Below, piece after piece: positions 1-64,000 of a stretch of 64,000 bases of DNA. A program made the translations under genes and the position numbers. Source of the stretch: an uncultured SAR116 cluster alpha proteobacterium (lineage in GTDB: Bacteria; Pseudomonadota; Alphaproteobacteria; Puniceispirillales; Marisalimonadaceae); assembly GCA_902623995.1 (NCBI GenBank), contig CACNWE010000011.1:1-64000 (forward strand), written 5' to 3'. Under the pieces are notes generated by a model. The model did no database searches. It saw nothing but the letters and a program-made list of their open reading frames with translations, and had not been told where the DNA came from. Positions within the stretch are counted from its first letter, which is position 1. The number at the start of each line of letters is the position of its first letter.

Positions 1-1
1 G

Positions 2-1804
2 ATATTAAAAAACATTGTTTTTGAAAAAGATTTATCAAGTTTATCTTTAAAAAATTCTAGTGATAGCTTTTCAAAGCTTTGTAGAGCTTTTGTTATTAAA
101 TTTTATAATAATAATAAAGATTACAATGAATCTGTTTCTATATTGAATTCTTTAGTAGATAACCTACCCTTGAGACTTTTTGACAAATTTTTTAATTCAG
201 ATTACCAAAAATTAACTTTTAATCATAATAGAAAAAACAAAGATAACATTTGGGATATACTTTGCCCAGAGGCTCTTGAGGCTTTTAATAGACCAGAAGA
301 AACAAAAGATAAAATTTTACGTAAACGAAAATTGACTAATTTAAAAGAAAGCAAAAATTCTCTTAAAAATCCAACTAAAGAAATACTTTTTTTAAGTAAT
401 GTTTTAATAACAACTCCATTTGACTATTTGTCATCAAACATACCAGTTGAAATTAAAGATGAACTTCAAAAGTTCAAGAATGTTAAACAAAGCTTTTGGT
501 ATGATCACCCAATACCTTTGGATGCAACAATTAATGAAAATGAGATAATTTATGGATTGAAAAACCTTGATGAGGCAATGGCTTTCGAAGCAAAAAGAAA
601 CAACATAAAAACTACAGATAAAATTAAACTTATTCTATCAGTTTCTGTTACACATAATGGTTTAGAAAAAATAGCATTAGAGTATGTTAAATTAATTATT
701 AAGAAATTTTTAAATTTAAAGTTCATACAAGTTTATCTTTTTGATGAAGATATTTGCAATAAAATTTATTCAGCAATTTTTCCAAAAAATAACAATTTTA
801 ATAATGTATTAGGTGTTAATGGAAATTATGGTCGTCATTATACTTTCTTAAAATACATACTATTAATTTGGAATAAGGTAATTAATACAGATTTTAGATA
901 TAGTTTTAAAATTGATTTAGACCAAATTTTTGATCAGAAAATTTTGTTAAAAAATACTGGTTCTTCAGTACTTGAAATTTTTAAAAATCAAAAATTTTGG
1001 GGAGGCACTGCAACTGATTTTGATGGAAGAAGAGTAGATCTTGGGATGTTAGCTGGAGCATTAGTAAACAAGAATGATATTTCCAAAGATTTGTTTACTC
1101 CAGATGTACAAAGACCAAAGATAAAAAATTTTGCATCAGATTTATTATCAAAAAGAATTTTTTGTCCTGAATGGCCACAATCATTATCAACAGAAGCAGA
1201 ATTAATGTATAGATCAGATGACATTCAAAGAATACATGTTACTGGTGGGACTACGGGCATAACTGTTGAGAGTTTGAAAAGATGGGCCCCATTTACGCCT
1301 AGTTTTGTTAATAGAGCTGAAGACCAAGCTTTTGTTATTTCATCTATAAATCAAAATGAATATCTAAGTCATTGTCATGCCAACAATTTAATTATGCGAC
1401 ATGATAAGCATTCTTTTGCTCAAAAAAGTATAGAAATGTCCAAGTTTGGTAAAGAAATAGGAAATTTAGAAAGAATATTAATATTTAGTAATTATTTTGA
1501 AGCACATGAACTTGATTTTGAGGTTTTAAAAGAACACTTTTGGCCTTTTACTTCTGTCTTTTCAACTCAATATGCCGAACTACTTGTAGGTTTAGTATTT
1601 TTAATCGATGGATGTTTCAATGGTGAAAAGTATGTAAGTTTGGGTTCTAAAAGATTATTCAATACCCAAGAATTTTGCAAAACTAAATTACATAATCAAT
1701 ACAAAACTGAAAAACAATTTTGGCGGGAATTTGTTGATCGGTTAGAGGTGTTTGATGATAAAAGCAATGCATTAAAATCAATAATAAATTCTGCTAAAGT
1801 GTAA
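2..1804 (+). CDS. Glycosyltransferase-like protein, 5' end outside window
   Basis: The reading frame is open to the left edge of the window, so this is the C-terminal ~600 residues of a longer protein. The first in-window start-like codon (TTG at 143) is probably internal. A GT-A-like core is suggested by FKIDLDQIFD (a DxD-type nucleotide-sugar and metal site, about 130 codons after the GT-like part begins), a GGTATDFDGRR segment, and GGTTGI followed by RAEDQAF, which resembles the acceptor-side acidic motif of several inverting transferases. There is no obvious membrane segment in the visible part. The donor and acceptor cannot be read from the sequence. It ends 27 bases before a convergent MBL gene. 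The family call is inferred from motifs only. Confidence 0.55.
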   Translation: MLKNIVFEKDLSSLSLKNSSDSFSKLCRAFVIKFYNNNKDYNESVSILNSLVDNLPLRLFDKFFNSDYQKLTFNHNRKNKDNIWDILCPEALEAFNRPEETKDKILRKRKLTNLKESKNSLKNPTKEILFLSNVLITTPFDYLSSNIPVEIKDELQKFKNVKQSFWYDHPIPLDATINENEIIYGLKNLDEAMAFEAKRNNIKTTDKIKLILSVSVTHNGLEKIALEYVKLIIKKFLNLKFIQVYLFDEDICNKIYSAIFPKNNNFNNVLGVNGNYGRHYTFLKYILLIWNKVINTDFRYSFKIDLDQIFDQKILLKNTGSSVLEIFKNQKFWGGTATDFDGRRVDLGMLAGALVNKNDISKDLFTPDVQRPKIKNFASDLLSKRIFCPEWPQSLSTEAELMYRSDDIQRIHVTGGTTGITVESLKRWAPFTPSFVNRAEDQAFVISSINQNEYLSHCHANNLIMRHDKHSFAQKSIEMSKFGKEIGNLERILIFSNYFEAHELDFEVLKEHFWPFTSVFSTQYAELLVGLVFLIDGCFNGEKYVSLGSKRLFNTQEFCKTKLHNQYKTEKQFWREFVDRLEVFDDKSNALKSIINSAKV

Positions 1805-1831
1805 CTTATCAAATTAGTTTATTCTATTTGT

Positions 1832-2659
1832 TTATATTGCAACGTACTTATATCCATTACCAAATTTATCCAAATATCCAAATTTTGGCTCTAGAATGTG
1901 GCCTCCTGAGCAAATTATTCTATCATTACAAACCATATCAAAAGCATGTTTTCTTGATTTTAGTCCTTGTTCTACATCTATATCAAAGAGTACAGAAATA
2001 TTTGGGTCTGCTAACTGTAAATTAGGGGTATGAAGAACATCACCCATTTGTACAAAACTGCTATTACCATCAGCTATTCTAAATCCACTATGTCCAGGTG
2101 TATGACCAGGAAGTGGTACAGGATAAATCCCCGAAATTATTTCTTCATTAGTTTTGATAGTTTTTACATTTTCTCCATATGCTTTAATAACAGATTTATT
2201 TAAGTCCGCCATGTTTTTCCCATTTATTTCAACATCTTCAAAATTATCTTTGCTCCAAAAATTTAGTTCATCTTCTATTATATTAACGGTTGCATTTGGA
2301 AAAATTGCCTTACCATCTTTGTTAATTGATCCACCTACATGATCAGGATGTAAATGAGTAAAAAATATATCAGTAATATCTTCAGGTTTCACATTTGCTT
2401 TTTCAATTTCTTCATGAACAAATCCACAGGTTGGTCCAAATAGATCCCTACATCCAGCATCAACTAATAGAATTTTTTCATTTTTGAATATCAAATAAGC
2501 ATTAATTTGACTATTTGTAAGCTGATTATTTTCATCAGAAAGTTTTTTATTAGTATCTTCATCTACATTAAGAAGAATTTCCTTAGGTAATGTTAACTCA
2601 CCGTCTTTTAAAGCTACAACTCTTGTAGAACCAACCATTAATTCTTGTAAATCAGACAT
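1832..2659 (-). CDS. Metallo-beta-lactamase-fold hydrolase
   Basis: This 275-residue MBL-fold protein carries the zinc-binding motif THLHPDHVGG, a downstream GHTPGHSG histidine, the MGDVLH aspartate and a C-terminal SGGH histidine, so the full di-zinc set appears present. The arrangement resembles the lactonase/quorum-quenching and general MBL hydrolase branch rather than glyoxalase II or RNase J. The N-terminus has no signal peptide, so it should be cytosolic. A good ribosome site (GGAGTA in the sense of the minus strand, just upstream) supports the ATG. The substrate is unknown. Confidence 0.8.
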   Translation of the reverse strand: MSDLQELMVGSTRVVALKDGELTLPKEILLNVDEDTNKKLSDENNQLTNSQINAYLIFKNEKILLVDAGCRDLFGPTCGFVHEEIEKANVKPEDITDIFFTHLHPDHVGGSINKDGKAIFPNATVNIIEDELNFWSKDNFEDVEINGKNMADLNKSVIKAYGENVKTIKTNEEIISGIYPVPLPGHTPGHSGFRIADGNSSFVQMGDVLHTPNLQLADPNISVLFDIDVEQGLKSRKHAFDMVCNDRIICSGGHILEPKFGYLDKFGNGYKYVAI

Positions 2660-2742
2660 ACTTTACTCCTATGAAATAAATTCTTTTATAAATGTTAGAA
2701 AATAAAAATTTTTAATTCAAGATAATTAATGTGAAAAAGATT

Positions 2743-4308
2743 TTACAAAAATTCCAATTTAAACTCGGAAAGTTGTAATACTTCGTTTATTGGCTTATCT
2801 TCTCTCAATCTCTTGATCCTAGGAAATCTCAAGGCCACACCAGATTTATGCCTTGTACTAGAGTTAACTGAGTCAAAAGCAACTTCAATGACGAAAGTTT
2901 TTTCAACTTCTCTTACAGGTCCAAATTTTTTAATTGTATTATTACGAACAAATTTATCTAAAATTTTTAATTCATTATCATTAAAACCAAAATATGCTTT
3001 CCCAATTGGTGATAGTTGATTTTCATCCCATAAACCAAAAGTAAAGTCAGAATAATATGAACTTCTTTTACCATGACCTCTTACTGCATACATTAAAATT
3101 GCATCAACAGTTTTTGGATCTTTCTTCCATTTGTACCAATGTCCTTTAGGACGGCCAGAAATATATGGACTATACTTACTTTTTATCATTAAACCTTCAT
3201 GCTGATCGTCGATAATTTCATTTTTCCTAATTTCAGCTAAATTTTTCCAACTATTAAAATTAATAATTTTCGATAAATCAAAAAATCTATTTTTATGTTT
3301 AAAATACCAACTCTCAAGTATTGTTCTTCTCTCATCCCAATTCTTTTCTCTTAAATCCTCATTGTTTAAATATAAAATATCATACAACTTTACAAAAGCA
3401 GGGAAGTCATCAATATGCTTTAGACTTACTTTTTTTCTATTTAATCTTTGTTGAAGCGTATTAAAAGTCATTGGAATATAATCTCTTCCTACTAATAACT
3501 CTCCATCAAGTATCACTAATTCTTTTTGAAGACACTTTATCTCAGGGAATGTTTGAGTTATATCATCTCCAGTACGGGAAAAAATTTTGATGTTAAAATC
3601 ATCTAAAATAATTTGTACTCTTATCCCATCCCATTTCCATTCTGCAACAAAGTTTTTAGAATTGATATTTTTGAAATCGTTTTCTTCAATTGGGTTTGCA
3701 AGCATCATTGGATTAAAAGTTTTTTTTAGATCAATTTCAGGCATAGGACCTAAATTACATAACCATTTAAATAAGGTTTCGTATGGAGCTTCAATTCCGT
3801 GCCATATTTTTTCAATATCATCTAGTTTTTTATCTCCAAATTTAGCTAATGCAGTTTTAGCTAGTCTAGATGAAACACCTATTCGCAAGCCACCACTAAT
3901 TAATTTAATTAAGGCCCATCTTTCAGTTTCATTTGCTATTGACAGAAAAGTTTTTATTTTTTTACTTAACTCATCTTTTTTAATATTTTTCAAAATACTT
4001 ATCATTTTTGAAATTTGAGGAAGATGCCCATTTTCCTTATAAGGCCATATTAAAGAAATAGTTTCTGCTAGATCACCAACATAATCATATGATAATGCAA
4101 ATAATTCTTCATCAACGTTTTCTTTAACAATTTCCTTTATTTTTGAAATTGGAATATTTTTTAAATCTAAACTATTAGTTATAATAGCTAGTGCAAAACC
4201 TCTATCTGGATCTGGAGTGCTTTTAAAATAATCACATAGAATATCAATTTTCCTATTTCTGGAGGAAGTTAATAACAATTTATCAATTAATTCACTAAAA
4301 CCTCTCAC
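2743..4308 (-). CDS. ATP-dependent DNA ligase of the ligase-associated repair module
   Basis: This 521-residue ATP-dependent ligase has the adenylation motif EWKWDGIR (catalytic Lys225), a following FSRTGDD motif, EGLMIKS (motif IV) and a C-terminal OB-fold region. A DNA-binding helical domain occupies about residues 1-200. It seals nicks with ATP, unlike the NAD-dependent LigA that does replication in bacteria. The GTG start overlaps the stop of the exonuclease gene (GTGA), so the two are translationally coupled. Together with that exonuclease and the divergent helicase/phosphoesterase pair it forms the known four-gene 'ligase-associated DNA damage response' set, linked in literature to crosslink or cisplatin-type damage. 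The exact repair substrate here is inferred. Confidence 0.92.
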   Translation of the reverse strand: MRGFSELIDKLLLTSSRNRKIDILCDYFKSTPDPDRGFALAIITNSLDLKNIPISKIKEIVKENVDEELFALSYDYVGDLAETISLIWPYKENGHLPQISKMISILKNIKKDELSKKIKTFLSIANETERWALIKLISGGLRIGVSSRLAKTALAKFGDKKLDDIEKIWHGIEAPYETLFKWLCNLGPMPEIDLKKTFNPMMLANPIEENDFKNINSKNFVAEWKWDGIRVQIILDDFNIKIFSRTGDDITQTFPEIKCLQKELVILDGELLVGRDYIPMTFNTLQQRLNRKKVSLKHIDDFPAFVKLYDILYLNNEDLREKNWDERRTILESWYFKHKNRFFDLSKIINFNSWKNLAEIRKNEIIDDQHEGLMIKSKYSPYISGRPKGHWYKWKKDPKTVDAILMYAVRGHGKRSSYYSDFTFGLWDENQLSPIGKAYFGFNDNELKILDKFVRNNTIKKFGPVREVEKTFVIEVAFDSVNSSTRHKSGVALRFPRIKRLREDKPINEVLQLSEFKLEFL

Positions 4309-5294
4309 AAATCCTCCTCATCTTCTCTTCCAGATAAAGATAATGCTAATCCATTTATTTTATTCATTTTACACCAATGCACTATGGCTTCCTCTCTGCC
4401 ATGAGTCACATAAACATTTTCAGCACGTGTTAATTTTATATAATCAGTTAACTCATTCCAATCTGCATGATCAGAAATAATAAGAGGAAGCTCTACTAAA
4501 CTTTGTTTAGCTCTTTGTTTAATTGACATCCACCCAGAGGCTTGACAAATTATTGGATCTTCGAATTTTCTAGACCATACATTTTTTATTGCAGATGGAG
4601 GAGCAAGAATAATTTCACCTTGATATTCTTTTTTATCTTTAAGATTTGTTTTTGAAAATTTTCCTAAAAAAACATTTTCTTTTATATAATAATTACATAA
4701 TTTTTCTAATGCTCCATGTATAAAAATTTCCTTATCATATCTTTGTTGTCTTAATAAACCTATTATTCTTTGTGCCTTTCCAAGCGCATAAACTCCAACT
4801 AGGTGAGGTCTTTCTGGAAATAATTGTAGCGATCTAAGTAGTTTTTTTATCTCATTATGTTCATTTGGATGTTGAAAAATAGGAAGTCCAAAAGTTGCTT
4901 CAGTTACTAAAGTATGACATCTTACAGGCTCAAAATTCTCACAACTTTTATCCTTTTTAGTTTTATAATCTCCAGTAAAATTTATTTTTTCTCCTCTGTA
5001 TTCTGCTAATACTTGGACACTTCCTAATATGTGTCCTGCGGGATAAAAGGTGATGTTAACGTTGTCAATTTTTAATGTTCTATTTAATGGCAACTCTTGA
5101 AAATTTTCTGCACAATTTTCACCATACCTTATTTTCATAATATTTATTGTCTCTTTTGTTGCTAAGACATTTTTATGACCAGGTTTGGCGTGGTCAGCAT
5201 GTCCATGTGTTATAATTGCATTTTCCACTGGCCTAGATGGATCAATATATGTATTGATTGGAGATATATATAAATTTTCATTAATCCATTGCAT
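4305..5294 (-). CDS. Ligase-associated MBL/beta-CASP exonuclease
   Basis: This 329-residue protein belongs to the beta-CASP branch of metallo-beta-lactamases, related to Artemis/SNM1 and mRNA 3'-end-processing nucleases. The HxHxDH zinc motif is at residues 30-35 (HGHADH), followed by GHILGS, FTGDYK, a beta-CASP section and ISDHADW and VTHGREE near the C-terminus. It is the exonuclease member of the ligase-associated repair set and should trim damaged DNA ends before ligation. Its stop overlaps the ligase GTG start. Its own ATG lies only 17 bases from the divergent helicase start, leaving almost no room for two conventional promoters with leaders. Confidence 0.9.
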   Translation of the reverse strand: MQWINENLYISPINTYIDPSRPVENAIITHGHADHAKPGHKNVLATKETINIMKIRYGENCAENFQELPLNRTLKIDNVNITFYPAGHILGSVQVLAEYRGEKINFTGDYKTKKDKSCENFEPVRCHTLVTEATFGLPIFQHPNEHNEIKKLLRSLQLFPERPHLVGVYALGKAQRIIGLLRQQRYDKEIFIHGALEKLCNYYIKENVFLGKFSKTNLKDKKEYQGEIILAPPSAIKNVWSRKFEDPIICQASGWMSIKQRAKQSLVELPLIISDHADWNELTDYIKLTRAENVYVTHGREEAIVHWCKMNKINGLALSLSGREDEEDL

Positions 5295-5311
5295 TATAGT
5301 AATATATAATA
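5295..5311. promoter_or_regulatory. 17-base divergent start region (exonuclease | helicase)
   Basis: Only 17 bases separate two divergent ATG codons. They are entirely A, T and a single G and include a TATAAT (5305-5310) on the plus strand and TATATT-like hexamers on the minus strand. A TATAAT ending at 5310 would place transcription initiation inside the helicase ORF, so the true promoters probably lie within the opposing coding sequences, or the messages are leaderless. No Shine-Dalgarno site is visible before the helicase ATG. Confidence 0.4.
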
Positions 5312-7735
5312 ATGTCAGATATTTTAAAGATTGAACCTATTGATAATTGGCTAAAAAAAAATAATTGGGCCATTTATAATCATCAAATTGAAACTTTGAA
5401 ATTATCTGAGAATGGTTATGATGTTCTACTGGTTGCTCCTACTGGAGGAGGTAAAACACTAGCTGGTTTTTTACCATCACTAAATGATTTAATTAATAAT
5501 AAACCAAAAAAAAATAATTTGCATACACTATATATTTCTCCTCTTAAAGCTCTTACCATCGATGTACATAGAAATTTAACAAGTCCTATCGAAGATCAAG
5601 GCTTGGATATAAGAGTTGAGACAAGAACAGGGGACACTTCAGCTTACAAAAAAAATAGGCAAAAGGTTTTACCACCTGATATGCTAATGACTACTCCTGA
5701 ATCATTGGCTTTATTATTATCAAACAAGGAATCAAAAGATTATTTTAAAAATCTAAAATATTTGGTTATTGATGAAATACATACTTTAGTCAATACGAAA
5801 AGAGGTGATTTACTTTCACTTAATTTATCTAGAATTAGTTCAATAAGTCCAGATTGCAAAAGAATAGGTTTATCAGCGACTGTAAAAAATAAAAATGCTG
5901 TTTTAAAATTTCTAACTACAAAAAAAAAGGCTAAAACTCTAAATGTCGAAGAAACATCTGTCCCTAAAATAGATATTTTAGAAACCAATAATAGAGTTCC
6001 TTGGTCTGGTCATATGGCAAGTTATGCAATTAGAGATATATACCAAAAAATAAAGAAATCATCTTTGACAATTGTTTTTGTCAACACGAGAGCACAAGCA
6101 GAGTTAGTTTTTAATAAACTTTGGCAAGAAAATGATAATAATTTAAGAATTGCCATTCATCATGGAAGTCTAGAAAAAGAAATAAGAAGAAAAGTAGAAA
6201 GCTTAATGTCTTTAGGAAAAATTGACTGTGTGGTAGCAACAAGTTCTTTAGATCTTGGAATTGATTGGGGAGATGTTGATTTAGTTGTCCAAATTGGATC
6301 ACCTAAGGGGATTTCAAGATTTTTACAACGCATAGGAAGAAGTAATCATAGATTTGATGAACCTTCAAACGCGCTTTTAGTTCCATCTAATAGATTTGAA
6401 TATTTAGAATGTTTATCTGCAATAAATTCAATAAAAAATAAGTTGTTAGATGAAACAAAAGAAAAAAAGGGGAGCTTAGACGTTCTTGCTCAGCATATTT
6501 TAGGTGTTGCTTGTAGTGAACCATTTCAAGTTGATGAGTTGTATAATCAAGTCATAAATGCATGGCCATATAGAAATTTAACAAAAATAAAGTTTTTTGA
6601 AGTTTTAGAGTTCGTGAAGAACGGGGGATATTCACTGAAACATTATGAACAATATTCAAAGATAGGAGTTAATAAAGATAAATTTTATGCAATTAAAAAT
6701 AAAAGTATACGAAATAGATATAGATTAAACGTAGGAACTATTGTTGAATCTTATATGCTTAAAGTAAAATTAGGGAATAGAACCTTAGGTCAAGTGGAAG
6801 AATGGTTTATTGAAGGATTAAATGAAGGAGATACTTTTTTATTTAGTGGTAGAGTTTTAGAATACCAAAGTATTTCAAATAATAGTGTTATTGTTAAATC
6901 AACAAGTCATACACAACCTAAAATACCGTCTTATGCTGGAGGTAGATTACCTTTAAGCACAGAACTTTCAATTGAAGTAAGAAAATTATTGAGCAAAAAA
7001 CAATTTTGGAAAAATTTTCCAAGTCAAATTAATGAATGGTTAAAGCTACAATCAAAATTTTCAAATTTACCATCCTTAAACGGGCTTTTAGTTGAAACGT
7101 TCCCTCGTTTAATGAGAGGCAAAAAAAGATTTTTTTTAATTTGTTATACTTTTGAAGGAAGGAATGCCAATCAAACACTTGGTTTTTTAATGTCAAAAAA
7201 AATGCAACGCATTGGATATAAACCTATCAGTTTTGTTGCAACAGATTATGCCTTAGCAATATGGTCAATTAATGAGGTCACAGATGTAAATATTATTCTA
7301 AATGATGATCTTATGTTAGATGATTTATATGAATGGTTAGAAGAAACACCATTACTGAAAAAAAATTTTAGAGACGCAGCTATTATTTCAGGTTTAATTG
7401 AGCGTTCAATACCTGGACAGAAAAAAACTGGCAAACAGGTTTTATTCAATTCTGATTTAATTTTCAATGTTCTTAAAAAACATGAACCAAAGCATCTTTT
7501 ATTAGAAGTAGCAAGAGAAGATTCTTATAGAGGATTAATAGATTTAGATAGATTGAGTGAATTTTTGAAAAGAATTGAAAAAAATATTGCTCATGAAAAA
7601 CTTGATAGAATTTCACCCTTGGCAGTACCCCTAATATTAGAAATCAATAGACAAACTATTGATAAATCTGAAATGGAAGAATATTTACTTGAAGAACTTG
7701 AGAATGAAATGTTGAGTGAAGTTGGTTTGAATTGA
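5312..7735 (+). CDS. Ligase-associated DEXH-box (Lhr-core-type) helicase
   Basis: This 807-residue superfamily 2 helicase has Walker A APTGGGKT (42-49), a DEIH box (154-157), SAT (188-190) and a motif VI QRIGRSNHR. Length and motifs match the Lhr-core helicases found with ATP-dependent ligases. It should be an ATP-driven 3'-5' DNA translocase that remodels damaged DNA for the exonuclease and ligase. The C-terminal ~400 residues carry the winged-helix and Lhr-specific domains. Its stop overlaps the TTG start of pdeM (TTGA), indicating coupling. Helicase and phosphoesterase face away from the ligase and exonuclease. Confidence 0.93.
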   Translation: MSDILKIEPIDNWLKKNNWAIYNHQIETLKLSENGYDVLLVAPTGGGKTLAGFLPSLNDLINNKPKKNNLHTLYISPLKALTIDVHRNLTSPIEDQGLDIRVETRTGDTSAYKKNRQKVLPPDMLMTTPESLALLLSNKESKDYFKNLKYLVIDEIHTLVNTKRGDLLSLNLSRISSISPDCKRIGLSATVKNKNAVLKFLTTKKKAKTLNVEETSVPKIDILETNNRVPWSGHMASYAIRDIYQKIKKSSLTIVFVNTRAQAELVFNKLWQENDNNLRIAIHHGSLEKEIRRKVESLMSLGKIDCVVATSSLDLGIDWGDVDLVVQIGSPKGISRFLQRIGRSNHRFDEPSNALLVPSNRFEYLECLSAINSIKNKLLDETKEKKGSLDVLAQHILGVACSEPFQVDELYNQVINAWPYRNLTKIKFFEVLEFVKNGGYSLKHYEQYSKIGVNKDKFYAIKNKSIRNRYRLNVGTIVESYMLKVKLGNRTLGQVEEWFIEGLNEGDTFLFSGRVLEYQSISNNSVIVKSTSHTQPKIPSYAGGRLPLSTELSIEVRKLLSKKQFWKNFPSQINEWLKLQSKFSNLPSLNGLLVETFPRLMRGKKRFFLICYTFEGRNANQTLGFLMSKKMQRIGYKPISFVATDYALAIWSINEVTDVNIILNDDLMLDDLYEWLEETPLLKKNFRDAAIISGLIERSIPGQKKTGKQVLFNSDLIFNVLKKHEPKHLLLEVAREDSYRGLIDLDRLSEFLKRIEKNIAHEKLDRISPLAVPLILEINRQTIDKSEMEEYLLEELENEMLSEVGLN

Positions 7736-8397
7736 AGACTATAATTTTCAATAAACACAAATTTCAAATTAGTAACGAGGGCATCTTATTTTGGTTCGAC
7801 AAGCAAATTGCAATTATTTCTGATCTACACCTCGAAAAAGGAAGTAGTTTTGGTTATTCTGGACAATTTTTACCACCTTATGATAGCGAAGAGACTCTAA
7901 AAAAACTTTCTAAAGGAATTAAAAGTCATAATATAAAAAAAGTTATCCTTCTCGGCGATACTTTTCATGATAAAAATGCGTTTAATAGGATGCCTGAAAA
8001 AGCTTTTTTTCTTTTTAATTCACTCATAAAAAAATACGAAGTCATTTTTATTCTTGGAAATCACGAGAATAAGTTAAAAATTGATAATATAAATTTGTTA
8101 AATGAATATGTTATTGATGATATACATTTTATTCATCAAGCCTTGCAAAAAAGTATATTTCAAATATCTGGTCATTTTCACCCCGTTGCTACGATAAAAT
8201 CAAGTATTAAAAAAATTACAGCGAAATGTTTGTTACATACAAATAATCACATCATCTTACCATCATTTGGCACATATACTGGAGGCTTAAATATAAATGA
8301 TCCAGCTTTAAAACCATTTGTGAATCATAAATCTTACGTATACATGCTTACAAAAAAATCTATTTATAAATTTACAAGTAAAGAAGTTGAAATTTAA
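7732..8397 (+). CDS. pdeM: Ligase-associated metallophosphoesterase PdeM
   Basis: This 221-residue calcineurin-like phosphoesterase has the metal motifs DLH (31-33), GD (75-76), GNHE (109-112) and GHFH (147-150). That is the complete di-metal set of the small PdeM endonuclease/phosphodiesterase linked to ATP-dependent ligase modules. The TTG start is chosen because it overlaps the helicase stop by one base set and the N-terminus begins at the usual point of the family. It probably cleaves or cleans phosphodiester ends in the same repair pathway. No signal peptide is seen. Confidence 0.88.
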   Translation: MKTIIFNKHKFQISNEGILFWFDKQIAIISDLHLEKGSSFGYSGQFLPPYDSEETLKKLSKGIKSHNIKKVILLGDTFHDKNAFNRMPEKAFFLFNSLIKKYEVIFILGNHENKLKIDNINLLNEYVIDDIHFIHQALQKSIFQISGHFHPVATIKSSIKKITAKCLLHTNNHIILPSFGTYTGGLNINDPALKPFVNHKSYVYMLTKKSIYKFTSKEVEI

Positions 8398-8458
8398 TAT
8401 TTAGCATTTTGGTATCATTCTTGCTTCTTCATATTTACCTATTTTATGGAGATTTGAA

Positions 8459-8689
8459 ATGTATGGTATAAAGATATGGTCATCTGAAAAAGATAATGAC
8501 TGGTATTTACTAAAAGATATGAATGACGGAGTTATTCGTGTTTGGGATAAGAAAGAAGAAGTTGAGCAAGCACAAAAAAATTTAAATTGCAAACGATCAG
8601 CTATTACTAAAATTATGTCAAGTGTGATAATTGATATAGCTTTAAATAAACGTAAAGAAGAAGAAAATTTAAAATATTTTCTAAAATAA
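8459..8689 (+). CDS. Small conserved-looking cytosolic protein
   Basis: This 76-residue ORF is preceded by a clear ribosome site (GGAG, 8 bases before the ATG) and lies in a 340-base gap between pdeM and a transporter. Its sequence is charged, with a Trp-rich N-terminal half (IKIWSSEKDNDWYLLKD) that reads like a small beta-fold and a Lys/Glu-rich helical C-terminus. There is no membrane segment. I do not recognise the family. The competing antisense ORF at 8401-8592 has no ribosome site and is rejected. Confidence 0.6.
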   Translation: MYGIKIWSSEKDNDWYLLKDMNDGVIRVWDKKEEVEQAQKNLNCKRSAITKIMSSVIIDIALNKRKEEENLKYFLK

Positions 8690-8737
8690 GCATTAAATTT
8701 TCTGTTTTAGCGTATCTTTTATGATAGATATTCTATT

Positions 8738-9769
8738 ATGAATTTTATTAGGCAAAATATAATTGGCGCTATAACTATTTCTAGCTTAGTTGTTTTTTCT
8801 ATTTTTATAAGTCAATTTTTATCTTCTAAAGATATATTAATTTCATCTGCTTTCATGTGTATTTTTCTTGGTTTGGTCTTAGGAAATATTTATTCGTTTA
8901 AAAAGATTGAACCATTTGCAAATTTTTGTTTAAAAAAACTATTAAGAATTGGGATATCCTTTCTTGGCTTGAGTTTAAGCTTGTTGGAACTTTTTAATTA
9001 TGGTTTAACAGCTATTTTTTTAATTGTTATGAATATTATAATAGCATTTATCATTATTAAATATTTATGTAATCTATTTAAAATTCCTAATGTTTTAGGT
9101 TATTTAATCACCATGGGAACTTGCATTTGTGGTGTAACTGCAGTTATTGCAACTTCTACAATAATAAAAACTGACAAAGATCAAACTAGTTACGCAGTAG
9201 GTGTTGTTACACTATTTGGAATTATTGCTGTGTTTTTTTATCCATATATAGCAAACTACTATTTTCATTTGTCACCAGATCTTGCAGGTATTTTCCTTGG
9301 TACAGCAATTCATGATACCGCTCAAGTAAGTGCTGCAAGTGTAATTTATTCAGATATGTATAATAGTGAAGAAGCTCTCAATTCTGCTATGACAACAAAA
9401 CTTTTAAGGAATTCATTTTTAATACTTTTAATTCCTTTGATTGCTTATATTTATAGTAAAGAAAAAAAAGTTGTTATGAAAAGTTCAATAAAAGATTTTT
9501 TTCCATTTTTTGTTTTAGGATTTATCATTTTATCTTTTGTAAGAACACTAGGAGATCATTTGTTTCTAGATAATAATATGTTCTTTTACTGGAAACATTC
9601 ATTAGTTTTTTTCAAAGAAATCTCAATTTATTGTATCCTGTTTTCAATGGTGGCTCTTGGATTACAAACAAATCTAAAAAGCATGTTTAAACTAGGTTTT
9701 AAGCCATTGATAATTGGATTTGTAGCATCAACTACAGTTGGTTTTGTAAGTATTGTGTATCTTTATTAA
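8738..9769 (+). CDS. YeiH-family putative sulfate exporter
   Basis: This 343-residue integral membrane protein has about ten hydrophobic segments and the family signatures GTCICGVTAVIA, VGVVTLFGIIAVFFYP and GTAIHDTAQVSAAS. Those are diagnostic of the YeiH/UPF0324 group annotated as putative sulfate exporters. Length matches the E. coli member (~349). In marine bacteria such carriers often sit with taurine or sulfonate catabolism; here no clear sulfonate gene is adjacent, although a TauD-type dioxygenase lies 6 kb away. It is a single-gene unit converging on the MFS gene. Confidence 0.85.
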   Translation: MNFIRQNIIGAITISSLVVFSIFISQFLSSKDILISSAFMCIFLGLVLGNIYSFKKIEPFANFCLKKLLRIGISFLGLSLSLLELFNYGLTAIFLIVMNIIIAFIIIKYLCNLFKIPNVLGYLITMGTCICGVTAVIATSTIIKTDKDQTSYAVGVVTLFGIIAVFFYPYIANYYFHLSPDLAGIFLGTAIHDTAQVSAASVIYSDMYNSEEALNSAMTTKLLRNSFLILLIPLIAYIYSKEKKVVMKSSIKDFFPFFVLGFIILSFVRTLGDHLFLDNNMFFYWKHSLVFFKEISIYCILFSMVALGLQTNLKSMFKLGFKPLIIGFVASTTVGFVSIVYLY

Positions 9770-9787
9770 ACTGTTTTACTAAAAAAT

Positions 9788-11383
9788 TTAATATGACAGT
9801 AATTTCAATTTTTTGACAATGTATGTTACTAAAATTGGAATAATTAAGGTTAATGCACATACAATAATTAATAAAATGCCAAGCTCTGAATAGTCTGCTG
9901 GTGTTTTTATTATTCCCAAGTCATTTTTAACTTCTCTGGTTATTACATATATTTGATTTAAATATTTAGTACCTAAATTACTTGCTGAGAGAGCTAAATT
10001 AGTAAAGCTAGCTAAAACAGCAAAGAATGTGGCTTTTAAATGATTAGGAGCTGATTGGGCTATCCAAGCTAGAATGGGTATCATTGATACTTGACCTAAT
10101 GGACTCTCTAGCGCTGTATTAAAAATAGCGATAAAACGAGCATCTACTAATCCATTTGTAAGCTTTGATGTGAACTCATGAAACCCATAAAACATTGCAA
10201 TTGATGGTAAAATAAAGAAAGAGCCAGCAATTGAAAGTATAACTATTAATCTAGTCATTGAAGACTTTTCCATTAACGGTCTTAAAACAAATATACCTAA
10301 AATAGTAAGGAAAGATGCTATTAATCCAAGTAATGATAAAAACTCTTGATCAAAACCTAAAACATCTATTTCAAACCAACTTCCTCCTTGACCGACACCT
10401 GGCATTGCTCTGAACACAAATATAATTATAGCAGTTCCAATTAACATTTTTTTTGCATTGGCATCTAATTCATTTGATAACTTAAATAGTAAAAACAAAA
10501 TTATCATAAATGAACCAACGAAAACGATTTCTTGTGAAAGAGCCATTTTAGAAGTTCCAACAAGTAGAGTAAATATTACAAAAAATATGGAGCCAATTAT
10601 TATTAATAAATTGGGCTTAGTTACTTCTGGAATATTAAATATTATATTTGCAGCTTTTACAGGATTAATACCATTACTAATAAGTAATTTATATCTTTTT
10701 TGCTGATTAAAATATGATAAAAATATACCTGATACAGATATTATAGGTACTATTAAAGAGTATAAGTAAATATTTCCATATGCCGTGACTTTTTCTAATT
10801 CGGTCATATCTGAAGAGTTTGAAAAAACAAATAAATTAATCATTGATACAAGCAAAGTACCAAAAATGATAGATACTCTTCCAAGAAGTTGCATTGAAAC
10901 GTTCATAGATTTCAACTCATTAAAACTTATTTCATATCCTTGATCATCAGTTTTAGGTACAGCCTCAACTGTCATTGCATCAGCAACAACGTCTTGAAGA
11001 ACAAATCCAATAGGAGCTAGTAAAGTTGAGATGACAAACCATGTTTCTGCATTAAAAATAGTTATCATTTCAGATTTATATTGAATAAGAAAAAACATAA
11101 TTAAGCTACTAGCTGCCATTACTAGTGCACCTACTATTACAAGAATAGATTTAAACTTCCAAAGAATATCAACTAAATGTCCCAAAGGCATTTTTAACAC
11201 CCACGGAAGACCAGCCCAAAAACCTAATCCAGCAAGAAAAACTGCAGATAGATCCAAATACTCTTTCACAAAAAATAGACCTACTATATTTGTAATTCCT
11301 GACACACCTGCAGCTAGGTAAATCATTAAAGGTGGAATGAATGAAAATTTAAAAGAACCAAAAATTTTATAAAAATTTTTCAC
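9788..11383 (-). CDS. MFS carrier of the folate-biopterin transporter type
   Basis: This 531-residue protein has about 12 membrane helices. The N-terminal GFWAGLPWVLKMPLGHLVD region and the QDVVADAMTVEA segment are characteristic of the BT1/folate-biopterin transporter family, which in alphaproteobacteria is widespread and mostly uncharacterised. A helical insertion extends the central loop. The start is GTG with AAGG about 12 bases upstream. It diverges from the cyclase gene across a 95-base gap. Transport of a pterin or folate is a family-level guess. Confidence 0.7.
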   Translation of the reverse strand: MKNFYKIFGSFKFSFIPPLMIYLAAGVSGITNIVGLFFVKEYLDLSAVFLAGLGFWAGLPWVLKMPLGHLVDILWKFKSILVIVGALVMAASSLIMFFLIQYKSEMITIFNAETWFVISTLLAPIGFVLQDVVADAMTVEAVPKTDDQGYEISFNELKSMNVSMQLLGRVSIIFGTLLVSMINLFVFSNSSDMTELEKVTAYGNIYLYSLIVPIISVSGIFLSYFNQQKRYKLLISNGINPVKAANIIFNIPEVTKPNLLIIIGSIFFVIFTLLVGTSKMALSQEIVFVGSFMIILFLLFKLSNELDANAKKMLIGTAIIIFVFRAMPGVGQGGSWFEIDVLGFDQEFLSLLGLIASFLTILGIFVLRPLMEKSSMTRLIVILSIAGSFFILPSIAMFYGFHEFTSKLTNGLVDARFIAIFNTALESPLGQVSMIPILAWIAQSAPNHLKATFFAVLASFTNLALSASNLGTKYLNQIYVITREVKNDLGIIKTPADYSELGILLIIVCALTLIIPILVTYIVKKLKLLSY

Positions 11384-11462
11384 TTAATTAACCTTAAAAC
11401 TTTGTATCATTTTACTAAAAATGTAATTATATTCATATTTTAAGAATCTACTATTAGAATAA

Positions 11463-11478
11463 TTGGGGTCCCCTAATA
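11463..11478. promoter_or_regulatory. GGGGTCCCC palindrome next to cyclase start
   Basis: The nine bases GGGGTCCCC (11464-11472) form a near-perfect palindrome six bases before the ATG of the cyclase gene, in a surrounding that is nearly all A and T. As RNA the loop is too tight for a strong hairpin, so a protein-binding site or a role at the ribosome site is more plausible. There is no standard AGGAG here. Confidence 0.3.
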
Positions 11479-13332
11479 ATGTCAAACGAAGAAATTAGCC
11501 GAAAGATAGCAGTAATATTTGCCACAGATTTAGTTGGCTATAGTAAACACATGGAAAAAGATGAGAATGCTACTCTACTCGGTCTTAGAGAATGTAACAA
11601 GATCATTGAACCTCTTATTAAAAAACAAAAAGGCCGTATCTTCAATACAGGAGGGGACTCTGTATTTGCTGAGTTTCCAAGCGCAGTTGCTGCTGTTGAT
11701 ACTGCTGTAGAGTTCCAAAAGCAAATCAAAGCCCGTAATGATAAGGAAACTACAGATGTTAAGCTAGAATACCGTATAGGTGTCAATATGGGTGATGTTG
11801 TTAAGGAGGGTGATAATTTATTAGGTGACGGAGTAAACATTGCCGCAAGATTAGAAGCTCTTGCTCAACCAGGTGGAATAACAATATCTAAGAATGTTTA
11901 TGATTTAGTAGCTAACAAAACAAAGTACGAGTTCAATGATCTAGGCATACAGAAAGTAAAGCAGAACCAATTCCATGCTTATGATCTGTTATTAGATCCA
12001 TCACAAAGGAGAAAGCTTAAGACACAATCATCGAACACTAAATTAATAGCCATGATAGGGGGTACCATAGCTGCCGTCTTCATAGGACTGTTCTTCTCCG
12101 GTATGTTGGATACAGAAACTAAATTAGATAAAGATAGTACTGTTTCATCATTATCTATTCCTACTATCTTAGTTTATCCATTCGAAGATTTGTCAAATAC
12201 AGAAAATACAAAAGGTATTAGTCCTGCTTTAACAGAAAGTATGATCTCAAGCCTTTCTAAATATATTGGCATAAGAGTTTTATCTAGAACTACTAGTCAA
12301 CATGCAAAAAATAATAATTATTCAATAAAACAATTTATAGATGAATATAACGCTGATTATGTAATCAAAGGATCTATACAGACCATTTTAAATCAATCTC
12401 GTATAAATCTTCAATTAGTTGATTTAAAGCAGAATAAAGTAGTTTGGTCTGACAAAGAGGAATTTGACTTAAAAGATATTTTCAAAGTTCAAGATAACAT
12501 AGGAAATAAAATACTAAAACATCTTCAAATAAAAGTAGTTACAGGATCGACTGGTGATTTATATTCTAAAAGATTAAAAAACATTGAAAATTTAACTTTA
12601 GTTTTGAACTCTCGTGCTGAGTGGAGAAAATACACAATTGACGGTCATAAAAAATATGTTGAATATCAAGAACAATTAAGAAAAAATTTAGGACCAAAAT
12701 CACCTGCCATATATAACGGTATGGCATGGGAAATTTATCAAAGAATAAGGCTTGGTTTATCAAAAGATAAAAAAAGTGACATAAAAAAATTAGTAGAATA
12801 TTCTAAAGCTGATGTTGCTGCTTACAAAGATGCATCTGCATATGCATTGAGAGCTTTGGTTGAATTTCGTTATGGTTCGAAAGATTGTGAAAAAACTAAA
12901 TCATTTGTGAAGAAAGCTATCGATGCAGGTGGCTCAGTAGATACTTTTTCAATTGCTGGTTCAATATACAAAAGATGTTCTGATTTAAAATCAGCAATTT
13001 CTTTTTACAACAATGCATTGCAATTGGCTCCTAATGACAATGGATTTTTTATTACCAAAAGTTTACTTGCTGCTTATTATCAAAATAATGATGTAGATTC
13101 AATTGAACGTACAATAGTACCAAAATTGAACGTAAAAGATATAGATCCAGTAATGTTAGGCTTTTATTCGTATGTTCTTTTAACGAAAGGAAAAGATGAA
13201 GAAGCCCAAAAATTTTTTTTGAAAGCAAAAGAAAAAGGATTAACGCGAAAACGTCTAAGTTTATTTGTTAATTATAAAAAAGTATTAGATGAATTTATTG
13301 AAAAGTTAAAACCGCTAGGAAGTTTAGACTAA
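11479..13332 (+). CDS. Class III adenylate/guanylate cyclase with TolB-like and TPR region
   Basis: This 617-residue protein begins with a class III cyclase domain (1-180). Metal-binding Asp17 (FATDLVGYS) and Asp60 (NTGGDSVFAEF) and the GDGVNIAARLE motif (Asn120, Arg124) are all present, so it should be active. A membrane helix spans about 189-210. The rest carries a PFEDLSN TolB/FlgO-like domain followed by TPR-like helices, expected in the periplasm. This architecture is common in alphaproteobacteria and suggests cNMP production under envelope control. The cyclase half is richer in G+C than the remainder: counted lines give roughly 33-47% before 12120 and 22-35% after. Confidence 0.88.
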   Translation: MSNEEISRKIAVIFATDLVGYSKHMEKDENATLLGLRECNKIIEPLIKKQKGRIFNTGGDSVFAEFPSAVAAVDTAVEFQKQIKARNDKETTDVKLEYRIGVNMGDVVKEGDNLLGDGVNIAARLEALAQPGGITISKNVYDLVANKTKYEFNDLGIQKVKQNQFHAYDLLLDPSQRRKLKTQSSNTKLIAMIGGTIAAVFIGLFFSGMLDTETKLDKDSTVSSLSIPTILVYPFEDLSNTENTKGISPALTESMISSLSKYIGIRVLSRTTSQHAKNNNYSIKQFIDEYNADYVIKGSIQTILNQSRINLQLVDLKQNKVVWSDKEEFDLKDIFKVQDNIGNKILKHLQIKVVTGSTGDLYSKRLKNIENLTLVLNSRAEWRKYTIDGHKKYVEYQEQLRKNLGPKSPAIYNGMAWEIYQRIRLGLSKDKKSDIKKLVEYSKADVAAYKDASAYALRALVEFRYGSKDCEKTKSFVKKAIDAGGSVDTFSIAGSIYKRCSDLKSAISFYNNALQLAPNDNGFFITKSLLAAYYQNNDVDSIERTIVPKLNVKDIDPVMLGFYSYVLLTKGKDEEAQKFFLKAKEKGLTRKRLSLFVNYKKVLDEFIEKLKPLGSLD

Positions 13333-13336
13333 TTAC

Positions 13337-15106
13337 TTAATCACCAATAGCTATTCCCTCTCTTCTATGGTCAGATCCTCCGTATAATTTATTATTAATA
13401 TGAATTATATTTAAACCAGACGAAAAATTTCTTAACTTAACTTTATATTTCATATCCTCTAATGAAGGCAACAGCTTACTCATAATAGTATTTTTCTCTA
13501 AATAATAAGTTCCAAATTTATTTATTCCATGAGCTACCGATGCAGCTTCCTGGGCATTTTTTTTCCAATCGATCATTGAAATTATTGCATTTACAACATA
13601 TCCAATAATATTACTTCCTCCAGGACTTCCCAAAATATAAACAGGTTTATTATTTTTTAAGATTATAGTAGGGGCCATAGATGATCTCGGCCTTTTACTA
13701 GGTTCAATACTATTAGCTACTTTTTTTCCATTTTTGAATGATTTAAATGAGAAATCAGTTAATTCATTGTTAAGTAAAAACCCACTATCTGTCATTAATC
13801 TAGAACCAAATCCGTTTTCAATCGTAGTAGTCATTGATAATGCATTTCCATACTGATCTACTATTGAAATATGGGATGTTGATGGAAGTTCTATCGAATT
13901 ATCTGGACCCCATTTCATTGATAAATTACTTGTTAAATTACCAGCTTTAATTTTCTTAAGTTTAATTTTTCTGTTTAATAATTTTGAGCGTTTTTTCAAG
14001 TAGTTATTATCTATTAACTTTTTAACTGGGACATCTATAAAATCACTATCAGCTATATAGATAGATCTATCCACAAAAGCTAATCTTGAGGCATCTCCTA
14101 TTATTCTCCAAGTCTCAGGATTTTTAGGTCCAAGTTTTGAAATATCAAAATTCTCAATCATTCCTAGAATTTGAGCAATTGTTATAGCTCCTGATGAAGG
14201 AGGTCCCATTCCACATACTTGATATCCTCTATAATTTGAACAAATGGGCTTTCTTTCTATAACCCTATAATTAATCATATCCTTAATAGATAAAACTCCG
14301 GGATTATGACTGGCATTATTCACAGTTGAGACAATATCATTTGCAATATAACCATTATAAAAAACTTCCGATCTATTTTTTTCAAAAGCTTTAAGAGTAT
14401 TTGCATAATTTTTATTAAAATGAATGTCACCGGATTCTAGTGGCATACCATTGGGTAAAAAATAGGATTTAGTTTTCAAAAACTTACTTAATGATTCCCT
14501 ACTTTTTTTTATAGAAGAGCTAAGTTTATTTGAAATTACAAAACCATTATTTGATAAATTAATCGCATCATCAAATAATAAAGACCATTTAGTTTTACCC
14601 CATTTTTTATACGCCATTTCAAGTAAAGCTGGAGTACCAGGTGTGCCAACTGATTTTCCTCCTACAACCGCATCAAAAAATTTTAATGAGTTCCCGTTAA
14701 TATCTTGAAATACATTTTCATTAATTAGTAATGGCGCTGTTTCACGACCATCAAGAGTTGTAACTTTTTTTGTTTTATTATCAAAATAAACTAGAAATGC
14801 GCCACCACCAAGACCAGAGGATTCAGGTTCCACTAAACCTAAGACCAATTGAGCTGAAATCATTGCATCTGCAGCAGTCCCCCCATTTTTAAGTATTTTA
14901 GCAGCAGCCTCAGAAGCTTGGGTATTTGCTGTGACAACCATCCATTTATCAGAAATTACTGGTTTACCTTCTTTTTTGAATTTCAGATATTTATTTCCTG
15001 AGTTTAAATTGTAATTTTCTGATTTGTTTAGATCAGATTTTTGTTTCCCAGACGCTAAAATTGGTATAAATAAAAATAAAATAGTTAAAATTTTAATAAA
15101 ATACAT
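13337..15106 (-). CDS. ggt: Gamma-glutamyltransferase
   Basis: This 589-residue precursor starts with a signal peptide (residues 1-20, ending ILASG). It has the substrate-binding DGRETAP segment (Arg121, Glu122) and the autocatalytic site ending in TSHIS, with Thr410 as the predicted nucleophile and cleavage point. PPSSG and GSPGG also match the family. It should hydrolyse glutathione and other gamma-glutamyl peptides in the periplasm, releasing glutamate and Cys-Gly for uptake. It is the last gene of a likely operon TauD-type dioxygenase, DehI-like protein, ggt (gaps 21 and 10 bases). Confidence 0.93.
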   Translation of the reverse strand: MYFIKILTILFLFIPILASGKQKSDLNKSENYNLNSGNKYLKFKKEGKPVISDKWMVVTANTQASEAAAKILKNGGTAADAMISAQLVLGLVEPESSGLGGGAFLVYFDNKTKKVTTLDGRETAPLLINENVFQDINGNSLKFFDAVVGGKSVGTPGTPALLEMAYKKWGKTKWSLLFDDAINLSNNGFVISNKLSSSIKKSRESLSKFLKTKSYFLPNGMPLESGDIHFNKNYANTLKAFEKNRSEVFYNGYIANDIVSTVNNASHNPGVLSIKDMINYRVIERKPICSNYRGYQVCGMGPPSSGAITIAQILGMIENFDISKLGPKNPETWRIIGDASRLAFVDRSIYIADSDFIDVPVKKLIDNNYLKKRSKLLNRKIKLKKIKAGNLTSNLSMKWGPDNSIELPSTSHISIVDQYGNALSMTTTIENGFGSRLMTDSGFLLNNELTDFSFKSFKNGKKVANSIEPSKRPRSSMAPTIILKNNKPVYILGSPGGSNIIGYVVNAIISMIDWKKNAQEAASVAHGINKFGTYYLEKNTIMSKLLPSLEDMKYKVKLRNFSSGLNIIHINNKLYGGSDHRREGIAIGD

Positions 15107-15116
15107 AATTAATTTT

Positions 15117-15968
15117 CTAGTTATTCAAATCTAAGAATTTTTGTTTTTCTATCCATTTTTGCATAATGAAGCCAATTACAACCATTCGTATAACCTTATC
15201 TTTTTCGTACACGTAACTTTTAATTACAGAATAAGCCTTTGAAGATAAATCATTTTTAAAATAAAATTCTGCTTCTATTAACAAACCTCTGTCTTGTAAA
15301 TATTTTTGAGTTTTAAACAGTAATGATTGAAGAACTCTTTCCTCTGATAATTTACTGAGTTTTATATACATTATTTCAAGAAAAAAAGGCCAGTGGGCCA
15401 AGTGTCTCCATAAAGTTGCTACATGAGAATTTTTTCCATTTGGTGCGCATATACTGTTCACAGTACGTACTAACTGCCAAATATTGGGTTTTATTTCTTC
15501 TTTTTTTTGGAGTTTTTGTAGTACAGGCCAAATTATCTTTTTTTTGTTATTTTTGGGAATCTTTAAGCAACTTGGAAAATTTTGTTTGATAATTGAGTGC
15601 AATACAACCATATTCATCCCATTTGAACGGTTATATGCTTTCAAAATAACCAAAATTTCTTCCCAATCTTTAGGGGTAAGTCTACATTTTGAAAGTTCAT
15701 CATCTGTAAATTTCGGCATTAAAGGAAGTTTAATTTCTTCAATTATTTCTTTTAGTTTATTTTCAGGATTCTGTGTTTCATAGATTGGTCTAGCAATAGT
15801 CCAAATTTTTTTTAAACTATCATCAATCTCTGCCAAACCTCTCCATATAGATGTTATAAGTGGAATATTCATAGTCTCTCTAATATCTTTGAAAATTTTT
15901 GCATTTTCTCCAATAGCTTCTTTTTCATCTATAACTGAAACTGGGTCATAAGAAATATCAGAGTTCAT
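15117..15968 (-). CDS. DehI-like protein (group I 2-haloacid dehalogenase family)
   Basis: This 283-residue all-helical protein shows two similar halves. TSIWRGLAEIDDSLKKIW near residue 40 and VATLWRHLAHWPFFLEIMY near residue 195 look like the internal repeat of DehI, whose members are pseudo-dimers of this length and hydrolyse 2-haloacids. I recognise the repeat pattern but cannot confirm the catalytic Asp and Asn, so a real dehalogenase activity is uncertain; the same fold includes many uncharacterised marine proteins. It lies between a TauD-type dioxygenase and ggt in one operon. Confidence 0.5.
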   Translation of the reverse strand: MNSDISYDPVSVIDEKEAIGENAKIFKDIRETMNIPLITSIWRGLAEIDDSLKKIWTIARPIYETQNPENKLKEIIEEIKLPLMPKFTDDELSKCRLTPKDWEEILVILKAYNRSNGMNMVVLHSIIKQNFPSCLKIPKNNKKKIIWPVLQKLQKKEEIKPNIWQLVRTVNSICAPNGKNSHVATLWRHLAHWPFFLEIMYIKLSKLSEERVLQSLLFKTQKYLQDRGLLIEAEFYFKNDLSSKAYSVIKSYVYEKDKVIRMVVIGFIMQKWIEKQKFLDLNN

Positions 15969-15989
15969 TTTAAATCATACAATTAAATT

Positions 15990-16895
15990 TTAATTATTAT
16001 TTAATCTTACTTCATTTGAAAATGGACCAAGAACAGGAACTTCTCCCTCAACAGTTCCCCTAATCATTGCTCTTCTATACTTAGCGTAATCATAGGGAAT
16101 TACCCTATGTAACAACACTCTATTATCCCACATGATAAGATCATTTTTCTGCCACTTATGAGTATAACAAAATTTAGGCTGGCTAATATAATTAACAAGC
16201 CATTTATGCAACTCCTTACCTTTTTCCAGACTCATTCCACCAATTTCTAGACTCGTATTAGAAGTAAAATAAAGAGATTTTCTAAAGTCTCTGTCGGGAT
16301 GAACTCTTACAATAGGATGAGTTACGGGTGGAAAGTTAGATTTTTCTTCATAAGTAAGTTCTGGAAGGCCAGGTTCTAATCTTCTAATATCATTGTAAGA
16401 GTGAACTTGGTGTAATGGTTCTAAAAGAATTTTTTTATCCTCAGGTAAATGATCATATGCTAACAACATATTTGAAAACTGAGTTTGCCCCCCTTCTGCT
16501 TTAGGGGGTAAAGTTTCTTGACCATAGAGGATAGAAAAAATAGATGGTAAATATCTGTAAGAGCTATCTGTATGCCACCTTGAATTATTTTTTTGGAGAA
16601 TAACTCTTTGGTCATAAGGATCTAAATGTTCGCCATCTTCAGAAACATTAGAAACATTAAATATTTCTATTTTTCCCTTTGTTTTATCTTTTTCTGGATA
16701 GGCCTCTAATTTACCAAAGTTTTTTGTAAAAGTAGCAAGTGTATCGCCATCTAATTTTTGATTTTTAAAGCATATGAAATGTCTATCTTGAATAGTTTTT
16801 TTAAGTAAATTTAATTCATCATAACCAATTTTTTTTGAGCAATCAAAACTTCTTACTTCTACACCAAAATTGTCAGTTAAGTTTTTAATATCCAT
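15990..16895 (-). CDS. TauD/TfdA-family Fe(II)/2-oxoglutarate dioxygenase
   Basis: This 301-residue protein has the facial triad of the family: WHTD (His108, Asp110) and a distal HRVIPYD (His263), followed by the 2-oxoglutarate-binding arginine in YRRAMIRG (near 275). It should hydroxylate a small organic acid, sulfonate or carnitine-like compound using 2-oxoglutarate and oxygen. The substrate cannot be assigned; proximity to a YeiH-type exporter allows a sulfonate, while the operon with a DehI-like gene suggests another acid. It diverges from the VOC gene over a 120-base region containing a TTGTTA/TAACAA palindrome. Confidence 0.85.
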   Translation of the reverse strand: MDIKNLTDNFGVEVRSFDCSKKIGYDELNLLKKTIQDRHFICFKNQKLDGDTLATFTKNFGKLEAYPEKDKTKGKIEIFNVSNVSEDGEHLDPYDQRVILQKNNSRWHTDSSYRYLPSIFSILYGQETLPPKAEGGQTQFSNMLLAYDHLPEDKKILLEPLHQVHSYNDIRRLEPGLPELTYEEKSNFPPVTHPIVRVHPDRDFRKSLYFTSNTSLEIGGMSLEKGKELHKWLVNYISQPKFCYTHKWQKNDLIMWDNRVLLHRVIPYDYAKYRRAMIRGTVEGEVPVLGPFSNEVRLNNN

Positions 16896-16960
16896 TGGTA
16901 ATTTTCCCTGTACAAAAACTCATTATTTAACTTTATTGAAATTGTTCTTTTTGTAAACAT

Positions 16961-16975
16961 TTGTTAGGTTAACAA
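16961..16975. promoter_or_regulatory. Operator-like palindrome TTGTTA-GGT-TAACAA
   Basis: A perfect six-base inverted repeat with a three-base centre lies in the 120-base region between the divergent TauD-type dioxygenase and VOC genes, 65 bases from one start and 40 from the other. That spacing fits a repressor or activator site shared by both promoters. No regulator gene is adjacent, so the binding protein is unknown. Confidence 0.4.
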
Positions 16976-17015
16976 CTTAATATTCAAAATTATTAATAAA
17001 AAATAAGGATAATAG

Positions 17016-17849
17016 ATGAATTGGACAATTTTGAATGTCTCCATTCCTGTTTACGATTTACAAAAATCAAAACAATTTTATGATATGCTTATTGGTTATA
17101 ATGAAAATCAAGAAATACTTTACCAAACCTTATATAAAAATGAAGAAAATATTTTTTTTGGTAATAAGGGTTTTGGATTAAGATTATTCAAACCAATTCC
17201 AGATTTATCAATTTCAAATCATATACAAAGTAGAAGAAGTTATATTACATTATTGGTAGATAATCTTGAAAATATCAAAGAAAAATTAGAACTCAAAGAT
17301 ATAAAGTTTATTTATAAAAAATCAGACAATGAGTTATTTAAGAGTCTATATGTTCAAGAACCTTCATTAAATTTAATACATTTAGTTGAAAACACCTCTG
17401 GTTTTGAAGATCATTTAAATGGTTGGTCTATGGGTTTGGATTGGGGAATTCATCACATGAATTTAGAATCTTTGAATGTTAGAGAGTCTATAAATTTTTT
17501 TTGTGATTTGTTGGGTATGAAGGAAGGGCAATGGGTTGCACCGATTAATAAGGGTGATTTTAGTATTGATCCATCTGAATTAGCAATACTACCATTATCT
17601 AATAATAATAGAGGATTACATGTTATAAAGCCTGACGATGGATTTGGTTATAGAAATAATTTTGCACATAATCCATCAATTTCAGGGCATCCAGCATTCA
17701 CAATTAAAAATTTATCGAATTTAACGGCTAAACTTGATGAAGAAAAAATTTTATACTCTGACGCCAAAGTATACGCAATGCCTGGGTTTCATCAGATTTA
17801 TCTTTATGACAATAATGCTAACATGTTAGAAATTAATCAAGCAGTCTAG
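17016..17849 (+). CDS. Two-domain VOC (glyoxalase/extradiol-type) protein
   Basis: This 277-residue protein consists of two vicinal-oxygen-chelate modules (about 1-125 and 140-277). The C-terminal module keeps plausible metal ligands: the histidine pair in WGIHHMNLES, the histidine in RGLHVIKP and the glutamate in NMLEINQ. The N-terminal module lacks an equivalent set. This matches type I extradiol dioxygenases and glyoxalase-like isomerases. It starts an apparent operon with an SDR, a DUF2842 protein and an enolase-superfamily enzyme. A ribosome site AAGGA precedes the ATG. Ring cleavage or isomerase activity is inferred. Confidence 0.75.
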   Translation: MNWTILNVSIPVYDLQKSKQFYDMLIGYNENQEILYQTLYKNEENIFFGNKGFGLRLFKPIPDLSISNHIQSRRSYITLLVDNLENIKEKLELKDIKFIYKKSDNELFKSLYVQEPSLNLIHLVENTSGFEDHLNGWSMGLDWGIHHMNLESLNVRESINFFCDLLGMKEGQWVAPINKGDFSIDPSELAILPLSNNNRGLHVIKPDDGFGYRNNFAHNPSISGHPAFTIKNLSNLTAKLDEEKILYSDAKVYAMPGFHQIYLYDNNANMLEINQAV

Positions 17850-17863
17850 TTTAAATTGAAAAA

Positions 17864-18649
17864 ATGATAAATAGGATTTTTAAAAATGTATGTGTTACCG
17901 GAGCTGGAAGTGGCATCGGGAGAGCCATTGCGATTGCAATGAGCAATCAGGGATATAACGTAACTTGTGCAGACATAAACTTAAAACAAGCTAACGAAAC
18001 TCTTGAAAACATATTAAATAGTAATGGATCGGGAATTTCAATTGAAACTGATGTTACCAAAATTAATGATATAGAAAACATGATCCTAAAAACTGTAAAG
18101 AAATTTGGTACAATTGATATTTTAGTAAATAATGCAGGAGTAACCAGAACATCGAAAATTATGGATTTAACTGAAAAAGATTGGGATTGGATACATAATG
18201 TTAATGCGAAAGGAACATTCTTTTGTTTACAGATAGCGGCTGATCAAATGATAAAGCAAAACAAAGGAGGAAGAATTATTAACATGGCCTCTGTAGGTGG
18301 GAAAGGCTTTGTAGATGTTTCTAATGCTATTTATGCCGCCAGCAAAGGTGCTGTAATTAGTTTGACCAAAACAGCAGCTCAAGAACTCGCAAAATACGAA
18401 ATAACTGTAAATTCAATATGCCCAGGTATTACATATACAAATATACTTTCAGATATAGTAAAGAAGAGAGCTTCAGAACAAAATAAAACTGAAGAAGAAA
18501 TAATGAAACATTATGTAAGAGATATTCCTTTAAAGAGACCAAATAATCCAGAAGATATTGCATCAATGGTAGTTTTTTTGTCCTCTGAGGGTGCTAGAAA
18601 TATTTCTGGTCAATCATATAATGTTGATGGTGGATTAATTCCAAGTTAA
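17864..18649 (+). CDS. Short-chain dehydrogenase/reductase
   Basis: This 261-residue classical SDR has TGAGSGIGRA (NAD(P)-binding glycine motif), NNAG, and the catalytic YAASK pair in the usual spacing, plus the SIEPG-like NSICPGITYT loop. The C-terminal SGQSYNVDGG is typical of the 3-oxoacyl-reductase/sugar-alcohol dehydrogenase branch. The acidic residue after the second strand (CADIN) favours NAD over NADP. It is 14 bases after the VOC gene and upstream of a mandelate-racemase-like enzyme, so it may oxidise a sugar acid or hydroxy acid. Confidence 0.88.
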   Translation: MINRIFKNVCVTGAGSGIGRAIAIAMSNQGYNVTCADINLKQANETLENILNSNGSGISIETDVTKINDIENMILKTVKKFGTIDILVNNAGVTRTSKIMDLTEKDWDWIHNVNAKGTFFCLQIAADQMIKQNKGGRIINMASVGGKGFVDVSNAIYAASKGAVISLTKTAAQELAKYEITVNSICPGITYTNILSDIVKKRASEQNKTEEEIMKHYVRDIPLKRPNNPEDIASMVVFLSSEGARNISGQSYNVDGGLIPS

Positions 18650-18674
18650 TTTAAGTTAAAGTTAGGATTTTAAT

Positions 18675-18878
18675 TTGAAAAGATGGCGTCATTTAATTGT
18701 GGTAATTGGAATAATCCCTTCATTAATTATTTATGTAGCATTATTTATGTATATTTTTGATTATATAACAGGTTATCACTGGTCAATAGACTGGTTGATA
18801 TACATTTTAGCAGGTTTCCTGTGGTTATACCCAGCTACTAAAGTTATAAAATGGTTGGCAGATAACGAAGCTCATTAA
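18675..18878 (+). CDS. DUF2842-type small membrane protein
   Basis: This 67-residue protein has two membrane helices (about 7-30 and 38-58). The ending AGFLWLYPATKVIKWL corresponds to the conserved end of DUF2842, an alphaproteobacterial small membrane protein family of unknown role. The start is a TTG with GTTAGGA upstream; no ATG is in frame. It sits within the VOC-SDR-enolase run, though its family is not known to be linked to metabolism and may simply be co-transcribed. Confidence 0.7.
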   Translation: MKRWRHLIVVIGIIPSLIIYVALFMYIFDYITGYHWSIDWLIYILAGFLWLYPATKVIKWLADNEAH

Positions 18879-18895
18879 AATATAATAGGTTAAAC

Positions 18896-19993
18896 ATGAA
18901 AATAACTAATTTAGAGGTTTACGAATTAAAAATACCATTTTCAATAGGCATAAAATCATCCTCAGCTGACTTTTTGAAACAAGATGGAATGGATTTTTGT
19001 GTTATCAAAATTGAAACAGATAACGGTATTACTGGTTGGGGTGACGCATTTTCATTTAATTGTAGAAGAGCTGTTTCAGAAGTAATACTAAATATGGTTA
19101 AACCACATCTAATTGGAAAAAATCCATTAGATGTTCAGAATATAAATTTTGAATTGCAAAAAAAACTCCATCTTTTTGGACGTTATGGGATTACAATGTT
19201 TGCAATCAGTGGAGTAGATATTGCTTTGTGGGACATTGTAGCCAAAAATAGTAATTTACCATTGTGCAATGTTTTAGGATCAGCGGGTATTAAAAAGATA
19301 CCCGCATATGCAAGTTTATGGCGCTATGAAAATAAGGAGGCAGTTAAAGATAGATGTTCAAACGCAAAAAATTTGGGATATAATTATATAAAATTACATG
19401 AAGTATTCACATCTGAAGTTAGAGCTGCTAGGGAAGCACTTGGTGAAGAGATCCCAGTTATGGTTGATACAAATTGTCCATGGACAAAAGATGAAGCAAG
19501 ACAAATACTAAATAGTTGGGAAGAATTTAATTTATATTGGGTTGAGGAACCTATAAATCCTCCAGAAGATTTTGAAAGTTTGTCTAATATTAGATCTGAG
19601 TCACTTATTCCATTAGCAGCAGGAGAAAATGCTTGTACATCATTTGAGTTTAAAAAAATGTTTGAAGCTGAAGCTGTTGATTATGCTCAACCAAGTGTAA
19701 CAAAAGTTGGTGGTATCACTGAATTTAATAAAGTTGTTTCAATTTCTCAAACTTATGGAGTACAGATAATGCCGCATTCCCCTTATTTTGGACCAGGGTT
19801 TTTAGCTACATTGCATCTTGCTCAATCAATGCCTAATCCAGGCCTTTTAGAAAGGTTTTTTATTGACCTTGAGGCTTACTTATATCCTGAAGATATTTTT
19901 ACTCCGAAAGATGGTTTTTTTAAAATTAATGGTGGTATAGGTTTGGGTTATGAACCTGATGTAAATGTATTAAAAGACTACATTGTAAAATAA
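18896..19993 (+). CDS. Mandelate racemase/muconate-lactonizing (enolase superfamily) enzyme
   Basis: This 365-residue protein has the capping domain (1-125) and a TIM barrel carrying the three metal ligands in VDTN, VEEP and AGEN, a catalytic lysine in KLHEV and the barrel-end histidine in PHSPYFGPGF. The single Lys with a His partner fits the mandelate-racemase subgroup: acid-sugar dehydratases and racemases. With the SDR two genes upstream it suggests oxidation and dehydration of a sugar acid or similar hydroxy acid. The substrate is unknown. It ends two bases from the convergent DUF3726 gene. Confidence 0.85.
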   Translation: MKITNLEVYELKIPFSIGIKSSSADFLKQDGMDFCVIKIETDNGITGWGDAFSFNCRRAVSEVILNMVKPHLIGKNPLDVQNINFELQKKLHLFGRYGITMFAISGVDIALWDIVAKNSNLPLCNVLGSAGIKKIPAYASLWRYENKEAVKDRCSNAKNLGYNYIKLHEVFTSEVRAAREALGEEIPVMVDTNCPWTKDEARQILNSWEEFNLYWVEEPINPPEDFESLSNIRSESLIPLAAGENACTSFEFKKMFEAEAVDYAQPSVTKVGGITEFNKVVSISQTYGVQIMPHSPYFGPGFLATLHLAQSMPNPGLLERFFIDLEAYLYPEDIFTPKDGFFKINGGIGLGYEPDVNVLKDYIVK

Positions 19994-19994
19994 A

Positions 19995-20615
19995 TTAATA
20001 TCCTGCTCCAGATTTGGACGTTTCACTTTCTGGAACATAAGTTTCAAAAGCCATTGATTTCAATCTTTCCCAACATTTACCGTTAAGATTAGTTACTTCT
20101 TTATTTTTTTTGAAACTAGTAAATTTAGTATTTTTTTCCTCTATATAATTATATGTTTTTAAGGAAGAATAACTAGTAACTTTAGTATCTAGATTTGAAT
20201 TAACATATATTTTTTTTTCTTTTGTAAATGCAATTATCTCTTTTTGCTCATTTTCTAATGTCAAATTAATTTGTTGTTCTTCTGCAATTATTCCCATAGC
20301 CGCAAGTAAAAATTTTGAGTTATCTATATAACCCTCCCAAGTAATTTTGTTTGCAGAAACATATTCTACTAAAAGCAATCCCATTAAAGCTGAAGCTAAT
20401 GGTTTTTTATTTGTGTTTTCATTAATTGAAATACTTATTTCTTTATTTTTATAAAGGTCTGCTGTCTTTAAAATTGATCCAAGAAAATTTTGACCGTGTT
20501 GTGCTAACCATTTTGCTTTATTTGCACAGTCTTTAGCTAAACTCCACTCAATGTTAACACTTCTGAGTGCTTTATAAGTTTCTGAGTATATCTCATTTAA
20601 AGATACACTGATCAT
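19995..20615 (-). CDS. DUF3726-like protein
   Basis: This 206-residue protein begins SVSLNEIYSETYKALRS and continues to NKAKWLAQHG, a pattern I recognise from DUF3726, whose members are usually ~200 residues and lie beside proteins like the next gene upstream. An in-frame start 11 codons earlier (20648) exists, but the ATG at 20615 lies two bases after the upstream stop and begins at the usual family position, so it was chosen. The function is unknown. There is no signal peptide or membrane segment. It ends the operon M19-like protein, 567-residue protein, DUF3726. Confidence 0.65.
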   Translation of the reverse strand: MISVSLNEIYSETYKALRSVNIEWSLAKDCANKAKWLAQHGQNFLGSILKTADLYKNKEISISINENTNKKPLASALMGLLLVEYVSANKITWEGYIDNSKFLLAAMGIIAEEQQINLTLENEQKEIIAFTKEKKIYVNSNLDTKVTSYSSLKTYNYIEEKNTKFTSFKKNKEVTNLNGKCWERLKSMAFETYVPESETSKSGAGY

Positions 20616-20617
20616 AA

Positions 20618-22321
20618 TTATACATTTGGTAAATTGGGGAAAAGCCAATCATTTACGTTTGTTTTCCATAATTCATTGGGCAATGGGGCTCCTTGAAATA
20701 GAGTTATTCTTGTCCATAAATTAGATTTAGGATCATACTTTGAGGCTCCAAAAAAACTTAATTTACACCTTAAAATATCAATTGGCTTCATATCTTTACC
20801 AATTAAATTATTTTGTATTTCGCTGTATGGCATTGATTTATTAATGATAACTCTCTTAATTATATTCCTTAATTCTGGGTAATTTATCATCACTTCAGCA
20901 GCAGTCATATTAGAAGGTAATTTATTTAATTTATTCACTGCTTGTTTTATCTGATGAGCAATATCAAAAGGTAGCTGTTTTTCTATTCCAGCATCTTTTT
21001 TTGTAATACCAAGACGTGGTTCTAATTTTGTTTGAGAAGTATACCAGAAACAATAATTTTCTTCAGGTTTTGAAGTGTCTATTTTAATAGCCCAATTAAA
21101 ATTTTCTTTAATAATCTCAATTATATCATTAACTGTATAACTTATTAAAACAGATTTTTTTTCTTCTGCTCCCATATTATTTATTAAATCCTCTAATAAC
21201 TCAGGAAAAGGTTCAATAAAGATAGAGTTTAGTATTTCTTGTGTTTCTAAAGTGATATCATCTTTAAAGAAATTAAAAAATCTTTTAATAGGATAATGAA
21301 AATTCAAAAGCTTAGTAAGTTCTTCATTTTGTAAAATTTTTTTCAGGTCTAAGTTTAGCTTCTCAATTTTTTTTGACTGTAATCTATCATCAACTTTCCA
21401 TTGTAAGCTGTATTTAAATGCTTGATGGATATAATTTATAATTTTATTTTGTGTCTTTTTATTTAGTCGTTTAATTGAAAAAACTCTTGATAGAGCTGTT
21501 TCTCTATTATAAATCCATTGATGAATTAACTCTTGATGGTTTACCAAAAACGGAGCCATACCTAAACCCGTAGCATTGCCAACTCCTAAATGTTTTGTGA
21601 GATGTTTGGAAAGAATTACAGATTTTTTACCTCCTTTTTTTTTAGCAAGAAAATTAATTAATTCTATTGAAAAATATCTAACAAGATACACAGTCAACAT
21701 TTCTGCCTGAAAAGGTTTCTGTAAAAAGGTATGTCCGTTGGTTTTAGAAAAATCTTCTATCCCAAATTTACCATTGCCATATACTGCAGTAGTTCTAACC
21801 AGGTAACCAACATCATTGATAAGTTTTTCAGATGGCTGTTTCCCAATTGATAAATCATTTAACACTTTTTCAAATATTCTTTGAGATTTATTAGCTCTAC
21901 TTAAAGTCAACTGTTTTGAATTATGTCTTCCTGCTTCTTGTATCTCCAAATTTTTTGATAATTGATTTAATTCTTGATTATTAGGCACACCTCTAAAAAG
22001 TGAGAAGGTCATATCCCATTTCTCAGCTATAACTCTATCAGTTCTCTCTTCATCACTTATTGAATGACAAAAGATTACAAGTGACAAAGTTTCTTTTTTC
22101 AAAGCTATTTTAATAATAGCACTTCCAATTCCACTATTATCAATATCCCATTGGTAAATTTCTATTTTACTTTTTTGATACTTAAGATCATCAATAAGAC
22201 GCCTTGTGAAAGATAGACGTGTTTGATGAAAGCTTCCTAATCTATCAAGTTTCATAACTGTTGAGGGTGGTCTTATAGGATAATTATAGTCCAAATTTAT
22301 TTTAGTGTTTTGAAAGCTCAT
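20618..22321 (-). CDS. Conserved protein of unknown function, 567 residues
   Basis: This long soluble protein has no domain that I can name, but it resembles a family I recall from roseobacters, with FTRRLIDDL near the start, RTDRVIAEKWD (about 95), GVGNATGLGMAPF (about 250) and a late WYTSQTKLEPRLG (about 435). The middle (300-400) is helical and poorly conserved-looking. It lacks Walker, Rossmann or metal signatures visible by eye. It is three bases after the M19-like gene, with AGGTCAG as ribosome site inside that gene's end, and two bases before DUF3726, so all three should be made together. Function unknown. Confidence 0.75.
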   Translation of the reverse strand: MSFQNTKINLDYNYPIRPPSTVMKLDRLGSFHQTRLSFTRRLIDDLKYQKSKIEIYQWDIDNSGIGSAIIKIALKKETLSLVIFCHSISDEERTDRVIAEKWDMTFSLFRGVPNNQELNQLSKNLEIQEAGRHNSKQLTLSRANKSQRIFEKVLNDLSIGKQPSEKLINDVGYLVRTTAVYGNGKFGIEDFSKTNGHTFLQKPFQAEMLTVYLVRYFSIELINFLAKKKGGKKSVILSKHLTKHLGVGNATGLGMAPFLVNHQELIHQWIYNRETALSRVFSIKRLNKKTQNKIINYIHQAFKYSLQWKVDDRLQSKKIEKLNLDLKKILQNEELTKLLNFHYPIKRFFNFFKDDITLETQEILNSIFIEPFPELLEDLINNMGAEEKKSVLISYTVNDIIEIIKENFNWAIKIDTSKPEENYCFWYTSQTKLEPRLGITKKDAGIEKQLPFDIAHQIKQAVNKLNKLPSNMTAAEVMINYPELRNIIKRVIINKSMPYSEIQNNLIGKDMKPIDILRCKLSFFGASKYDPKSNLWTRITLFQGAPLPNELWKTNVNDWLFPNLPNV

Positions 22322-22324
22322 CTT

Positions 22325-23296
22325 TTAAACTGACCTAAATGATTTCTTGAAAAAATTTAACCAATTTTTACCTTTAATTTTATCAACTTCTTCTTCATTA
22401 AAACCAATATTTTTTAACCCAGTTATAATATTATGCCAGTCTCTATTATCTCTAAACCAAGTCGGCATATTAGGAAAACCTGCGTTAGAAGCAGAGCCTT
22501 CACCATAGTCAATATTTTTAGTCCACTTACCCACTCTCATCCATTCTACAATCCTATCAGGTTGATCTTGGCATAAATCTGATCCGAAACCTACATGATT
22601 GATCCCCATAATATCAACTGTTTTTGCTATCATTGAACAAAAATCTTCTAATGAACAATTACTACTATTATTTAAATGATGTGGATAAAGTGAAAATCCT
22701 AAAATGCCATTACTTTCAGCTAGCTTGGATAAAATATTATTAGATTTATTTCTTTTAGCTGGATGCCAAAAAGATGGGTTGGCATGACTTATAACAACTG
22801 GTCTTTCGGATATTTCAATAGCTTGCAGAGTTGATTTCTCAGAAGAATGAGACATATCAACAACCATTCCAACTCTATTCATTTCTTTTATTACTTCTTT
22901 GCCCATTCTTGTAATACCTGGATCATTTTCTTCATAACAACCGGTGGCTAATAACGATTGATTATTATATGAAAGTTGCATAAACCTTCCACCAAGTCTG
23001 TGAAGAATTTCAACCAAGCCAATATCATCTTCAATAGGTGATGGATTTTGAAAACCAAAAATTATTGCTGTTTTATTTAGTTTTTTTGCCTGCTCAACAT
23101 CCTCCGCAAAATATGCAGGCATTATTAGTGAAGGATATTTTTCAAACCATTTATTCCATTGTTCAAAATTTGATACTGTATCTCTGAATTGTTCATGATA
23201 AGAAATTGTTACATGGATAGCAGTGACATTAGAATTGTTCAATTCTCGGAAAATTTTTTCAGACCAATTACAAAATTGTAAACCATCGATAAGCAT
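22325..23296 (-). CDS. M19 membrane-dipeptidase-like protein with altered metal site
   Basis: This 323-residue TIM-barrel protein has the family's VVDMSH (His150) and VISHANPSFWH (His171) motifs. The N-terminal HxD zinc motif (normally DGHND) reads DGLQF here, with Leu6 and Phe8 in place of the ligands, and the bridging glutamate region reads GFQN (Gln83). The canonical binuclear dipeptidase site is therefore only partly present. It may bind one metal or act on another substrate. No signal peptide is seen, unlike secreted dipeptidases. It leads an operon with two proteins of unknown function. Confidence 0.75.
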   Translation of the reverse strand: MLIDGLQFCNWSEKIFRELNNSNVTAIHVTISYHEQFRDTVSNFEQWNKWFEKYPSLIMPAYFAEDVEQAKKLNKTAIIFGFQNPSPIEDDIGLVEILHRLGGRFMQLSYNNQSLLATGCYEENDPGITRMGKEVIKEMNRVGMVVDMSHSSEKSTLQAIEISERPVVISHANPSFWHPAKRNKSNNILSKLAESNGILGFSLYPHHLNNSSNCSLEDFCSMIAKTVDIMGINHVGFGSDLCQDQPDRIVEWMRVGKWTKNIDYGEGSASNAGFPNMPTWFRDNRDWHNIITGLKNIGFNEEEVDKIKGKNWLNFFKKSFRSV

Positions 23297-23438
23297 GAAA
23301 AAAAATTATCATATTTATTAATTATGGTGAATTATTAAATTTCTCTATTTTTTTTTTTAATAGAATTACTTGTTATTGCCTGAATTTTTTATTATTCAAT
23401 AGGCTTAAAATTATTTGTTTTATAAGTGAGAAATTTAA

Positions 23439-24485
23439 TTGAATTATAAATATTTAGGCAATTCGGACTTAAAGGTATCAACTTATTGCCTTGGTACAAT
23501 GACATTTGGAGAAACAACTTCAGAAGAGGATGGTCATTATCAATTAGATGAGTCAGTAGCATCAGGAATTAATTTTATTGATACAGCTGAAATGTATCCT
23601 ACATGTCCCTTAAGACCTGAAACCACTGGTGATACTGAAATCATAGTTGGAAATTGGATAACAAAAAATAAATCTAAAAGATCTTCGATAGTTCTTGCAA
23701 CTAAGGTTTCTGGTAAAGGTTACATGGCAGTAAGAGATGGTGAAGGCATAAACGCTAAATCTGTAAAAATTGCAATTGAAGGAAGTTTGAAAAAACTTCG
23801 AACTGATTATATTGATCTCTATCAATTACATTGGCCAAATAGGGGATCTTATCATTTTAGACAAAATTGGAATTACGATCCAACCAAACAAAATAATGAA
23901 GAGGTTAAGGAAAATCTTCGAGGTGTAATAAATTCTTTATCTGAACTTCAGAAAGAAGGAAAATTTAGATATCTTGGACTGTCAAACGAAACCTGTTGGG
24001 GTACATTACAATTTATTAAATTTTTAAAAGACTTCCCAAACCTAAAGTTAGTTTCTACTCAAAATGAGTATAGCTTACTGTGCAGATTATACGATTTAGA
24101 TATGGCTGAAATGTCTCACCATGAAAATATAAGCTTACTAGCTTATTCACCACTTGCTGGTGGATTTTTAACTGGTAAGTACATGAATGATGATGTACCT
24201 AATAATTCAAGATTATCTAGAGTACCTAGTTTGTTTGGAAGAATTAATGAAAATTCTACCTTAGCAGTCTCTGAATATGTGTCATTAGCTAAAAAATATC
24301 AAATTGATCCAGTGCACATGGCTATAGCTTTTTGTAATCAGAGACCTTTTATGGGGTCAGTTATTTTTGGCGCAACTGACAATGCACAATTTAAAAATAT
24401 TTTAACAGGTATAGAAGTTGTGCTTTCTGAAGAAATGATGTTGGAAATTAATCAATTATATAAAAAATTTCCAATTACTTTCTAG
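23439..24485 (+). CDS. tas: Tas-type aldo/keto reductase
   Basis: This 348-residue aldo/keto reductase matches E. coli Tas along its length: LGTMTFGE near the start, DTAEMYP, ETTGDTE, LATKVSG, LYQLHWP, YLGLSNET and LLAYSPLAGGFLTGKY. The Tyr, Lys and His of the catalytic set are visible in AEMYP, ATKVSG and LHWP. It should reduce small aldehydes or ketones with NADPH. The start is TTG; the encoded N-terminus begins exactly as in the family. It is a single gene, converging without a gap on a serine hydrolase. Confidence 0.9.
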   Translation: MNYKYLGNSDLKVSTYCLGTMTFGETTSEEDGHYQLDESVASGINFIDTAEMYPTCPLRPETTGDTEIIVGNWITKNKSKRSSIVLATKVSGKGYMAVRDGEGINAKSVKIAIEGSLKKLRTDYIDLYQLHWPNRGSYHFRQNWNYDPTKQNNEEVKENLRGVINSLSELQKEGKFRYLGLSNETCWGTLQFIKFLKDFPNLKLVSTQNEYSLLCRLYDLDMAEMSHHENISLLAYSPLAGGFLTGKYMNDDVPNNSRLSRVPSLFGRINENSTLAVSEYVSLAKKYQIDPVHMAIAFCNQRPFMGSVIFGATDNAQFKNILTGIEVVLSEEMMLEINQLYKKFPITF

Positions 24486-25691
24486 TTATACTAAAGCATT
24501 TCCAATTTCTTTAAAAACAGAGAACATCAACTCTTCTGTTTTTATATTAATTGGATCAGATGCTGATGACATTCTAATTATTGTAAGTTCTTTTTTAGGG
24601 TTAATCCAAATATTTTGACCATGTATACCTATTGCGCAGAATTCATTTTCATCAAAACCTGTTTGATACCATTTTGATCTATAATTTCCTTTAGGAAATC
24701 TTTTTAAATCATCTTGATTTAAGTAACATGAGTTATCTTCATAATTCTTAATATCATTTATCCAGTTTTCTGGTACTATTTGCCCATTTTTGTTTGCGCC
24801 ATTAGTACGCACCATTTCTGAAATTAATAATAAGTCGTATGGTGATATACTAATTCCGCCTGCTGATCTAGTTGCACCAAATTTATCTAGTGTCACATAA
24901 GCATCATTTTTTATTCCTGAAGGTTTGAATAATAAATCAGATATAATTTTAGAATACTTCTCTCCTGAAACTCTCTCAATTATCCAACCCAACAAATCAC
25001 TATGTGGAGAGCAATAATGATATTTTTTTCCATGTAGAAGCATAGATTTTGGCAAATTTGAAAGAAATTCATGTAAACCACTTAAATGTGTCATATCATT
25101 ATTTGAAGGTATATCCCATCCTGTAGAGGATCTATATTTTTGAAATATTTCAGCGTTTCCTGAATAATCTTCTATAAAATTAGATGCCACATTCATATCA
25201 AGAACATTTCTTATAGTCGCATCTTCATAAGCTGAACCAATTGTTTCTGGCAAAATTTTAGTTACAGAAGTATTCACATCAATTAATTTTTTATTTACTA
25301 AAATACCTGTCAACAAACTAGTAAGTGATTTGGAAATTGAAAATATAATGTGAGGTGTTTCACAAGTTGTAAAATTATTAAAATATTCAAAAACTAATTT
25401 TCCTTTGTGCATAACAAGGAAACTGTCAGTATTACAATCAACTAAAATATCTTTTAATTTTTTTTCAGTATTATTATTAGAAATCTCTATTTCATCAAGT
25501 TTTGTTAGCTTTTTAATAAAATCTATTTTTTGTTTTGGATCAAACTTAATTGAGGAAGTAGGAATGATACTTCTTACATTTACAAATGCCCAAATATTAT
25601 ATGGATATTTTCTCCAATTTTCTAATGTTACCTGATATTCCAAAGGTGGCGGACTTCCTTTCATAATTTTATTTGCTTCTAATTTAATCAT
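24486..25691 (-). CDS. Serine hydrolase of the class C beta-lactamase/esterase family
   Basis: This 401-residue penicillin-binding-protein-fold enzyme has the SxxK nucleophile motif SISK (Ser118, Lys121) and a YCSPHSD segment in place of the YxN motif, followed by LGWIIERVSG. The C-terminal third motif is GIHGQNI, where HxG/KTG is expected. There is no signal peptide, so a cytosolic esterase, amidase or 6-aminohexanoate-dimer-hydrolase-like role is more likely than a beta-lactamase. It diverges from the threonine dehydratase gene over 99 bases. Confidence 0.85.
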   Translation of the reverse strand: MIKLEANKIMKGSPPPLEYQVTLENWRKYPYNIWAFVNVRSIIPTSSIKFDPKQKIDFIKKLTKLDEIEISNNNTEKKLKDILVDCNTDSFLVMHKGKLVFEYFNNFTTCETPHIIFSISKSLTSLLTGILVNKKLIDVNTSVTKILPETIGSAYEDATIRNVLDMNVASNFIEDYSGNAEIFQKYRSSTGWDIPSNNDMTHLSGLHEFLSNLPKSMLLHGKKYHYCSPHSDLLGWIIERVSGEKYSKIISDLLFKPSGIKNDAYVTLDKFGATRSAGGISISPYDLLLISEMVRTNGANKNGQIVPENWINDIKNYEDNSCYLNQDDLKRFPKGNYRSKWYQTGFDENEFCAIGIHGQNIWINPKKELTIIRMSSASDPINIKTEELMFSVFKEIGNALV

Positions 25692-25762
25692 TTACTATCT
25701 CTTTAAAACTTGGTTAAAAATATAATTACATTTGACAAAAGTCTAAATTAAACATACCCCAT

Positions 25763-25768
25763 TATAAT
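25763..25768 (+). promoter_or_regulatory. Candidate -10 box of ilvA
   Basis: A consensus TATAAT lies 22 bases before the threonine dehydratase ATG. A TTGACA exists at 25732-25737 but the spacing (25 bases) is too long for a standard promoter, so only the -10 call is made. Confidence 0.35.
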
Positions 25769-25790
25769 CTTAATAAGTGAAGAGATACCA

Positions 25791-27002
25791 ATGAATTTAA
25801 CATTTAACGATATAAAAAACATTCATAAAAAAATTAGACACAATGTGAAATGGACTGAAACAACCTTCACATCTTCTATTTCAGAAAAACTAGGTATTGA
25901 TACTTTTTTAAAGTTAGAAAATAGACAATATACTGGTGCATTTAAAATTAGAGGCTCTTATTCAAAATTATTATCTTTGTCAGAAGCAGAAAAAAAAGCT
26001 GGAGTAGTTGCCATGTCAGCTGGCAATCATGCACAGGGATTAGCTTATATTTCTAATAAAATGAATATTAGATCGAATATTGTTATGCCTGAAGGAACAC
26101 CATTTACTAAAATTAGAAGGACACAAAATTTTGGCGGTAATGTAATTATTAAAGGTCAAGATTTGAATGAATCATATCAACATGTTCAAGACTTAATATC
26201 AAATAATGGATTTATAGAGGTACATCCATACAATGACCTTAATGTAATTTCAGGACAAGGTACAATTTCATATGAAATGATTACTGATTGTAATGAAATT
26301 GACATTTTGTTAGTTCCTGTAGGTGGAGGAGGGTTAATTGCTGGTTGCTCACTAGTAGCTAAACATATGAAAAAAGATATTGAAATTATAGGTGTGGAAT
26401 CTGATCTTTACCCGTCATTGTCCAATAAAATGTTTAATAAGAAATCAAGGTGTAAGGGTTCCACTTTAGCAGAGGGTATTGCTGTAGCAGAAATAGGTGA
26501 AATTCCTTTTTCAATATTAAAGGATTTTGTTGATGATGTTTTAACTGTTTCTGATAAATCGATTGAAAGAGCTATTGCAATGTTAGCAGAGCATGAAAAA
26601 ATAGTTGTTGAAGGAGCTGGTGCTACAGGTTTAGCAGCTTTATTGCAACATGGAACAAAGTTTAAAAATAAAAAAGTTGGAATTGTCATTTGTGGTGGTA
26701 ATATCGATTCTAAAGTATTATCTTCAATTTTAATGAGAGATCTAGTAAGATCAGGTCAAGTAACAACTTTGGGTATTACCATGCCTGACAAACCAGGCCA
26801 ATTGCAGATAATTTCTAAAATCTGCGCTGTGAATGGGGCAAACGTCTTGCAAGTTGAGCACAGTAGGTTTGCAATGGATCTTTCGGCTAGTTTAGCAAAA
26901 TTAAACATAACTATTGAAACACAGAATGCTTCTCATCTGAAAAAAATTATAAATGAAATTGAGATCAACGATTTGCCAGTTAATATAGAAGGTATAATCT
27001 AA
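25791..27002 (+). CDS. ilvA: Threonine ammonia-lyase with ACT domain
   Basis: This 403-residue PLP enzyme has the Schiff-base lysine in YTGAFKIRGS (Lys52), the SAGNHAQG substrate loop, the phosphate-binding PVGGGGLIAG loop and the VEGAGATG region. A C-terminal ACT domain (about 330-403) begins at TTLGITMPDKPGQL, the short regulatory type. It deaminates threonine (and probably serine) to 2-oxobutyrate for isoleucine synthesis or catabolism. The single ACT domain and the length fit the alphaproteobacterial short form rather than the long biosynthetic E. coli type. Confidence 0.93.
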   Translation: MNLTFNDIKNIHKKIRHNVKWTETTFTSSISEKLGIDTFLKLENRQYTGAFKIRGSYSKLLSLSEAEKKAGVVAMSAGNHAQGLAYISNKMNIRSNIVMPEGTPFTKIRRTQNFGGNVIIKGQDLNESYQHVQDLISNNGFIEVHPYNDLNVISGQGTISYEMITDCNEIDILLVPVGGGGLIAGCSLVAKHMKKDIEIIGVESDLYPSLSNKMFNKKSRCKGSTLAEGIAVAEIGEIPFSILKDFVDDVLTVSDKSIERAIAMLAEHEKIVVEGAGATGLAALLQHGTKFKNKKVGIVICGGNIDSKVLSSILMRDLVRSGQVTTLGITMPDKPGQLQIISKICAVNGANVLQVEHSRFAMDLSASLAKLNITIETQNASHLKKIINEIEINDLPVNIEGII

Positions 27003-27003
27003 T

Positions 27004-28059
27004 TTATATTTTACCTAATTTTAGGTGTATAATTTCATTTTTTGAACCAAGTCTTATTTTTGGTCCCCAGCATGCTGCACCTGAACTTACATATAGGTTT
27101 GAGTTATTCATACTATATAAACCATAGATAAATTTGAATTTTAATTTAACTATAAAGTTAAAAGGAAATATTTGTCCATTGTGAGTATGACCTGATAACA
27201 TAAGATGATTTTTGCAATTTAATTTTTGCCAAATATCCGGTTTATGACAGACAACTAAATTGAATAAATTATCATCACAAAGCTTGTTTGCAAAATCAAT
27301 TTTTGATTTTTCAGTCTGGTTATCATCAATTCCAATCAGATTAATATTTTCAATTTGTATCTTTGTGTTTTTTAAATGTTTAATATTAAAGGATGAAAGT
27401 TGACTCATTTTATTTTGAGGATCTTTTAAGTAATATTCATGATTACCACTAACAAAATATATTGGTTTGTTAATTTCATTTAGAATATTTAGATCTTTAA
27501 AATTAAAAGAACTAGAGTCGATCAAATCTCCACCAACCAATAAAAAATCAAAATTAATTTTTTTAATTTTTTTTATAATTTTTACTAAGTGGTTTGTGTT
27601 GTTACTTCCTAGATGAACATCACTTATAAATAATACTTGATAGTTTTTTAGTATATTTGGTGATTTTATATCTACTTTTTTTATATTTATGGTTCTTGCA
27701 TTATATGAACCAAATAAATAAATCAAAATTATTAAAATTAGGGAAATTATTCCGATAAAGAATGTGTTGAATTGTAAAATATAATTAGAAGAAACACATA
27801 TTGATACTACCATAAAACTAATAAAACCAATCCCTAAACCCTCATAAACAAAAAATTTTAATGGTTTAAAAGTATTATGTGATCTTAAATAGTACAAAAT
27901 TAAAATATAAAAAATTATAGTATTTATTAAAGAATATTGAAATGATTGTGTTTGATTAAACAGTAATTCATTTAATGTTTCGAATGGGAAAATATAAAAT
28001 AGATACGTAATTATTAATAAAATAAAATAAAATAAAAACCTGTAGATATTTTTATTCAT
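27004..28059 (-). CDS. Membrane-anchored metallophosphoesterase
   Basis: This protein of about 351 residues has four N-terminal membrane helices (roughly 1-135) followed by a calcineurin-like domain with ISDVHLGS, GGDLID, SGNHEYY, CHKPDI and SGHTHNGQ, the full di-metal set of the YkuE-like family. A TTG 24 bases upstream would overlap the photolyase stop; the ATG at 28059, one base after that stop, is preferred. Family members act on phosphodiesters or lipid-linked phosphates such as UDP-diacylglucosamine; the substrate here is unknown. It is cotranscribed with the photolyase. Confidence 0.85.
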   Translation of the reverse strand: MNKNIYRFLFYFILLIITYLFYIFPFETLNELLFNQTQSFQYSLINTIIFYILILYYLRSHNTFKPLKFFVYEGLGIGFISFMVVSICVSSNYILQFNTFFIGIISLILIILIYLFGSYNARTINIKKVDIKSPNILKNYQVLFISDVHLGSNNTNHLVKIIKKIKKINFDFLLVGGDLIDSSSFNFKDLNILNEINKPIYFVSGNHEYYLKDPQNKMSQLSSFNIKHLKNTKIQIENINLIGIDDNQTEKSKIDFANKLCDDNLFNLVVCHKPDIWQKLNCKNHLMLSGHTHNGQIFPFNFIVKLKFKFIYGLYSMNNSNLYVSSGAACWGPKIRLGSKNEIIHLKLGKI

Positions 28060-28060
28060 T

Positions 28061-29503
28061 TTAAGGTTGTTTAGTTTTTGCAAACGCGTCTAAAGCAGTT
28101 TGTCTTGAACTTTTAATTTCAACAATAGGTTTTGGATAATTTTTACCTAGTTCAACTCCTGCTTTTTCCAAAATTCCAAAGGGTGCCTCCCATGGATTAA
28201 ACAAGTATTTGTTTGGAACTAAATTCAATTCTGGCACATATTTTCTAGTATACTCGCCATTAGGGTCAAATTTAATGCCTTGTGTGACAGGATTAAAAAT
28301 TCTAAAATATGGTGCAGCATCAGCACCACACCCAGCTACCCATTGCCAACTTGCACTATTGCTTGCTAAATCAGCATCAACTAAACAATCCCAAAACCAT
28401 CTTTCACCTTCATGCCAATGTGTAAGTAAATTTTTCACTAAAAAAGAACCAACTATCATTCTAAGTCGATTATGCATATATCCTGTAGACCACAGCTCTC
28501 TCATTCCTGCATCCACGATAGGATACCCAGTTTGACCAGTTTTCCATGCTAAAAGATGTTCTGAGTTATCAATCCAAGGAAAATTATCAAATTTTGTTTG
28601 TAAATTTTTTTTTGGTAATTCTGGGTAATAATACAATAAATAATTTGAAAATTCTCTCCATCCTATTTCAGATAAAAAAACATCCGTATCTTGTTGATGT
28701 TTTAATCCCATTTGATTTAGGTCTTTAACGGCATGCCACACTGTGTTTGGAGAAACTTCGCCCCAATGTAAATGTGGAGAAAGTCTAGATACATTTTTCT
28801 TATTTGGAAAATTTCTACCTTCCTTGTATCCATCTAATTCATTATTAATAAATTGATTTAATCTGGTAGTTGCAGCCTTTTCTCCGATAGACCAATTTTC
28901 CATTATTTTATTTTTCCAATTATGTCTTGGTAGTAAGTTTAATTCATCAATTTTTAAGCTTTTTAAATTTTTAACCTCGGCGTAATCAATAATTTTTGGT
29001 TTTTCAAAAGGTCTTCTTGGTTCTGTTGAGTTTAAACAACCCCTTCTAAAATAAGGAGTAAAAACTTTATAATTTGTTTTATCATCTTTAAGTATATCCC
29101 ATGGTTCCCATAGGAGTGAGCTATTATAAGAGTATGTATCTATTTCTAATTTTTTTAAATTTGTTTTTATTTTTTTATCTCTAGAAATAACCCACGGTTC
29201 ATAAACTCTGTTCCAATATATTTTTTTTATTGATTCTAATTGACATATCTTGACTAAAATTTCTTCTGGATTACCTTTAGCAATTATCAATTTATTCTGA
29301 AATTCTTTATCAAGCTCTTTTAATGATTGGTGAAGCCAAACTCTTCCGGCTTGTCCAATTTTATGATCGTCAGAGTTAACATCATCGAGAATATATATTG
29401 GAATTATTGGACCATTTTTTACAGATTCAATTAATGCAGGATTATCGTGTAATCTTAAATCTTGTCTTATCCAATATAAACTGACGTTTTCATTCATTAT
29501 CAT
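28061..29503 (-). CDS. phrB: Deoxyribodipyrimidine photolyase
   Basis: This 480-residue FAD photolyase has an N-terminal antenna domain beginning YWIRQDLRLHDNPAL and a C-terminal catalytic domain with GWREFSNYLLY, GMRELWSTGYMHNRLRM and the DADLASNSASWQWVAG segment that contacts FAD and the lesion. The length and motifs fit class I CPD photolyases rather than cryptochromes. It uses blue light to split pyrimidine dimers, a fitting trait for a surface-ocean cell. It diverges from a CaiB-type gene across 139 bases holding a 12-base inverted repeat, and is followed directly by a membrane phosphoesterase. Confidence 0.93.
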   Translation of the reverse strand: MIMNENVSLYWIRQDLRLHDNPALIESVKNGPIIPIYILDDVNSDDHKIGQAGRVWLHQSLKELDKEFQNKLIIAKGNPEEILVKICQLESIKKIYWNRVYEPWVISRDKKIKTNLKKLEIDTYSYNSSLLWEPWDILKDDKTNYKVFTPYFRRGCLNSTEPRRPFEKPKIIDYAEVKNLKSLKIDELNLLPRHNWKNKIMENWSIGEKAATTRLNQFINNELDGYKEGRNFPNKKNVSRLSPHLHWGEVSPNTVWHAVKDLNQMGLKHQQDTDVFLSEIGWREFSNYLLYYYPELPKKNLQTKFDNFPWIDNSEHLLAWKTGQTGYPIVDAGMRELWSTGYMHNRLRMIVGSFLVKNLLTHWHEGERWFWDCLVDADLASNSASWQWVAGCGADAAPYFRIFNPVTQGIKFDPNGEYTRKYVPELNLVPNKYLFNPWEAPFGILEKAGVELGKNYPKPIVEIKSSRQTALDAFAKTKQP

Positions 29504-29536
29504 CTACTTCTTGAAATTGTAAAATATAATTTGTCT

Positions 29537-29606
29537 TATTGATAAATTAAATTAATGATTTGGTTTGTAGTTAAATATTTGGTGTTTTTTTTACAATTTA
29601 TCAATA
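29537..29606. repeat. 12-base inverted repeat between phrB and CoA-transferase
   Basis: TATTGATAAATT (29537-29548) is matched perfectly by its reverse complement AATTTATCAATA (29595-29606), 46 bases apart. The two arms flank the middle of the divergent intergenic region. Arms this far apart suggest two binding sites in opposite orientation rather than an RNA hairpin. Confidence 0.45.
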
Positions 29607-29642
29607 GATTAATATTAAAAATTTTGTTTAGAGAGAAATTCC

Positions 29643-30833
29643 ATGTCATATCAAAAACCATTTAAAGGTCTTAAAGTTATTGATTTTTCTCAAGGCGTAG
29701 CCGGTCCATATTGCGGCATGCTTTTAGCTCAACATGGAGCAGAGGTAATTAAAGTAGAGCCCAAAGATGGTGATTGGGCAAGAAATCTTGGACAAGAGTA
29801 TGGTGAGCACTCTGCTTTTTCAGTAGCTGCAAATTTAGGTAAAAAAAGTATTATAGTTGATTTAAAGAATACAAAAAGTCAACCTATTTTAGATACAATT
29901 ATTAAACAATCCGACATTTTTATTGAAGGTTTCAGACCAGGTGTAATTAAACGGCTTGGCTATGATTATGATAGGTTAAAAAAAATAAATCCAAAGTTGA
30001 TTTATTTGTCTATATCAGGCTTTGGACAAAATGGCCCTATGAGTCACAAACCTGCTATGGACCCTGTCCTTCAGGCTTTTACAGGTTTTATGGCAGAAAA
30101 CAAAGGCCCAGATAATATTCCTCATAGAACACCTGTTATAATATTTGATATGACTACGGCCTTATACGCAACTCAGTTAATATCAACATCATTATATGCG
30201 AGAATAAATGAAAAGTTTGGAAGAAAGATAGAAATAAGTCTAATGGAAGCAGCAGCAGCAATGCAATCAATAAGACTTATGAGTGGGTATATGGAAGGGC
30301 CTTATACTCACGCTTCATCTCCATCTGGTACATTCAAAACAAAAGATGGTTGGATACAAATTATAGTTGTAAAAAATCATGAATTTATTAAATTTTGTAA
30401 TGCTGTTGGTTGGAAAAAATTCATCAAAGATAAGCGTTTTGAAAATAATTCTGAAAGAAGAAAACATGAAGCAATTCTTTCAAGAGAAGTTCAGAAACTA
30501 TTCATTAAAGAAAAAACAGATTATTGGAAAAATTTACTTAATAAGTACGAAGTTCAAAATGAAAAGGTTCAAGACTACAGAGATTTTATAGAAAGTGATC
30601 AAACAAAAGCAATAGACTTAATCTCTTGGTTAAAGCAACCAACAACTGAACAAATATGGCCAGTTCCAAACATCCCTGGAATGCCTAGATTTGTAGATAA
30701 TGACATACTATCTAAAGCACCATCTTTAGGGCAACATACAGAAGAAATACTTATATCTTTGGGTTATTCAAATAATCAAATAAAAGAACTGATTAATGAA
30801 GGAGTGATAAGGAAATCTATATTATGCCAGTAA
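29643..30833 (+). CDS. CaiB/BaiF-type (family III) CoA-transferase
   Basis: This 396-residue protein begins GLKVIDFSQGVAGPYCGMLL and contains GAEVIKVEP and SGFGQNGP, hallmarks of the family III CoA-transferases (formyl-CoA transferase, CaiB, bile-acid enzymes). The catalytic aspartate is probably the one in MDPVLQAF. It should swap CoA between carboxylic acids by a covalent aspartyl-CoA. The donor and acceptor cannot be told. A good ribosome site (GAGAGAA) precedes the ATG. Its last codons overlap a small antisense ORF. Confidence 0.9.
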   Translation: MSYQKPFKGLKVIDFSQGVAGPYCGMLLAQHGAEVIKVEPKDGDWARNLGQEYGEHSAFSVAANLGKKSIIVDLKNTKSQPILDTIIKQSDIFIEGFRPGVIKRLGYDYDRLKKINPKLIYLSISGFGQNGPMSHKPAMDPVLQAFTGFMAENKGPDNIPHRTPVIIFDMTTALYATQLISTSLYARINEKFGRKIEISLMEAAAAMQSIRLMSGYMEGPYTHASSPSGTFKTKDGWIQIIVVKNHEFIKFCNAVGWKKFIKDKRFENNSERRKHEAILSREVQKLFIKEKTDYWKNLLNKYEVQNEKVQDYRDFIESDQTKAIDLISWLKQPTTEQIWPVPNIPGMPRFVDNDILSKAPSLGQHTEEILISLGYSNNQIKELINEGVIRKSILCQ

Positions 30834-30921
30834 TAGTAAATAGCAGTGGAAAGAAAAGAATTACTGCTAGTATGGTTTCTGATTTTAAACTTTCAGTAAA
30901 TGTGTATTCGTCTTTACTCAT
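30817..30921 (-). CDS. Predicted 34-residue single-pass microprotein
   Basis: A short ORF begins at an ATG preceded by an A-run and GAGGA at optimal spacing. It encodes an acidic/polar N-terminus (MSKDEYTFTESLKSE) followed by one hydrophobic helix (TILAVILFFPLLFTITGII) and a TAG stop. It overlaps the CoA-transferase end by 17 bases on the opposite strand. The charge pattern and single helix resemble small accessory subunits of respiratory or transport complexes, but no family is recognised. Confidence 0.5.
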   Translation of the reverse strand: MSKDEYTFTESLKSETILAVILFFPLLFTITGII

Positions 30922-31017
30922 AAAATGTCCTCTTTTTTTTTAATACTTTATTTTTTTTTTAATAGAATTCAAGTATTTTTAAATTTATTATAAATAAATT
31001 TATAATAGGGGATTATA

Positions 31018-31140
31018 ATGGCTTTTATATTTGGAATAATAATTGCTGCTCTAGTTTTTTTCTTTTCAAATGAAATTCAAGAAATTATGATCTCCACCGG
31101 TTTAAGAGATTATTTGGTATATTGGCTTCAGTCTTGGTAA
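31018..31140 (+). CDS. Predicted 40-residue membrane microprotein
   Basis: An ATG with AGGGGA six bases upstream starts a 40-residue ORF: a hydrophobic helix (AFIFGIIIAALVFFF), a short polar stretch (SNEIQEIM), then an aromatic C-terminal segment ending YLVYWLQSW. It is divergent to the 34-residue ORF and lies 91 bases before the GMC gene. Function unknown; the strong ribosome site supports expression. Confidence 0.55.
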   Translation: MAFIFGIIIAALVFFFSNEIQEIMISTGLRDYLVYWLQSW

Positions 31141-31231
31141 TTAGATGACACTTTTCTAATTGTATAAAATTTAGCTTTAACTATTATCAACTAATAAACA
31201 TAACTTAAATTTTCTAATTTGGGTAACTTTA

Positions 31232-32872
31232 ATGGCAGATAATTTTGATTACATTATAGTCGGTGCAGGATCTTCTGGTTGCGTTTTGGCTAATAGGCTG
31301 AGTGCTAATCGTAAAAATTCAGTATGTGTATTGGAAGCAGGACCGCCTGACTGGAATCCATTTATACATATACCTGCGGGTTTTATGAAAACTCTTGTTA
31401 ATCCAAATGTAAATTGGTTATTTAAATCTGAACCTTGTTGGGGAACAGATGGAAGAGTAATAGACATTCCAAGAGGTAAAACATTAGGTGGATCAAGTTC
31501 AATAAATGGTATGGTTTTCAATAGAGGACAAAACCTAGATTTTGATGTTTGGGCTCAAAAGGGTAATAAAGGTTGGGGTTATTCAGATTTACTTCCATAT
31601 TTTAAAAAATATGAAAAAAGACTGGGTGATTTTGATGACGTTTATCGAGGAACACAAGGCGAATTGCCAATCACAGATCTTGAATATAGAGATCCCTTAT
31701 GTGAAGCATTTATCAAAAGTGCTATAGAACAAGGAATTCCACTTAATAAAGATTACAATGGGAAATTGCAAGAAGGTGTTTCTTACGTACAACGTACTAC
31801 TAGAGGTAGATTTAGAGTAAGTGCTGCAAAAGCATTTTTGAAACCAGCCAAGTCCAGAAAAAATCTCCAAATAATAACCAACGCATTCGTCACAAAAATT
31901 AACTTTAATAATAAAACAGCAATTGGTGTTGAATATTTAATAGGAGGAAGAGGAGGAAAAAAGATTAACCTTAAAGCAAATAAGGAAATAATATTGTCGT
32001 CTGGTGTTATAAAATCACCTCATATTCTACATATGTCGGGTGTTGGTCCCGTTGAAGATCTTAAAAAACTTGGAATAGATGTCATTCATGATCTTAAAGG
32101 TGTTGGAATGAACTTAAGAGACCATTTTGCTCCTAGATTAACTGCAAGAGCTAAAAATGTTGAAACAGTAAATGAAAAATCAAGAGGGTTTAAACTTCTA
32201 AAAGAAATTGGAAAATATATAATAGGTAAACAATCTATAGTAAATTTAAGTCCTACGTTAGTATATTGTTTCTGGCATTCTAATGAAGAAATAAGAAATC
32301 ATGATCTTCAAATGACTTTTACTCCAGCATCATACAAAGAAGGTGTTCAATCGACCTTAGATACTGAACCTGGATTTACGGTTACCGCGTGGCAACAAAG
32401 ACCTGAATCACTTGGTTGGATAAAATCAAAAACAAATGACCCATTCGACGCTCCATTAATTCAACCTAATTACTTGGATGCTGAAGAAGATAAGAGGGTA
32501 GTTGTTGCGGGATTAAAACTATCTAGAAGACTAATGCATTCTAAAGCTCTTTCACATTACTTTGATTATGAAGTTTACCCTGGAATTGAAAAACAATCAG
32601 ATGAAGAATTACTTCAAGTTGCAAGAGAAAGAGGAACTACAACCTATCATCAGATGGGAACATGTAGAATGGGTCCAAAAACTGACCCAACTGCAGTTGT
32701 TGATGATAATCTTAAAGTTTATGGTTTAAACAATCTTAGAGTTATTGACGCGTCAATTATGCCAACAATGTTATCTGCAAATTTACACTCTGGCGCCACA
32801 TTAATAGGAGAAAAAGGTTCTGATTTAGTACTTGGTAAAGACCCAATTGATCCAATAGTTTTAAATTATTAA
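31232..32872 (+). CDS. GMC-family FAD oxidoreductase (choline-dehydrogenase-like)
   Basis: This 546-residue flavoprotein has the dinucleotide motif DYIIVGAGSSGCVLANRLS, the GMC signature around TLGGSSSINGMVFNRG, and a C-terminal YHQMGTCRMG and NLHSGATLIGEKGSD with the active-site His-containing region. It should oxidise an alcohol group of a small organic substrate. It resembles choline/alcohol dehydrogenases in length, but substrate specificity is not visible. It is followed 24 bases later by yghU, suggesting an operon. Confidence 0.9.
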   Translation: MADNFDYIIVGAGSSGCVLANRLSANRKNSVCVLEAGPPDWNPFIHIPAGFMKTLVNPNVNWLFKSEPCWGTDGRVIDIPRGKTLGGSSSINGMVFNRGQNLDFDVWAQKGNKGWGYSDLLPYFKKYEKRLGDFDDVYRGTQGELPITDLEYRDPLCEAFIKSAIEQGIPLNKDYNGKLQEGVSYVQRTTRGRFRVSAAKAFLKPAKSRKNLQIITNAFVTKINFNNKTAIGVEYLIGGRGGKKINLKANKEIILSSGVIKSPHILHMSGVGPVEDLKKLGIDVIHDLKGVGMNLRDHFAPRLTARAKNVETVNEKSRGFKLLKEIGKYIIGKQSIVNLSPTLVYCFWHSNEEIRNHDLQMTFTPASYKEGVQSTLDTEPGFTVTAWQQRPESLGWIKSKTNDPFDAPLIQPNYLDAEEDKRVVVAGLKLSRRLMHSKALSHYFDYEVYPGIEKQSDEELLQVARERGTTTYHQMGTCRMGPKTDPTAVVDDNLKVYGLNNLRVIDASIMPTMLSANLHSGATLIGEKGSDLVLGKDPIDPIVLNY

Positions 32873-32896
32873 CTTAAATTTTATAAGAGGGAAAAA

Positions 32897-33772
32897 GTGG
32901 CAAAATCAGAAAAATATGTACCTCCCAAAAAATGGGAGTGGGATAAAGAAAATGGTGGAAAATTCGCCAACATTAACAGGCCAGTCTCAGGAAATACTCA
33001 TGAAAAAGATCTTCCAGTTGGTAAACATCCTTTTCAATTATATTCTCAAGGCACACCAAACGGTGTTAAAATTACTATTATGCTTGAAGAATTACTTGAT
33101 TTAGGAATTAAGGAAGCAGAATATGATGCATGGTTAATTAGAATAGGAAATGGAGATCAGTTTAGTTCTGGTTTTGTAGAAATTAATCCTAATTCTAAAA
33201 TACCTAGTCTTTTAGATAAATCTCGAGATCAGCCAGTAAAGATTTTTGAATCTGGGTCAATTTTATTATATTTAGCAGACAAATTTGATATTTTTATCCC
33301 TAAAAAATTTGAAGAAAGAACAGAATGTCTCAACTGGTTGTTTTGGCAAATGGCAAGTGCGCCTTATTTAGGAGGAGGTTTTGGTCATTTTTATGCTTAT
33401 GCTCCTGAAAAATATGAATATCCAATAAATCGATTTGCTATGGAAGTTAAAAGACAATTAGATGTTTTAGATAAATTATTATCTGATAAAAATTTTATTT
33501 GTTGTGAAGAATATACCATAGCTGATATAGCCATTTGGCCATGGTATGGAGCCTTAGTATTAGGAAGATTATATGATTCAGAAGAATTTTTGGATGTTAA
33601 AAAATATGAAAATGTATTGAAATGGGCAAGAAAAATTAACGAGAGAAAAGCTGTTAAAAGGGGAATTATGGTAAACAAGATCAAAGGAAAGTTGTCATCA
33701 CAACTTCATGAACGACATAGTTCATCTGACTTTATTAATAAAACTCAAGATAAGTTAGAAAAATTATCATAA
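32897..33772 (+). CDS. yghU: Glutathione-dependent disulfide-bond oxidoreductase YghU
   Basis: This 291-residue protein is close to E. coli YghU over its full length: FANINRPVSG near the start, THEKDLPVGKHP, GTPNGVKITIMLEELL, AWLIRIGNGDQFSSGFVE, NPNSKIPSL and ERKAVKRG with the QLHERHSSSDF tail. YghU binds two glutathiones and reduces disulfides. The start is GTG with an AGAGGG ribosome site. The adjacent GMC oxidase and the nearby FrnE and Gor genes make a thiol-rich neighbourhood. Confidence 0.93.
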   Translation: MAKSEKYVPPKKWEWDKENGGKFANINRPVSGNTHEKDLPVGKHPFQLYSQGTPNGVKITIMLEELLDLGIKEAEYDAWLIRIGNGDQFSSGFVEINPNSKIPSLLDKSRDQPVKIFESGSILLYLADKFDIFIPKKFEERTECLNWLFWQMASAPYLGGGFGHFYAYAPEKYEYPINRFAMEVKRQLDVLDKLLSDKNFICCEEYTIADIAIWPWYGALVLGRLYDSEEFLDVKKYENVLKWARKINERKAVKRGIMVNKIKGKLSSQLHERHSSSDFINKTQDKLEKLS

Positions 33773-33777
33773 ATTAT

Positions 33778-34536
33778 TTATAATTTTTCAATCCCGAGAT
33801 CTGCAATATATCTTCGATGCCATGTAGGGCTGATAGTTAATTCATTAATACATACATGCTTTGGCATTTGACACAAAAATACTATAGTTTGCCCTAAATC
33901 ATCTGGTTGAAGCATTTTATTTTTTTGTTCGCTAGAGAGCTTTTTTGGACGTTTGTCTAATATAGCTGTTGCAACTTCTCCTGGACACAATGCAGTAGCC
34001 CTAATACCAAGATTACAATATTTCATATTTATAGTTTCTGTCATAGCATTTAATGCATGTTTAGAAGAGGTATAAGACACACCTGACAACAAACTTACAT
34101 GATTTCCAGACCACGAAGATACGTTAATAATTAATCCATCCTTTTTTTCTTTCATAAGAGGTATGACTGCCTTACAGCAGTAAAATAAACCATTAATATT
34201 AGTTTGTATTACCTGATCCCACTCATTCTCATCTATATTGTCCCAGTCTCTTTTAAAAATATTTATTCCTGCACAATTTACTAAGATATCTACATGGCTA
34301 ACTTCTTTTTTTATTTCGCAAAAAATATTTTTAACATCTGATTTTTTAGAAACATCTACTGGTTTAATGATAGTGTTAGTTTTGCATCTGTCTTGAGTAT
34401 CTTGTAGAGAGTTTTTATTTCTACCTGATAAAATTACTTTCATACCAAGGTTAGACAATTTTATGGCAGCGTCACGTCCAATTCCTGATCCTGCACCAGT
34501 AATCCAGACTACTTTATTTTCCAAATTTCTTATCAC
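33778..34536 (-). CDS. Short-chain dehydrogenase/reductase
   Basis: This 252-residue SDR has TGAGSGIGRDAA, NCAG and the YTSSK catalytic pair. The residue pattern SGRNK after the second strand favours NADP. The C-terminal segment lacks the DGG typical of acyl-reductases and ends with PTWHRRYIADLG, as in YdfG/serine-dehydrogenase-like SDRs. It follows another SDR by 33 bases on the same strand, so the two may act in sequence. The substrate is unknown. Confidence 0.85.
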   Translation of the reverse strand: MIRNLENKVVWITGAGSGIGRDAAIKLSNLGMKVILSGRNKNSLQDTQDRCKTNTIIKPVDVSKKSDVKNIFCEIKKEVSHVDILVNCAGINIFKRDWDNIDENEWDQVIQTNINGLFYCCKAVIPLMKEKKDGLIINVSSWSGNHVSLLSGVSYTSSKHALNAMTETINMKYCNLGIRATALCPGEVATAILDKRPKKLSSEQKNKMLQPDDLGQTIVFLCQMPKHVCINELTISPTWHRRYIADLGIEKL

Positions 34537-34569
34537 TTGTATTTATTTTTCGTTTTTTTAATTATATAT

Positions 34570-35373
34570 CTATTGTGCAGTTAATCCTCCATCTACAACA
34601 AGACTCGATCCAGTCATAAAACTTGAGTTATCAGAGGATAGAAATAAAATTGTTTTGGCAACCTCATCAGCTGTTCCAAGACGACCAATAGGTGTCTGAT
34701 TAATGCCAGCTGAAACAGATTCCTCTATTGTCATCTCTGGGTTTTGACTAATTCTTGAATTATATACTTGTGTTCCCATGTCAGTTTCTATGATACCTGG
34801 GTGGACTTGATTAATTCTGATTGGAAATTTTTTTTTCCCAAAATATATAGCCATTGATTTTGTGAAAGTAGTTATACCGCCTTTTGTCATTGAATATAAT
34901 GGGTCAAGCTGAGAACCAACAAGGCCAGCTACAGAGCTAAGATTAATTATAGTACTTCCAAATTTTGTTTTTTTTCCTGCCTCAGTCAAAAAGGGTACTA
35001 AATATTTAGTACCAAGAAATACACCAGTTAAGTTAATAGATATAAGTCTCTGATATTCTTCTAGCGATACATTATCAATATCTTTACCAATCCAAATACC
35101 TGCATTGTTTACTAATATATCTATCAGGATTTTTTTATTTTTTAAAAAAGAAGAAAATTCAATCCATGAATTTTCGTCTGCAACATCTATTTGATAAAAA
35201 CTAACTTCAACATTTAGTTTAGCAATTTCTTTTTCGGTTTTTTGTCCATCGCCTTTGTTAATATCTAATATATGTATATTCGCTCCAGCATTAGCTAAGG
35301 CAATACAAACGCTTTTACCAATGCCTTTAGCGCCTCCTGTAACTATAGCGTTTTTGCCTCTTAAATCTTTCAA
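34570..35373 (-). CDS. Short-chain dehydrogenase/reductase
   Basis: This 267-residue classical SDR has TGGAKGIGKSV, NNAGIW, an SVAGLVGS serine region and YSMTK as the catalytic pair. The C-terminus SSFMTGSSLVVDGG is that of acyl/sugar-alcohol dehydrogenases. The ILDIN segment at the end of the second strand favours NAD. It begins a two-SDR unit and diverges from the FrnE-like gene over a very AT-rich gap with a 16-base perfect palindrome. Confidence 0.87.
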   Translation of the reverse strand: MKDLRGKNAIVTGGAKGIGKSVCIALANAGANIHILDINKGDGQKTEKEIAKLNVEVSFYQIDVADENSWIEFSSFLKNKKILIDILVNNAGIWIGKDIDNVSLEEYQRLISINLTGVFLGTKYLVPFLTEAGKKTKFGSTIINLSSVAGLVGSQLDPLYSMTKGGITTFTKSMAIYFGKKKFPIRINQVHPGIIETDMGTQVYNSRISQNPEMTIEESVSAGINQTPIGRLGTADEVAKTILFLSSDNSSFMTGSSLVVDGGLTAQ

Positions 35374-35400
35374 TTTAATTCCTTTATAAAAATTTTATTT

Positions 35401-35416
35401 TTATAATTAATTATAA
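35401..35416. repeat. 16-base perfect palindrome
   Basis: TTATAATTAATTATAA is its own reverse complement and lies 28-43 bases upstream of the SDR start in the divergent region. It is made of A and T only, in an AT-rich context, so chance is a real possibility. Confidence 0.3.
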
Positions 35417-35500
35417 TTATAATTTTTTTTATTATCAAATATACACTTTAATAATATACATTTAGTATATTATTTGTTTGTTAAATTTTGGGTGTGTTTA

Positions 35501-36115
35501 ATGAGTTCTCATAAATTAAAAGTTTTCACTGATTATGTATGTCCTTGGTGTTACCTTGGAGATTCAAGGGTTAAAAAATTAACAAATATATTTGATATAG
35601 ATATCGAAATAATTCATTTTCCATTACATCCTGACACCCCAAAAGAAGGTAAATCCCTATTAGATCTTTTTGGAACAAATCAAGAGGATATTGATAAAAA
35701 AAATCAAAATATGAAAAATTTAATGTCTAATGAAAATCTTCCTTATAGCAATAGAACTCATACATTTAATAGTAGACTAGCCCAAGAAATTGGCTCTTGG
35801 GCTCAATTTTTAGATAATAAAACATCAATTCATGACAATTTTTTTGAAGCGTATTTTGTAAAAGGATTAAATATTGGTTTAGAAAGTGTAATATTGGAAA
35901 TTGTAACAAAATCAGGTTTAGATGAAAATGAGGCTAATTATATAATAAAAAATCGAACTTTTAAAAGTTCAGTGGATAAAGATTGGCAAAAATCCAGAAC
36001 ATACGGTGTTACTGGAGTTCCTACTTACACATATAATAATCACAGTGTTGTTGGTGCGCAACCGATTGAAAACCTAATTGAATTTTTAAATCATTTTGGT
36101 GTTCCCAAATTATAA
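35501..36115 (+). CDS. DsbA/FrnE-type thiol oxidoreductase
   Basis: This 204-residue thioredoxin-fold protein has a CPWC active site (Cys14, Cys17) directly after the first strand (KVFTDYV), followed by a helical insertion and VTGVPTYTYN, the cis-proline loop. This is the FrnE/2-hydroxychromene-isomerase branch of the DsbA family. No signal peptide is present from the ATG used; a TTG nine codons earlier would add a short hydrophobic run but is less likely. It is probably cytosolic and links to glutathione chemistry. Confidence 0.85.
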   Translation: MSSHKLKVFTDYVCPWCYLGDSRVKKLTNIFDIDIEIIHFPLHPDTPKEGKSLLDLFGTNQEDIDKKNQNMKNLMSNENLPYSNRTHTFNSRLAQEIGSWAQFLDNKTSIHDNFFEAYFVKGLNIGLESVILEIVTKSGLDENEANYIIKNRTFKSSVDKDWQKSRTYGVTGVPTYTYNNHSVVGAQPIENLIEFLNHFGVPKL

Positions 36116-36128
36116 ATGTGATTTCAAT

Positions 36129-36593
36129 ATGAAGAAAAAAAACATTTTATTTGCTCATCATTCTCCATCTGAAAATACCAAAAAATTATCTAAACTTGTA
36201 AAAAATAAGATTGAAAGTGCAACTCTAGATGTAAATTTAACAATGCTTAATTTAATAGAGGTAAATACATCTTCTTTTAAAGAAATTAACGGTCTAATAA
36301 TTGGAACTACTGAAAATTTTGGATACATGTCAGGTTTAACAAAAGATTTTTTTGATAGATGTTATGATGTGTTAAAAGACAAAACAGAAGGACTTCCAAT
36401 TATTTATTATGTTAGAGCAGGATTGGACGGGGAAGGTTGTAAAGTTGCATTAAATAAAATTTTAATTGGTTTACGATGGAGACAAGTTTTACCACCTTTA
36501 ATACTCAAAGGTTCTTGGCAAGAAGATTATTTGAAACAATTAGAAAAATTTGTTTTAACTTTTGCCAGTGGCATCGAATTAGGCATTTACTAA
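36129..36593 (+). CDS. Flavodoxin-like / NAD(P)H-FMN reductase family protein
   Basis: This 154-residue flavodoxin-fold protein begins ILFAHHSPSENTKKLS (the phosphate loop that holds FMN), then LIIGTTENFGYMSGLTKDFFDR, which matches the flavodoxin/WrbA-like isoalloxazine-binding loop. The ATG 13 bases after the FrnE stop is preferred to the upstream ATG at 36096 that overlaps that gene. It probably carries electrons or reduces quinones. Its stop overlaps the convergent dehydrogenase by four bases. Confidence 0.8.
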   Translation: MKKKNILFAHHSPSENTKKLSKLVKNKIESATLDVNLTMLNLIEVNTSSFKEINGLIIGTTENFGYMSGLTKDFFDRCYDVLKDKTEGLPIIYYVRAGLDGEGCKVALNKILIGLRWRQVLPPLILKGSWQEDYLKQLEKFVLTFASGIELGIY

Positions 36594-37435
36594 TTATTTG
36601 GAAATGTTGGAATGTTTTTTAATCCATTCAAAAGAGCATTTTGAAAATCAATCATTGCATTGTTTGAACTAGAATTTGAATCAGCCAATCCATCCAAAAA
36701 ACTTCTTACATCTTTTTCTAAAATTGCAATTGTATTATCTGTCTTATAGTTTTCTTTAGCCCAGTCTATATTTTCTAAATTTTCGCTGAACCAAGTTTGA
36801 CCAGATGAACTATTTAAAATTTTTAGCAATTGATTAGTTGTGATGTTTAAATTCTTAGCCTCAGATAAGACATGTCTTACTGCTACAACTGAACAAGATG
36901 CTACAAAATTATTTAAAACTTTAACAGACATCCCAGAACCAAATTCTCCAATATGATAAATTTTATCACCTAATATATTTAAAATAGGTAAAATTTTTTC
37001 AAACTCATTTACCTGAGACCCAACCATAAAAGTTAGTGATGCATCTTTTGCTCTCATTGGAGCTCCTGACATTGGTGCTTCAATCATTGTAATATTATCA
37101 GGTGATCGCAGAAAAAATTTTTTTAAAAAGGCGGGAGATAATGTTGAACATACTACAAATGTTTTGGGAGAATTTAATTTAAAAAGCCCATTATGGCCTT
37201 CACAAAGTTCTAATGTCTGATCTATATCTCTAACTGCACTTAAAATAATGTCTGATTTATCAAAAAACTCTGTTTTGGATGAGATAAATTTATCTTTTAA
37301 TGTAGGAAAATTATTTTTAGATCTTATGTCATATCCAAAAGCATTGATTTTATTTTTTAATAGAACTTCCAACATAGGTAGTCCCATAGTTCCACATCCT
37401 GCAATTCCAATATTTAATTTCAGAATTTCGTTCAT
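36590..37435 (-). CDS. 3-hydroxyisobutyrate-dehydrogenase-family NAD(P)-dependent oxidoreductase
   Basis: This 281-residue beta-hydroxyacid dehydrogenase has the Rossmann motif IAGCGTMGLPM, the substrate loop EAPMSGAPMRA and the catalytic-lysine helix SVKVLNNFV. It should oxidise a 3-hydroxy acid or reduce a semialdehyde (3-hydroxyisobutyrate, tartronate semialdehyde or a sulfonate analogue). A TTG four codons upstream is possible, but the ATG has a GAGGA ribosome site made by that region, so the ATG was chosen. The exact substrate is unknown. Confidence 0.88.
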   Translation of the reverse strand: MNEILKLNIGIAGCGTMGLPMLEVLLKNKINAFGYDIRSKNNFPTLKDKFISSKTEFFDKSDIILSAVRDIDQTLELCEGHNGLFKLNSPKTFVVCSTLSPAFLKKFFLRSPDNITMIEAPMSGAPMRAKDASLTFMVGSQVNEFEKILPILNILGDKIYHIGEFGSGMSVKVLNNFVASCSVVAVRHVLSEAKNLNITTNQLLKILNSSSGQTWFSENLENIDWAKENYKTDNTIAILEKDVRSFLDGLADSNSSSNNAMIDFQNALLNGLKNIPTFPNN

Positions 37436-37532
37436 ATCAATCCTCAATTATTTGCTATAGTTAACTTGTTTTAGATTATAATTTTCAATATATTAAATAC
37501 AATTTTATTTATAATCACAAAAAGAAATCAAA

Positions 37533-38381
37533 ATGAATGTTAATTTAAACGAACTAAAATCTTGGATTGGCAATGAAGAGACTATATTCGACGAAGTAAC
37601 AAAATCGTTGGAAAGCAGGTTTAGGGCAACGCTTGACATTGATCCTGGTAATCCTGAGAATGGTGAAATAGCCTCTTCTGGCCTTCATTGGGCACTAGGA
37701 CCAGCTGTGGTTAAATCCTCTCTACTTGGAAAAGATTCTCATCCAAAAAAGGGAGATTTTTTACCTCCTGTTCCCCTTCCTAGAAGAATGTGGGCTGGAT
37801 GTCGAACACATTTTTTTCAATCGTTGAAAATAGGGGATCAAGTAAAAAAAATATCTAAGGTGGTGGATATAAATTTAAAAAATGGTAAGTCTGGAATGTT
37901 ATGTTTTGTAACAGCAAAATATCAGTTTTTTGTAAAAGATAAGCTAATGATCGAAGAAGAGCATGATCTTGTTTATAGAGATATAGAAAAAACAAAAAAT
38001 AATGTGATTATTAAAAATGATTTACCATTTGAAAAGTCAGATTATGAAGAAAAAATTTTTACACATCCTACAATGTTATTCAGATATTCAGCAATTACAT
38101 TCAATGGTCATAGAATTCATTATGATTACCCTTATTCGACTGAAGAAGAGGGATATAAAGATTTAGTATTTCATGGGCCACTTCAAGCAACTCTTATGTT
38201 GAGAGCTGCAGAAAAATATAAAAAAGCAAAAGCGCATTTTTTCTCACATAGAGGCGTTGCACCTGTATATGCAAATGACAATTTATTTATCAACATAGAA
38301 AATAATGAAAATGGTAATCTGAATTGCTTTACAAGTACAAAAGATGCAGGCATGACAATGAAGGGTGAGGCAAAGTTTTAA
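37533..38381 (+). CDS. MaoC/HTD2-like hot-dog hydratase (mesaconyl-CoA-hydratase type)
   Basis: This 282-residue protein has two hot-dog halves. The N-terminal half is of the FAS1/HTD2 dehydratase type (PVPLPRRMWAG), the C-terminal half has FNGHRIHYDYPY and LVFHGPLQATL, which match mesaconyl-C4-CoA hydratase and eukaryotic HTD2. It should hydrate or dehydrate an acyl-CoA or similar thioester. It is 20 bases upstream of gor, perhaps in one message, though no functional link is obvious. Confidence 0.8.
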   Translation: MNVNLNELKSWIGNEETIFDEVTKSLESRFRATLDIDPGNPENGEIASSGLHWALGPAVVKSSLLGKDSHPKKGDFLPPVPLPRRMWAGCRTHFFQSLKIGDQVKKISKVVDINLKNGKSGMLCFVTAKYQFFVKDKLMIEEEHDLVYRDIEKTKNNVIIKNDLPFEKSDYEEKIFTHPTMLFRYSAITFNGHRIHYDYPYSTEEEGYKDLVFHGPLQATLMLRAAEKYKKAKAHFFSHRGVAPVYANDNLFINIENNENGNLNCFTSTKDAGMTMKGEAKF

Positions 38382-38401
38382 ATAATTTTTCTGGAGATTA
38401 T

Positions 38402-39760
38402 ATGTCAGATTTTGATTATGACCTTATAGTAATTGGTGCTGGTTCAGGCGGGACAAGAACTGCTAGAATTTCAGCATCTTATGGAGCAAAAACTCTTGTC
38501 ATTGAAGGAGATAGAGCAGGTGGCACTTGTGTTTTAAGAGGCTGTGTACCAAAAAAATTACTAGTATATGCATCTCAATTTTCAGAACAAGTATCAGATG
38601 CAGAAGGTTTTGGTTGGCAAATTGATAACTTTAATAGCAACTGGAATGACTTAATTATAAAAAAAAACAAAGAATTAGATAGACTTCACGAAATTTATGT
38701 AAATTTAATTAAAAATTCTGGTTGTGAACTGATTACTGGTTGGGGCAAGATTATTGGACCTAATAGTGTTTCAATTACAAAAAGTAATAATGAGATTATT
38801 GAGTTATCATCAAAAAAAATAATGATTGCAGTAGGAGGTGAAGCTTCTTTTCCAACTTTTGATGGCAATCATTTTATGATTAATTCAGATAAAGCTTTAG
38901 ATTTAAGTGAACTTCCTAAATCGATTGTTATATATGGTTCTGGTTATATAGCTGTTGAGTTTGCGGGCATATTTAACGGTTTTGGAGTTGATACTCATCT
39001 TGTTTTTAGGGCTGATATGGCTTTAAGAGGCTTTGATAAAGATATAAGACAGTTTTTGATGACATCTATGAAGCAAAAGGGAATAACAATTCATAATGGA
39101 GTTACAATCTCAAAAATTGCAAAGAATAACATAAACTATAGTGTTAAATTATCAAATGGAAAGAAAATTGAAGTTGAAACTGTTATGGGTGCGACTGGCA
39201 GATTGCCAAACGTGTCAAATCTTGGATTAAATGAGGTTGGTGTAAAAACAGGAAGTCGTGGTGAAATAATAGTAAATAAGCATAGCCAAACAAATATTAA
39301 ATCGATATTTGCAATTGGTGATGTAACAGACAAAATTACATTGACTCCTGTAGCTATTGCAGAAGGACATAGTTTTGCAGATAGAGAATTCGGGGGATTG
39401 AAAAGATTCATTTCTTATGAAAATGTTCCTAGTGCTGTATTTAGTCAACCATCCATTGCAGTTGTAGGTCTAAGTTTTGATAAAGCTATAAAGAATGGTA
39501 TAAATGCAAGAGAGTATAAAAGTGAATTCAGAGCTTTAAAAAATACAATATCTGGAAATCTTGAAAGAACTCTGATGAAACTAGTTGTTAACGAAAACAC
39601 TCAAAAAGTTATTGGAGCTCATATGATTGGGCCAGACTCTGCAGAAATAATTCAAGGAATTGCAATAGCAATTAAAGCAGGAGCATTGAAGTCTGATTTT
39701 GACAATACTATAGGCATCCATCCCTCGTCTGCTGAAGAGTTTGTCACTATGAGATCTTAG
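38402..39760 (+). CDS. gor: Glutathione-disulfide reductase
   Basis: This 452-residue flavoprotein has the FAD motif IGAGSGGTRTA, the redox disulfide GGTCVLRGCVPKK (Cys43, Cys48), the NAD(P)-binding YGSGYIAVEFAGI, an FAD-binding AIGDV and the C-terminal HPSSAEEFVTM with the His-Glu pair. It keeps glutathione reduced with NADPH in the cytosol, feeding the GrxD, YghU and GST-like activities in this window. Residue Leu in CVLRGC replaces the usual Asn, as in several alphaproteobacterial reductases. The partner dihydrolipoamide dehydrogenase call is excluded by the HPSSAEE end and neighbours. Confidence 0.92.
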   Translation: MSDFDYDLIVIGAGSGGTRTARISASYGAKTLVIEGDRAGGTCVLRGCVPKKLLVYASQFSEQVSDAEGFGWQIDNFNSNWNDLIIKKNKELDRLHEIYVNLIKNSGCELITGWGKIIGPNSVSITKSNNEIIELSSKKIMIAVGGEASFPTFDGNHFMINSDKALDLSELPKSIVIYGSGYIAVEFAGIFNGFGVDTHLVFRADMALRGFDKDIRQFLMTSMKQKGITIHNGVTISKIAKNNINYSVKLSNGKKIEVETVMGATGRLPNVSNLGLNEVGVKTGSRGEIIVNKHSQTNIKSIFAIGDVTDKITLTPVAIAEGHSFADREFGGLKRFISYENVPSAVFSQPSIAVVGLSFDKAIKNGINAREYKSEFRALKNTISGNLERTLMKLVVNENTQKVIGAHMIGPDSAEIIQGIAIAIKAGALKSDFDNTIGIHPSSAEEFVTMRS

Positions 39761-39859
39761 TGATAAACTTAACTCATAATTTGAAGAAAAAGTTAAATTC
39801 TGTTATTTGAAGATTGTTAATAAAAATTTTATATTGATTTTGTTTTTAAAGGAAAAGTT

Positions 39860-41245
39860 ATGATTGATTGGAAATTAGATAGCTGGAGAAAACTTCCTAT
39901 TAAGCAAGTGCCCGAATATAATGACCTTGCTAAGGTAAATAATGTGGAAAAAGAGTTATCTATTAGACCGCCTTTAGTTTTTGCTGAAGAAGCTAGAAGA
40001 TTAAGAAAAAGGATGGCTGATGTGGCTGAAGGTAATGCTTTTTTATTGCAAGGGGGTGATTGCGCTGAGTCGTTTGCTGAACATAACGCTAATAATATAA
40101 GAGATAGTTTTAGAGTATTGTTGCAGATGGCTGTTGTTCTCACTTTTGGATCAGCCTTGCCTGTTGTTAAAATAGGTAGATTAGCTGGCCAATATTCTAA
40201 GCCTAGATCATCTCCTTTTGAAGAAATAGACAATATTTCTTTACCTAGTTACCGTGGTGACATGGTAAACGACATGGCATTTGACAAAAAAGCAAGAGAA
40301 CCTGACCCAGATCGTCTAATTCAAGTTTATGATAAATCTGCTTCAACATTGAACCTATTAAGAGCGTTCGCAAGTGGCGGTATGGCAGATTTAACAAAGT
40401 TGCACGAATGGAACCTTGAGTTTGTTAGAGGTACTAAAGAAGCAGAAAAGTACAAAGAGTTAGCGTCTCAGATAACTGCTTCACTCGAGTTTATGAATGC
40501 GTGTGGTATGACACCAGAAAACACTGTGCAACTTCGTGAAACTGAATTTTATACATCTCATGAGGGATTGTTACTTAATTATGAAGAAGCCCTTACTAGA
40601 AAAGACACTATAACAGAAGAGAAAGGTTGGTTTGCTACATCTGCTCATATGTTATGGATTGGAGATAGAACAAGAAGTATTGATGAGGCTCATGTTGAAT
40701 ATATGAGAGGAATAGCCAATCCTATAGGATTAAAGTGTGGACCATCTACAGATCCCGACGATTTGCTCAGATTAATCGAAAAGCTCAATCCACTTAATCA
40801 AGCGGGTAGACTAACTTTGATTGCTAGAATGGGCTCGTCAGAAATACATAAAAAATTAAAACCATTAATTTCAGCAGTTAAGAGGTCTGGATTGGTTGTA
40901 GGTTGGTGCAGTGATCCAATGCATGGAAATACAGTCAAAGCATCATCAGGATTTAAAACTAGGAAAATGGATGATATTATGATGGAGGTCAAAGGTTTTT
41001 TTGAGGTTCACAATGAAATGAATACTATACCAGGTGGGGTACATTTTGAAATGACAGGTCAAAATGTAACAGAGTGTGTTGGTGGTGTGTATGAAGTGAA
41101 TGAATCAAATTTAGCGGATAGATATCATACTCATTGCGATCCTAGACTTAATGCAACTCAATCTCTTGAGCTGGCATTTTTAGTAGCTGACTTGCTTACC
41201 GAAAATAGAAATAATCAAAAAAAACAAATTGCGGCAGTATCTTAA
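39860..41245 (+). CDS. aroG: 3-deoxy-7-phosphoheptulonate synthase, class II
   Basis: This 461-residue protein is the plant/actinobacterial-type (class II) DAHP synthase, with LQGGDCAESF, YRGDMVND, TSAHMLWIGDRTR, NPIGLKCGPS, WCSDPMHGNT and HFEMTGQNVTEC. It joins phosphoenolpyruvate and erythrose 4-phosphate in the first step of the shikimate pathway. Cys, His and Glu metal ligands are present in those motifs. An AAAGGA ribosome site precedes the ATG. It is nine bases from the NAPRTase gene, an arrangement found in other alphaproteobacteria. Confidence 0.94.
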   Translation: MIDWKLDSWRKLPIKQVPEYNDLAKVNNVEKELSIRPPLVFAEEARRLRKRMADVAEGNAFLLQGGDCAESFAEHNANNIRDSFRVLLQMAVVLTFGSALPVVKIGRLAGQYSKPRSSPFEEIDNISLPSYRGDMVNDMAFDKKAREPDPDRLIQVYDKSASTLNLLRAFASGGMADLTKLHEWNLEFVRGTKEAEKYKELASQITASLEFMNACGMTPENTVQLRETEFYTSHEGLLLNYEEALTRKDTITEEKGWFATSAHMLWIGDRTRSIDEAHVEYMRGIANPIGLKCGPSTDPDDLLRLIEKLNPLNQAGRLTLIARMGSSEIHKKLKPLISAVKRSGLVVGWCSDPMHGNTVKASSGFKTRKMDDIMMEVKGFFEVHNEMNTIPGGVHFEMTGQNVTECVGGVYEVNESNLADRYHTHCDPRLNATQSLELAFLVADLLTENRNNQKKQIAAVS

Positions 41246-41254
41246 GGAAATGTT

Positions 41255-42436
41255 TTGAGTAATCAAAAGAAAAAGCATAGTTTTAATCTCGTCAAAAAAA
41301 ATAATTGGCCCAGTGATTTAAGACCAAATCCAAGCCAGTTAGCTTCAGTCACAGACACTTATTTTTTAAGAACAAAGGATATTGTTTCTTCCTTTGGGGA
41401 CACAGAAGTTACATATGCAATTTTCATGAGAAGGCCGGTTATTTCTGCTTTAAACCCAGCTATAGATTGGCTAAACAAAATTATAAAAGAGAGAAAAGGT
41501 AGCGTTAATATAAAACGTTGTTTTGCTGAAGGTTCAGATGTTGGTGCTGGAGAACCTTTATTGTACATATCAGGTTCTTTTTTATTATTAGTTGATTTAG
41601 AAACCGCTTTACTTCAAAAAATCGGAGCTACTTGCGTTGCTGCTTACAATGCAAAAGCAATGGTAGAGAGTTTACCTAAAACAGCTTTTTTAGCTATGGA
41701 TGCAAGACATTGTGCAGGTGCTGACATGGCAGATTTGATGGCTTACGGAGCATTTGTGGGCTCTAAACGGGTAAAGTCAGAAGGTGAAGCAATAGGTTTT
41801 ATAGGATGCGCTACTGACAAAACAGCCCATTTATTTGAAAACACAAAAGGTTTAGGTACTATGCCTCATGCATTAATTGGTTATGCTGGATCAACATTAA
41901 AAGCGGCACAAATGTTTCACTCCACTTGGCCAGATGAACCATTAACAGTTCTTATTGATTATTTTGGTAAAGAAATAACAGATGGTTTAACTGTTTGTAG
42001 ATCATTTAAAATTTTAGCTGATAAATACTCTTTGTCACTAAGAATTGATACTCATGGTGGAAGATATGTTGAAGGACTTGATGTAGCTGGGTCTTATTCG
42101 GTTTTAGAACGAAATGCTCCACAAGCTATTCGTGGTTACAGAACTGAACAAGAACTTCGTTATTTAATTGGCACTGGAGTGTCTGCAGCTGCTGTATGGC
42201 ATTTGAGAGAAATACTTGATAATGCTGGTTTTGAAAAAGTTAAAATTGTTGCCTCAAGTGGATTTGGTCCAGAGAAATGTAAGGTTTTTTCACTTGCAAA
42301 AGTACCTGTTAATGTTGTAGGTACAGGATCGTATCTACCTAGTCGTTGGTCAGAAACCTATGCAACGGCTGATATAATCTCTTATGGTGGCAAGTCACAA
42401 GTTAAACTTGGAAGAGAGTTTTTACTGAAGCGGTAA
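41255..42436 (+). CDS. pncB: Nicotinate phosphoribosyltransferase
   Basis: This 393-residue type II phosphoribosyltransferase has TDTYFLRT near the N-terminus, the FAEGSDVGAGEPLL region, AMDARHCAGADMADLMAYGA and the LRIDTHGGRYVEG segment that binds phosphate and the ring. It makes nicotinate mononucleotide from nicotinate and PRPP. The next gene is glutamine-dependent NAD synthetase, so both ends of the Preiss-Handler route are adjacent (the adenylyltransferase is not here). The start is a TTG with AAGGA upstream. Confidence 0.85.
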   Translation: MSNQKKKHSFNLVKKNNWPSDLRPNPSQLASVTDTYFLRTKDIVSSFGDTEVTYAIFMRRPVISALNPAIDWLNKIIKERKGSVNIKRCFAEGSDVGAGEPLLYISGSFLLLVDLETALLQKIGATCVAAYNAKAMVESLPKTAFLAMDARHCAGADMADLMAYGAFVGSKRVKSEGEAIGFIGCATDKTAHLFENTKGLGTMPHALIGYAGSTLKAAQMFHSTWPDEPLTVLIDYFGKEITDGLTVCRSFKILADKYSLSLRIDTHGGRYVEGLDVAGSYSVLERNAPQAIRGYRTEQELRYLIGTGVSAAAVWHLREILDNAGFEKVKIVASSGFGPEKCKVFSLAKVPVNVVGTGSYLPSRWSETYATADIISYGGKSQVKLGREFLLKR

Positions 42437-42448
42437 TTATTCTAATAA

Positions 42449-44119
42449 ATGAGTCAATTATTGAAAAATAAAATGAAAATAGCACTTGCCCAATTAAATC
42501 CCAAAGTAGGTGACGTTAAAAGAAATATTTCTAAACTTATTTCTATTAGAAATGATTTGAGCAATGATGTAGATATTATTGTTGTTCCAGAGTTATATGT
42601 TACTGGATACCCAATTGACGATTTAGTTCTAAGAAATGATTTCTTAGAACTTGTAGAGAATGAAATTAATAATTTAGCTAAATTAACTAATGATGGTAAA
42701 GCTGCTATAATTCTTGGATCTCCAAGAAAAGATCAAGATAAAATTAGAAATTCCGTTTTTGTTTTGGATCAAGGAAAAATTCTGTCATTTAGGGATAAAC
42801 ATAATCTTCCAAATACTGGTGTATTTGATGAACAAAGAATTTTTAAACCTGGTTCTTTGTCAGGCCCAGTTAAAATTAGAGAAACATTAATTGGATTACC
42901 AATATGTGAAGATATTTGGAATGAAACAGTTATAGATTGTCTTTCAGAAACAGGAGCTGAGATGATTATTTCAATTAATGCTTCACCATATACAACCAAA
43001 AAAATTGATCAAAGAATGTCTGTTGCTGTTTCAAGAGTTTTTGAATCAAAATTACCTTTAATTTACCTGAATAGGGTAGGAGGACAAGACGAATTAGTTT
43101 TTGATGGTTCATCTTTTTGCTTAAGTGATAGTGGAGAATTAACAGTACAACTAAGTGACTTTAAAGAAGAAATATTGAATATTGATTTATATAAAAATAA
43201 CAATAAATGGAATTTTCAAAAAAACATTAAAAACATCTCTTCTAATATTGAGGCATTGTATAAGTCTCTAGTTGTTAGCGTGAGGGATTATGTTAACAAC
43301 AACGGTTTTCCAGGTGTTGTACTTGGGATGTCAGGTGGTGTTGATTCAGCACTAGTAGCTGCGATAGCAACTGATGCTTTGGGGCCAAATTTAGTAAAAG
43401 CAGTTATGATGCCTAGTCCATATACTAGTAAAGAAAGTCTTGAAGATGCAGAAATGGCTTCATCTAATCTTGGAATCGATTACTCATATTTAGATATAAA
43501 AGAAGGTATGAAAACTATTGATCAGATTTTATTAAATTTTAATGGTCCAATGATACCACCAGGTATAACTGAAGAAAATATCCAATCTAGAATTAGAGGA
43601 TTAATATTAATGGCAATATCAAATAAATATGGATCAATGGTATTAGCAACAGGAAATAAGTCAGAATACGCTGTTGGATACGCAACATTATATGGAGATA
43701 TGTGTGGTGGGTTTGCGGTTATAAAAGATGTCTGGAAGAGTGATGTTTTCAAATTATGTAAATGGAGAAATTTAAACAAACCATTAGAATTTTTAGGACC
43801 TAAGGGAATAGTAATACCAGATAGAATAATTACTAAGCCACCAAGTGCAGAATTAAGAGAAGATCAAAAAGATACAGATAGCTTACCAGAATATGATATC
43901 CTTGATGTTATTTTAAAGAAATTAGTTGAAGATGATCAGTCATTAGATGAAATAGTAAGTGAAGGCTTTGATTTAAATGATGTAAAAAAAATCTCAATGT
44001 TGTTATCTAGATCTGAGTATAAAAGATTTCAGTCAGCACCTGGACCAAAAGTTACTGAAAAAGCTTTTGGTAGGGATAGAAGGTATCCTCTAACAAGTGG
44101 TTTTAGGAATTGGAATTAA
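42449..44119 (+). CDS. nadE: Glutamine-dependent NAD+ synthetase
   Basis: This 556-residue two-domain enzyme has an N-terminal nitrilase-type glutaminase with the Glu-Lys-Cys triad in VPELYVTGYP, DKHNLPN and LPICEDIWN, and a C-terminal ATP-pyrophosphatase domain with the P-loop GMSGGVDSALVA, SRIRG, ATGNKSE and YGDMCGG. It converts nicotinate adenine dinucleotide to NAD with ATP and glutamine. An ATG eight codons downstream (42473) is an alternative start, and neither has a strong ribosome site. Confidence 0.94.
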   Translation: MSQLLKNKMKIALAQLNPKVGDVKRNISKLISIRNDLSNDVDIIVVPELYVTGYPIDDLVLRNDFLELVENEINNLAKLTNDGKAAIILGSPRKDQDKIRNSVFVLDQGKILSFRDKHNLPNTGVFDEQRIFKPGSLSGPVKIRETLIGLPICEDIWNETVIDCLSETGAEMIISINASPYTTKKIDQRMSVAVSRVFESKLPLIYLNRVGGQDELVFDGSSFCLSDSGELTVQLSDFKEEILNIDLYKNNNKWNFQKNIKNISSNIEALYKSLVVSVRDYVNNNGFPGVVLGMSGGVDSALVAAIATDALGPNLVKAVMMPSPYTSKESLEDAEMASSNLGIDYSYLDIKEGMKTIDQILLNFNGPMIPPGITEENIQSRIRGLILMAISNKYGSMVLATGNKSEYAVGYATLYGDMCGGFAVIKDVWKSDVFKLCKWRNLNKPLEFLGPKGIVIPDRIITKPPSAELREDQKDTDSLPEYDILDVILKKLVEDDQSLDEIVSEGFDLNDVKKISMLLSRSEYKRFQSAPGPKVTEKAFGRDRRYPLTSGFRNWN

Positions 44120-44164
44120 AGTTTACTATATTTATTTGAAACTTTTTATAAATTAGGAAAATTA

Positions 44165-45496
44165 ATGATTAAAGTTCGATTTGCACCAAGCCCAACGGGA
44201 TATATACATATTGGAAATTTTAGAACTGCTTTAGTTAACTTCTTATTTACTAAGAGTAAAAATGGTCACTTTATGCTTAGAATTGACGATACTGACGATG
44301 AGAGATCATCCAAAGAATATGAAGATGCTATTAAAGAAGATTTAACTTGGATGAATATAAATTGGGATAGTTTAGAAAGGCAATCTTCTAGACTTTTATC
44401 TTATAATGAAGCTTTAGAAACTTTATTAGAAAAAAAACGTGCATATCCTTGTTTTGAGACGGCGGAAGAATTATCCCTTAAAAGAAAAAGCCAATTGACT
44501 TCAGGAAAACCACCTATTTATGATAGGTCTGCATTGAAATTATCAGATTCAGATATTGCTGATTTAAAGTCTAAAGGAAAAAAACCACATTATAGATTTT
44601 TACTCAATCATGAAGACGTAAATTGGAATGATCTTGTGAAGGGTGAGAGTAAATACAATATGTCTAATCTGTCAGATCCAGTCATATTAAGAGAAGACGG
44701 AAGGGTTATCTATACATTAGCTTCAGTAGTAGACGACATCCAATTTGAAGTAACAGACATTTTGAGAGGTGAAGATCATATGACAAATTCAGCTGCTCAA
44801 ATACAGTTATTTGAAGCGCTAGGATCATTGTCACCCAAAATGGGTCATTTGTCACTATTGACTGATAATACTGGATCAGGTCTTTCAAAAAGAATTGGAA
44901 GTTTATCGCTTCGAGAATTAAGAAGTCAAGGATTTCAACCAATGGCAATTTCCTCTTTGTTAGCTAAAATTGGGACTTCAGATTCAATTGATATTTTTAA
45001 AGATATGAAACAAATTGTTAAAAGTTTTGATATCTCTAAGTTTGGAAATTCAAAACCGAAATTTGATAAAACGGAATTATCTGCTTTGAATTCTAAGTTT
45101 TTTCAGCTGGTAGATTATAAGGATATAAGTCATCAGTTAAATATATTAGATATTAAAATTACTAACGAATTTTGGAATTTAATTAGAGGAAATATAAATA
45201 ATTTTTATGATGTAAAGTTTTGGTGGAACATTGTTTATGGGGATATTAAAGAAGTTTCAAATGATCTAGATTTTAAAAAACTAGCGTTGCAAACACTTCC
45301 TAAAGAAAGATTTGATAAAAATACTTGGTCGGTTTGGACTAACTCTCTTATGAAAGAAAGTGGTAAAAAAGGTAAAGAACTTTTCAAGCCACTAAGATTA
45401 TGCCTTACAGGTCAGAGTAACGGGCCCGAAATGGCGAATTTAGTGTTAATAATGGGGAAAGATAAAATTAAAGAAAGATTAAATAAAAATAATTAA
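44165..45496 (+). CDS. gltX: Glutamyl-tRNA synthetase
   Basis: This 443-residue class I synthetase has the HIGH-type site RFAPSPTGYIHIGNFRTA and a KMSKR-type loop SGLSKRIGS, both in the positions expected. It loads glutamate onto tRNA. It is shorter than the E. coli enzyme, like the second GltX of alphaproteobacteria, which often includes tRNA-Gln mischarging for GatCAB. The neighbouring cysS is 25 bases downstream in the same direction. Confidence 0.93.
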   Translation: MIKVRFAPSPTGYIHIGNFRTALVNFLFTKSKNGHFMLRIDDTDDERSSKEYEDAIKEDLTWMNINWDSLERQSSRLLSYNEALETLLEKKRAYPCFETAEELSLKRKSQLTSGKPPIYDRSALKLSDSDIADLKSKGKKPHYRFLLNHEDVNWNDLVKGESKYNMSNLSDPVILREDGRVIYTLASVVDDIQFEVTDILRGEDHMTNSAAQIQLFEALGSLSPKMGHLSLLTDNTGSGLSKRIGSLSLRELRSQGFQPMAISSLLAKIGTSDSIDIFKDMKQIVKSFDISKFGNSKPKFDKTELSALNSKFFQLVDYKDISHQLNILDIKITNEFWNLIRGNINNFYDVKFWWNIVYGDIKEVSNDLDFKKLALQTLPKERFDKNTWSVWTNSLMKESGKKGKELFKPLRLCLTGQSNGPEMANLVLIMGKDKIKERLNKNN

Positions 45497-45521
45497 ATTT
45501 TTAAAAATAAATAAATCTAAA

Positions 45522-46895
45522 ATGATTAAATTAAATTTATATAATACACTTCAAAGGCGTTTGTCTATTTTTCAGCCTATCGATACCCAAAATGTAAGAA
45601 TATATGCATGTGGACCCACTGTTTATGATTTTATACATATTGGTAATGCAAGACCCTTAGTTGTTTTTGATGTTTTAGTTAGATTACTTAGAAAAATATA
45701 TCCAAAAGTTACATATGTAAGAAATATAACGGATATTGACGACAAAATTAATAAAAGAGCAATTGAAAAAAAAATAAATATCTCACAATTGACTAATGAA
45801 ACAATAAAAAATTTTCATAAAGATGCTCATGCGTTAGGTAATTTGAAACCTGATTTTGAACCAAAAGCAACTGAACATATATCTGAAATGATAGAAATGA
45901 TAGAAACATTAATTTCAAATGGTTTTGCTTATGTTTCATCCGGAAATGTTTTGTTTGCTGTTGAAAAATATAATAATTACGGAGCTTTATCAGGCAGGTC
46001 ACTTGATGAGATGATATCTGGATCAAGGGTTGAAGTTGCTGAATATAAAAAAAATCCTGGAGACTTTATTTTATGGAAACCATCATCCGAAAAACTTCCT
46101 GGATGGGATAGTCCATGGGGTAGAGGTCGTCCAGGTTGGCATATAGAATGTTCAGCAATGAGTAAAAAGTATTTAGGAACACAATTTGATATACATGCTG
46201 GTGGATTAGACTTGATTTTTCCACACCATGAAAATGAAATTGCTCAGTCTTGTTGTGCCAATAAATCTGATATTATGGCCAATTACTGGTTGCATAATGG
46301 TTACGTTACTTCTGACGGTGAAAAAATGTCAAAATCACTTGGTAATTTTGCTACCATAAATAGTTTGTTGTTAAATTTTAGGGGCGAGGCAATTAGATAT
46401 GCGTTAATGCAAGCTCAGTATAGGGCTCCTTTAAATTTTAGTAAGAAATCTCTAGATGAAGCTACTAAATCACTCTCTAGACTTTATAGAGCTGTTGAAG
46501 GCTTTGATGTAAATGATGGGCAGGACATTCAGATAATTGATAATCTTTGTGATGATTTAAATTCACCTAAAGCTCTTGCCAGATTACATTATCTTGCTGA
46601 TGAAGCTAATAAAGGAAGTAAAGAATGTGCTCAAAAGTTAAAAAATTCTTCTAATATTTTAGGAATTTTATGCAATTCTACAGACGAATGGTTTAAATTC
46701 GGAGAAGTAAATTCAAACGAAGCTATTGAAAACTCTGCCATGACAGAAAAAGAAATTGATGAACTCATAATAAAACGTAAAATTGCAAAAGAAAATAAAG
46801 AGTACGAAAAAGCAGATCAGATAAGAGAACAATTATTAGAAAAGAATATACAATTAGAAGATAAACCAGATAAAACAGTTTGGAGAAGACTTTAA
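45522..46895 (+). CDS. cysS: Cysteinyl-tRNA synthetase
   Basis: This 457-residue class I synthetase has the zinc-binding cysteine in YACGPTVYD, HIGH as FIHIGNARP, WHIECSAMS with the second cysteine, LIFPHHENE with the His and Glu ligands, and KMSKSLGN. It charges cysteine to tRNA-Cys. The C-terminal helical domain ends DKTVWRRL. The ATG follows an A-rich leader without a strong ribosome site. Confidence 0.95.
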   Translation: MIKLNLYNTLQRRLSIFQPIDTQNVRIYACGPTVYDFIHIGNARPLVVFDVLVRLLRKIYPKVTYVRNITDIDDKINKRAIEKKINISQLTNETIKNFHKDAHALGNLKPDFEPKATEHISEMIEMIETLISNGFAYVSSGNVLFAVEKYNNYGALSGRSLDEMISGSRVEVAEYKKNPGDFILWKPSSEKLPGWDSPWGRGRPGWHIECSAMSKKYLGTQFDIHAGGLDLIFPHHENEIAQSCCANKSDIMANYWLHNGYVTSDGEKMSKSLGNFATINSLLLNFRGEAIRYALMQAQYRAPLNFSKKSLDEATKSLSRLYRAVEGFDVNDGQDIQIIDNLCDDLNSPKALARLHYLADEANKGSKECAQKLKNSSNILGILCNSTDEWFKFGEVNSNEAIENSAMTEKEIDELIIKRKIAKENKEYEKADQIREQLLEKNIQLEDKPDKTVWRRL

Positions 46896-46909
46896 ACTCT
46901 GAAGAATTT

Positions 46910-47671
46910 ATGATTAAACTTAATCCATATATAATTTTATCAAAACCACAAATTGGTGAAAATATTGGTTCTACTGCTCGTGCAATGAAAAATTTTGGTA
47001 TAAAAAATCTGTTACTAGTTCAGCCTAGAGATGGTTGGCCTAATAATACTGCTTTTCCTTCCGCAGCGGGTGCAGACGATGTTTTAAATCAAGCAAAGTT
47101 GTATGATTCAATAAGTGAAGCTACCAAAACAATTTCTTTGTTATTTGCAACAACTGCACGAAAACGTGTTATTGGGACAAAATCTTTAAGCATCTTCAAA
47201 GCAATAGAGAAATCATTTGAACATGTTGTTAATGGTAGTAACGTTGGATTTTTATTTGGTCCTGAGCAATCGGGTTTATCCAATGATGATGTTGTCCAAG
47301 CAGATTATACAGTTTCAATTCCAATTAATAATGAATTTTCATCATTAAATATATCTCAAGCAGTACTATTGATTTGTTGGGAATGGAACAAAATAAAAAT
47401 GTCTTTTTTTAATGATGATAAGAATTTGGTTAAAATTAATAAAAAATTAAAAAAAAGTACTGAACTCTCTAATGTTGGTGACAGAGAATATTTTTATAAA
47501 CATTTAGATGAGCTTTTAACTAAATCAGGCTTCTTTTATTCATCTGAAATGGCTCCTGTTGTAAAAAGAAATATCAGAAGTTTATTTAATAGAGCCTCAC
47601 TAACTCACCAAGATCTAAGAACACTTCATGGTATTATTAGATCATTATCAGGTTCTTCAAATCGTACTTGA
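46910..47671 (+). CDS. trmJ: tRNA (Cm32/Um32) methyltransferase TrmJ-like
   Basis: This protein of about 253 residues is a SpoU-class (SPOUT) methyltransferase with KPQIGENIGSTARAMKNFG (motif 1), LFGPEQSGLSNDDV (motif 2) and SLNISQAVLLICWEW (motif 3, the knot). It should 2'-O-methylate tRNA at position 32 with SAM. A TTG 10 codons earlier overlaps cysS and adds no family sequence, so the ATG at 46910 is used. It shares its end with the rpsD promoter: a TTGACA spans its stop codon. Confidence 0.87.
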   Translation: MIKLNPYIILSKPQIGENIGSTARAMKNFGIKNLLLVQPRDGWPNNTAFPSAAGADDVLNQAKLYDSISEATKTISLLFATTARKRVIGTKSLSIFKAIEKSFEHVVNGSNVGFLFGPEQSGLSNDDVVQADYTVSIPINNEFSSLNISQAVLLICWEWNKIKMSFFNDDKNLVKINKKLKKSTELSNVGDREYFYKHLDELLTKSGFFYSSEMAPVVKRNIRSLFNRASLTHQDLRTLHGIIRSLSGSSNRT

Positions 47672-47695
47672 CATTTTATATAATAATAGTATTTT
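47668..47695 (+). promoter_or_regulatory. Candidate rpsD promoter
   Basis: TTGACA (47668-47673) is followed after 16 bases by TATTTT (47690-47695). An alternative -10, TATAAT, is at 47679-47684 but would need a weak -35 inside trmJ. Either places transcription initiation about 105-115 bases before the rpsD ATG, giving a long leader. Confidence 0.45.
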
Positions 47696-47714
47696 GCAAT
47701 TTCATTTCCGATAA

Positions 47715-47788
47715 AGTGGATGGTAGCATGGTGTTGCATATCCCGAAGCTTTGCTTCTGGTTGGAATAATTTACTACTTCTAAGTAGT
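47715..47788 (+). ncRNA. Structured 5' leader of rpsD, candidate autoregulatory element
   Basis: The leader is less AT-rich than other gaps and holds stacked helices: GGAT/ATCC and GCA/TGC around 47717-47743, a GAAGC-TTT-GCTTC hairpin (47745-47757), and ACTACTT-CT-AAGTAGT (47773-47788), which ends 16 bases before the ATG and could cover the ribosome site. S4 represses its own synthesis in other bacteria by binding leader structures. That this is such an element is inferred from position and folding only. Confidence 0.4.
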
Positions 47789-47804
47789 TACATAAAGGTT
47801 AAAA

Positions 47805-48431
47805 ATGCCTAAATCAGATCATAAAAGAACAAGTTCAAAACATAAAATTGATAGAAGATTAGGAGTTAATTTATGGGGACGACCAAAATCACCCTTAAAT
47901 GACAGAGAATATGCACCAGGCCAGCATGGTCAAAGAAGGAAAAAACCTACAGATTATGGTGTTCAATTAATGGCTAAACAAAAGTTAAAAGGTTATTACG
48001 GTAATATTGGTGAAAAACAATTTAAAAAATACTATACAGCTGCAGTTCGTAAAAAAGGTGACACTGGTGCAAATTTGATTGGTATTTTGGAATGTAGACT
48101 AGATGCTATCCTTTACAGAATGAAGTTAGCACCAACTGTATTTGCCTGTCGTCAATTGATTAATCATGGTCATGTTATGGTAAATGGAAGCAGATGTAAT
48201 ATACCTTCTAAAATGATCAATGTAGGTGAGGTTATTTCTCTTAAGGATAAAGCAAAGAACATACCAGCTGTAATTGAAGCAACAACTCTACCTGAAAGAG
48301 ATGTACCTGAATATGTTGAAGTTGATCACTCTAAGTTTACTGGATCTTTATTAAGAATTCCAATGCCAGATGATGTCCCTTATCCAGTGCAAATGGAAAC
48401 CAACTTAGTGATCGAATTTTATTCACGTTAA
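47805..48431 (+). CDS. rpsD: 30S ribosomal protein S4
   Basis: This 208-residue S4 protein has [29 protein letters not shown], and the S4 RNA-binding domain from [11 protein letters not shown] through NHGHVMVNG. It binds 16S rRNA early in small-subunit assembly and may repress its own translation. The GRPKSP form and the length are the alphaproteobacterial short type. An AAAGG ribosome site precedes the ATG. It is monocistronic here, away from the large ribosomal clusters, and is followed by a convergent grxD. Confidence 0.97.
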
Positions 48432-48474
48432 TAAATTAGTTAAAAGCAAAATTTTAAAAATTAGAATTAGTTTA

Positions 48475-48801
48475 TTAGTTAGAAATGCCTGCCTCATTAA
48501 AGTACTGAGTTAATTCTCCATTTTCGTGCATTTCTCTAATAATATCACAACCACCAACAAATTCTTTTTTTACATATAATTGTGGTATTGTTGGCCAATC
48601 TGAAAACTCTTTGATACCCTCTCTTATTTCAGGATCTTCAAGAACGTTTACACTATTATATTTAATTCCCATATGGCTTAAAACTCCAACAACTGCAGCG
48701 GAAAAACCACATTGTGGCATAACTGGAGTACCTTTCATAAATAGCAAAACATCGTTTTCATCAATTATATTCTGAATTTTATCTTTAGTACTTTGTTCCA
48801 T
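48475..48801 (-). CDS. grxD: Monothiol glutaredoxin (Grx4/GrxD)
   Basis: This 108-residue glutaredoxin has the CGFS active site (Cys31), FMKGTP before it, WPTIPQLYV and GGCDI for glutathione binding. The CGFS class carries [2Fe-2S] clusters with glutathione and forms hetero-complexes with BolA. It is immediately downstream of bolA (11 bases) at the end of the purine operon, the standard alphaproteobacterial order. Its role is Fe-S delivery and iron sensing. Confidence 0.95.
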
Positions 48802-48812
48802 TTAATTCTCCT

Positions 48813-49049
48813 TTATTCACTTGGGGCAGACGTATTCAAAGCTAATGCATGTAGTTCTTTTCCCATTCTACCACCCATTGCATTGTAGACCATTTGATGT
48901 TGTTGCACACGAGTTTTACCTCTAAATTCTTCAGCAATGATTTGTGCTGCATAATGATCTCCATCACCACGTAAATCATCAATAATAACTTTTGCATTTG
49001 GAAAAGCTTTAATAATTAGTTCTTCTATCTCTGAGGCTGTCATAGCCAT
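48813..49049 (-). CDS. bolA: BolA family protein
   Basis: This 78-residue BolA-like protein has a helix-strand fold with VIIDDLRGDGDHYAAQIIAEEF and the conserved HQMVYNAMGGRMGKELHALAL, whose histidine can bind an Fe-S cluster shared with GrxD. It is nine bases after purL and 11 before grxD, so the pair is produced in balance and with the purine enzymes. This is likely the IbaG/BolA2 subtype. Confidence 0.92.
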   Translation of the reverse strand: MAMTASEIEELIIKAFPNAKVIIDDLRGDGDHYAAQIIAEEFRGKTRVQQHQMVYNAMGGRMGKELHALALNTSAPSE

Positions 49050-49058
49050 TTTACAAAC

Positions 49059-51362
49059 TTAACCTTGTTGTTGATCACCCATCATTGAGGGGATAGTTTT
49101 TTCATTTAAATTATTAATGTCTTGTATAGATATAGTAGTAATATCATTTAAATTCAAGTTACTGCTTGAATTAGTTTCTCCAAGAACAAAGAAGTCAATA
49201 TTATTTTCTTTTAATATTAGTTGTACTTTTTTGATATGTTTTGTTGCAATAATTATTCTTGCTTGATCTTCTCCAAAACACCATGATTGAAGTAAGGGGT
49301 CATAACTATCACAATTAATTAGGTTGCTAGGTAAATTAATATCTAATCCTAAATTATATTTAAATAACATTTCACAAACTGTTGTCAGCAAGCCACCGTC
49401 TGAAATATCATGGGCAGCTGTCAGAAGTTTTTGTTCATTCAATTTTAATATAATTTCAATAACTTTTTTTTCATTTTCTAAATTTATTGGTGGAGGTGCT
49501 CCGTCGTATTTTTTATTAATAATTTCTTGATAGATACTACAACCAACCCAACCTGCTTTAAAATTTTCAGATTGTCCAAGGGCAATCAAGACATTATCTG
49601 GTTCTGCACTTATCTTTAGAGAATTTTCAACCTCATCTATTGCTCCTACCATACCAATGACTGGAGTAGGAAGAATACTCTTACCATTAGTTTCATTATA
49701 AAGAGAAACATTTCCTGATACAATTGGAGTACTTAGATAAGAAGCAGCTTCTGAAATTCCTTTTATAGATCCTACAATTTCTCCCATAACATTTTTTTTA
49801 TCAGGATTTCCAAAATTTAAGTTGTTTGTTATCGCCAGTGGTTTTGCCCCAGACGAAGCTATATTTCGTGCAGCTTCACAAACTGCTTGCATACCTCCAA
49901 TTATAGGATCTGACTTAACATAACGTGGTGTGCAATCAGTTGTTATAGCAAGGCCTTTTCCGAAAGATTCTTTTTTTTCTGTTCCATGAATTTTTACTAA
50001 TGAAGCATCACTATCACCATTTGCAAAAATTGTATCGCCCATTACTGAGCTATCATATTGTTCCCAAATCCATTTCTTAGTGGCTATATTTGGATTTTTA
50101 AAAATTATTTTTAATATATCAATTATTGTAAGATTGGTTTTGAGATCAGACGGTTTTAATACTTTTTTAATAGCTTTTATTTCAAAAGGTTTATTATATT
50201 CAGGAGCGTCTTTGACAAGAGGTTCAAGAGGTAAGTTGCACGCTTCAAAGCCGTGTTTAGTAAGAATTAGTCTTCCAGTATTAGTAACTTCTCCTATATT
50301 AGCAAAATCTAGATCCCATTTATCAAATATTGATTTTGCTTTTTCCTCTGATCCTGGTTTTAAAATCATTAACATTCTCTCTTGACTTTCTGAGAGCATG
50401 ATTTCATAGCTAGTCATCTTATCTTCTCTAGTAGGCACTAAATCTAAATTTAAATTCATACCTAATGATCCCTTGGAGGCCATCTCTACGCTAGAACTTG
50501 TTAAACCAGCTGCTCCCATATCTTGAATAGATAAGACAGCATCTGTGTTCATTAATTCTAAACAGGCCTCTAATAGTAATTTTCCTGTAAATGGATCTCC
50601 AACTTGAACAGTTGGTCTTTTTTCAGTACTGTTTTTTGTAAATTCAGCAGAAGCCATTGTCGCTCCATGTATTCCATCTCTTCCTGTTTTTGCACCAACA
50701 TATATAACTGGGTTACCAGCGCCTGTTGCTGCTGAATAGAATATTCTATCTTTTTTTGCAAGACCAACAGCCATTGCATTCACTAGTATATTACCATCAT
50801 AAGATTTATCAAAGTTTGTTTCACCACCAACTGTAGGAATTCCTATACAATTACCATATCCACCAATTCCTTTAACAACACCCGAAACAAGGTGTTGTGT
50901 TAAAGGTTGATCTGGAGATCCAAATCTCAATGCATTCATAAGAGCTATAGGTCTAGCACCCATTGTGAAGACATCTCTTAAAATTCCGCCAACACCAGTT
51001 GCTGATCCTTGGAAAGGTTCTATAAATGAAGGGTGGTTGTGAGACTCTATTTTAAAAACAGCAGCTAAATTTTCTCCTATATCAATTACACCAGCATTTT
51101 CTCCAGGTCCTTGAATCACATGACTAGCCTCTGTTGGTAAAGTTTTTAACCATTTTTTTGAGCTTTTATAAGAGCAATGTTCTGAAAACATAGCAGAAAA
51201 AATTCCTAATTCTGTTAGATTTGGAATTTTATCAATTTTTTCACAAATTAATTTATATTCATCTTTCGTTAAACCCATCTCTAAAGCATCTTCAAGTTTA
51301 CTTTTCTGTTGAGCTAAATACTCATTTTTATTAATTTTTAAGAGTTCTGATTGTGGTTTCAT
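49059..51362 (-). CDS. purL: Phosphoribosylformylglycinamidine synthase subunit PurL
   Basis: This 767-residue small-type PurL has [31 protein letters not shown], a central [15 protein letters not shown] and the second-half [10 protein letters not shown], matching the ATP-binding AIRS-like double fold. It works with PurQ and PurS to amidate FGAR to FGAM. The short PurL requires separate PurS and PurQ, which are both encoded just upstream in the same operon. Ends nine bases before bolA. Confidence 0.96.
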
Positions 51363-51368
51363 TATTAT

Positions 51369-52061
51369 TTAACCAATTATTTGTTCAACACATTTTGTAA
51401 GAAATTTTAAACCATCTGTTCCACCGTGTAGATAGTTTATGGCTCTTTCAGGGTGTGGCATCATTCCTAAAACTTTTCCATTTTTTGATAGAATACCAGC
51501 TATGTCTTCTGTTGATCCGTTCGGATTATAATTTTTTTCATTATCCTTTTGTTTAATATATTTTAAAGCAATTCTTCCTTCTTCTTTCAGTTGTTTTAAT
51601 AAATCTTCAGGAGCAAAATAATTACCTTCATTATGTGCAACTGGAATCTTTAAACATTCACCTATTTTTAAACCAGAGAGAAAAGGGCTTTCAATACAGC
51701 TTTGGACTTCTAATGTTGTCTCTCTGCAAGTAAATAAGAGTTTTTTATTTCTTATAAGAGATCCAGGGAGTATTTCAGCTTCAATTAAAATTTGAAAACC
51801 ATTACATACACCTAATACTGTGCCACCACGACTTATATGGTTTTTAATTGAAGTTATTACTGGAGATCTGGCAGCTAAAGCGCCGCATCTAAGGTAATCT
51901 CCAAAGGTAAATCCACCTGGAATAACAATTAAATCTAAATTAGGAATGTCATATTCTTTATGCCAAATTTTGATTGGAGTTTTCCCTGAGATTTTCCTGA
52001 GTGCAACAATCATGTCTCTATCACAATTAGAACCTGGAAATATTACAACACCTGAACGCAA
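51369..52061 (-). CDS. purQ: Phosphoribosylformylglycinamidine synthase subunit PurQ
   Basis: This 230-residue class I glutaminase has VIFPGSNCDRD at the N-terminus, the nucleophile elbow GVCNGFQIL and the C-terminal HPER histidine-glutamate pair. It supplies ammonia to PurL. It is six bases upstream of purL and seven after purS, all in the same direction. Confidence 0.96.
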   Translation of the reverse strand: MRSGVVIFPGSNCDRDMIVALRKISGKTPIKIWHKEYDIPNLDLIVIPGGFTFGDYLRCGALAARSPVITSIKNHISRGGTVLGVCNGFQILIEAEILPGSLIRNKKLLFTCRETTLEVQSCIESPFLSGLKIGECLKIPVAHNEGNYFAPEDLLKQLKEEGRIALKYIKQKDNEKNYNPNGSTEDIAGILSKNGKVLGMMPHPERAINYLHGGTDGLKFLTKCVEQIIG

Positions 52062-52068
52062 AATTTTT

Positions 52069-52314
52069 TTAATCCTTTAAAATATTGATTTCATAATTTT
52101 CAATAACGGTGTTTACTAACAACTCTTCGCACATCTTCTTAGCTTGTTTAAGAACTTCAGTTTCACTATTTTGATCCAAATTTAAAATAATTTGTTTGCC
52201 AGTCCTTACATCACTACAATGTTCAAAACCCAAGTTATTTAAAGAAGACTTTATAGCTTGACCTTCTGGATCTAAAACACCTTCTTTAAGAGACACATTT
52301 ACAATAACTTTCAT
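52069..52314 (-). CDS. purS: Phosphoribosylformylglycinamidine synthase subunit PurS
   Basis: This 81-residue protein begins VIVNVSLKEGVLDPEGQAI, a near-standard PurS N-terminus, with the short beta-alpha-beta fold ending VIENYEI. PurS bridges PurQ and small PurL in ammonia transfer. Size and neighbours match fully. Confidence 0.95.
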   Translation of the reverse strand: MKVIVNVSLKEGVLDPEGQAIKSSLNNLGFEHCSDVRTGKQIILNLDQNSETEVLKQAKKMCEELLVNTVIENYEINILKD

Positions 52315-52325
52315 AATAACTCTCT

Positions 52326-53093
52326 TTATTTTACTATTTTAGGTTTAGTGCTCGAGTAATTTTTTTTCTCAGGAATAATACCTAATCTATTTGCAACTTC
52401 TTGATATGCCTCTTTTAACCCACCTAATTCTTGCCTAAATAAATCTTTATCCATTTTCTTATTAGTTTTAATGTCCCATAATCTGCAGTTGTCTGGGCTT
52501 ATTTCGTCAGCTAATAGTAAAATTGAATTGCCATCTTCAGAATAATATCTTCCAAACTCAATTTTGAAATCTACAAGTTTAAGACCTATTCCAAAAAACA
52601 GGCCTCTTAAAAAATCATTAATCCTAAGACCGTATTCTTGCATTTCCTCTAATTCATCTCTAGTGCCCCACTGAAAGTTAAGTATATGATCTTCGTTTAT
52701 AAGTGGATCACCCAACTCATCTTTTTTTAAATAATGTTCAATTAGAGGTGTTGAAAAAACACTACCTTCTTTTAAACCAAGTCTTTTTACAATGGATCCA
52801 GCAGCAATGTTTCTAACAACAAATTCTACAGGTATTATTTCAACTTTTCTTACAAGTTGTTCTCTCATATTTAACTTTTTGATATAATGAGTTGGTATTC
52901 CAATCTCATTTAATTTTTGCATCAAGTAGTCAGAAATAGAATTATTTAAAACTCCTTTACCATTAATTATGGAATGTTTTTCAGCATTATTTGCAGTGGC
53001 ATCATCTTTAAAATATTGTATAACTGTATTCGAAGTAGGGCCTTCAAAGATGGTTTTAGCTTTCCCATCATATAAAATTTTCTTCTTAGACAT
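52326..53093 (-). CDS. purC: SAICAR synthetase
   Basis: This 255-residue protein has LYDGKAKTIFEG, VEFVVRNIAAGS and a DFKIEFGRY motif, and the ADEISPDNCRLWD signature, as PurC. It joins CAIR with aspartate using ATP. The alphaproteobacterial pur operon often has a DUF1476 gene between purB and purC; here they are separated by only 15 bases and that gene is absent. Confidence 0.96.
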   Translation of the reverse strand: MSKKKILYDGKAKTIFEGPTSNTVIQYFKDDATANNAEKHSIINGKGVLNNSISDYLMQKLNEIGIPTHYIKKLNMREQLVRKVEIIPVEFVVRNIAAGSIVKRLGLKEGSVFSTPLIEHYLKKDELGDPLINEDHILNFQWGTRDELEEMQEYGLRINDFLRGLFFGIGLKLVDFKIEFGRYYSEDGNSILLLADEISPDNCRLWDIKTNKKMDKDLFRQELGGLKEAYQEVANRLGIIPEKKNYSSTKPKIVK

Positions 53094-53108
53094 GGATTAA
53101 TTATCCCC

Positions 53109-54416
53109 TTAGTCAAAAACTCTGTCAAATATATGATTAACATGAACAAAATGTTGATCTAAATTGAACAATTCATCTATTTCTTTTTCACTAAGGTATT
53201 TAATCACTTTTTTATCATTTTTTAACAATTTTTTGTATACATCTTTTCTTTTATGTTCTGGCGTTTCCCAAACTTTCATGGCATTTTCTTGAACCATTTC
53301 ATAGGCATCTTCTCTATTAGCACCTTTCTGTGTTAGTGCAAGTAATACTTGTTGTGAGTGAACAAGACCACCAAGTTTTTCTAAATTTGTTAACATTGTG
53401 TCAGGATAAATAAGCAAATTTTCAATTACATTATTTAATCTATGCAAAGCAAAGTCTAAAGTTATTGTTGCATCAGGAGCAATCATCCTTTCTACGGATG
53501 AATGTGAAATATCTCGCTCATGCCACAATGTAACATTCTCTAAAGCTGGTATAACTGAAGATCTAACTAATCTTGCAAGTCCAGTTAGATTTTCTGTAAG
53601 CACAGGGTTTCTCTTATGTGGCATTGCACTTGATCCTTTTTGACCTTGAGAAAAATATTCTTCTGCTTCCCTTACTTCAGTTCTTTGCATATGTCTTATT
53701 TCTGTTGCTAAGCGTTCAACACTAGATGCAATTATTGCCAGGGTTGAAAAGAACATTGCATGTCTGTCTCTTGGAATAATTTGTGTTGAAACATCTTCAG
53801 CTACTAAATCCATTTTTTTAGATACGTAATTTTCTACAAATGGGTCAATATGAGCAAAAGTTCCTACTGCTCCTGATATAGCGCATGTACTAATTTCTTT
53901 TTTTGCTTCAATTAATCTTTTTTTATTACGTTTGAATTCAGCATAGTAACCAGCGAGTTTCAAGCCAAATGTAATTGGTTCTGCATGAATACCATGAGAT
54001 CTTCCAATTGTAATAGTATGTTTATGTTCGAAAGAACGTTTTTTTAATGTTTTAAGTAATTGATTAATATCATTTAATAAAATATCAGATGCGTTTCTTA
54101 ATTGTATAGAAAGAGTAGTATCCAAAATATCAGAAGATGTCATGCCTTGATGAATAAACCTTGCATCTTCTCCAATGTATTCTGCCAGGTTTGTTAAAAA
54201 TGCAATTACATCATGTTTAGTTGTTTTTTCAATTTCATCAATTTTATTAATATCAAACTTTCCTTTTTTCCAAATTATTTCTGCAGATTTTTTTGGTATT
54301 ACACCTAAATTTGCTTGAGCATCACAAGCATGAGCTTCAAGTTGGAACCATATGTTAAATTTCTCTTCTTGAGACCAAATTTTAACCATCTCTTTTCTTG
54401 AATATCTTTCAATCAT
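53109..54416 (-). CDS. purB: Adenylosuccinate lyase
   Basis: This enzyme of about 435 residues has the fumarase/aspartase-superfamily signature GSSAMPHKRNP and conserved TSSDILDT and GRSHGIHAEP regions. It acts twice in purine synthesis, releasing fumarate from SAICAR and adenylosuccinate. An upstream in-frame ATG at 54503 would add 29 Lys-rich residues and has no ribosome site; the ATG at 54416 has TTAGG upstream and gives the standard length. It leads the pur operon. Confidence 0.95.
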   Translation of the reverse strand: MIERYSRKEMVKIWSQEEKFNIWFQLEAHACDAQANLGVIPKKSAEIIWKKGKFDINKIDEIEKTTKHDVIAFLTNLAEYIGEDARFIHQGMTSSDILDTTLSIQLRNASDILLNDINQLLKTLKKRSFEHKHTITIGRSHGIHAEPITFGLKLAGYYAEFKRNKKRLIEAKKEISTCAISGAVGTFAHIDPFVENYVSKKMDLVAEDVSTQIIPRDRHAMFFSTLAIIASSVERLATEIRHMQRTEVREAEEYFSQGQKGSSAMPHKRNPVLTENLTGLARLVRSSVIPALENVTLWHERDISHSSVERMIAPDATITLDFALHRLNNVIENLLIYPDTMLTNLEKLGGLVHSQQVLLALTQKGANREDAYEMVQENAMKVWETPEHKRKDVYKKLLKNDKKVIKYLSEKEIDELFNLDQHFVHVNHIFDRVFD

Positions 54417-54540
54417 TTCAAAACCTAAATCATTTTTTTTAGAAAGTTTATATTTTTTCTTTTGATCTATTTTCTTATACTGGATAAATAAACATATATA
54501 CATATATATATTTTGTTTTTAATTTTAATACGAGAATAAA

Positions 54541-54711
54541 ATGATTATCGGAACACTTTTAAAAAATGCGGTAAAAATTTTAGCAACTAATCCAGCAGCA
54601 AGAAAAAAAGCAGGAGAGTTAGCTTTAAAAGGTTATCATAAAGCTAAACCAATTATCAAAGAAACTTCAAAATCTCTAAAAAAAACAATTAAAGAAAATT
54701 TAAAGAAATAA
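54541..54711 (+). CDS. Small lysine-rich protein
   Basis: This 56-residue ORF starts with a short hydrophobic helix (MIIGTLLKNAVKILA) and continues with a strongly basic stretch rich in Lys, Ala and Gly (ARKKAGELALKGYHKAK). It is basic throughout and ends KENLKK. There is an ACGAGAA upstream, a modest ribosome site. It diverges from purB and converges with map. No family recognised; a nucleic-acid- or membrane-associated role is possible. Confidence 0.55.
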   Translation: MIIGTLLKNAVKILATNPAARKKAGELALKGYHKAKPIIKETSKSLKKTIKENLKK

Positions 54712-54728
54712 ACACAAAAAATTAATTT

Positions 54729-55517
54729 TTAAATTGGGTAATCTGGTTGCGTATAGCCTTTAGGAGAATTCGTAAAAACTTCATATCCATTTGATGTCAC
54801 CCCTATACTGTGTTCAAATTGAGCGGATAAACTCTTGTCACGAGTAACTGCTGTCCAACCATCAGACAGAATTTTGACATCATATTTTCCTGAATTAATC
54901 ATAGGTTCAATGGTAAAAATCATACCTTCTTCAAGAACATCTCCAGTATTTGGCTGCCCATAATGTAAAATTGTTGGTGGTGCGTGGAAGACTTTTCCAA
55001 GACCATGGCCTGTAAAATCCCTTACAACTGATAATCCATTTTTTTCAGCATGAGTTTGAATTGCATGGCCAATATCACCTGTAGTACTTCCAGGTTTGAC
55101 CGTTTCAATTCCTAACCAAAGGCACTCATAAGTTACTTTAGTCAAAAATTTCGCTTTCCTAGATGGCTCTCCCACAAAATACATTCTGCTTGTATCACCA
55201 TACCATCCATCAAGTATTACAGTTACATCAATGTTAAGAATGTCTCCTTCATCAAGAATTTTGTCTCCAGGTATGCCATGACAAACAACGTGATTTACAG
55301 AAATACAAGTGGATTTAGGGAATCCTCTATAATTTAATGGTGCTGGTATAGCGTCATTTTTTAAAATATAATCATGACATAAATCATTTAGATATCCAGT
55401 TGAGACACCACTTTTAACATATGATGTTATATAGTCTAAAACATCAGCTGCTAATTTACCTGCAGCATGCATTTTTAAAAATGCTTCTTTGTCATGTAAA
55501 TCTATATCTTTTTTCAT
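54729..55517 (-). CDS. map: Type I methionine aminopeptidase
   Basis: This 262-residue M24 peptidase has a conserved HGIPGD (first His), DVTVILDGWYGDTSRM with two metal aspartates, GHGLGKVFH, and the two glutamates in FTIEPM and QFEHS. It removes N-terminal methionine from new proteins after peptide deformylation. It converges with the 56-residue lysine-rich gene and is otherwise solitary. Confidence 0.95.
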   Translation of the reverse strand: MKKDIDLHDKEAFLKMHAAGKLAADVLDYITSYVKSGVSTGYLNDLCHDYILKNDAIPAPLNYRGFPKSTCISVNHVVCHGIPGDKILDEGDILNIDVTVILDGWYGDTSRMYFVGEPSRKAKFLTKVTYECLWLGIETVKPGSTTGDIGHAIQTHAEKNGLSVVRDFTGHGLGKVFHAPPTILHYGQPNTGDVLEEGMIFTIEPMINSGKYDVKILSDGWTAVTRDKSLSAQFEHSIGVTSNGYEVFTNSPKGYTQPDYPI

Positions 55518-55612
55518 TTCAACTAGTAATTTGTTTTATATAATTCTCATGAATTGTAATATATGATTATAAATATCTACGTACAATATTAATTTTTATT
55601 AAGGATTTTTTT

Positions 55613-56386
55613 ATGGTGGCCTCAGCAGGTATAATAATTATTGGTGATGAAATTTTATCTGGAAGAACAAAAGATTCCAATATTAATTGGATTGCATGTG
55701 AATTAGACAATTTAGGTATAAGGTTAAAGGAGGCAAGAATTATTCCAGATGAACCAAGCACAATTATTAAAACAATTCAAGGTTTTAAAAATAAATATAC
55801 ATATGTTTTTTCTTGCGGGGGAATTGGTCCAACCCACGATGATATTACCACAGAATGTGTTGCTAAAGCTTTCAATCAAAAGTTATATAAAGACTCAGAA
55901 GCTATGAGAAGATTAAAATTACATTATGAGGGTACAAACATTGAGTTTAATGAGGCTCGTCAAAAAATGGCAATTTTACCAACAAATTCTGAGTTAATAG
56001 ATAATCCAGTCTCTGCCGCACCTGGTTATAGAATTGAAAATCTTTTTGTTTTTGCGGGTGTTCCGAAAATAATGCAGGGAATGTTTAATTCAATTTTGAG
56101 TGATTTAACAGGTGGTAAGAAACTTAAATCAAAAACTGTGTCAAGCAACATTGGTGAAGGTCTTATAGCAAAAGACTTAGAAAAAATAGAAAATAAATTT
56201 TTAAACGTGAAAATTGGTTCATATCCATATTTTAAACCAAGGAGTTTTGGAACATCTATTGTATTAAGATCAGAAGATGAAATATCATTAAAAAAAGCTT
56301 CTGAAGCAATTTTAGAAATTGTAATAAAATTAGGTGGTAAAGGAAAAATTTTTGATGGTAATGAGATTGACGATAGATCCTTATAA
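55613..56386 (+). CDS. CinA N-terminal-type molybdopterin-binding-domain protein
   Basis: This 257-residue protein contains only the MoCF-biosynthesis domain of CinA-like proteins: GIIIIGDEILSGRTKDSN, SCGGIGPTHDDITTE and the PVSAAPGY segment, without the C-terminal nicotinamide-nucleotide amidase domain. Such short forms are widespread, and may act as ADP-ribose/NMN-type pyrophosphatases or in MoCo chemistry. An AAGGA ribosome site precedes the start. It ends at the base before the convergent rhomboid. Confidence 0.85.
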   Translation: MVASAGIIIIGDEILSGRTKDSNINWIACELDNLGIRLKEARIIPDEPSTIIKTIQGFKNKYTYVFSCGGIGPTHDDITTECVAKAFNQKLYKDSEAMRRLKLHYEGTNIEFNEARQKMAILPTNSELIDNPVSAAPGYRIENLFVFAGVPKIMQGMFNSILSDLTGGKKLKSKTVSSNIGEGLIAKDLEKIENKFLNVKIGSYPYFKPRSFGTSIVLRSEDEISLKKASEAILEIVIKLGGKGKIFDGNEIDDRSL

Positions 56387-57106
56387 TTATTTTGAATTAG
56401 GAACAGAACCACTTAAAATTTTATTTTTTTGAGTAATTTTATTTTTCATTATATTAATCAATAATACCCCTGATATAAATCCACCAATATGTGCTGCATA
56501 TGCAACCCCATCTGAATTTAAGTAAGTTCCATTAAAACTAATAAATTGAATTATTATCCATCCTCCTAGAACAATGAAAGCTCTTATCTTAATTACTTTT
56601 ACAAAAATTATAAACCAGAATAGGACTTTTATATTTGCCTTAGGGTATAAAACCAAATATCCTCCAAGTATACCAGCAATTGCTCCTGATGCACCAATCA
56701 TTGGTATTGTTGATGTAGGATCAATTATAGCTTGAGTGAAGGCAGCAACAATTCCAGTAAGCAAATAAAAAAATATAAATTTTAATTTTCCTAATCTTTC
56801 TTCAATATTATCTCCAAAAATATAAAGATAGGTCATATTGCCAATTATATGCATCCAACCACCATGTAAAAACATGGAAGTAAATATTGATAAAATAGGG
56901 GGTATGATTTTAAGGGATCCAGATAACTCAGAATATCCAAATAAAATGGCTGGAATCATCCCAAAACTTAAAAAAGTCTGTTCTGTTATATGTGCAGGAT
57001 CAAAAATTTGGTTAAGAAAAATCAATGAACAAGTGATTATTATTAGCCATGAAATAATTGGTTTATTGTTAGTAGGATTTTCATCTGCAAATGGAAAAAA
57101 AAACAT
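56387..57106 (-). CDS. Rhomboid-family intramembrane serine protease
   Basis: This 239-residue membrane protein has six hydrophobic segments, with the catalytic serine in GASGAIAG (Ser140) and the catalytic histidine in AAHIGGF (His206), and HGGWMHIIGNM in the N-terminal part, so it should be active. It cleaves membrane proteins within the lipid bilayer. It starts directly after the panC stop, and is probably cotranscribed with panC. The substrate is unknown. Confidence 0.9.
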   Translation of the reverse strand: MFFFPFADENPTNNKPIISWLIIITCSLIFLNQIFDPAHITEQTFLSFGMIPAILFGYSELSGSLKIIPPILSIFTSMFLHGGWMHIIGNMTYLYIFGDNIEERLGKLKFIFFYLLTGIVAAFTQAIIDPTSTIPMIGASGAIAGILGGYLVLYPKANIKVLFWFIIFVKVIKIRAFIVLGGWIIIQFISFNGTYLNSDGVAYAAHIGGFISGVLLINIMKNKITQKNKILSGSVPNSK

Positions 57107-57949
57107 TTAAAATTCAATATTATCAATTAGTCTAGTATTATTTATTGTAACAGATCCTAGAAATATTTTTCTACCTTCATAATTATTTTTTGAAATTAAA
57201 TTAAGTTCGCTATCTCTCAATTCAAAATAATCAGGCATTAGGTTTTTAGACACTAAAAAAGAATTGGCGTTATCTAATATTTCATTTAACTTTTTTCTTT
57301 TCTGATAAGAATTCACACTATTTTGAAGACACTTAAATAAATTAGCAGCGAGTTCTAATTCTTTTTCAGACAAATAATTATTTCTTGAAGAAAGGGCAAC
57401 ACCATTTTTTGATCTTATTATTGGAGCTTTTATAAGAGATATTTGAGGGTGTAATGATTTAGCCATTTTTTTTATTAAAATTTGTTGTTGATAATCTTTT
57501 GCTCCAAAAATAGCTACATCTGGATTAATTAATTCAAATAACCTATTAACTACAGTCAATACCCCATCAAAATGTCCAGGTCTTATTTTACCACAAAGCT
57601 CAGATCCAAGACTTCCAGAAACTAAACTTTTAACTTTTTCGGTTTTTGAAAATACTTCTTCACCACTTTTAGGAATAAATAAAATATCACATTGCTCTTT
57701 TTTTAATTTTTCTATATCTGTTTCTTCAGTTCTTGGATATTTTTTAAAGTCTTCATTTTTACCAAATTGAAGAGGATTAACAAATATTGTTGTAATTGTT
57801 TTTGATGCTTTTAGTTTAGCCAATTTTATTAGGGATAAATGTCCATCATGTAAATTACCCATAGTAGGAATTAATGCTAATTTACCTGGCTGTTTAGAAA
57901 ATTCTTCGAGGGTTTTATATAGTTCTTCTCTTGTACGAGTAATAACCAT
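57107..57949 (-). CDS. panC: Pantothenate synthetase
   Basis: This 280-residue protein has the nucleotide-binding PTMGNLHDGHLSLI with an HxGH motif, PLQFGKNEDF, GAKDYQQ and RSKNGVALSSRN. It condenses pantoate and beta-alanine with ATP, making pantothenate for coenzyme A. panB is not adjacent, which is common when genes are dispersed. It leads a two-gene unit with the rhomboid. Confidence 0.95.
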   Translation of the reverse strand: MVITRTREELYKTLEEFSKQPGKLALIPTMGNLHDGHLSLIKLAKLKASKTITTIFVNPLQFGKNEDFKKYPRTEETDIEKLKKEQCDILFIPKSGEEVFSKTEKVKSLVSGSLGSELCGKIRPGHFDGVLTVVNRLFELINPDVAIFGAKDYQQQILIKKMAKSLHPQISLIKAPIIRSKNGVALSSRNNYLSEKELELAANLFKCLQNSVNSYQKRKKLNEILDNANSFLVSKNLMPDYFELRDSELNLISKNNYEGRKIFLGSVTINNTRLIDNIEF

Positions 57950-57996
57950 TAATGTAATGACCTATATGATTTGTTTGATATCAAAAACAAATAATA

Positions 57997-58083
57997 TGGT
58001 ACGAGCGGGGGGACTTGAACCCCCACGTCCTTATCGGACTCTGGATTTTAAGTCCAGTGCGTCTACCATTCCGCCACGCTCGC
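57997..58083 (-). tRNA. tRNA-Leu (UAA)
   Basis: Reading the minus strand, the 87-base gene has acceptor GCGAGCG paired with CGCTCGT, a D-arm with GGCGGAATGGTAGACGC, an anticodon arm CTGGA-CTTAAAA-TCCAG with anticodon TAA, a long class II variable arm (GTCCGATAAGGAC) and TpsiC arm GGGGGTTCAAGTCCCCC. The 3' CCA is encoded. The first pair is G-U. It is the only RNA gene here and follows about 48 bases from panC. Confidence 0.95.
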
Positions 58084-58189
58084 AAAACCATATGTCTGTT
58101 GTGTAACTTAGCTTTTTGGCTAAGGCAAGTTTTTTATAGATTTAAATAATAATTTTTATATAGTTTGATTTATTAATTTGGAGAACAAT

Positions 58190-59290
58190 ATGGTTGAAAA
58201 TAAATTAGGCAGTAAGATTGAAGGTGAAGAATATTTAGTTCTTCATGAATTTGCTCAAAAAGCTAAAGCAAAACTTTCAAAAGAAACTTGGGATTATCTA
58301 ATTGGTGCTGCTGAAACTGAGACAACTTTTAAAAGAAACAGATTTGCTCTTGACAGTTTAGCATTTAGACCAAGAGTATTAAGAGATGTTGAAAATGTTG
58401 ATATATCTACTAACTTAGTTGGTCATTCGTTAAGAATGCCTGTAATTCTTGCACCCATAGGTTCGATGCAAGATTTTGTTGACGGAGCAGGAATTGCTCC
58501 AACAATTGCAGCATCTGAATTTGGTATAATGCACATGATTAGTTCTACTTGTATGCCAGGATTAGAAGAAGTTGCAAAGAGCGTTAATTATCCAAAACTA
58601 TTTCAATTATATGTTCGAGGTAACCAAAATTGGGTTGATGATCAGATTAAAAGTGCTATTGAGTGTAACTATGCAGGTATATGTTTGACAGTCGATTTAG
58701 ACGCTTATGGAAGAAGAGAAAGAGATCTTGCAAAGAGATATAGGACAACATCAAGACAAAGTGCAAGTGGTTTTGAGTATCAAATGCGATTTTCATGGAA
58801 AGATATTGATAGGATTAAATCTTATTGTGATTTGCCAATTATAATAAAAGGTATAGCTACTAAAGAGGATGCTTTATTAGCAATAAAACATGGTGTTGAA
58901 ATAATTTATGTTTCTAATCATGGTGGAAGACAATTAGATTTTGGGGTTGGTGGTTTGAATGTTTTGCCAGAAATTGTTGAGGTAGTTGAAAATAAAGCAA
59001 AGATCATTTTTGATGGAGGTATAATGCGAGGCACAGATGTTTTAAAAGCAATTGCACTAGGAGCAGATTGTGTCGGCATTGGAAGGCTTCAGGGATTTGC
59101 TGCCGCTGCTGGAGGATCTAAAGCTATTTTTCGAATGCTTGAAATACTAGAAACTGAAATTTTGACAGGCTTAAGATTGCTAGGTTTAAATTCATTGTCA
59201 GAGCTTGATCAAAGTTATTTAAGCAAAGATTACGCATTTGATTCTAAAAATGTATTAAGTGCTTTCCCATTAATTGATGAGGGATATTAG
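58190..59290 (+). CDS. FMN-dependent alpha-hydroxy-acid oxidase/dehydrogenase
   Basis: This enzyme of about 366 residues has the FMN-binding LAPIGSM and QLYVRGN segments, a TVDLDAYGRRERD loop, the active-site SNHGGRQLD histidine-arginine pair, and FDGGIMRGTDVLKAIALGADCVGIGR. This is the lactate/glycolate/mandelate oxidase family. The ATG at 58190 has GGAG upstream and is preferred over the TTG at 58178. The substrate (lactate, glycolate or other 2-hydroxy acid) is not distinguishable. It is monocistronic and adjacent to the tRNA. Confidence 0.88.
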   Translation: MVENKLGSKIEGEEYLVLHEFAQKAKAKLSKETWDYLIGAAETETTFKRNRFALDSLAFRPRVLRDVENVDISTNLVGHSLRMPVILAPIGSMQDFVDGAGIAPTIAASEFGIMHMISSTCMPGLEEVAKSVNYPKLFQLYVRGNQNWVDDQIKSAIECNYAGICLTVDLDAYGRRERDLAKRYRTTSRQSASGFEYQMRFSWKDIDRIKSYCDLPIIIKGIATKEDALLAIKHGVEIIYVSNHGGRQLDFGVGGLNVLPEIVEVVENKAKIIFDGGIMRGTDVLKAIALGADCVGIGRLQGFAAAAGGSKAIFRMLEILETEILTGLRLLGLNSLSELDQSYLSKDYAFDSKNVLSAFPLIDEGY

Positions 59291-59907
59291 GAAATTTTTG
59301 TGATTATTTCTTGAAATCTTTTTAGAAATCTTTTTTCGATATCATTGGCAGACAGAGCAACAATATTTTGATGTTTGGAAATCAAATTTGGCCTTTTAAT
59401 AATTTGTGAGACTTCTTTTTCCTTATAACCAGCTAAATCAATAGCTTCAAACCAAGCAAGAGCTTTGTCAATTTTTTTTATTTTAGATTCAATGTTTTTA
59501 GGTAGTAAAGCTGGTAATCCAAACCTAAGATAAATAGCTTTCATTAAATTATCCTCAACATATCGATAACTGTTATTGAGAGCATATTTAAATGGTGTGA
59601 TTAAATCTCCTATCACATACTCTGGTGCATCATGAAGCAGAGCTGCTAAATTCCATTTTTTATCTAAGCTTGGATATTCAATGTTGAAGAGTTCTTCAAC
59701 TAATATAGAATGTTGAGCAACTGAATAAGGGTATTTACCAGTTGTTTGTCCATTCCATCTTGTTACTCTTGATAATCCTAAAGCAATGTCTTCAATTTCT
59801 ACATCCAATGGAGATGGAGATAAAATATCAAGCTTTCTACCCGATAACATCCTTTGCCAAGCTCTTTGATTAATTTTTTTTAAAGGTTTAATGTTTTTGT
59901 TTTGCAT
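59287..59907 (-). CDS. HD-domain hydrolase, YfbR-like
   Basis: This 206-residue protein has the HD-domain metal motif ALLHDAPEYVIGDL, with the histidine in AQHSIL upstream and the late EAIDLAG. YfbR-like enzymes are 5'-deoxynucleotidases. The N-terminal KINQRAWQRMLSGRKLDILSPS is extended relative to YfbR and suits the group annotated as 'HD family hydrolase'. Its stop overlaps that of the convergent oxidase by four bases. Confidence 0.8.
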   Translation of the reverse strand: MQNKNIKPLKKINQRAWQRMLSGRKLDILSPSPLDVEIEDIALGLSRVTRWNGQTTGKYPYSVAQHSILVEELFNIEYPSLDKKWNLAALLHDAPEYVIGDLITPFKYALNNSYRYVEDNLMKAIYLRFGLPALLPKNIESKIKKIDKALAWFEAIDLAGYKEKEVSQIIKRPNLISKHQNIVALSANDIEKRFLKRFQEIITKIS

Positions 59908-59974
59908 TCAAAAAAATATATTGATTTATTATTCATTAAATATAAAAGAGAAAAAAAATTATTAAGGTTTAATT

Positions 59975-60676
59975 TTGGATTTTTATCAAGCACAAAATAA
60001 ATATAGGCAAAAACAGTTTAGATCAATATTAAATTATATTTTTAAACTTATAATGATAATTATTGCTGTTTTTATTGGATGGTGGCTTGGTAATCGTGAT
60101 AAATTAGTTCTAATACAAGAAAATGAAAAAATAATTAATGATTTTAATGATCAAAAAATTGAATTAGACAGGAAACTAACTGACATTAGATTGAAGCTCA
60201 AAGAAGCTAATCTTGCACTTAATACTCAAAATATAAGGAATAAGGACACTGACTTTGGTAGAGATGCAAAAAATATTCTTGCATCTAATTTAGCTAAGGG
60301 TGTTCCTGAAAATGATATAATCGATGCATTGAGATTGCTTGGTTATAACAAAACTTGTAGTAAATTTGAATCTAAAGAATTAGCTGTTTCAACACAATCT
60401 TTTATACCACCTGAAAATACATTATTATTATTATCAGGTGGATTAAAAGTAAAAGTTGAAGGTAATATTTCAGATACAGTAACTGATAATCCTTATTTTG
60501 ACCCATCTCAACCAATTAGAGTAATATTTATTTATTTAGGTAATAATGACATAGTTGAGGGTAATTTACCAATTACAAAAAACATTATGGCAGGAAAGTT
60601 TGCAGTAAAAATCAAAATATTAAAATCAAAGGTAAGAGGGGCTGTAATAGTTCAATATCAAAATTGTAAAATTTAA
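59975..60676 (+). CDS. Membrane-anchored coiled-coil protein of unknown function
   Basis: This 233-residue protein has a basic N-terminus, one membrane helix (about 20-42, ending WWLG), a coiled coil of charged residues (about 45-85, NEKIINDFNDQKIELDRKL) and a C-terminal region rich in beta strands with two cysteines (Cys128 in KTCSK and a terminal cysteine, QNCKI) that could form a periplasmic disulfide. The start is a TTG preceded by AAGG. I do not recognise the family. The next gene, an SDR, starts 12 bases later. Confidence 0.65.
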   Translation: MDFYQAQNKYRQKQFRSILNYIFKLIMIIIAVFIGWWLGNRDKLVLIQENEKIINDFNDQKIELDRKLTDIRLKLKEANLALNTQNIRNKDTDFGRDAKNILASNLAKGVPENDIIDALRLLGYNKTCSKFESKELAVSTQSFIPPENTLLLLSGGLKVKVEGNISDTVTDNPYFDPSQPIRVIFIYLGNNDIVEGNLPITKNIMAGKFAVKIKILKSKVRGAVIVQYQNCKI

Positions 60677-60688
60677 TTTATTAGTAAT

Positions 60689-61456
60689 GTGAATAATTTG
60701 AAAATTAATAATGAAGAACAAAAAACTGCTATTGTTACTGGTGCGAGTGACGGAATTGGTGCTGCTTTTTCTAAATTATTAATTAAAAAAGGTTGGAAAG
60801 TAATTGGTATTAGCCGCAATTCTAGTAAATTGAGAGCAATCAGCCAAAATTTACCATCAAATGAACAGTCATTTAAATTTTTTTCATGTGATGTCCAAGA
60901 TATTAAAAAATTGAAAATCATAGCAAAAGAAGTTGAAGTACCTGACTTGCTTTTTTTGAATGCTGGTATTTATTCACCTGTGAATGCATCTGAAATTAAT
61001 CTAGATCTTTATAAAAAACATTTAAATATAAATTACCTTGGTGTCTTGAACAGTTATGAGGCATTTTTACCAGGTCTCATAAAAAAACAAAATGGTCACA
61101 TAATTATTATGTCTAGCGTGTCTGGTTGGATTGGGTTGCCAAAAGCTGCTGCATATGGACCGACTAAAGCAGCTTTAAGGTCATTTGCTCAGTCTGCTCG
61201 TTATGATTTAAATCCTAAAGGTATAAAAGTACAATTATGCAGCCCAGGCTTTGTGGAAACACAAGCGACCTCAATAAATGATTTTTATATGCCAGGTTTG
61301 ATGAATGTTAACGAAGCTGCTAATTTAATTTTTAAATATATGAGTTCAAATAAATTTGAATTTTCCTTCCCATTATCATTTTCCATTTTCATGAAGATTT
61401 TTAGTGTTCTACCTGATAAGATCTCATCTTATTTAATTAAAAAATTTATAATATAG
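60689..61456 (+). CDS. Short-chain dehydrogenase/reductase of the lipid/steroid-like type
   Basis: This 255-residue SDR has TGASDGIGAAF, NAG (FLNAGIY), SVSGW and YGPTK as the catalytic pair. Its C-terminal region is hydrophobic and lacks the usual DGG, as in DltE/3-ketosphinganine-reductase-like SDRs, suggesting a lipid substrate. The SRNS motif favours NADP. The start is GTG; a TTG three codons later is possible. It is followed by SnoaL-like and faces the fatty-acid methyltransferase cluster, consistent with lipid work. Confidence 0.85.
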   Translation: MNNLKINNEEQKTAIVTGASDGIGAAFSKLLIKKGWKVIGISRNSSKLRAISQNLPSNEQSFKFFSCDVQDIKKLKIIAKEVEVPDLLFLNAGIYSPVNASEINLDLYKKHLNINYLGVLNSYEAFLPGLIKKQNGHIIIMSSVSGWIGLPKAAAYGPTKAALRSFAQSARYDLNPKGIKVQLCSPGFVETQATSINDFYMPGLMNVNEAANLIFKYMSSNKFEFSFPLSFSIFMKIFSVLPDKISSYLIKKFII

Positions 61457-61465
61457 AATTCTTAA

Positions 61466-61891
61466 ATGGAAAAAATTATAGTAAAAAATTATATTGATTT
61501 ATTTTGTAATCTTACACCCGAAAATATAAATGAATTTGATAATCTAATTTCCAAAAATATAATTTTCGTAGATCCATTTAATAATATTAAAGGAATAAAT
61601 GCTTTTAAAAATATTTTTTATCATATGTTTGAAAATGTAAAAGAACCTAGGTTTTTTATTCTAGACTATTCAATGAATAAACAAAGAGTATTTTTAAAAT
61701 GGAAAATGACTTTCTTTGCATTTAAGTCTTTACAAACTATTGAAGGTATGAGTGAATTGATATTGGATGAGGCTGGAAAAGTGGTTTCTCATACTGATTA
61801 TTGGGATTCATTGAATGGTCTCTTCATTAAAATTCCATTTATTGGTTATTTCTATAAAATGAGTTTATTTTTGTTTAAATCAAAAACTTAA
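61466..61891 (+). CDS. SnoaL/NTF2-like protein
   Basis: This 141-residue protein has the cone-shaped NTF2/SnoaL profile: FVDPFNNIKGINAFKNIF near residue 30-50, then FLKWKMTF and GMSELILDEAGKVVSHTDYWDS. Such proteins are often binding or isomerase partners of lipid-modifying enzymes. It starts nine bases after the SDR and its stop overlaps by four bases the convergent methyltransferase gene. In other proteobacteria a similar gene lies with CFA-synthase clusters. Confidence 0.75.
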   Translation: MEKIIVKNYIDLFCNLTPENINEFDNLISKNIIFVDPFNNIKGINAFKNIFYHMFENVKEPRFFILDYSMNKQRVFLKWKMTFFAFKSLQTIEGMSELILDEAGKVVSHTDYWDSLNGLFIKIPFIGYFYKMSLFLFKSKT

Positions 61892-63060
61892 TTAATGTTC
61901 AATTTTATTTGCTTTAAATCAATATTTTTGGATAAAAAACCTCCTTCACAATAAGATAAATAATAATTCCACATTAATTTAAAAGTTTCGTCAAATCCAA
62001 GTTCTTCAATTTTTTTCCAATTTTTATTAAAACTTTCATTCCAAATATTTAATGTTTTTGCATAATCATTTGAAAAACTATTTACGCTATCAATATTAAA
62101 CTTATTTTTAGTTAAAATATTTGTAAGTATTTTAAATGATGGTAACATTCCCCCGGGAAAAATATATTTTTGTATAAAGTCTGGGTTATTTTTATAAACT
62201 TCGTATATTTTATCATCAATTGTAATTAATTGAAGTCCAACATATCCATCGGGCTTCAAAATACTTCTTAATTTACTAAAAAATTTGTTCCAATATTCTT
62301 TTCCCACAGCTTCAAACATTTCAATTGATAATACTTTATCAAATTTGCCGTCAATATTTCGGTAATCGCAATATCTAACATCAATTTTGTTTTCTAGATT
62401 TTCGTTTTTAATTCTTTTTTTTGCAAAATTATATTGCTCTTTTGAAATTGTAATTGCTGTTATTTTACAATTGTACTCTTTACCTAGAAATTCAGAAAAA
62501 CCACCCCAACCACAACCAATTTCTAAAATGTTATCACCATCTTTTACTGAAACTAGTTCTGCGAGTTTTTTATATTTATTTGTTTGAGCGGTTTCTAGAT
62601 TATCAGTTGGTTTTGAAAAAATTGCAGAAGAATATGTCATAGATTTATCTAACCAATAACTATAAAATTTATTTCCTAAATCATAGTGATAAGAGATGTT
62701 TTTCTTTGCTTGATCTTTAGTATTTTTATTTTTGGAATGTGAAACCTTGTTGAAAAAATATTTAAGTATTGAAATTTTGAAAGTGTCTTCAGCTTCATCA
62801 TTATTTATAGCAAAATAATGCATTAAAGTTGTTAGGTTTGAAGATGTTAATCTTTTGGCCATATATAATTCTGCAAATTTAATAGAACCGCCATTTATAA
62901 TTTCTTTAACAACCTTATCATCTGCAATTTTTATATTTGCAATAGGACCAGTTTTAATTGCAGATATCTTTTCAACTTTTCCGTTTGGCCATTCAATTTC
63001 AATTGACCCATAAGGAAAACTTCTTATGCCACTCAAAAATAAATTATTCCAAAAATTCAT
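61888..63060 (-). CDS. Cyclopropane-fatty-acid-synthase-type SAM methyltransferase
   Basis: This 390-residue protein has the SAM motif EIGCGWGGF, KITAITISKEQ and the DYRNIDGKFDKVLSIEMFEAVG region of mycolic/cyclopropane synthases. An N-terminal ~80-residue domain matches CFA-like proteins. It transfers a methyl(ene) group onto unsaturated chains of phospholipids. In Rhodobacter, similar genes with a flavoprotein and DUF1365 belong to a singlet-oxygen-linked cluster, and some make methylated or furan fatty acids; this assignment is inferred. It follows DUF1365 by 26 bases. Confidence 0.9.
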   Translation of the reverse strand: MNFWNNLFLSGIRSFPYGSIEIEWPNGKVEKISAIKTGPIANIKIADDKVVKEIINGGSIKFAELYMAKRLTSSNLTTLMHYFAINNDEAEDTFKISILKYFFNKVSHSKNKNTKDQAKKNISYHYDLGNKFYSYWLDKSMTYSSAIFSKPTDNLETAQTNKYKKLAELVSVKDGDNILEIGCGWGGFSEFLGKEYNCKITAITISKEQYNFAKKRIKNENLENKIDVRYCDYRNIDGKFDKVLSIEMFEAVGKEYWNKFFSKLRSILKPDGYVGLQLITIDDKIYEVYKNNPDFIQKYIFPGGMLPSFKILTNILTKNKFNIDSVNSFSNDYAKTLNIWNESFNKNWKKIEELGFDETFKLMWNYYLSYCEGGFLSKNIDLKQIKLNIN

Positions 63061-63086
63061 TAATTCTATAACCTATTTAAATTCAA

Positions 63087-63896
63087 TTAATCTTTTGACA
63101 CTTCAATTCCAAATGAATGTTTAATTTTTTCACTAGGAGGGATTTTGTAGAGACTTACTCTTTTAAACCAGAGAATTAATGCTTGTAAATGAATATTTAT
63201 CCAAATTTTACCTGGATATAAAGAACATTTTAAAAATGCCTTTAAAATATTCAAATTATTAAATTTAACTTCTTGCAATTTCATATTAGCTATAAATACT
63301 TTTTTATTTTGTAAGGTATATTCTACTGAGATCATGATTTTATCATGAACGTAGTTTGCAAATAATTTATAACTTCCCTTCTTTGGATAAAACGGAGATA
63401 CAAATAGTTTCTTGGTTGTTTTTTGAGTAATTTTTTTTAGATTTATATTTCGTAAAACATAATGGTGCATATCTCCAAAAGTGTTTCTGACTTCAAAAAT
63501 TGAATGAATTAGCAATCCTCTTTTATCATAACAAAAATAAACTGAAAGTGGGTTAAAACCAAAACCTAAAACTTTTGGGAAAGTTAACAATTTTATACTG
63601 TGAATTTCCTTATTATCTTTTGTCTTATTGTTACATAAGTTTTTAATAAATTTATAAAGATCATTAGATGTAGAAAATTCACATTGGCTTCCATGTTTTG
63701 AGGCACTCCAAGTAAGTAAATTGAATTTTTTCAAAGAAAACAATGAGGGGTATTTAGGGATTTTTGGTAGAGATTTATTTTTTAAGTCAATTAAAACTGC
63801 GTTTGTTTTATTTTTAAAGAAATGATTTTTTTCACCATTTCTTTGATGAGTTATATTTGCTTCAAAAAATTTTATATCACCAGTAATAGGTTTCAT
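63087..63896 (-). CDS. DUF1365 protein
   Basis: This 269-residue protein has an N-terminal ANITHQRNGEKNHFF, the PKVLGFGFNPLSVYFCYD segment and a KKLFVSPFYPKKGSY segment, the signatures of DUF1365 (COG3496). It has no catalytic motif I can name. It is consistently found between an amine-oxidase-like flavoprotein and a CFA-type methyltransferase, as here, and is thought to work on lipids. It starts 12 bases after the stop of the partial flavoprotein gene. Confidence 0.88.
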   Translation of the reverse strand: MKPITGDIKFFEANITHQRNGEKNHFFKNKTNAVLIDLKNKSLPKIPKYPSLFSLKKFNLLTWSASKHGSQCEFSTSNDLYKFIKNLCNNKTKDNKEIHSIKLLTFPKVLGFGFNPLSVYFCYDKRGLLIHSIFEVRNTFGDMHHYVLRNINLKKITQKTTKKLFVSPFYPKKGSYKLFANYVHDKIMISVEYTLQNKKVFIANMKLQEVKFNNLNILKAFLKCSLYPGKIWINIHLQALILWFKRVSLYKIPPSEKIKHSFGIEVSKD

Positions 63897-63908
63897 TATG
63901 ATCTCTAA

Positions 63909-64000
63909 TTATTTTTCTATCCATGGCACTTTTATGTCAAAGTATTTCGAAATTTCGATAGCTGACGATATTCCATCTTCGTGAAAACCGTATCCCAACC
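63909..64000 (-). CDS. C-terminal end of FAD-dependent amine-oxidase-like flavoprotein (partial)
   Basis: Reading the minus strand, the last 30 residues visible are LGYGFHEDGISSAIEISKY followed by FDIKVPWIEK and a stop. The GYGFHEDG motif matches the conserved end of the COG2907-type flavoproteins that precede DUF1365 and CFA-like genes. The gene continues beyond the right edge; only the tail is available. It leads the flavoprotein-DUF1365-methyltransferase operon. Confidence 0.7.
   Translation of the reverse strand, partial: LGYGFHEDGISSAIEISKYFDIKVPWIEK

Follow-up and report, generated by a model that had tools for sequence, protein, structure and literature searches.

The three-gene operon analysed here, from an uncultured SAR116 cluster alphaproteobacterium, would form the core of a pathway that breaks down homarine to N-methylglutamate. 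We give this reading a probability of about 0.6; the layout of the module in relatives fits that of the published hom operon. Homarine (N-methylpicolinate), an N-methylated pyridinium betaine, is an abundant phytoplankton osmolyte, and a homarine catabolism operon, homABCDER, was reportedly described by Ferrer-Gonzalez et al. in Nature Microbiology in 2026 (doi 10.1038/s41564-026-02313-7). We infer both the substrate and every catalytic step. That the module takes part in the catabolism of some N-methyl betaine is very likely, and homarine is its probable substrate.

Organization and conservation of the module

In the window (the whole 64,000-nucleotide stretch of DNA that was analysed), the three genes lie on the minus strand: an M19-like gene (22325-23296; 323 residues; Pfam PF01244, E = 4e-75), a gene for a 567-residue protein of an unnamed family (20618-22321) and a DUF3726 gene (19995-20615; PF12525). 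The product of the last counts 206 residues from the ATG, a start borne out by homologues beginning at the same MxxSLNE. The coordinates of the open reading frames agree with the tight spacing claimed in the original prediction, with gaps of 3 bp (22322-22324) and 2 bp (20616-20617). Any operon promoter would lie in the divergent intergenic region (23297-23438, no strand), where an Rfam search for RNA elements gave no match and the promoter signal showed no excess over chance. At the opposite end, the DUF3726 gene converges on an enolase-superfamily gene of the plus strand (18896-19993), the two stop codons being 1 bp apart. This convergence had been noted beforehand and holds as to position, but a functional tie to the enolase-superfamily/SDR/VOC operon was dropped: the latter was seen there solely in near-identical SAR116 genomes, and thus is not counted as part of the system. 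A viral origin was also rejected, with no relatives in IMG/VR and no match in PHROGs.

These genes form a genuine module, common to hundreds of bacteria. A six-frame search of 289 alphaproteobacterial genomes found the 567-residue protein in 39 and DUF3726 in 32, and all 32 DUF3726 matches adjoin a match to the 567-residue family on the same strand within 83 bp (hypergeometric p = 4e-36). The M19 gene lies directly upstream of the 567-residue gene in 63 of the 71 contigs that are long enough to tell. In five contigs that extend far upstream of the 567-residue gene, M19 went undetected; loci of this kind have mixed neighbours (LLM oxidoreductase, agmatinase/HutG-like and carboxyl methyltransferase genes), among which no clear substitute hydrolase was seen. 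In Mesorhizobium sp. 131-2-1, the 567-residue and DUF3726 proteins are fused into one protein of 814 residues. The adjacency and the fusion bear out the expectation that the three proteins act together, and the set recurs both in this sample and beyond it, including the roseobacters, as the original prediction had stated. At least 588 relatives of the 567-residue protein were found in the genome collection, from Alpha-, Gamma- and Deltaproteobacteria to Acidimicrobiales, besides 168 plasmid records; among the matches listed, the nearest are from SAR116 single-cell genomes (88-95% identity).

Gene neighbourhood and a putative homarine pathway

The layout LysR-ALDH-M19-(BCCT)-567-DUF3726 is found in roseobacters, Vibrio and Caballeronia and, rearranged, in Pseudomonas. 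In the tree of the 567-residue family it appears in many branches, early ones included. The roseobacter relatives appear to share gene set and order with homABCDER, and we take ALDH, M19, BCCT, the 567-residue protein, DUF3726 and LysR to correspond gene for gene to A, B, C, D, E and R. Accordingly, the prediction of a new hydrolase or metabolite-handling set stood for metabolite handling, whereas its novelty at the pathway level was not supported. A passage of PMC13390433, which cites the homarine pathway paper, has Mgd, an N-methylglutamate dehydrogenase, take part in homarine catabolism.

Fuller clusters add LysR, ALDH, a betaine transporter, an Ldh-type reductase, sarcosine-oxidase-like genes and C1 enzymes to the module; those of Shinella and Roseateles XES5 add Ldh_2, a betaine ABC transporter, SoxBDAG, PurU and FolD. 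We defined the hom-type ALDH by at least 60% identity to the ALDH of Ruegeria TM1040. It stands beside the module in 10 of the 10 genomes that have it (p = 7e-10). The curated models closest to this ALDH are those of alpha-ketoglutaric-semialdehyde dehydrogenases, although it scores below their cut-offs, and this points to a C5 semialdehyde as its substrate.

Conversion of homarine to N-methylglutamate requires that ring carbon C6 be removed and the N-methyl group be kept. The published pathways for trigonelline and pyridine served as the model for our scheme; a literature search on the trigonelline pathway returned nothing useful. Initially, the 567-residue protein and DUF3726 would open the ring between C5 and C6, yielding an N-formyl-N-methyl C5 semialdehyde. 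The C5 aldehyde would then be oxidised by an ALDH, of the hom type elsewhere and a different one in the SAR116 genome. Afterwards, the M19 protein would take off the formyl group, using a binuclear site cut to H150 and H171 (with Q83 and D240) and the retained Arg182. A reductase of the Ldh_2 family would turn the resulting N-methyl imine into N-methylglutamate, from which a SoxBDAG/Mgd-type dehydrogenase would finally produce glutamate and a C1 unit. Each proposed step has a corresponding gene type within the clusters, and PurU and FolD fit there given the C1 units released in the scheme. The weakest step is the ring opening, which is assigned to the 567-residue protein and DUF3726 by elimination and to which we give slightly less than an even chance.

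It is rather unlikely that the module instead degrades another N-methyl or quaternary amine, of the proline betaine, trigonelline, N-methylpipecolate or dimethylglycine type, with the three proteins carrying out demethylation or amide chemistry. Such a substrate would be in keeping with the varied transporters near the module (BCCT, ProXWV, branched-chain amino acid ABC and TRAP), with the MttB-like and DMGDH-like neighbours in the Mesorhizobium locus (L007) and in locus L036, and with PDB entry 2i5g, an M19 protein that has lost the same ligands and is similar to the dipeptidase encoded in the dgc operon for dimethylglycine. Diverged sets in Sinorhizobium and Bosea also carry other transporters: their 567-residue homologues are 24-28% identical, an ABC transporter is present and an ALDH was not seen, which suggests more than one substrate for the module. 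Against this, many lineages, early-branching ones included, have the C5-semialdehyde-type ALDH as a constant partner, and both the layout and the Mgd link suit a homarine pathway.

Split arrangement in the SAR116 genome

The SAR116 operon differs from homABCDER in having the equivalents of B, D and E alone. No hom-type ALDH was found in its own genome (an 89% complete assembly), where the best ALDH reaches 33% identity; a genome of the same order (G213) has one at 74%. The candidate replacement ALDHs have HpaE/BADH-like and SSADH-like proteins as their nearest models, which is not decisive. Neither a BCCT nor a LysR gene is adjacent to the operon.

Instead, further genes of the scheme are located on another contig of the same genome (C4), which carries a single full-length SoxA-family gene together with SoxB, SoxD and SoxG, a TRAP transporter, RidA and Ldh_2. 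The SoxA-family protein is 54% identical to a module neighbour in Ruegeria TM1040, and the full SoxBDAG set represents a dehydrogenase of the N-methylglutamate type, in which Sox and Mgd are not told apart. The Ldh_2 protein is 51-61% identical to Ldh genes adjoining the module in other marine genomes, whereas its two paralogues in the same genome reach at most 31% to module-linked Ldh genes. The 567-residue protein is present in 8 of the 10 genomes with an Ldh of this type at 50% identity or more (p = 2e-6), and in a second genome of the same order (G109) this Ldh directly follows M19-567-DUF3726. Similarly, the three TRAP proteins are 47, 41 and 61% identical to a TRAP set lying directly downstream of M19-567-DUF3726 in locus L029. 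Given this linkage across genomes, the SAR116 operon is a split version of the system, with its Ldh, Sox and TRAP genes on the other contig. The TRAP transporter there is the candidate transporter of the SAR116 pathway, in place of the BCCT of homABCDER. At the pathway level, we most likely deal with a split variant, itself new, of a recently described system.

The three proteins

The M19-like protein scores 253 bits against PF01244 (cut-off 26), with an alignment that starts only at profile position 40 and thus leaves the HxD segment unmatched. Alignment with canonical M19s revealed D4-G5-L6-Q7-F8 in place of D-[GTS]-H-x-D, and G81-F82-Q83-N84 with Q83 at the position of the bridging Glu, while both His ligands, H150 and H171, are present; these residues are as originally claimed. 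Two further canonical residues, absent from that account, are also retained: D240, the Asp ligand or base, and R182, whose equivalent binds the substrate carboxylate in dipeptidases. We counted residues in 78 M19 homologues adjoining 567-residue genes, to most of which the window protein is 52-95% identical, and in 30 canonical M19s of the same class. In the subfamily, Q83 occurs in 78/78, L6 in 75/78 and Tyr or Phe at position 8 in 76/78. The canonical proteins have Glu at the Q83 position (30/30) and His at the Y110 position (26/30), and their D-x-H-x-D is visible in the example rows of the alignment. D4, H150, H171, R182 and D240 are each found in 78/78 subfamily members, and Y110, Q107, N111, W252 and R254 are invariant. 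Newly conserved are H34 (74/78), H207 (76/78) and C242 (74/78). As the ligand loss is near-invariant across the subfamily, it is an old, fixed trait and no sign of decay. To judge from these alignments, the metal site retains two His, one Asp and the carboxylate-binding Arg; H34, H207 and C242 are candidate ligands from which a relocated metal site could be built or extended. With the bridging Glu lost, the protein may also bind no metal.

The closest PDB relative, 2i5g (PA5396 of Pseudomonas aeruginosa), aligns without gaps over IDGL and GFQN and has the same substitutions. It shares the M19 fold, the pattern of two His, Arg and Asp, and a context of N-methyl amine catabolism; it lacks H34, H207 and C242, and is paired with dgcAB instead of the 567-residue protein and DUF3726. 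Human renal dipeptidase, GliJ and Sco3058 have the same fold and equivalents of H150, H171, R182 and D240, whereas in the window protein the HxD, the bridging Glu and the active-site His (at the Y110 position) are replaced. Dipeptidase activity is not expected from this residue pattern, in line with the original prediction.

N-deacylation is favoured for the M19 protein since its site resembles that of E. coli NagA, an N-deacetylase with a mononuclear site. NagA belongs to a separate family; it likewise has the beta-metal site alone (carboxylate or amide, His, His) with a catalytic Asp, and acts on N-acyl groups. By this analogy, we put the chance that the protein is a homB-like N-deacylase at about even. 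We consider it improbable that the protein is a scaffold or sensor devoid of catalytic activity, with the chemistry confined to the 567-residue protein and its partners. The loss of three canonical ligand positions would be expected of such a protein, but the complete conservation of the remaining site residues and the newly conserved H34, H207 and C242 do not resemble a decaying active site. Hence loss of ligands need not mean loss of catalysis, the two His, Asp and Arg being invariant and the candidate ligands nearly so. That the M19 gene belongs to an ordinary operon for a dipeptidase or for scavenging peptides, beside unrelated genes that lie there by chance, is already disfavoured and very improbable: the Pfam M19 score over cut-off and a gamma-glutamyltranspeptidase gene about 7 kb away are set against the fixed ligand loss of the subfamily, the strict co-occurrence with the 567-residue protein and DUF3726, and a context of betaine and C1 genes.

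For the 567-residue protein, Pfam, NCBIfam and PHROGs gave no match and PDB sequences no meaningful one, and a profile search of PDB sequences with the family alignment also gave none. Its AlphaFold2 model is confident (pLDDT 90.9, pTM 0.92). The best Foldseek match to the PDB had only E = 0.058, probability 0.08 and TM 0.09, and no match was found among viral models. The predicted fold is thus unlike any solved structure, "new fold" holding against solved structures only. We propose this protein as the homD-like catalytic subunit of the ring-opening enzyme.

The DUF3726 protein lies at the edge of PF12525, at 21.7 bits (23.6 in the six-frame search) around a cut-off of 22.1; of the 44 family members aligned, 42 match with E ≤ 0.5. 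Its model is of medium confidence (pLDDT 78, pTM 0.78). The best 24 Foldseek matches of this model are all type-2 malate/lactate/sulfolactate dehydrogenases (Ldh_2), with a best E of only 0.016, probabilities up to 1.00 and TM by query of 0.33-0.58. HHalign against Ldh_2, a family that includes delta1-piperideine-2-carboxylate reductase, gave a probability of 87% across 59 N-terminal columns; a profile search of PDB sequences with the DUF3726 alignment gave no match. DUF3726 differs from Ldh_2 in being 40% shorter (about 206 against about 340 residues), in having no match to Pfam Ldh_2 (PF02615) and in the absence of the catalytic SHG motif from its alignment. Conservation is far higher in its C-terminal tail, VPxTExSRxxGAGAGxxDND, than in the middle. 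DUF3726 is probably a shrunken relative of Ldh_2-type dehydrogenases, as its modelled fold suggests, and we propose it as a homE-like partner subunit of the 567-residue protein. Our literature search found no paper naming DUF3726 or PA5396.

At the enzyme level, the parts of interest, and what is new here, are the confident model of the 567-residue protein, whose predicted fold has no PDB match, and the apparent Ldh_2 ancestry of DUF3726. Tentatively, the 567-residue protein might found an enzyme class with a fold unseen in solved structures, opening the pyridinium ring jointly with DUF3726 as a shortened Ldh_2 relative that has lost its catalytic motif; the M19 partner would be an N-deacylase whose site holds a single metal at a new position (H150 and H171, with H207, C242 and H34).

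If the homarine reading is true, widespread unannotated genes, those of SAR116 included, would be tied to homarine turnover, and the pathway could be split across a genome and served by a TRAP transporter. Ideas on two families of unknown function, the 567-residue protein and DUF3726, would become testable. Enzymologists well outside marine microbiology would take an interest in a ring-opening enzyme whose fold the PDB lacks, and in a dipeptidase fold refashioned around a reduced metal site.

Variation in the DUF3726 and 567-aa proteins

Alignment of the DUF3726 proteins revealed a common C-terminal tail, VPxTExSRxxGAGAGxxDND, whose conservation greatly exceeds that of their middle part. The SAR116 protein (window 19995-20050) terminates earlier than its relatives, at SKSGAGY. 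In the compared genome G207 (1.2 Mb, 99% complete), the match to the 567-aa protein gene (C1:454991-456652) contains two in-frame TAA codons, possibly reflecting either decay or sequencing error.

Diverged sets, and loci lacking the M19 gene

Diverged sets with the layout IclR, 567-aa protein, DUF, M19-like protein and ABC transporter are found on Neorhizobium, Sinorhizobium meliloti pSymB and Bosea plasmids (L009, L010 and L011), with 24-28% identity for the 567-aa protein; the M19 match of the Neorhizobium copy is spread over two frames. These sets probably represent a second pathway, in which the same three proteins serve a different substrate. The 567-aa gene loci without M19 (L040, L025 and L077) have three kinds of upstream neighbours: an agmatinase/HutG-like enzyme with an SDR, an F420-type LLM oxidoreductase, or a SAM-dependent carboxyl methyltransferase.

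Other genes of the SAR116 genome

A minus-strand gene run (window 13337-16895) encodes gamma-glutamyltranspeptidase, an unannotated 283-aa protein and a TauD-family dioxygenase. Elsewhere in this genome, a cluster of Ldh_2, RidA, a TRAP transporter and SoxBDAG (L101, C4:14000-33900) probably supplies the remaining half of the proposed homarine pathway.
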